This document shows positions 1 to 22,720 of a stretch of DNA of 22,720 nucleotides, in pieces. Both the position numbers and the translations under genes were made by a program. Origin of the DNA: a virus. The notes below the pieces were generated by a model. The model made no database searches, was not told where the DNA came from, and saw nothing but the letters and a program-made list of their open reading frames with translations. Location of the stretch: positions 1 through 22,720 of the IMG/VR virus record IMGVR_UViG_3300020446_000087, one strand, 5' to 3'. Positions within the stretch are counted from its first letter, which is position 1. Each line of letters starts with the position of its first letter.

Positions 1-2057
1 CCAAACTGATTAGACCCTGGCGAATAAATACCAGTGTCAGTGTCAGATCCTGAATACAAGCTGACTGCAGCAGCTGAACCCGCTGGATATGCCAACTTGC
101 CATTGGCACTAAGCAAGCCAGTTACAGCAACCGTTGAATCAAACGTTGCCGCACTCGTTACATCTAACGTTCCAGGAACATCGACATTGCTCGTAAATTC
201 AACACCTGATCCACCAGCATCAGTCTGCAAGAGTTGACGCGCAGTGCCGTTTGCAAGCTTGCTGACTGCAATCTCTGCACTAGCGTTAATATCAGCATTG
301 ACGATTGCTCCATCAGCAATCATCGTGCTAGTAACACTGCCAGTATCACCAGTTGAAACGAGGGTGCCAGAAACATTAGGCAGCGCAAGAGTCCGATCAG
401 CTGTTGGATCGGTAACCGTTAAAGTTGTCTCATAATCATCAGCCGACGAACCTTCAAACACCACATTGGTGCTTGTTCCAAGGTTCAAGTCACCAGTCAT
501 TGTGCCGCCAGCTATTGCCAGCTTTTCTGAATCAACTTCCTGCAATGCTGCCTGCACATCCGTTGCAGCAATCGTTCCACTCGCAATAAACGAAATGTTG
601 GCTGCTGTTTGACCAGCAATAGCGTTGGAAACATCGATCAAACGATATTCCGTTCCAACACCGTTAGACAGCAACATGTCAGGCGGTGCAAGCGCTACTG
701 CAGGCGCTGCACCTGATCCTGTACCAGACGTTTCAACAACAACGTAATGGTTTAAATTTGTCCCAGCTGGTGCAGGCAAAGCAGATCCTGCACTAAAACC
801 TGCCGATGATCCGGCAGTCGTTACGCTGCTAACTAAATTAGTGCTTGCGTTGTACGTTCCAGCATTAACGAGGTTGCCGGACAGAACCGTAATTGGGATA
901 AAAGCTGACCCCGTATAAACGTACAAATCAAGGCTGGTCTCGTCCCAGAACAGCTGTCCCTTGAAGTCGCCAGTAGGGAAGATAGTTACATTGTCGCTGC
1001 CTAAAGCACCGCCAAATTTAACTGTAGATTCATTAGCTAATTTATCTGCAGTAATTGAATCGTTGGCTATTAACGAAGTGTTGATAGTTCCAGAAGTTAG
1101 CTTTGCGGCAGAATGATCAGGAATGTCTGCTGCATCTAAAGTGTCCCCCGCAGAAACAACGCCTTTAGCGGTAACTGTAACCTTGGTATATGTTCCACTG
1201 GTTACAGTATTGTTGATTGATAAATTACCGTTTGCATCAACAGCAAGACCTTCATTAGTGGGGACACTTACAGCGCCTTTTGCTGAATTTGTTGCTACAG
1301 GAAGGTCAGCCGAGGTGATTGCTGCACCACCGTTAATCAAACCATTAGCATCGTAAGTAACAAGATGTTTAGTGCTACTTGCGGTAACACTATTGTCAAT
1401 TTGAATCGTGTCGGTATTTAAAGTAAGTCCGCCACCATTAACAATAACGCCACCCTTTGAGGTAGTTGTAGCTGTAGGCAAGTCACCACCATCAATCGTG
1501 CGGTAACCAACCGTTCCAGCAGACCCTACAGGGCCTGCAAGGAATTGTGCGGCAGAAGTTGTATCGTCAATTGACGCTGTAATTGTTGCCGTTCCACTGC
1601 TTACAGCCGTGCTTATGTTGATAATGCCTGATGTGGTATCAGTGAAGGCATTAATAGAACCAGGAGCAACAGAATTAACCCATTGAGTTCCATTCCAAAC
1701 ATAAAGCTTGTTATCGTCAATTGTTAGAGCAAGCTGTCCTGTGTACTGACCTGAAGTCGGCAAACTTGACTGAACAACGACAATTGCATTATTTGAAATT
1801 TTTGCTCCAGAAACTTGAGCGTCTCCAAGCTTTGCTGTTGTGATTGCATTGTCAGCAATAGCTGCTGTAGCAATACCACCAGCAACATATGAAATTTTTG
1901 AGCTTGAGATGGAAGCAGCAGTTACTGCGCTAAGTCCCTCAGTTAGTAGGGCCGCGACTGTAATTCTCTTAGTCTCGTTCCCGTCTACAATTGCTAGCTC
2001 CTCACTAGAGTCAAGACTTGTAAGAGGGTTTAGCTCTGAAATCTTTCTGTTAGACAT
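1..2057 (-). CDS. Tail fibre / receptor-binding structural protein, C-terminus beyond window
   Basis: The minus-strand frame starts at ATG 2057. It reads correctly at every point I checked, including the left edge, giving at least 685 residues. A GAGGG ribosome-binding site lies 4 bases before the ATG. The N-terminus reads MSNRKISELNPLTSLDSSEE, a style common at the start of phage fibre proteins. The body is low in cysteine, rich in Ala, Ser, Thr, Gly and Asn, and built from imperfect repeats such as DLPTATTTSKGGVIV and DLPVATNSAKGAVSV. Later come NADINASAEIAVSKL and, at the left edge, DTDTGIYSPGSNQF, motifs I associate with trimeric fibres of marine and cyanobacterial phages. Its position last in the tail module, after the tail tip genes, fits a fibre attached to the tip that recognises the host surface. 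The family is inferred from style and position; the receptor and the C-terminal tip or chaperone domain are not visible. Confidence 0.8.
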   Translation of the reverse strand, partial: MSNRKISELNPLTSLDSSEELAIVDGNETKRITVAALLTEGLSAVTAASISSSKISYVAGGIATAAIADNAITTAKLGDAQVSGAKISNNAIVVVQSSLPTSGQYTGQLALTIDDNKLYVWNGTQWVNSVAPGSINAFTDTTSGIINISTAVSSGTATITASIDDTTSAAQFLAGPVGSAGTVGYRTIDGGDLPTATTTSKGGVIVNGGGLTLNTDTIQIDNSVTASSTKHLVTYDANGLINGGAAITSADLPVATNSAKGAVSVPTNEGLAVDANGNLSINNTVTSGTYTKVTVTAKGVVSAGDTLDAADIPDHSAAKLTSGTINTSLIANDSITADKLANESTVKFGGALGSDNVTIFPTGDFKGQLFWDETSLDLYVYTGSAFIPITVLSGNLVNAGTYNASTNLVSSVTTAGSSAGFSAGSALPAPAGTNLNHYVVVETSGTGSGAAPAVALAPPDMLLSNGVGTEYRLIDVSNAIAGQTAANISFIASGTIAATDVQAALQEVDSEKLAIAGGTMTGDLNLGTSTNVVFEGSSADDYETTLTVTDPTADRTLALPNVSGTLVSTGDTGSVTSTMIADGAIVNADINASAEIAVSKLANGTARQLLQTDAGGSGVEFTSNVDVPGTLDVTSAATFDSTVAVTGLLSANGKLAYPAGSAAAVSLYSGSDTDTGIYSPGSNQF
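1260..1499 (-). repeat. Imperfect protein-level repeats inside the tail fibre
   Basis: Two related segments are encoded about 180 bases apart on the minus strand. One reads DLPTATTTSKGGVIV (near 1440-1484) and the other DLPVATNSAKGAVSV (near 1261-1305). Each is followed by a GL-rich stretch that ends in IDNSVT or INNTVT. The DNA is diverged, so this is an old modular duplication of a beta-rich shaft unit rather than a recent copy. Confidence 0.6.
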
Positions 2058-2105
2058 GAAGCCCTCAAGGACGAAACCACTGATGGCTCCATCATAGTGC
2101 TATGC

Positions 2106-2981
2106 CTAGGTTTGCTCCAAATTCAATTTACTGTTGCTTCCCTGCTCGAGCAGCAGGAACGATCCATCTTCAAGAAGGAGATCAAATCTATCTTCCAGAT
2201 TCATCCGAAGCGTAATCGCATTTGTCGTGACAAAGTCAGCAGTAATCTGAACAAGCTGTGCGGGAGTGAATTGGAGCGCACACGCCGTCAATATTCCTTG
2301 AAACTCGTACCATATTGAATCGTCCGCACCTGAAGGATGATTTGCAGGATTGTAGTTTGCAGTTTTTATGTAAAATCTACCTTGAAAGGAACTGCCAACC
2401 TTAGTTCGCAGGAGCAACTCTAGTAAATAGTTGGGAATCTCTTTAACAGTTTCTCCCGCATATTCCCATTCGCAAGCCATTCGGCCAGATCCAGAAATCA
2501 GACTTGAGATGCTGCTTCTAAACTGATCAGACAATGTCGTAACATCAACCGTATCTCTTTGAGTGTTTAATTCATAATTTTGAACTTTTGCTAATACCTT
2601 GTAGTTTGAGTCTTGAACTCTTAGTCTAATTTTGATATCACTCGATATCGAGGCTAATGCTATTGCATTATTTACGTCACCACCAATTGACTGAGCAAAA
2701 GTGCTGTAAAGCCTAATACCTCCAACTTCGTCTACATTCACAAATCTTTCTATTTTTGGCCTGCTATAGCCCGATATAAAACTTAAGTTCGTAGAGCCAT
2801 CTTCGCTCTCGAATACAACTTCGTCTCCCGTCATTAATTGACGCTGAGCAAAGTCAAATTCAAAACTAAATCTTTTTGCAATTACGTCTACGTGACGATC
2901 TTGAACAGTAGCAATAATGCTGTTGCCATCAAACTCACGTTTGAGTTCAACTTCTCCAAATGTCCCTAAATAAACGCTCAT
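2106..2981 (-). CDS. Minor tail protein with tail-tube-like domain and LLLE-rich C-terminus
   Basis: This 291-residue protein has three visible parts. Residues 1 to about 120 form a beta-rich N-terminal region of unknown fold. About 125-262 forms a second region containing AKVQNYELNTQRDTVDVTTL and SGSGRMACEWEY. The last ~30 residues are repetitive, with LLLEDGS and LLLEQGS. The middle region aligns by eye with the neighbouring 169-residue protein (AKVQNWSLST, STTGSCRILYY), and both look like phage tail tube domains. It starts at ATG 2981, overlapping the previous stop by one base (TAATG), so translation is probably coupled. The place between the J-like protein and the fibre suggests a tip ring or a fibre adaptor. 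I recall similar proteins in cyanobacterial viruses; the exact role is inference. Confidence 0.65.
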   Translation of the reverse strand: MSVYLGTFGEVELKREFDGNSIIATVQDRHVDVIAKRFSFEFDFAQRQLMTGDEVVFESEDGSTNLSFISGYSRPKIERFVNVDEVGGIRLYSTFAQSIGGDVNNAIALASISSDIKIRLRVQDSNYKVLAKVQNYELNTQRDTVDVTTLSDQFRSSISSLISGSGRMACEWEYAGETVKEIPNYLLELLLRTKVGSSFQGRFYIKTANYNPANHPSGADDSIWYEFQGILTACALQFTPAQLVQITADFVTTNAITLRMNLEDRFDLLLEDGSFLLLEQGSNSKLNLEQT

Positions 2982-3490
2982 TAGATTTCAACCTTAACTG
3001 GAGCGCCTTGGCACTGGAATTGTATGTCAGCAGCCGCAACCTCGCCAACGCTCATTGACAAAGAAGCGCTAGTGATGAAAACCCTCATATCAATATATTT
3101 GCCATCAGTAGTTCCGTCGTCAATCAATAGTCGCAGACGAAATGTTTTCGATAAAGTATCCGTGTTGTTTTGATCTAGAGATGCACCGTTAACAATCCCA
3201 GATACGCTATCACGTTGTTTAAACACCTTGTTCAAGAAAGTGCTTGCGCTGTTGGTAGTGTTAGTCACTCCTGGCAATTCTTGATAATACAAAATACGGC
3301 AACTCCCTGTGGTCGACCTTCCTACAGGAATAAAAACATCATCTGTTTGACCTAATGTTTTAGTGCTAACTAATGACACTGATGTACTAAGACTCCAGTT
3401 CTGAACCTTTGCTATCTCAGTCCCTGCAACATCGTTTTCAGTTGTGTCGTTTAGAAACAGCTTGCCAGAAGCGCCAGTGAAAAGAGTCAT
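2981..3490 (-). CDS. Tail-tube-like minor tail protein
   Basis: This 169-residue protein has the look of a single tail tube domain. An N-terminal strand (GASGKLFLNDT) is followed by AKVQNWSLSTSVSLVSTKTL, then the STTGSCRILYY segment, and a C-terminal strand block ending GAPVKVEI. Tube domains of siphophages commonly pair such an early signature with a late GEV-type strand; here the late strand reads MSVGEVAAADIQFQ. It is not the major tube protein, because that gene is present at the expected place (12848-13786). It may form a ring at the tail tip. It starts at ATG 3490 in a TGATG overlap with the upstream gene and ends in a TAATG overlap with the next, so it belongs to a translationally coupled group of four. 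The function is inferred from sequence style and position. Confidence 0.65.
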   Translation of the reverse strand: MTLFTGASGKLFLNDTTENDVAGTEIAKVQNWSLSTSVSLVSTKTLGQTDDVFIPVGRSTTGSCRILYYQELPGVTNTTNSASTFLNKVFKQRDSVSGIVNGASLDQNNTDTLSKTFRLRLLIDDGTTDGKYIDMRVFITSASLSMSVGEVAAADIQFQCQGAPVKVEI

Positions 3491-3879
3491 CAGAGAACGC
3501 CAATCAGGTTCACTGTAACAGTGCTACGTCCAGAAGCCACCTGCACAACCTGAGGCGGACCCTCGTATCGGTAACTGTTTCCGTGCGTTTGCGCTCCAAG
3601 CGCATCGTTGTTCCCTTTCCAGCCACCACGGCTACCGGTAGTACCACTAACTTCAAACGTATTAAACGTGCCCTTCATGGCGTCATAGTGGTCTAGAAAA
3701 AGCTCGGCATTAGCGTCTGAAATGTTGGCGTAGGACAAAGACAGCTTCATTTCTGTGCGGTTGCTGCCATAAAGGATTCGATGCTCAACACCGTTTTGAG
3801 CCTTATAGGTTTTTATTGGAAAATTACCAGCCTCAAAAGATCGGCTGGTCGGAACAAGCGTGGGAAACGTGATGGTCAT
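3490..3879 (-). CDS. Small tail tip protein
   Basis: A 129-residue soluble protein with no signal peptide or membrane segment. The N-terminus has FPTLVPTSRSFEAGNFPIK followed by ILYGSNRTEMKLSLSYANI, and the middle has the segment DANAELFLDHYDAMKGTFNT. I recall this pattern in small tail proteins near the J-like gene of marine phages and prophages, and it resembles proteins loosely called minor or distal tail proteins. The gene starts in an ATGA overlap with the end of the J-like gene and ends in a TGATG overlap with the tube-like gene, so it is made from the same message. A role in closing the tail tip or in fibre attachment is inference; no catalytic residues are apparent. Confidence 0.65.
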   Translation of the reverse strand: MTITFPTLVPTSRSFEAGNFPIKTYKAQNGVEHRILYGSNRTEMKLSLSYANISDANAELFLDHYDAMKGTFNTFEVSGTTGSRGGWKGNNDALGAQTHGNSYRYEGPPQVVQVASGRSTVTVNLIGVL

Positions 3880-6800
3880 GAGTCAATACTAAAGGCACTG
3901 TCATCGCTGACAGCAGCAGCTATTTTGCTGGTGCCGTCAGGATTGCAGGGGTGTTCCGAAGCGACAATATCAACAATACCGTCTTGAGAAAAAGTCAGCT
4001 GCTCAACGATATAAATATTCTCAGAAACAGTAGTGTCTTCAACTGTAAATACAATGTTGCGGAAAGTAGAGCTTTCTACTTTTCCATTGCTTACGTGCAT
4101 TGGTCCTTCGCTGATATCATCGCTTCCTATTTTGAAAAAGACAACGTTGTAAGTGCCATCAGGCAGGTCCCTGACGCTGGTTACTACTCCTGAGCTATTA
4201 ACAGTTCCAGTATTGGCTGCATTATACGGACTCGCTTCAGTTATTACTTTGATGTAAGAACCCGCTCCAATACTTAACCCTTCGGCTGTCGTCGAAAAAC
4301 TAATCGTATGCGTAACGTAAGCCCTAAGCGCCAGAAAATACTTAGCGACTTTTATAGCATGATCTTTTGAGGTGCAAAATTGAGTTAAATCAAATTGCTC
4401 TTCAGGAAGAAGATCAACCCCAGGAGAGGTGAAATCATCAGTGTCATCAGCGCCTTTAACAATAACAATTTGCTCTTCTGGCAGCCTATTTTTGCGCTCT
4501 TGCCTGTAACGTACAACCGCTCTAAAGGCTCTACGCTCTTCCGCTCCAAGGTATTCCAGCTTGTATGAATCCTCAAGAATATTACCGCCAGTAAAAATTT
4601 GTTTTACGTTTACAGCGCCAGTGTCAATTTCCCCTCCTTTTGTAACTGGAATGGCAGGTTTTACAGAAAATTTACCGTCAGAAATAATAAAATTGCACAG
4701 AAAATACGGTGCAAGCTCACTAATAAACTGACGCAAATTAGTCCTTTCTACAATAGGGCCATTAAAAAATAATTTTTGATGTTCAAGAAATTTAGACGTA
4801 TTTATTAAATCTTGTTTGTCTACCAAGTAATCGTTGCGTTTCTCGTTTACACCAAGCAAACCGCCTGCACCGGCTCTTTGATCTGTAAGCAGAAAATAAA
4901 CCAGGTCAGTAAACAAGTTGCTTGGCCCGACAGTATTTATGTCTCCGTAAGCTCTTCTTAGAGAAGGGTGCAAACGTTCCACCGGCAACCCTTTTCCTAA
5001 CCAGCAACGCATTTGATCAAGAGCCGTAAAGTTGCGGCTTGCTTTCAACGACAAACCAGCAATAGTAAGATTGGACATTTCGGCTTTGCTATCATTTATT
5101 TGGGCTTCATTTATGTAAACAATCTCATGCTCTGGTTTTGTGTTATTTGATTTGTCAACAAAATCTCGGTAAAAACTAATATCTGAAATTTGAGTTTGCT
5201 CGGCAAAAAACAGTTCAGCCTCGATAACCGGTGGCACAGTGCTTTCGTAGCTAACATCTGTAATTTTGTAAGTCGCCCCAACGTGGCTATAGCCGGTTTT
5301 AAACGGGTTATCTGCACTTACAGCTCTTCTAGAGCTAAAAGTGTCGCCTACGTTCCAGGTCTTTGATGTTGAGTCGTCTTGAACAATTTCAGTAATTTGT
5401 GGCGCCAACCAACCAAATTCATTTCCGACTGTTGTACCTGCACTTTCAACGTCAGGAAATGATACAACCGAAGAAGTTAGCTTTACTCTAATGCTTTTAT
5501 CGCCTTGAGTAAAAGTTCTTGTAATTGTTTTGCTGTCATTTGGCGGTCTATCTACCGCTCCAAAACCAACTTCATACATCCACGCTTGAAGTCTTGCGCC
5601 TAAAGTTACATTTTTTGTAACTCCGTTAATTCTTAGGCGCATTCCCGAAAAACTCAAAGTTCCATCGGGATGGTTTGCTGCGAAGGGATTGTAATTTTCA
5701 GAATTAGGATCGGTAGAATAATCAGCCTGCCCGGTGACAACATTTGTTGCTTCGCTGCCTCTTTTAACTTCAATTTTTTGCCCATCACTAAAACCTCCGC
5801 CGCTGCCAATAACTTTAACACTAATAAATTTCCAAGCAGTAGATTCACTGCTGTAATCTACAGCGTTTATTTTCCGTAATGTCCACTTTAAATGCAACCA
5901 ACTTGAGTGACTTCCCCCAATGTATTCTACGCTCTTAAATGTTGCGTTTGACCCTACATTAACTCCATTGTCATCAGCACTGCCTGCAATTTTATAGAAG
6001 AAAGCCGCTATCTTGCCTTTAGTGATTCCAGGATTACTAATGTTTCCTTCTTTTTTAAGTTGACTTCCTATCTCCGCAATCGTGCCAATATCAGGCTCAG
6101 GAGTAACAGCTACAAAAGCAGCAGCTGTTGGGTACGAAAGAGTTTCTTCTCCAGAAACTGTCCGCCCTCCTCTTGTAAATTCTTTGTTTGACTTAAACCC
6201 AATTTTTCCGATAACCCTATCACCGTTAACTTCAATTTTAATTTTGTTGATGCCAGGCAGTTGTTCGGCAAACTCAATAAAATTACCAGCTCCGTTTTCG
6301 TTTTGGTCTGTAGAAATAGATTGAGACAATCTAATAAATTCAGGGGTGTTGTCATCAAGTCTTGAAAACTCCGAGCCAGAAAAAGGTACGAACTTGTACT
6401 CAAGCTCACGCGGCTGATCGGTAGTAAATTTAATTGAATTGTACTGAGCTATGGGTGTCTGGCCCCGCACCACAAACAATTGGGGCAACGGATTGAACTC
6501 AGATGTATCGCTACTTGCGTCTCTTATAAAAATTCTAAACATAGATGAACGCATAATGCTTGCAGAAACTGTTCCGCTATTTGTCTGCATCCCATCTTTC
6601 TCTGACTCTTCCAACTCTTTTGGGGTAGGTAAACTTTGAAAATTACATAACCCGTTTAAGCGCTGGAAAACAGTGCTTTTAAGCCCAATTTCTGTTGATA
6701 TCGCAGGTCGATTGTTTTTAATAGTTGCAACTTCTACTTTGGTGATAGGGAAAAAACCTTCTCCAACTCCTTTACTCGTGTCTCCAACACCGCTATCCCC

Positions 6801-8318
6801 TATAAACTCAGTGCTTGGGTTTACAACTAGCGGCTCACTCACAATCCCGATTTTTTTGCTTCTAGAAAGAGAAATGTCCACGCATTCTAAAGTAATTTCT
6901 TGACTACGATTTTTGCCCTTAAGAGGGTCAAACATCTGCAATTTTCTTGAAACTACTTTCCACAAAGACCCTCCAATTTCAAAATGCTCGCCGGTCTGCA
7001 TAGCAGAGTCTGCTTCCAGCTGAAACGACTCAACGCTAGAATTAATGTCGTCAACAGATGCTCCTTTACCACCTTTAATGTAAAAGTTTTTACGAATAGA
7101 GGTGTTTTTGATAACGAATAAGGCTGTATCGCCAACTTTAACATTGTCGATAGTTTTTCTAAAATTACCGTTAGGTACAGTCTCATCGTTATACCTAACT
7201 AACCCCATTCTTGGGCTATAGTTTCTTCCAGCTCCTGCATGATCTCCTTTCCCACGAATTTCATTTAAACGATCTGTACTAGCATTTCCAGGATCAAGAT
7301 TTTCTTGCTGCAAAGTTAAACCATTGTCGCCTGACTTAACTCCAGAATCTCCTACAATTTTAATCCGTTCCAGTGTTCTTATTGCCCTTGCTTTTTTGTC
7401 AGAACCCTTGGGAATAGAAATTAGTTGGTAGTTGACTCGGTAACTTGTTCCGTTGGCAATAGCGCCATACACTCCAAAACTAGCGTTGTTAGAGGGTGTG
7501 TAAGCATGACAAAAAATTTCCGAAGCTTTTTTGTCTGCATCGGATACAGGGAAAACAAAAGCATCACTATTGTCATTTGGAACGTCTGGATCCCCTCTAT
7601 GAGCTTTTCCTCTGGTGCCATAAATTTTGTTAGTCCCACGGATACGGAACTGTTCGCTGCTATCTGCACGCCAGTAAAACGCAAATAAATCCTTGAATAC
7701 CGCGTCAAGCGCATTGTTCCCAAGAAAAATACCTTTAAGTTCAGGCGGTTGAATACCTGTATTGCCGACACCTTGCTCACCAACAACAAACATAAGCTTG
7801 GCGCGTTGCATCGTTCCATGGCTAAACATGCGCGACCAAATTAATTTTGGTGTTACCAACATTCCGCCAATATCATCTTTGTAAAGACCAAAAATTAATG
7901 GTATTGGTGACGCATAATCTGCTAACTCTGCAAGCGTTTCAAACCCACGTGAAGGCGTAAAACGATTGGCCCCTGTAATGCTGCCAAGATCAGTAACACC
8001 GCCTTGAGCGCGTGGCATCTTTGGCTTTGGTGTTAGCAGGTAAGCAACACCAGTCAGCACAAGGCTGATGGCTATTTGGACAAGGATTGGAGTAGCAGCT
8101 CCAGCCTGAATGTCAGGAATATGCTCATACTCAGCAGGTCTTACCGCTCCACGCCTTCTTACCTCAGCTGTAAACGCTCGATACTCTTCCTCAGTTATCC
8201 CAATCGTTGCAATTAGCTGCCTTTCGTACGGAAGCAGTGGTACGTCGTAAACGCTTGCACCAATGACCACTGCACCTTCTGCGACATTGGACCGATATAC
8301 AGAATCCCTTTTTGCCAT
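3876..8318 (-). CDS. Tail tip / host-specificity protein, lambda J-like
   Basis: This is the largest product, about 1480 residues from ATG 8318, longer than lambda J (1132). An upstream TTG at 8336 would add six residues but is less likely. The N-terminus has a conserved-looking EEEYRAFTAEVRRRGAVRPA segment, then one hydrophobic stretch at about residues 77-97 (ILVQIAISLVLTGVAYLLTP), as in many J-like proteins. The rest is beta-rich with FNIII-like and OB-like character, and the C-terminus ends with DGIVDIVASEHPCN, similar to J-family ends. J trimers cap the tail tip, contact the receptor and anchor fibres. The gene follows the NlpC/P60-like gene, as J follows K and I in lambda. Its first 106 bases overlap that gene. 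Its middle is clearly AT-richer than the terminase region. Confidence 0.85.
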   Translation of the reverse strand: MAKRDSVYRSNVAEGAVVIGASVYDVPLLPYERQLIATIGITEEEYRAFTAEVRRRGAVRPAEYEHIPDIQAGAATPILVQIAISLVLTGVAYLLTPKPKMPRAQGGVTDLGSITGANRFTPSRGFETLAELADYASPIPLIFGLYKDDIGGMLVTPKLIWSRMFSHGTMQRAKLMFVVGEQGVGNTGIQPPELKGIFLGNNALDAVFKDLFAFYWRADSSEQFRIRGTNKIYGTRGKAHRGDPDVPNDNSDAFVFPVSDADKKASEIFCHAYTPSNNASFGVYGAIANGTSYRVNYQLISIPKGSDKKARAIRTLERIKIVGDSGVKSGDNGLTLQQENLDPGNASTDRLNEIRGKGDHAGAGRNYSPRMGLVRYNDETVPNGNFRKTIDNVKVGDTALFVIKNTSIRKNFYIKGGKGASVDDINSSVESFQLEADSAMQTGEHFEIGGSLWKVVSRKLQMFDPLKGKNRSQEITLECVDISLSRSKKIGIVSEPLVVNPSTEFIGDSGVGDTSKGVGEGFFPITKVEVATIKNNRPAISTEIGLKSTVFQRLNGLCNFQSLPTPKELEESEKDGMQTNSGTVSASIMRSSMFRIFIRDASSDTSEFNPLPQLFVVRGQTPIAQYNSIKFTTDQPRELEYKFVPFSGSEFSRLDDNTPEFIRLSQSISTDQNENGAGNFIEFAEQLPGINKIKIEVNGDRVIGKIGFKSNKEFTRGGRTVSGEETLSYPTAAAFVAVTPEPDIGTIAEIGSQLKKEGNISNPGITKGKIAAFFYKIAGSADDNGVNVGSNATFKSVEYIGGSHSSWLHLKWTLRKINAVDYSSESTAWKFISVKVIGSGGGFSDGQKIEVKRGSEATNVVTGQADYSTDPNSENYNPFAANHPDGTLSFSGMRLRINGVTKNVTLGARLQAWMYEVGFGAVDRPPNDSKTITRTFTQGDKSIRVKLTSSVVSFPDVESAGTTVGNEFGWLAPQITEIVQDDSTSKTWNVGDTFSSRRAVSADNPFKTGYSHVGATYKITDVSYESTVPPVIEAELFFAEQTQISDISFYRDFVDKSNNTKPEHEIVYINEAQINDSKAEMSNLTIAGLSLKASRNFTALDQMRCWLGKGLPVERLHPSLRRAYGDINTVGPSNLFTDLVYFLLTDQRAGAGGLLGVNEKRNDYLVDKQDLINTSKFLEHQKLFFNGPIVERTNLRQFISELAPYFLCNFIISDGKFSVKPAIPVTKGGEIDTGAVNVKQIFTGGNILEDSYKLEYLGAEERRAFRAVVRYRQERKNRLPEEQIVIVKGADDTDDFTSPGVDLLPEEQFDLTQFCTSKDHAIKVAKYFLALRAYVTHTISFSTTAEGLSIGAGSYIKVITEASPYNAANTGTVNSSGVVTSVRDLPDGTYNVVFFKIGSDDISEGPMHVSNGKVESSTFRNIVFTVEDTTVSENIYIVEQLTFSQDGIVDIVASEHPCNPDGTSKIAAAVSDDSAFSIDS

Positions 8319-8581
8319 GTGACTGCGAATGCCCAAGATTGCTGCGGTAGCAGCAGAATGTCCCCATCATACGCAGGCTTTTCAACTCGCAAACCCCACC
8401 GCATTAGATCCCGGCATACATCCCACTTACTTGCCTGATACCAACTCTGCTTAAACGGTGGTTTGTCAATACCCATACGCTCTAATGCCTGATAGCAAAG
8501 ATGAATGCAATCAATATGTCCATCACTACCGTCAGCGCCTAGCCGATACGGCATTCCAATCAGATCACTGCAGTCTGACAT
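8213..8581 (-). CDS. NlpC/P60-like tail tip protein (lambda K-like), possibly catalytically altered
   Basis: A 122-residue protein from ATG 8581; an upstream TTG at 8605 would add eight residues. It matches the small tail-associated NlpC/P60 type. SDLIGMPYRLGADG is followed by GHIDCIHLCY, whose Cys25 is the expected nucleophile, and later come the YDGDILLL core strand and a hydrophobic WAFAV strand. Such proteins sit at the tail tip and cut peptidoglycan peptides during DNA entry. In a typical family member the second core strand begins with the catalytic His (as in HVGIY), but here that strand reads SWAFAVTWQKGILYI without His, so activity is uncertain. The 5' end overlaps the preceding gene by 17 bases, and the 3' end overlaps the J-like gene by 106 bases. 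Confidence 0.75.
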   Translation of the reverse strand: MSDCSDLIGMPYRLGADGSDGHIDCIHLCYQALERMGIDKPPFKQSWYQASKWDVCRDLMRWGLRVEKPAYDGDILLLPQQSWAFAVTWQKGILYIGPMSQKVQWSLVQAFTTYHCFRTKGS

Positions 8582-9047
8582 TATTGGATACCGGTAAATT
8601 ACCAACCAGCTTGCGCGTTAATGATCGCCTTGGAACATCCGTACCAACCGCATCTAAGACTGAGCTGAGCTGTAAATTCAAAGACACGTTGTCCCAATTA
8701 CCGCCAACGACTTGTCCGGTATAACCATGCACGCGGGTGTGTGATCCAGTCTCCGAATCTGAATCAACAATAAGAACGTCTACCTCCATGACGTAATGAT
8801 CCCTAATAGAAGTAACGGCCCAGCCGCGAGTCAGCTTGTTGTTGGGGAAAACAATCGTTGCTTCAAATCCATCGCCGGTCCTATTGACTGTTACGCCAGA
8901 AAATCCAAATGGCACAAATCCATATTGATTATTGTCAAATGTCATTTCCTTGTTAATAAAAAAGTTCTGAAATTTAAACTGATTCAATAATCCGTCTTTG
9001 CCTATGGCATTAATTCTTACGACATGACCTAAAGCGTATTGACTCAT
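8565..9047 (-). CDS. Minor tail protein between tape measure and NlpC/P60 protein
   Basis: A 160-residue protein that occupies the place of lambda M/L, between the tape measure and the K-like gene. The first half is beta-rich (FKFQNFFINKEMTFDNNQYG). The second half contains GYTGQVVGGNWDNVSLNLQL followed by LDAVGTDVPRRSLTRKLVG, the most conserved-looking part, which I recall in minor tail proteins of marine phages. There is no cluster of cysteines, so it is not an obvious counterpart of the iron-sulfur domain of lambda gpL. It starts at ATG 9047 in an ATGA overlap with the tape measure stop. It probably helps form the distal tail hub on which the J-like protein assembles. The role is inferred from position. 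Confidence 0.65.
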   Translation of the reverse strand: MSQYALGHVVRINAIGKDGLLNQFKFQNFFINKEMTFDNNQYGFVPFGFSGVTVNRTGDGFEATIVFPNNKLTRGWAVTSIRDHYVMEVDVLIVDSDSETGSHTRVHGYTGQVVGGNWDNVSLNLQLSSVLDAVGTDVPRRSLTRKLVGNLPVSNNVRLQ

Positions 9048-12000
9048 ATTCCGATCCTCTTACGTGTGCTGCCACTCATCTGTAAACGCTTCAGGGTTTG
9101 TTGTTCACCTTGTTTAGCACCCTGCTGTGCGGCTTGCTGCATTCCAGTTTGGAATTGATCAGCGGTCACGTAGTCAACGCTGTTAATACGTTCCACTGAA
9201 TAGCGGACATCAATTGGAACAGCTGATCCTTGCACTGCTGCAATCGCTTCATCTTCGGAAGCCATGCCGCCACCTGCTGCAGCAGTGTTGCGACGTGAAT
9301 AGCGATTCATTGCATCAACGGCATTACTGCGACCTGCAACCTCAACGCCAAGCCTGCCGTTGCTGCCACGCTTCAAAGGCATAATCGCCTCTGGACCGGC
9401 CTCACCCATTAGGCCAATATCACCACCCGCCATTGGGAACATAGTGGGTGCAGCAACAACGCCGCCTTTGGCGTATGGCATGATGCGACCGCCTTGAACG
9501 ACTGCACCATCGGCTGCAGGGAACAACATTTTGATCGTTCGAGCAATTGCAGCCTGCAGCAAAATTTTGGCAATCTCCTTCAAAATTGAAGCGGCCATTT
9601 CTTTGAAATTAGCCTCGCCAGTCGCGATCATTTCAACAAGGCCATCAGTAATAGTTCCAATCGCACTAGCGGCAGTCTGCGCAAGCTTTGGGCCGATATT
9701 AATCATGTCGTCCAATGCCGCTTCAAAAGACTCTTTGAATTGCTCTAATTCAGTTTTTGCTTTATCGAGTGGCTTTGTGATGCTTTCTGGATCAGTATTT
9801 TCTGTCTCTCCGCGTTTCTTCTTCAGCTCTTCAAGCAAGTCAATTTCTGCTTGAATTGCCTCTCCCTTGGCAACTCTTATCTTCAACTCGTCAATAAGTG
9901 CATCAAGAATTTCTAGGGCCATCTTCTTTTCTTTTTCTAGCTTGATAATCGCCTTTGCTCGCTCAGGGCTAATTCCTTTTCTTATTAACTCTTCATGCCT
10001 TTTTTCGGCAGCGATTTGATCTTTAATTGCTTGAAGGCCATCCTGCAATGGCTTGGTCGCCTTCTCAGCAAGCTTGCCAACCTTTTCTTTCAGCTCTGCT
10101 GCTAACTGCTCATTTTGCAGGTTTTGCGCTGATGTTGTAGCGCGTTCCACCTCTGCGTTATACGCACCCTCGGTCAACTTACTGATTTTGTCCTTAAGAG
10201 CAGCCCTTTGATTATCTTGTTGCGCAAGGATGCGTCCAAGCTGAGTATCTTGTTGCGCAAGGTGATTGAGCCGCTGCATCCGGCTTTCAAGCGCCTGGGC
10301 CTGCTCGATGCGGCGGGCCAGCTTGCTTTTGGTGCCTGAACCGCTATCGTCGTCCTCATCAACAACAGGCTTGTATTTGAAAATATTGCCTTCTTTGTCT
10401 TTCTTTGGAGCACGAGTGATGTCTGCAAGCTGACCTTGCAGCCTTGCAAGTTCTCTTTGCGCGGCCTGCCTTCTTTTGGTCCTTGCTCTTTCAGTTCTAG
10501 CGTCGCTAGTTTCGCCCTCCGGGTTTCTTTCAATAATTCTTTCTTGCTCGTCAATTTGACGCTTAACAACTGCAATTGCTTCAGCCTTCTCGTTTCCAGT
10601 CGCTCCTTGCGCGGCTCCAGCCTTCTTAACTCTTTCTAAAGCGTTGGCTTGGCCATTAATTGCCTTGGTGATTGCAACAATACCAGCAACAATACCACCA
10701 ACGGCTAATGCGCCAGCAAATATTGGGTTTAATGCCATTACTGCAGTCAATCCAGCGATGGCTGTTTTCGCTCCCGCAACTGCTGTAACTATTCCCGCTA
10801 TCCCTTTAACGATCGCCCCAATCACAGCACCTGCGGCAAGTCCTACAAGCGTTGCAACCACTAGATCTAAATTGTCAATAACAGGCTTAAGTGCTTTGGC
10901 TAAATCTTTAGCGGCTTTGATTGCCCTGGGAGTAATGTCCTCAATAAATCGACCAAATGCATTTTGAAACTCTGCGCCAGTATCTTTGAGGGCATCGCCA
11001 ACGCCAAGCTTCATATTGTCAAAAGCCACCGTCAAACGAGCGCCAGCTTCCTCGTTGGAAGAGGCTATGGTCTTCGCAGTGTCGTCAAACTCAACGCCTA
11101 ACTGCCTGATGAAATTCATCAACTCATTTAGGCCAACGGTGCCTGCTTTCAAGTTTTTCTGAAGTTCAGGCAGCGTCATCTTGTTCGCCTTAGCAAACAA
11201 CGTCACAGCACCAGGCAAGCGTTCACCCAGCTGACCTGAAAGTTCTTCAGCGCTTACTTTGCCTTTACTGAAGACCTGCACCATCGCAGTGATGGCACCT
11301 TGAACATCTTCTGTTGAGCCGCCAGTAGCTTTAATTGCAGCAGTAACATTCTTGAAGGTAGTTGCTGCGTCAGCGACAGGACCATTAGCGCCAGTAACAG
11401 CTGCTGTAAGGCGAGTAATGCCACGAATCGCTGCCCCTTGCGGAACGTTGTAATCCCTAGTTGATTCAGCAGCAGCTTCTAAGGCTTCGCTGTAATTTGC
11501 TTGACTTGCTGCTGCATTGCCTTGAACATCTGTTACACCTTTTAGAGCAATTTGCAGCTTGCCGATCTCTGCTGCGTACTCCGCCGAGGATGCCAAGGCC
11601 TCCCTGAATGCACCTACTTGCGCACCAATTGCTGCACCAGCAAATGCACCCTCTACTCCTCCTAGTGCGGCGCCACCAGCTGCACCCAAGGCGCCTTCAG
11701 GTCCACCAAAAATGCCACCTGAAATAACAGCGCCCGCAATTTGAGTTGCCTGTCGAGCGCCACCTCTGCCTTGAGTCGTCTTGCCACTTTTGGCCATCTG
11801 AGCATCAAGTTTTTTGATGTCAGCAGTTAGCTGTTTGAAAGCTTGGCCCCCAATTTTGGCCTCATCTCGCAAAGCTTTTAGAGATGTAAGTTGAGCATTT
11901 ATGTTTGAAACACTTTTTACACTTGCTCTTCCTTGTGAAAGTATTTCATCTCGCAACCTTTTTATGTTTGGCCTAACGCCAGAAGCGCTGTTCTCTAGGC

Positions 12001-12094
12001 GCTTGAGACTACCCCTTAGCTTTTCAATTACTGCTTGGCTGCCGGCATCCTTAAATTGAAGCTCGATGGAAAGCTTGTCAATTGGCCTTGCCAT
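9044..12094 (-). CDS. Tail tape measure protein, lambda H-like
   Basis: A 1016-residue protein that sets tail length and is ejected with the DNA. A charged helical N-terminus (1-105) is followed by a Gly/Ala-rich stretch (about 117-165). The tape measure domain lies at about 200-370 and contains SAEELSGQLGERLPGAVTLF and the NEEAGARLTVAFDNMKLGVG segment. A hydrophobic, potentially membrane-inserting region covers about 408-478, and a long charged helical region follows (about 485-790). The C-terminus has AKGGVVAAPTMFPMAGGDIG then LMGEAGPEAIMPLKRG, typical of lambda-type tape measures. It starts at ATG 12094, overlapping the end of the GT frame by 17 bases, with GAGG about 10 bases upstream. 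At about 0.15 nm per residue the tail would be near 150 nm. The chaperone pair encoded just before it should coat it during assembly. Confidence 0.95.
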   Translation of the reverse strand: MARPIDKLSIELQFKDAGSQAVIEKLRGSLKRLENSASGVRPNIKRLRDEILSQGRASVKSVSNINAQLTSLKALRDEAKIGGQAFKQLTADIKKLDAQMAKSGKTTQGRGGARQATQIAGAVISGGIFGGPEGALGAAGGAALGGVEGAFAGAAIGAQVGAFREALASSAEYAAEIGKLQIALKGVTDVQGNAAASQANYSEALEAAAESTRDYNVPQGAAIRGITRLTAAVTGANGPVADAATTFKNVTAAIKATGGSTEDVQGAITAMVQVFSKGKVSAEELSGQLGERLPGAVTLFAKANKMTLPELQKNLKAGTVGLNELMNFIRQLGVEFDDTAKTIASSNEEAGARLTVAFDNMKLGVGDALKDTGAEFQNAFGRFIEDITPRAIKAAKDLAKALKPVIDNLDLVVATLVGLAAGAVIGAIVKGIAGIVTAVAGAKTAIAGLTAVMALNPIFAGALAVGGIVAGIVAITKAINGQANALERVKKAGAAQGATGNEKAEAIAVVKRQIDEQERIIERNPEGETSDARTERARTKRRQAAQRELARLQGQLADITRAPKKDKEGNIFKYKPVVDEDDDSGSGTKSKLARRIEQAQALESRMQRLNHLAQQDTQLGRILAQQDNQRAALKDKISKLTEGAYNAEVERATTSAQNLQNEQLAAELKEKVGKLAEKATKPLQDGLQAIKDQIAAEKRHEELIRKGISPERAKAIIKLEKEKKMALEILDALIDELKIRVAKGEAIQAEIDLLEELKKKRGETENTDPESITKPLDKAKTELEQFKESFEAALDDMINIGPKLAQTAASAIGTITDGLVEMIATGEANFKEMAASILKEIAKILLQAAIARTIKMLFPAADGAVVQGGRIMPYAKGGVVAAPTMFPMAGGDIGLMGEAGPEAIMPLKRGSNGRLGVEVAGRSNAVDAMNRYSRRNTAAAGGGMASEDEAIAAVQGSAVPIDVRYSVERINSVDYVTADQFQTGMQQAAQQGAKQGEQQTLKRLQMSGSTRKRIGI
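10213..10262 (-). repeat. 17-base direct repeat giving an 11-residue duplication in the tape measure
   Basis: The plus-strand word tatcttgttgcgcaagg occurs exactly at 10213-10229 and 10246-10262, a 33-base period. In the protein it makes LAQQDTQ (residues 612-618) and LAQQDNQ (623-629), an 11-residue spacing that preserves a coiled-coil register. It looks like a small tandem duplication in the helical rod. Confidence 0.7.
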
Positions 12095-12434
12095 CAGAGC
12101 GTTTCCTCAGTTCAGTTAGAGCCGATGCCTCCATTATCTGAAGGCGTTCGAGCACGTCGCGGCGATCTTCCACATTGTATAGGCCAAATAAGCCCCCGGA
12201 ACCCAGCAGTACCTCATATTTCAAACCGACATATCCACTCATTGATACCTGCCATTGCGTCTGCATGCGCAGGAACATCGTCACCGCTTCCCAGTTCTCT
12301 TCCCATACCTCAAAATGCTCTTTTTCTATCTCTTCGGCCTTGGGCAGTTGCAACCCAAAGGCTGCAGCATCATCATGCGATTTGTCTTCTACACGTTTGC
12401 CGCCATTTGCCCAATAGATGGCAGCATCTTTCAG
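12078..12434 (-). CDS. Tail assembly chaperone T domain, made as -1 frameshift fusion GT
   Basis: This frame is open from 12443 to the stop at 12078-12080 and lies -1 relative to gene G. A ribosome slipping at GGGAAAC continues here for 118 codons, giving a G-T fusion of about 228 residues. The T part contains WANGGKRVEDKSHDDAAAFG, then FEVWEENWEAVTMFLRMQTQ, WQVSMSGYVGLKYEVL and RRDVLERLQIMEASAL. This is the pattern of the lambda T-type domain family annotated as DUF1799. A TTG at 12353 could be taken as an independent start, but it would cut off conserved-looking sequence, so the fusion is the better model. GT proteins bind the tape measure through G and recruit tube protein through T. The next gene, the tape measure, overlaps the end by 17 bases. 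Confidence 0.85.
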   Translation of the reverse strand: MKDAAIYWANGGKRVEDKSHDDAAAFGLQLPKAEEIEKEHFEVWEENWEAVTMFLRMQTQWQVSMSGYVGLKYEVLLGSGGLFGLYNVEDRRDVLERLQIMEASALTELRKRSDGKAN

Positions 12435-12451
12435 TTTCCCGACTCAGCCTC
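12416..12451 (-). promoter_or_regulatory. Programmed -1 ribosomal frameshift site (GGGAAAC)
   Basis: On the minus strand the heptamer GGGAAAC (12434-12440) lies in register as G GGA AAC, immediately followed by the G stop codon TGA. A small hairpin, AGATG-CTGC-CATCT (12416-12429), starts 4 bases after the heptamer. A GAGG (12448-12451) lies 7 bases before it, like the stimulatory Shine-Dalgarno element known upstream of the dnaX slippery site. The -1 frame is open on both sides of the site. Lambda G-GT uses GGGAAAG at the equivalent place. Confidence 0.88.
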
Positions 12452-12763
12452 GTTATAGGTTGCAGTGTAAGCAGTAATCACTGCCTTGATCCAATACGGA
12501 TCATCTGCGAACTCCTTCAGTGTTTTCTTATCAAACACAATCGGAGTGCCGTCCTCTTCCTCAATACCTTCCCAACCAGCAAGAATCAATTCGAGCAGTA
12601 CATTCTCATCCTCATCAGCCATGTTGGTGATAACAGAGCGGGCTACACGATTAAAAATCGCAGTAAACTCGTGGCTGTCAAATTTACCAGGCTTAGTCTC
12701 GCTGGGCTCTTTGACTTCAACAGGCCACTTGAAGGTTTTTACTTTCTTACGAACAAAAGCCAT
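12431..12763 (-). CDS. Tail assembly chaperone G
   Basis: A 110-residue acidic protein starting at ATG 12763. The N-terminus (AFVRKKVKTFKWPVEVKEPS) is followed by a mostly helical body with LELILAGWEGIEEEDGTPIV, a segment typical of siphophage tail chaperones, and by a C-terminal helix ending TYNEAESGN just before the stop. It occupies the lambda G place between the tube gene and the tape measure, and it ends in the slippery sequence that makes the longer GT form. Most ribosomes should stop here and make G, while a minority shift to make GT. Both are needed during assembly but are normally absent from mature virions. The intrinsic terminator upstream (12796-12822) should lower its message relative to the tube. 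Confidence 0.88.
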   Translation of the reverse strand: MAFVRKKVKTFKWPVEVKEPSETKPGKFDSHEFTAIFNRVARSVITNMADEDENVLLELILAGWEGIEEEDGTPIVFDKKTLKEFADDPYWIKAVITAYTATYNEAESGN

Positions 12764-12795
12764 TGGGTAAGTGCATAAGCTGGCTCAGCATACAC

Positions 12796-12822
12796 AAAAA
12801 AAAAGGAGCCCGCAAAGGCTCC
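12796..12822 (-). terminator. Intrinsic terminator after the major tail tube gene
   Basis: On the minus strand a 6-bp stem, GGAGCC with GGCTCC and a TTTGCG loop, is followed directly by nine T. It starts 25 bases after the tube stop codon and ends 32 bases before the G start. It reads as a strong Rho-independent terminator for minus-strand transcription only. Because the downstream tail genes continue in the same direction without an obvious promoter, read-through or antitermination is expected. Confidence 0.88.
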
Positions 12823-12847
12823 ATTGAGTGTTGATCTCTACCTTGAG

Positions 12848-13786
12848 TCAGGTGTAAATCAAGTCGAACTCAGCATTAGCTGCTGCATCTGGCACGCATG
12901 TGTAAGGGATCTCAAGCATTGCGATGCCGTCAGAATCGCCATAAGCAACGTCACCGATATCCACCTTGCTAGAGGTGAATTGAACGATGTTGCCAGCGGT
13001 GCTGCCGTGCGTGAACTGCAAGTTACCAAGAGCAGCGTCGTCATCAACAGCGGCGGCGAAATAATCCTTCGTTGCGATAGTCACTGCTTCAATCGAGACT
13101 GAGCCAGAAGCTGCCCGATCAGTGATTAGAACTTCCTTGGAACCACCAACCAACTCTCGATAAGTGGTGGTGTTGCCTAGATCGAATGAGAAGCTCTGCA
13201 AAGCGCCTGCATAAGACAGCAGCTGGAAGCTGCTGGTGTTGCCATTCTTGAAGATTAAAGGATCATCTTGATTGGCATAAGTCGGCGTCGGCAGCGCGGT
13301 ATCGTCTGGCGTGTTGTAGATGCCTGTGAAAGTGAAGTCCAGGGTCGGAATCTCACCAACGTTTGCATTCAGCGAAACGCTGCCACGGCAACCAGTCATC
13401 TTGTGACGGACACCATCAATGTTGTAGTGGATGGTGACCGAGGAGAAGCTGGAGCTAACAGGGTCATAAGTGACGCTGGTGTTTGCCACAACGGTTTCAG
13501 CCAAGCCACAAGCTTTCAAAGCTTTGCCGTACTGAGGAGCAGTTCCTGCAGTGCCAGACCCAACGAGCTCAACGCTGAAGGTGCATTCAACGCGAGTATT
13601 TGCAAGCAGCTGTTGAGATGCACCCAGATAGGGACGAATCAGGTCGCGGCTGACAACATCACTGCTCTGAGGCGTGATGCTTAGATCCCTTACGAGTACG
13701 GCGTCTGCTCCGTCCGGAGTCGGATCCGTCCCGTAAGTCGACTCCGTCTCGATCAAGATCAGGCGTTTGCGAAGTAGCAGTGCCAT
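12848..13786 (-). CDS. Major tail tube protein
   Basis: A 312-residue beta-rich protein starting at ATG 13786, with an AGGA ribosome-binding site 8 bases upstream. The N-terminus MALLLRKRLILIETESTYGT and the later DLIRPYLGASQQLL, VECTFSVELVGSGTAG and CRGSVSLNANVGEIPTLDF segments are typical of siphophage major tail subunits. The C-terminal half (about 195-312) has a second set of beta segments ending in EIPYTCVPDAAANAEFDLIY. Hexamer rings of this protein stack around the tape measure to form the tail tube. It sits between the tail terminator and the chaperones, the lambda V position. The strong terminator directly downstream fits a highly expressed structural gene. The small gene upstream overlaps its first 128 bases in another frame. 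Confidence 0.9.
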   Translation of the reverse strand: MALLLRKRLILIETESTYGTDPTPDGADAVLVRDLSITPQSSDVVSRDLIRPYLGASQQLLANTRVECTFSVELVGSGTAGTAPQYGKALKACGLAETVVANTSVTYDPVSSSFSSVTIHYNIDGVRHKMTGCRGSVSLNANVGEIPTLDFTFTGIYNTPDDTALPTPTYANQDDPLIFKNGNTSSFQLLSYAGALQSFSFDLGNTTTYRELVGGSKEVLITDRAASGSVSIEAVTIATKDYFAAAVDDDAALGNLQFTHGSTAGNIVQFTSSKVDIGDVAYGDSDGIAMLEIPYTCVPDAAANAEFDLIYT

Positions 13787-13898
13787 CGGATTTTTCCTGT
13801 GATGGTTGTGGTGGAAGCGTCCGCTCGATCAGAGTGCGCACGCCTGTTTCAGGATCAAGGAGGTAACTCCCGCCGTGACCACTGTGTTCATCCAACAT
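13659..13898 (-). CDS. Small protein of unknown function overlapping the tube gene start
   Basis: A 79-residue frame from ATG 13898. Its N-terminal third, GHGGSYLLDPETGVRTLIER, has the look of small phage proteins that recur beside tail genes. The C-terminal two thirds are low in complexity and charged (DLDRDGVDLRDGSDSGRSRR), and most of that part lies over the start of the tube gene in another frame. The reading of the overlap may be constrained by the tube sequence rather than by its own function. I do not recognise a function. It lies between the tail terminator and the tube gene, so an accessory role in the tail is possible. The gene is probably real at its N-terminus, while its true 3' end is less certain. 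Confidence 0.55.
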   Translation of the reverse strand: MLDEHSGHGGSYLLDPETGVRTLIERTLPPQPSQEKSDGTATSQTPDLDRDGVDLRDGSDSGRSRRRTRKGSKHHASEQ

Positions 13899-13941
13899 GG
13901 TAAGTGGAGCACATGGTTAGGTTCAGCGTATCTTTGACTGA

Positions 13942-14367
13942 CTATTGAGTCAGATCAGAAACCTGTGAGCGATATCGAATTTCGTATTCACAAAAAATCA
14001 CTCCAGCAGGTTGGTCTGCTTCTAAAAGCTGAAAAGTTGTCTGTGCTGGTTGTATGTCAATCGCTCGACCGCCAAGAGTCAAGTCACTCATCAGCTTTGA
14101 GTGCATGTCCTCAATCGTGTCATCAGCCGCCTGGTCTGGAACGTTAGATCGCTCAATTACAACCACTCGAATACGCAAGGTCCAATCGAGCGTTGGCAAA
14201 CTTGTGTTTTGCTCGGGTGTGTCACTGATTGGCTCAACGATGATTGCAGGTGACTCGCCTCGGCTAAGAGGATCAACTCGACTTCGATAAACTCGAGTTC
14301 CAACCCCAGCTGTCCCTGTCAAAGCAGTCTTTACAGCTGCAAGGATGCTCTCCCGCTTTGTAGTCAT
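13942..14367 (-). CDS. Tail terminator / minor tail protein, lambda U-like
   Basis: A 141-residue protein starting MTTKRESILAAVKTALTG. A helical N-terminus with a conserved-looking RVYRSRVDPLSRGESPAIIV segment is followed by beta strands (LDWTLRIRVVVIERS), a helix (DDTIEDMHSKLMSDL) and a final strand block (VIFCEYEIRYRS). This alpha/beta pattern and length match tail terminator proteins, which cap the tube once the tape measure length is reached and join tail to head. The position between the head-tail joining protein and the tube gene supports this. It starts a few bases after the upstream stop. The assignment rests on position and fold style rather than a diagnostic motif. Confidence 0.72.
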   Translation of the reverse strand: MTTKRESILAAVKTALTGTAGVGTRVYRSRVDPLSRGESPAIIVEPISDTPEQNTSLPTLDWTLRIRVVVIERSNVPDQAADDTIEDMHSKLMSDLTLGGRAIDIQPAQTTFQLLEADQPAGVIFCEYEIRYRSQVSDLTQ

Positions 14368-14369
14368 AT

Positions 14370-14660
14370 CTAATCCTTCATCAGCATCACACGCATAATT
14401 TTACCGTCGTCAAGCAGCATGGGTTCTCGAACTGTATAAGCAACACCATCGACAGTCATTGCGCTTCCGTTCGTGACTGCAGAAAAATCAGAAGTCTTCA
14501 CCACCACTGCGTAGTCAGTCGTTAGAACAACCCCGTCAGCAATAATTTCGTTAGGCGACTCAAAATATCCAACACCAGTCGTTGCACCAAAAACTACTGG
14601 CACCGTGAAGCCTGGCGTATCAAAGAAAGCGTCAAGGTCTTCAGTAAATGAAAGGCTCAT
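14370..14660 (-). CDS. Head-tail joining protein, lambda FII-like
   Basis: A 96-residue protein from ATG 14660, beginning MSLSFTEDLDAFFDTPGFTV. The frame also has a TTG at 14690, but that would force translation through the terminator hairpin, so the ATG is the real start. The protein has an N-terminal helix with paired aromatic residues, then beta strands with NGSAMTVDGVAYTVRE and a final LLDDGKIMRVMLM strand. This is the pattern of small head-tail connector proteins that cover the bottom of the portal-connector and receive the tail. It sits between the head genes and the tail terminator, where lambda FII lies. A strong terminator stem and T-run end only 3 bases before its start codon, so translation initiation probably depends on read-through transcripts. 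There is no clear Shine-Dalgarno. Confidence 0.72.
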   Translation of the reverse strand: MSLSFTEDLDAFFDTPGFTVPVVFGATTGVGYFESPNEIIADGVVLTTDYAVVVKTSDFSAVTNGSAMTVDGVAYTVREPMLLDDGKIMRVMLMKD

Positions 14661-14663
14661 ATG

Positions 14664-14688
14664 AAAAAGCCCCCGGTCATCCGGGGGC
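14664..14688 (-). terminator. Intrinsic terminator between head genes and head-tail joining gene
   Basis: On the minus strand a perfect 8-bp stem (GCCCCCGG pairing with CCGGGGGC, loop ATGA) is followed by TTTTT. It starts 11 bases after the stop of the 125-residue head protein and ends 3 bases before the ATG of the head-tail joining gene. It has the form of a Rho-independent terminator for the minus strand only; the plus strand has no T-run. Since tail genes follow directly in the same direction, it should act as a partial terminator or need antitermination. Confidence 0.88.
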
Positions 14689-14699
14689 AATAGTCATGA

Positions 14700-15077
14700 T
14701 CAGTTGTACTTTTTACGTCCCAAGGCGGTAACGCTTACGGCTCCTGCCCCTGTGCCACCAGCAACAGTGATCACAACACGCGCATAGCGCTTGATCTCAT
14801 CGGTGTTAACGACAAGAGTTTCAACAAGTGCAGTGTTGGCAGTAGTTGTAGTGAAAGCAGCATCAGTTACATCAGCAAAAGTGCTGTTGTCAGCCGAATC
14901 CTGAACCTTAACTGCATAGGTGATGCCTGAGCCACCAGCTTCAGCATCCAGAATCAAAGTGATGTCACCTTCATAATCAAGAAGGTCAACCCCTGTTTCG
15001 TTGCCAGTTGCAGTGACAACGTCATTAGGGGCAAAAGACAAGACTGTCAAAGTCCGTCGTGTGTTGCCGATGCTCAT
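14700..15077 (-). CDS. Probable head (decoration or capsid-associated) protein
   Basis: A 125-residue beta-rich protein starting MSIGNTRRTLTVLSFAPNDV. The core has DYEGDITLILDAEAGGSG and TYAVKVQDSADNSTFADV, with a C-terminal TALGRKKYN. I recall such proteins encoded shortly after the major capsid gene in many siphophages; the beta-sandwich look suggests a surface decoration or a head-completion role, but no diagnostic motif is visible. It starts at ATG 15077 in an ATGA overlap with the 74-residue gene, and its stop lies 11 bases before the terminator, so it is the last gene of the capsid-expression segment. The terminator behind it would give it the same high message level as the capsid. The function is inferred. 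Confidence 0.6.
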   Translation of the reverse strand: MSIGNTRRTLTVLSFAPNDVVTATGNETGVDLLDYEGDITLILDAEAGGSGITYAVKVQDSADNSTFADVTDAAFTTTTANTALVETLVVNTDEIKRYARVVITVAGGTGAGAVSVTALGRKKYN

Positions 15078-15298
15078 TCCTTAGTCCTCTTTCGAGTAGT
15101 GGGCTTTTTTGGGGGGCAAGAAGGTGCCTCTTCCTCTGCCAGAGGTTTGGCGGGACGAGCGACAGCTTCCTGTTGATGCACAACAGCTTTACCAAGACCA
15201 ATAAGGGTCACAGCTTGACTGTTTTCGACTTCCAAAATGGAGCCTGCTTCAGCAGGCTCCCCGGAAATCATTACTGGCCTCAGAATTTCAACCTTCAT
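15074..15298 (-). CDS. Small basic-tailed protein between capsid and head protein genes
   Basis: A 74-residue protein. The N-terminal part, KVEILRPVMISGEPAEAGSI, followed by TLIGLGKAVVH, forms a short beta-rich unit with the feel of small phage proteins found just after the capsid gene. The C-terminus is rich in Lys, Arg, Pro and Glu (CPPKKPTTRKRTKE). It ends in an ATGA overlap with the next gene and starts 30 bases after the capsid stop. It contains a perfect 9-bp inverted repeat near its own residues 13-20, described separately. The function is unknown; a capsid or head-tail accessory role is suggested only by position. Confidence 0.6.
   Translation of the reverse strand: MKVEILRPVMISGEPAEAGSILEVENSQAVTLIGLGKAVVHQQEAVARPAKPLAEEEAPSCPPKKPTTRKRTKE
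15239..15260 (-). repeat. Perfect 9-bp hairpin inside the small gene just after the capsid gene
   Basis: The minus strand carries GGAGCCTGC and GCAGGCTCC around a TGAA loop, with perfect pairing, about 70-90 bases after the capsid stop. It is followed by ATTTTGG, too weak a T-run for a confident terminator. It may stabilise the 3' end of capsid messages, act as a weak attenuator, or simply be coding sequence (GEPAEAGS). Confidence 0.6.
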
Positions 15299-15328
15299 GA
15301 GTCAGAACGAGGTAATGAACCACCAGTA

Positions 15329-18079
15329 TTAAGTGGCAAAGCAGAATGCGCCAGGCTGCTTGACGGCGAAATCAACATCTTGCAGAGCAATGATGCGAAC
15401 AGTGCCAGCAGTTGCACCTGCAAATGGATCAACTGTTAGATCCAGACCAGACCACATGGCCATGATCAGCTGAGAGAAATCACCAAACAGTGCATCGTTG
15501 TTACCGAGCTGATTCGAGACAGTTACGGGGTAACCGTTAATCTCGTCGTTCTCGTAAACAAACTGAGCAGTGCCGCTTGCCTTTTCGGTGCTCTTCAGAG
15601 CGCCACGGGCAGAAGCGTTAATGATGTAACGCAATGCGCCAGCATCAGCGTTAGCAACAGCAACATCGGTTTCCATCCCGATGTACTCAGCGAAGGTTCC
15701 GAAGCTGGTCAATGACTGAGTGCCAATGCCAGTGGTATTGATGATGCCGAGGGGCTGGTTAGAAGATCCAGAACCGTTTAGACCAACGCGATCAAGCTCA
15801 AGAGCCAAAACTTGAGCAAGGTCGTTACGGACCATTTGCTCAATGTCAATGCTGGACTGAAGCAGCAGCTTGCGGGAGTAATCCACGAAAGCACCACAAG
15901 TCTTCGGTGAAAGATTCACCTGCTCAATGGTTTGCTGGGATTCAGTTGGAGAAGAGCCCTCGCCAACCCAGTAGGCAGTTGCGGCAGCAGACTGCTTGGG
16001 AATTGAGATGTTGCCGTTGATGCCGCTCAAGGTGGTCATTCCAGCGCCAGCCAAGGCCAGCTTGTTGCGCAGCAGATCAATGAAGGAGCCGCTCAGAAGC
16101 ACATCTTCAACAAGATTGCCACCAGCAGTTGCAGTCCCAACATTCAAGTCACGACGCAGCACCTCGTTAGGAACAACGATGCCGTTTGAAGAACGGTCGT
16201 ACTTCTTGGCTGCTTCTGTGCCGACCTCAATTTCAAACTCAGCCTCACGACGCGCTGATGCATCGCTCTGATTAGCCAAGAAGTTCAGAGCGCGAACAAA
16301 GCTGAAGCGCTTAACTTCTTTTTGAGAAAGGCCGAGGTCATTAGAAGTGACATCGGTAGAACGGATGGGCTGTTCCACTTGAGAAGTTCCGATTTTTTCG
16401 AGGATTGCAGCACGAGCTTCATCAATGGAGTTGTCTCCATCAATTAGTTCTTGAGCTAGATCTGCCATGCGGTGCTGAGCACCCAGGGCACTGATAGCGG
16501 CAACGCGGTCTTTTTCGGCCTTTTTAGCCTCCGACCGGATCACCTCCAGGTTTGGAGCTTGATCTTCCATAACAGGAGTGGGTGTAGATGCGGTCGTGAC
16601 CGCTGAGCGAGTTTCCTGTTCTTCAACAGGAGCTTCGTTTGCAATAATAGTGTCTTCAGGTTGAGAAGATTCAGGCAGAGCAGCGTCTGGCGAAAGAAGT
16701 GACCGCCCAATTCCAATTGTTGGATCAGCCGGAATTGAGACCAAGCTCAGTTCGTGGACAGACCAACGTGTTGCAAGCAAACCATCTTCTTTTTCTTCGG
16801 CATCATCAATCTGATAACCGAATGAAATTCCACGCAAGATGCCGTCTTTAACGTCATCTAAGTACTGCTTGGCAAAATCAGAGCGCGAAAAACGAATTTT
16901 TGCGTAAGCACGTTTTTCTTCCTCATCCAGGTAGGCACGCTCAACCACTCCCAAAACTTTGTTTGGATCGTGGTTAAACAAAAATGGCGCACCATCGTTC
17001 AAGCGCATAAAGTCCGGCGCACCGGCCTCATGGCTCAACACTTCGTCACCAAAGTATCTTTTGACTGGATACTCTGAGCTGAACGGAAACTCGAAGCTGC
17101 GATCCTCTCCGGGAAGACTTCTGATAACAGAAGCCTCAGTGCGACTAAGAGGCTCTCCAAGCTTGGTGCGCTTAGAAGTTTCCTCAAGCTCTACTTCCCG
17201 GATGGGGGCGATCTTGGTCAACGTGCTAAATCGATGACCAACACGAGTGTCAGTTTTTTCACCGTTGCGATAAACGCAAATCAAGGCAGCAGGGTCATCC
17301 TCTGTGCCATTGATGGTGAAAGACGAATCTGGAACGTCGATGCTGCCATCGCGCTCGATTCGCTCGATTAAGCCACGAGCGCGACCACCAGAGCTGTTCC
17401 AGGAGACAAAGTCCCCTACTTTCAGCGCGTCAGGTGCAGCTCGTTGAGTTTCAGGTTCCATAGCCTTTTCGTTGGTGGCGGGCTCGAACTCAAGAGGTTC
17501 GTATTCATTATCGCGAAGCCATTGTCTAGCTTCACTAGCCGTAAAACGACTCAGTTTGAATCTTATCGACTGCAGCTCCAACGGATCGTCATCCTCGATA
17601 ATCCCGAAAATGAAGTCGATTCCAGCACCACCACGATCATTAGAGCGCCTAAATTCGTTAAAAAGCTCAGGATTCAGCAAACGAGCTGCATGCTCGTTGG
17701 GGTAAGGACGCTCCATTTCAATAACTTCCGAACGTTCACGCGCAGCTTTTATACGTTTTGACCGTGCATCAGACCAAGATTTTCCTGGGTCGCCACCCCA
17801 TGCAGCCCATGCCACTCTTCCGTTGCTTGGATAACCATCCTCTCCAGGGCTAAATCCCTTGCCTTGCTTATCGACCTCATGTCTTGCGAACCAAGCTGAC
17901 ATTTGAATTACCGTGTCTGCCGATAACTCATTGCCACTCAAAATTTGAGTGGCACGGGTACGAGCAACGTCAGTGCCACCAGCCTCACCCTCTGATTTCC
18001 AATCCCTATAACGCTGAGCCTCAGTCCTCATGCCTTCATTAGGCATAAGGTCAATCTCAACTCCGTTTACGTTTGCCAT
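15329..18079 (-). CDS. Fused capsid maturation protease and HK97-fold major capsid protein with extra N-terminal modules
   Basis: About 916 residues from ATG 18079; a TTG at 18127 would add 16 residues read from portal-overlapping sequence. The modules, in order, are as follows. About 15-115 contains FSPGEDGYPSNGRVAWAAWG and is often seen near phage capsid proteases. About 125-200 begins YPNEHAARLLNPELFNEF. About 215-292 is Tudor-like (KVGDFVSWNSSGG, VPDSSFTINGTEDDPAAL), as in the HVA1/DUF2945 family. About 315-460 is an HK97-type protease, with likely His370 in FNHD, Ser419 in LRGISFGY and Glu443 in HELSLV. About 510-565 is a helical linker or scaffold. About 585-916 is an HK97-fold major capsid protein (SNGIVVPNEVLRRDL, LALELDRVGLNGSGSSNQPL). 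The protease should cut itself and release the capsid subunit. The start overlaps the portal end by 23 bases. Confidence 0.9.
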   Translation of the reverse strand: MANVNGVEIDLMPNEGMRTEAQRYRDWKSEGEAGGTDVARTRATQILSGNELSADTVIQMSAWFARHEVDKQGKGFSPGEDGYPSNGRVAWAAWGGDPGKSWSDARSKRIKAARERSEVIEMERPYPNEHAARLLNPELFNEFRRSNDRGGAGIDFIFGIIEDDDPLELQSIRFKLSRFTASEARQWLRDNEYEPLEFEPATNEKAMEPETQRAAPDALKVGDFVSWNSSGGRARGLIERIERDGSIDVPDSSFTINGTEDDPAALICVYRNGEKTDTRVGHRFSTLTKIAPIREVELEETSKRTKLGEPLSRTEASVIRSLPGEDRSFEFPFSSEYPVKRYFGDEVLSHEAGAPDFMRLNDGAPFLFNHDPNKVLGVVERAYLDEEEKRAYAKIRFSRSDFAKQYLDDVKDGILRGISFGYQIDDAEEKEDGLLATRWSVHELSLVSIPADPTIGIGRSLLSPDAALPESSQPEDTIIANEAPVEEQETRSAVTTASTPTPVMEDQAPNLEVIRSEAKKAEKDRVAAISALGAQHRMADLAQELIDGDNSIDEARAAILEKIGTSQVEQPIRSTDVTSNDLGLSQKEVKRFSFVRALNFLANQSDASARREAEFEIEVGTEAAKKYDRSSNGIVVPNEVLRRDLNVGTATAGGNLVEDVLLSGSFIDLLRNKLALAGAGMTTLSGINGNISIPKQSAAATAYWVGEGSSPTESQQTIEQVNLSPKTCGAFVDYSRKLLLQSSIDIEQMVRNDLAQVLALELDRVGLNGSGSSNQPLGIINTTGIGTQSLTSFGTFAEYIGMETDVAVANADAGALRYIINASARGALKSTEKASGTAQFVYENDEINGYPVTVSNQLGNNDALFGDFSQLIMAMWSGLDLTVDPFAGATAGTVRIIALQDVDFAVKQPGAFCFAT

Positions 18080-19595
18080 TGCTGTGTTTGCGAGTGGGTT
18101 GAGCCTGTGGTGATTCAAGCAACTCAAGCTGCGTACCCTCGTCCGTCAAATCCAAATCCTTATCCAACTGGATGCCAGCTTCAGCAGCAAACTGTTGCTC
18201 CCTTGCCAAGGCACTAATCGTCTCGTCGTAGTCGCCGCCTGAATAAGACGAAATAACGTCAGCTTTGCTCAAGTAACCAGCCTGCTCTGCCTCGCGGAAA
18301 GCTTTGACTTCCTTTAAAGGATCAACCCAGCTCCAACCCCTTGGCATCCACTTGGCTTTGTTGTATCTCTCAGGACGCAATTCGTAATCAGCAAACGTAA
18401 GCTCGCCAGACAATACAGCAAGGCTTAGCCACTCCTTGAACACACGTCGATGGAGACTATCTATCAAGTACTTCTGCACAACCCGCCAGTGCTCACGATC
18501 CTCAAGCAATGACAGCCTGCTGCTGCTGTAGTTGGTGTCGCTGAAATCACGAGACAAAGTCTCGTAAGAACAGCCGAAGCCTGAGGCAAACCGTCGGATC
18601 TTATTTTTTACAAACATCTCGAACTGTTGATCCGGTGAATCAATATCAGGAACTGAAACGGATTCACCAGGCGAAAGATACTTAAATGTTCCTGGCTCAA
18701 ATTCACTTATTCTCTGACTGTTCTCAACGTCATCTGCAATCAATTCTCCCTCGTTATTTGTGATAAAGCCCATGATGCTTGCGCCAGCACGCGCACGAAT
18801 GACGGCAGCCTCCTCGTATCCCTGAAGCTGATGCACATCAGCCATGACACTATGGAACCAAGGCACTCCTCTGTTCTGGCCAGGACGTTCCGGCATAAAC
18901 AAATGAATAATGTCTTCTGCTGGCAAGAACAGGTGTTTTACGCTTGCTGACGGATGCCCCCCAACAAAATTATCACCAGGATGCCTAGTAAGAATTGCAT
19001 AACGAACAGGACGACCCCACTCGTCAACTTCGACGCCATTTCTCCACTCGTTTGCTGCATTTGATTTTGGACCGCTGTAATCTTCGTCAAGCAAATCGCT
19101 TTCCAGCATTTGCAGCGCAATCGGAATCTTTGAATCACCAAAAGGCCTTCTTACGATCCTAAAGATTGCCTCACCCGACTCGCACATTGCCCCTGCAGCA
19201 AGCCACTCAAACTCTTGAAAGTTATGCTTGCCAGCGCAGTCACAGCTATCAGCATGTGACCACTCTCGCCACTTAGATTCAATCGCTTGATTGATTCTGT
19301 TGTCTCGTTTATTGCCACGCAATTGCAGCACTTGAGATTGCAGCTTTATACCACTACCTACAACATTGATCTGTGTAGTTCTTTTTGCTTGTCTTGCATA
19401 TGGATTGTTCCGCACCATCTCGCGAGAACGATCACGCAAGCGACGCAAATTACCTTTAATCTCAGCGTCAGCACTTGACTGACTGGTCATCCAGTCAGAA
19501 GTGAGCCGAGAAACAATCGCACCGTTATAAGCACGACGCATTGGCTTGGGATTACCAAAACCCAAAAAACCCATGAGGCGAGTCCGAATACCCAT
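18057..19595 (-). CDS. Portal protein, lambda B-like
   Basis: A 512-residue portal of the lambda B family, which forms the dodecameric ring at one capsid vertex through which DNA enters and leaves. An N-terminal helical part (RRLRDRSREMVRNNPYARQA) is followed by VVGSGIKLQ, then the core with GEAIFRIVRRPFGDSKIPIA and LQMLESDLLDEDYSG. Further on come EVDEWGRPVRYAI, the FMPERPGQNRGVPWFHSVMA segment and the clip and crown region with ASGFGCSYETLSRDFSDTNY, a well-kept portal signature. The C-terminus is basic (TRKHSNGKRKRS). It starts at ATG 19595, a few bases after the connector stop (TGATCATG), and its last 23 bases overlap the capsid gene. A full-length family member with no sign of damage. Confidence 0.95.
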   Translation of the reverse strand: MGIRTRLMGFLGFGNPKPMRRAYNGAIVSRLTSDWMTSQSSADAEIKGNLRRLRDRSREMVRNNPYARQAKRTTQINVVGSGIKLQSQVLQLRGNKRDNRINQAIESKWREWSHADSCDCAGKHNFQEFEWLAAGAMCESGEAIFRIVRRPFGDSKIPIALQMLESDLLDEDYSGPKSNAANEWRNGVEVDEWGRPVRYAILTRHPGDNFVGGHPSASVKHLFLPAEDIIHLFMPERPGQNRGVPWFHSVMADVHQLQGYEEAAVIRARAGASIMGFITNNEGELIADDVENSQRISEFEPGTFKYLSPGESVSVPDIDSPDQQFEMFVKNKIRRFASGFGCSYETLSRDFSDTNYSSSRLSLLEDREHWRVVQKYLIDSLHRRVFKEWLSLAVLSGELTFADYELRPERYNKAKWMPRGWSWVDPLKEVKAFREAEQAGYLSKADVISSYSGGDYDETISALAREQQFAAEAGIQLDKDLDLTDEGTQLELLESPQAQPTRKHSNGKRKRS

Positions 19596-19597
19596 GA

Positions 19598-20170
19598 TCA
19601 GTTGAACCTCACGAACATGTTGCGGGGATTACCAAGGCCATTAGCAATCAATTCAGCTTGCTCTTCACGCTTTACCTCAGCCTTATATCGCGCCTCAAGC
19701 TGAATTAAATCAGCCAAGTCATATCGTTTAAGGTTTCTATTGCCAATCTTGTATTCCTGAACTGCACCTCCTGCTATGAGCGTGCGGATCGCAACTTGAA
19801 TTGCTTCTAGGTCTTGTTTGACCTGGCTACGACCGTCATATGCGCCAGGTCCACTCGTGTAGGCAAGATTGTCCTCAACAGTCAGATTGCCGTAGCCAAG
19901 AGTGAAAGTCTCCGACCCTTTAGTAGCGACTGCCTGCCAATACCAAGTTCCAGAGTCAAAATCAGCACTATCGGTGGCTGAAATTGTGAACTCCCAGCCA
20001 GTGTTGAATGCACTGCCTGTTGATGTATGCGCCTCGCTGCCCTTGTTAAACCTCAAGTAATACTTGAGTGTCCACTCGTCACTTTTGATCTCATTGCCGA
20101 AAACATCCGTCGTGGGATCATCTCTCCACTTGACGGTGTCACCAGCCCGGATCTCGCTTGGGATGTTCAC
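19598..20170 (-). CDS. gpW-like head-tail connector with an extra N-terminal beta domain
   Basis: A 190-residue protein from GTG 20170, in the place of lambda W between large terminase and portal. Residues 1 to about 105 form a beta-rich domain (IRAGDTVKWRDDP, NTGWEFTISATDSADFDSG, TWYWQAVATKGSETFTLGYG) not found in the 68-residue lambda gpW. Residues about 120-190 resemble gpW: AIQVAIRTLIAGGAVQEYKI, then NLKRYDLADLIQLEARYKAE and a basic end (LGNPRNMFVRFN). gpW-type proteins seal the portal after packaging and allow tail attachment. Only six bases separate the terminase stop from the GTG, and no Shine-Dalgarno is visible, so translation probably depends on coupling. The C-terminal assignment is fairly good; the N-terminal role is unknown. 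Confidence 0.68.
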   Translation of the reverse strand: MNIPSEIRAGDTVKWRDDPTTDVFGNEIKSDEWTLKYYLRFNKGSEAHTSTGSAFNTGWEFTISATDSADFDSGTWYWQAVATKGSETFTLGYGNLTVEDNLAYTSGPGAYDGRSQVKQDLEAIQVAIRTLIAGGAVQEYKIGNRNLKRYDLADLIQLEARYKAEVKREEQAELIANGLGNPRNMFVRFN

Positions 20171-20176
20171 GGGGGC

Positions 20177-22036
20177 TTACCAACTTTGGACGAAATTACG
20201 GCGTTTAAGCCGTTTTTGTTGCTTTGATCCTAGCTGAGACGGCTTATTAGGCTCATTACGGCGCTCAAACTGATCCCAAATGCTTCTACGGTCATACTTC
20301 TGATACAACCGGTGCAATCCAGCATATGCATAGACCATTTCATCCAAAGCCTCGTTTGGACTCTGACTCTTCTTTACCCAAACTCTCTCTGGGAACCCAT
20401 TCCGGTAACGCAGCACCTGACGCTCAGCTGTTAACTCTTGGAAGTAGTCAGGACCAACAGTTGGATAGAAGTGCAGATACCCAGGGCCAGGGTCATTGTG
20501 CTTCAAGCGACCAAACAACAACGACTTAACACCGTCAACTCCAACTGGGAACAGTTGAGCGCCATTTTTCATTGCTCGACCCTTGAAATTGATATCAACC
20601 TTGCTTGGCTTGCCTAAAGGTGGTTTGCCTTTCTGACCCATACCTTTAATAGCAATCACACCCATTGCTGAACGCTCTCGCGCATAGCCATACACCTCTT
20701 GGGTGTGGTGACCACCAGAGTCAATACAGCAAACCTCAATATTTAGTTTGCGGCCATCCTCTGTCTCATAGGGATTTTGCAACACCTCATCTAACTGCTT
20801 CCATACTTCCGGCCTGGACGGTGATCCATGAAGAACCACTCGATCAACCAGATAAGCCTCCTCATCCCTAGCCCATCCCCATACCGACAAACTAAGTCTG
20901 TCGTCCTGACAGTCACAGCCACACGTCAGCAATAACACTTCAGCTGGCGGAACCTCTTGTTTGTATTTCTCTTCATTAGCACGTTGCAATAACGATTCGC
21001 CGCTCATCTTGCTCGCATATTCGTCTTCCCATACCTCGCCAACAATTGTGTTGACCCATGTTTTCAGCTGTTCCGCATCGTGCTTGGCTTCTAAAAACTC
21101 CTCAACAAGATTTGACCATGCAGCATTTGGTGAGTAGCTGTAAGCCGCCCAAATGTGAAATCCTGCGTGCTTCCCGTTGAATGGACTGGTCCCCCGCCAC
21201 TCGCCACGCTCAACCATCCACCTCTTCTTTGAATGCGGGATGTGTTTTTTGCATTTCTCGCACTCGTAACAGGCAGTCGATGGATCATCGTCAAACCATT
21301 TGATTTGCGGCCAGCGCAAATACTGCATGTGTCCACAGTCAGGACAAGGCACGTAGTAACGACGCTGGTCTGACTGCTGATACATCTTCTCGATCCGACT
21401 GAAATCCTTCACAGTCGGCGTAGAGCCAGAAACAATTTTTCGGTTCCAGTAGTACTCAGTACGTCTGATACCCAACTTGATCTGGTCACCCTCTGAACCA
21501 GCTGAAGGCGGATAACCATCGACCTCGTCGAACAGCACTATCCGCCTGCTAACACGCCGAAAACCACGCGGTGAGTTAGCTCCCACCAGGCTAAGAGTCC
21601 CGCCCGGGAATTGCTTTTGCAAAATTGTGTTTGCACCATCTTTTGCTTTTGCCTCACTCACCAATCCCTTAAGCACAGGTGTGTCACGCAGCATCGGTGC
21701 AATCTCCTCCTTTGAATATCCCTGAGCGTCCTCAATCGTTGGCTGCACCAGCATGATTGGCGCTGGATCCTGATGAATGTGATACCCAATCACATGGTTC
21801 AAAATCTTGGAGTAGCCCACCCGAGCTGACTTCATCACCGTCACTTGCTCAATCCTTGGATCGGTGATGGCGTCCATTATTCCCTTCTGGTACGGCAGCG
21901 TTCGCCATCGACCACCCTCGGCACTCGACTCCGCACTAAGAAACGCATTCTCATCCGCCCATTCGCTCAAACTCAGCTTCTTAGGTGGCTTGAACGCCAG
22001 CAGTGCTTTTTTCTCTAGCAGTTGGATATTGCTCAT
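20177..22036 (-). CDS. Large terminase subunit, lambda GpA-like
   Basis: About 619 residues from ATG 22036; a GTG one codon earlier is also possible. GGGGAGGG lies six bases before the ATG (22043-22050), a strong ribosome-binding site. The packaging ATPase has a GpA-type adenine and Walker A segment (VTVMKSARVGYSK) and Walker B (RIVLFDEVDGYP). A zinc-binding insertion has CPDC and CYECEKC at about 250-290. The C-terminal nuclease has acidic segments CGCDCQDDRLSLSVWG and CCIDSGGHHTQEV. With the small subunit it recognises, cuts and pumps genome DNA into the prohead. The start overlaps the small terminase stop by one base (TGATG), so the two are probably translationally coupled. GpA-type enzymes usually make cohesive ends. 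Confidence 0.95.
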   Translation of the reverse strand: MSNIQLLEKKALLAFKPPKKLSLSEWADENAFLSAESSAEGGRWRTLPYQKGIMDAITDPRIEQVTVMKSARVGYSKILNHVIGYHIHQDPAPIMLVQPTIEDAQGYSKEEIAPMLRDTPVLKGLVSEAKAKDGANTILQKQFPGGTLSLVGANSPRGFRRVSRRIVLFDEVDGYPPSAGSEGDQIKLGIRRTEYYWNRKIVSGSTPTVKDFSRIEKMYQQSDQRRYYVPCPDCGHMQYLRWPQIKWFDDDPSTACYECEKCKKHIPHSKKRWMVERGEWRGTSPFNGKHAGFHIWAAYSYSPNAAWSNLVEEFLEAKHDAEQLKTWVNTIVGEVWEDEYASKMSGESLLQRANEEKYKQEVPPAEVLLLTCGCDCQDDRLSLSVWGWARDEEAYLVDRVVLHGSPSRPEVWKQLDEVLQNPYETEDGRKLNIEVCCIDSGGHHTQEVYGYARERSAMGVIAIKGMGQKGKPPLGKPSKVDINFKGRAMKNGAQLFPVGVDGVKSLLFGRLKHNDPGPGYLHFYPTVGPDYFQELTAERQVLRYRNGFPERVWVKKSQSPNEALDEMVYAYAGLHRLYQKYDRRSIWDQFERRNEPNKPSQLGSKQQKRLKRRNFVQSW

Positions 22037-22581
22037 CACTCGCCCTCCCCTGCCAAGTCTTCAAGTGTCTCGCGCACAATATCTTCCAAACAGGCCATGG
22101 CCGCTGCATCAAGATCCGGAATCCTTTGCTTGGCCTTGGTTGGGATGCCAAGCATCTTGCCCCTAGCCAGCGTGATCACCTCAAGCCATTTCGCCTCAAC
22201 TTCATCTACCGGAACCAGCTTGCCGGCTTTGGTTTGACGGTCTAGCTCTAATAGTTCAGCCTTCAAATACTCCGTCCTTGCCCTGCTTTCGTCGTAATCA
22301 GGGATGTACTCCTGGGTCCGTGAAATGCGTGGCTCAGCTTTTTGCTGTGACACTTTTTGCTCAGGCTTTGCCGTCTCTAGTTCCTTGAGCTTTTTATGAG
22401 CGGTATCATTTCGGGTTTGCGTATTTTTGCGATAGTCCTCTGCGAGCGTGCACGTATCAATTCGCTTTCGACCTTTCTCGTCGAAAACAATTTTTAGACG
22501 GCCTTTTGCGACGGCATGGTGAACTGACGGTGGCGTAATGCCGAGAATTCGTGCTGCTTCGGACTGAGTAACTAGTGCCAT
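22036..22581 (-). CDS. Small terminase subunit, Nu1-like
   Basis: A 181-residue protein starting at ATG 22581. The N-terminus is a winged helix-turn-helix typical of Nu1 subunits (SEAARILGITPPSVHHAVAK, then GRLKIVFDEKGRKRIDTCTL). A charged middle (about 50-105, KKLKELETAKPEQKVSQQ) leads to a C-terminal helical region with YLKAELLELDRQTKAGKLVP and EVITLARGKMLGIPTKAKQR, usual in this family for oligomerisation and contact with the large subunit. It binds the packaging site and brings the large terminase to it. It is the first structural gene in the direction of transcription and is coupled to the large terminase. No clear Shine-Dalgarno precedes the ATG. The family assignment is strong. Confidence 0.9.
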   Translation of the reverse strand: MALVTQSEAARILGITPPSVHHAVAKGRLKIVFDEKGRKRIDTCTLAEDYRKNTQTRNDTAHKKLKELETAKPEQKVSQQKAEPRISRTQEYIPDYDESRARTEYLKAELLELDRQTKAGKLVPVDEVEAKWLEVITLARGKMLGIPTKAKQRIPDLDAAAMACLEDIVRETLEDLAGEGE

Positions 22582-22720
22582 CAGGCTTTTACAAGGAAAT
22601 CAAAAAATGCAATGTGCGATGTGACCGTAGAGCTTTTTTGTGCTGCTTGGAGATAGCAACCAGACTTTTAGATTAGTTTAAGCGCTTGTGCCTAGATAAA
22701 TAGTGCGCCCAGAAAGACCT
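22582..22720 (-). other. Leader upstream of small terminase, no gene assigned
   Basis: The 139 bases upstream of the first structural gene hold no frame I can assign. Three short minus-strand frames run in from the right edge and stop within about 15 codons, so one of them may be the end of an upstream gene. I found no convincing promoter or terminator. In lambda-type phages the packaging site (cos, with Nu1-binding repeats) lies just before the small terminase, so it may lie here or just outside the window. Confidence 0.35.

Follow-up and report, generated by a model that had tools for sequence, protein, structure and literature searches.

Nested protease/scaffold genes are known from phage lambda (C/Nu3) and from the herpesviruses (UL26/UL26.5). 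Phage Mu has a comparable arrangement, in which an in-frame internal start within the protease gene gives rise to a second assembly protein (PMC4378225). Phage HK97 carries its S78 protease (gp4) as a separate protein, and its major capsid protein (gp5) has a 102-residue N-terminal scaffold domain (PMC10275583). A further group of phages, including VP882, phiHAP-1, ep3, S-CBS1, S-CBS3, S-LBS1 and CRP-811, encodes protease, linker and capsid as the single fusion protein phrog_617, and nearly all annotations of such fused genes show a single, very large major capsid protein. The open-licence literature searched contained no report of internal initiation of a protease-fused capsid protein, and no paper on DUF2945 in phages.

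Here, we describe a direct homologue of the phrog_617 fusions in a window of 22,720 nt (positions 1 to 22,720 of IMG/VR record IMGVR_UViG_3300020446_000087). It has the same protease-linker-capsid core but, unlike most phrog_617 fusions, bears N-terminal modules, termed M1, M2 and TUD, ahead of the protease. The S78 protease, the HK97-fold subunit and the helical N-terminal scaffold all resemble HK97, and a 413-aa product beginning at Met504 would reproduce the plan of the HK97 major capsid protein (PMC10275583). The locus differs from HK97 in having protease and capsid in a single frame, three modules ahead of the protease and a proposed capsid start within the fusion. From sequence comparison, we consider it likely that the gene is nested, encoding both a long protease-capsid form and a 413-aa scaffold-capsid product that starts at Met504. 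In Mu the nested product is a scaffold; the product proposed for this gene would instead be the major capsid protein with its scaffold domain attached. The protease-capsid fusion itself is of a known kind; the proposed nested capsid start and the shuffling of the modules are new.

Organization of the polyprotein gene

The gene is an unbroken minus-strand ORF of 916 codons, with its ATG at 18079 and its stop at 15329 (Table 1). It stands among head genes in the usual order of TerS, TerL (gpA type), head-tail joining protein, lambda-type portal and polyprotein gene, followed in profile searches by a Bbp16-like protein, a head-tail attachment protein, a tail terminator and a tail tube. The gene thus has the position of a phrog_617 fusion, between the lambda-type portal and head-tail joining genes. 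The same fusion was found in the best 80 relatives in IMG/VR, many of them 79-100% identical and on separate contigs. Full-length relatives on so many independent contigs rule out an assembly error or a frame break, and the uninterrupted frame described in an earlier sequence-only reading of this DNA stands.

Table 1. Features of the polyprotein locus (coordinates of the window)
Feature	Coordinates	Strand	Basis
Lambda-type portal gene, 5′ neighbour, overlapping the start of the polyprotein gene	18057..19595	-	ORF list and profile search
Whole polyprotein gene, M1-M2-TUD-protease-linker-capsid	15329..18079	-	Intact ORF, 916 aa
M1, residues 1-118, helical, phrog_2859-type	17726..18079	-	Profile match and AlphaFold2
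M2, residues 122-205, alpha/beta	17465..17716	-	Conserved module and AlphaFold2
Hva1-TUDOR-like module, residues 206-300, beta barrel	17180..17464	-	Pfam and AlphaFold2
S78 prohead protease domain, residues 351-453	16721..17029	-	Pfam; invariant His370, Ser419, Glu443
Strong synonymous-site conservation, about codons 466-515, in the linker, ending just past Met504	16535..16684	-	Codon comparison
Hairpin I, CCTGTT-gaag-AACAGG, 60 nt before the internal ATG	16615..16630	-	Sequence reading
Hairpin II, GCGGT-cacg-ACCGC, 33 nt before the internal ATG	16590..16603	-	Covariation of 5-bp stem
Proposed internal start codon, ATG (Met504)	16568..16570	-	ATG in 156/176 homologues
Proposed nested gene, scaffold (delta-like) and capsid protein, 413 aa	15329..16570	-	Inferred
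HK97-type capsid domain, residues 653-915	15335..16123	-	Pfam

Profile searches assigned the protease to Pfam Peptidase_S78 (E 1e-10) and the C-terminal domain to Phage_capsid (E 8e-44), and matched residues 315-915 as a whole to phrog_617, 'major head protein' (E 3e-151). The chain therefore has the phrog_617 layout of an S78 protease with its His, Ser and Glu residues, then a linker and an HK97-type capsid, all in one frame. His370 and Glu443 are invariant in 176 homologues and Ser419 is found in 175, with one gap; all three are present in each of the 18 isolates compared. Residues 10-111 matched phrog_2859 (E 2.5e-27). The Hva1_TUDOR family (DUF2945, PF11160) was matched by residues 222-267 at E 5.3e-5. 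Set against a cut-off of 24.1 bits, the protein scan fell just short (23.7 bits) and the genome search went over (28.5 bits); the relative in phage DC31 scored 36 bits. M2 matched neither Pfam nor PHROG, although it is a conserved module.

In AlphaFold2 models of residues 1-331 and 1-205, linkers of low confidence connect three folded units. M1 is helical in these models, M2 is alpha/beta, and the Tudor-like module is a small beta barrel with strands predicted at 224-290 (pLDDT about 90). In a fold search against the PDB, SH3/Tudor-like barrels matched the Tudor-like module weakly (best E 0.035), and M1 and M2 had no significant match. What this module shares with Hva1_TUDOR is a sequence match close to the Pfam cut-off and a barrel predicted by the model; in phages the domain differs in being found in head-gene proteins. 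The sequence-only reading had listed these modules, named the His370/Ser419/Glu443 triad and recognized an HK97-type protease fused to an HK97-fold capsid, all of which the searches bear out. It had also proposed a profile search of the N-terminal residues, whose outcome is given above, and a structure prediction of the whole chain, which was carried out on the two N-terminal segments.

Exchange of the N-terminal modules

About 300 viral loci were fetched, partly overlapping, so that the counts that follow are not independent. Among complete loci, the order before the protease was most often M1-M2-TUD (80) or M1-TUD (78), then M1-M2 (9) and M1-TUD-TUD (7); M1-TUD-M2, M2-TUD, TUD and M1 each occurred in 4, M1-M2-TUD-TUD in 1, and no module in 2. 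Named phages show the same variety: S-CBS3 has M1-M2, CRP-811 has M1-TUD, CRP-821 has M1-M2 with other sequence, and S-LBS1 has none. The claim in the sequence-only reading that so many modules before the protease are unusual holds in comparison with HK97, but not within the family.

The modules are shuffled across loci in which the capsid halves are nearly identical. One relative (L015) has a capsid domain identical to that of the window, with a second Tudor module in place of M2, and the Tudor module is in tandem in some relatives. DNA identity along the gene is 0.44-0.65 over the modules and rises above 0.9 past about codon 500, showing that exchange of the N-terminal half proceeds independently of the capsid half. 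On these comparisons the modules are accessory parts that recombine as cassettes, since there are family members without any or all of them.

M1 also occurs on other head proteins, including an XkdF protease (DC31), an S78 protease (phiPsal1), a Mu-F-like protein (locus L147) and a portal (HATV-3), and structure comparison with viral models added further prohead proteases, XkdF proteins and portals. M1 appears to be an accessory module that moves among head proteins; the phrog_2859 type is spread across phages and haloarchaeal viruses. In two loci (L143 and L147) M1, protease and capsid are each on separate genes. At about 4001-7400 of L143, L147 and L150, M1 lies on a Mu-F-like protein and protease and capsid are separate genes, the junction having been read in L143 and L147. 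In Limnohabitans phage DC31 (L309, 1329-3340), M1 and Tudor are carried by two adjacent genes, and the capsid gene, again separate, lies downstream of them. For Roseobacter phage CRP-823 (PV211013, 22088-24971) the annotation divides the capsid region into two genes, unlike those of CRP-821, CRP-822 and CRP-831; the gene may be split or contain a frame break. A single-sequence query found no prophage relatives in named genomes.

The internal ATG and the sequence before it

An in-frame ATG lies at the start of the scaffold-like region in all 18 isolates, 413-479 codons before the end of the gene, and is kept at the position of Met504 in 156 of 176 homologues despite a variable linker. The codon that corresponds to Met504 in S-CBS3 is Met409. 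The gene thus has a conserved in-frame internal ATG at a domain boundary, as expected of a nested head gene of the Mu or lambda type. Most members from proteobacterial phages have a Shine-Dalgarno (SD)-like site before this ATG, such as AAGGAG in CRP-811, AAAGGAG in CRP-821, GGAGG in CRP-406, AGAGG in VP882 and CGGAGG in R4C; ep3 and phiHAP-1 have one too. The duplex energy is -9.1 to -9.5 in CRP-811, CRP-406, VP882 and R4C. By SD strength the internal ATG ranked first among the in-frame ATGs in 7 of 14 phages, and the combined rank test gave p=2e-4 over the 14 and p=0.01 over six, one per lineage, both values treating related phages as independent. Mica and MQ-4 gave weak SD support and FoX1 gave none, and no SD was found before the internal ATG in the window, S-CBS1, S-CBS3 or S-LBS1. 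In L143 and L147, where the genes are split, the capsid unit stands as a gene of its own that starts AAGGAGGccactcaaATG, with AAGGAGG preceding its ATG.

The internal ATG of the window has the weakest SD score in the gene (dG +3.0), and the annotated start of the polyprotein gene likewise lacks an SD (dG +1.9). Gene starts across the window fall into two sets, one with a clear SD (TerL, portal, tape measure) and one without (the polyprotein gene, the internal ATG, 12763 and 14690).

Cyanophage-type members, including the window, have a covarying hairpin instead of an SD before the internal ATG. In the window, this element (hairpin II) has a 5-bp stem and a 4-base loop, with 19 nt separating stem and ATG. 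Of 27 divergent members, 18 have a hairpin of at least five Watson-Crick pairs with a tetraloop, where synonymous recoding predicts 4.4 (p=1e-10, a value that ignores relatedness); nearby control regions gave p 0.13-0.43 and two further ones p 0.011-0.012. The covariation score was 0.351 versus 0.112 (0 of 500 shuffles), with changes on both sides in four of the five pairs. By folding energy, the signal in the same region was weak (mean z -0.64). Rfam returned no known RNA family in the gene up to E 1.

The nucleotide sequence around the ATG is also constrained. Codon identity at about codons 466-515 is 0.91 against 0.64 expected, and clade by clade 0.91-0.95 against 0.57-0.64; synonymous counts were made pair by pair and clade by clade to guard against alignment bias. 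In three clades analysed separately, synonymous-site conservation reaches its gene-wide maximum at the internal ATG, at codons -26 to -7 relative to it in the window's clade and at -1 to +5 and +4 to +8 in the others. An overlapping ORF was rejected as the cause, no other frame being consistently open.

Recombination breakpoints lie close by, and part of this conservation could reflect homogenization. Identity between the window and L015, L017, L029 and L053 climbs from 0.57-0.81 to about 0.9 near codon 500, as it would if the junction between the module-protease and capsid parts were a crossover kept similar by gene conversion. We think it very improbable that the signal as a whole is such a by-product, as in clade 1 it stops at about codon 520 while the exchanged block goes on, and gene conversion predicts neither the covariation of the hairpin nor the SD sites.

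A different role for the stretch before Met504, as an internal promoter, an mRNA-processing site yielding a capsid-only transcript, or a ribosome-slowing hairpin that assists folding of the protease, would accord with the window's clade, where conservation extends about 115 nt upstream of the ATG and takes in a second hairpin and a TANTAT motif. We nevertheless judge it unlikely: the proteobacterial-phage relatives have an SD at the same ATG instead, the TANTAT motif is absent from some clades, and a capsid-only transcript would itself require an internal start. A universal promoter upstream of Met504 was rejected, the motif not being common to all clades. Hairpin I and the TANTAT motif occupy 16615-16649, upstream of the conserved hairpin II; in relatives, hairpin I has the form TCTCCT-caag-AGGAGA, and in some its 3′ arm includes AGGAG.

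Head volume and a model for a probable nested gene

Phages CRP-822 and CRP-406 have heads of 59-64 nm and genomes of about 30 kb (PMC12629253). From this head size we infer a T=7 shell of 415 subunits for the family. Were all 415 copies full length, about 635 residues of each would lie inside, amounting to 29 MDa and about 35,000 nm3. The interior offers about 24,000-34,000 nm3 at an assumed radius of 18-20 nm, taken from HK97-size procapsids, so that it would be about full or overfull; the nested product would occupy about 7,300 nm3.

These volumes bear on a rival interpretation of the gene as a pure polyprotein, in which every capsid subunit is the 916-residue fusion and the N-terminal modules serve as scaffold in all of them before being cut by the protease. 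In its favour, a single frame is conserved in hundreds of loci, the protease is in cis, and nearly all isolates have the fusion annotated as their major capsid protein. Even so, we regard it as quite improbable because, besides the crowded interior, it leaves the conserved internal ATG, the SD or hairpin and the synonymous constraint unexplained, and the modules are dispensable across the family. The suggestion in the sequence-only reading that the N-terminal ~300 residues act as an internal scaffold is accordingly poorly supported as a statement on every subunit, on grounds of volume, internal ATG and dispensable modules. A role of the modules in the head interior is plausible because proteases, Mu-F proteins and portals can carry M1 too, and such modules would most likely be borne by a minor, protease-bearing form.

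The simplest reading, and the one that we consider likely, is a model in which a nested gene yields two proteins. The long product of 916 aa would be a prohead protease fused to a capsid subunit, with three exchangeable modules ahead of it, and the second, of 413 aa, would comprise an HK97-like N-terminal scaffold region and the capsid domain. Judged from the sequence, most of the protein made is probably the 413-residue form, with the long form minor. A few copies of the long form would co-assemble through their capsid domain, carrying the protease and the M1, M2 and Tudor modules into the procapsid, where the protease would remove the scaffold and destroy or release the N-terminal part.

We propose more tentatively, as a possibility that we hold at somewhat less than even, that in cyanophage-type members the capsid protein starts at an SD-less internal ATG governed by a new conserved RNA hairpin. 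The hairpin (5-bp stem and tetraloop, 16-34 nt upstream in most members) would replace the SD of the proteobacterial-phage relatives. As an RNA element not described before, it would determine how much free capsid protein is made relative to the protease-capsid fusion; the swappable modules would be borne by the minor form alone.

If the internal capsid start is real, gene models, mass estimates and assembly schemes for a widespread phage family would need correction, and there would be no need to fit hundreds of protease domains into a small head. The switch from SD to hairpin offers a natural test of SD-independent initiation. The shuffling of the modules reveals a fast-evolving accessory layer in phage head assembly.
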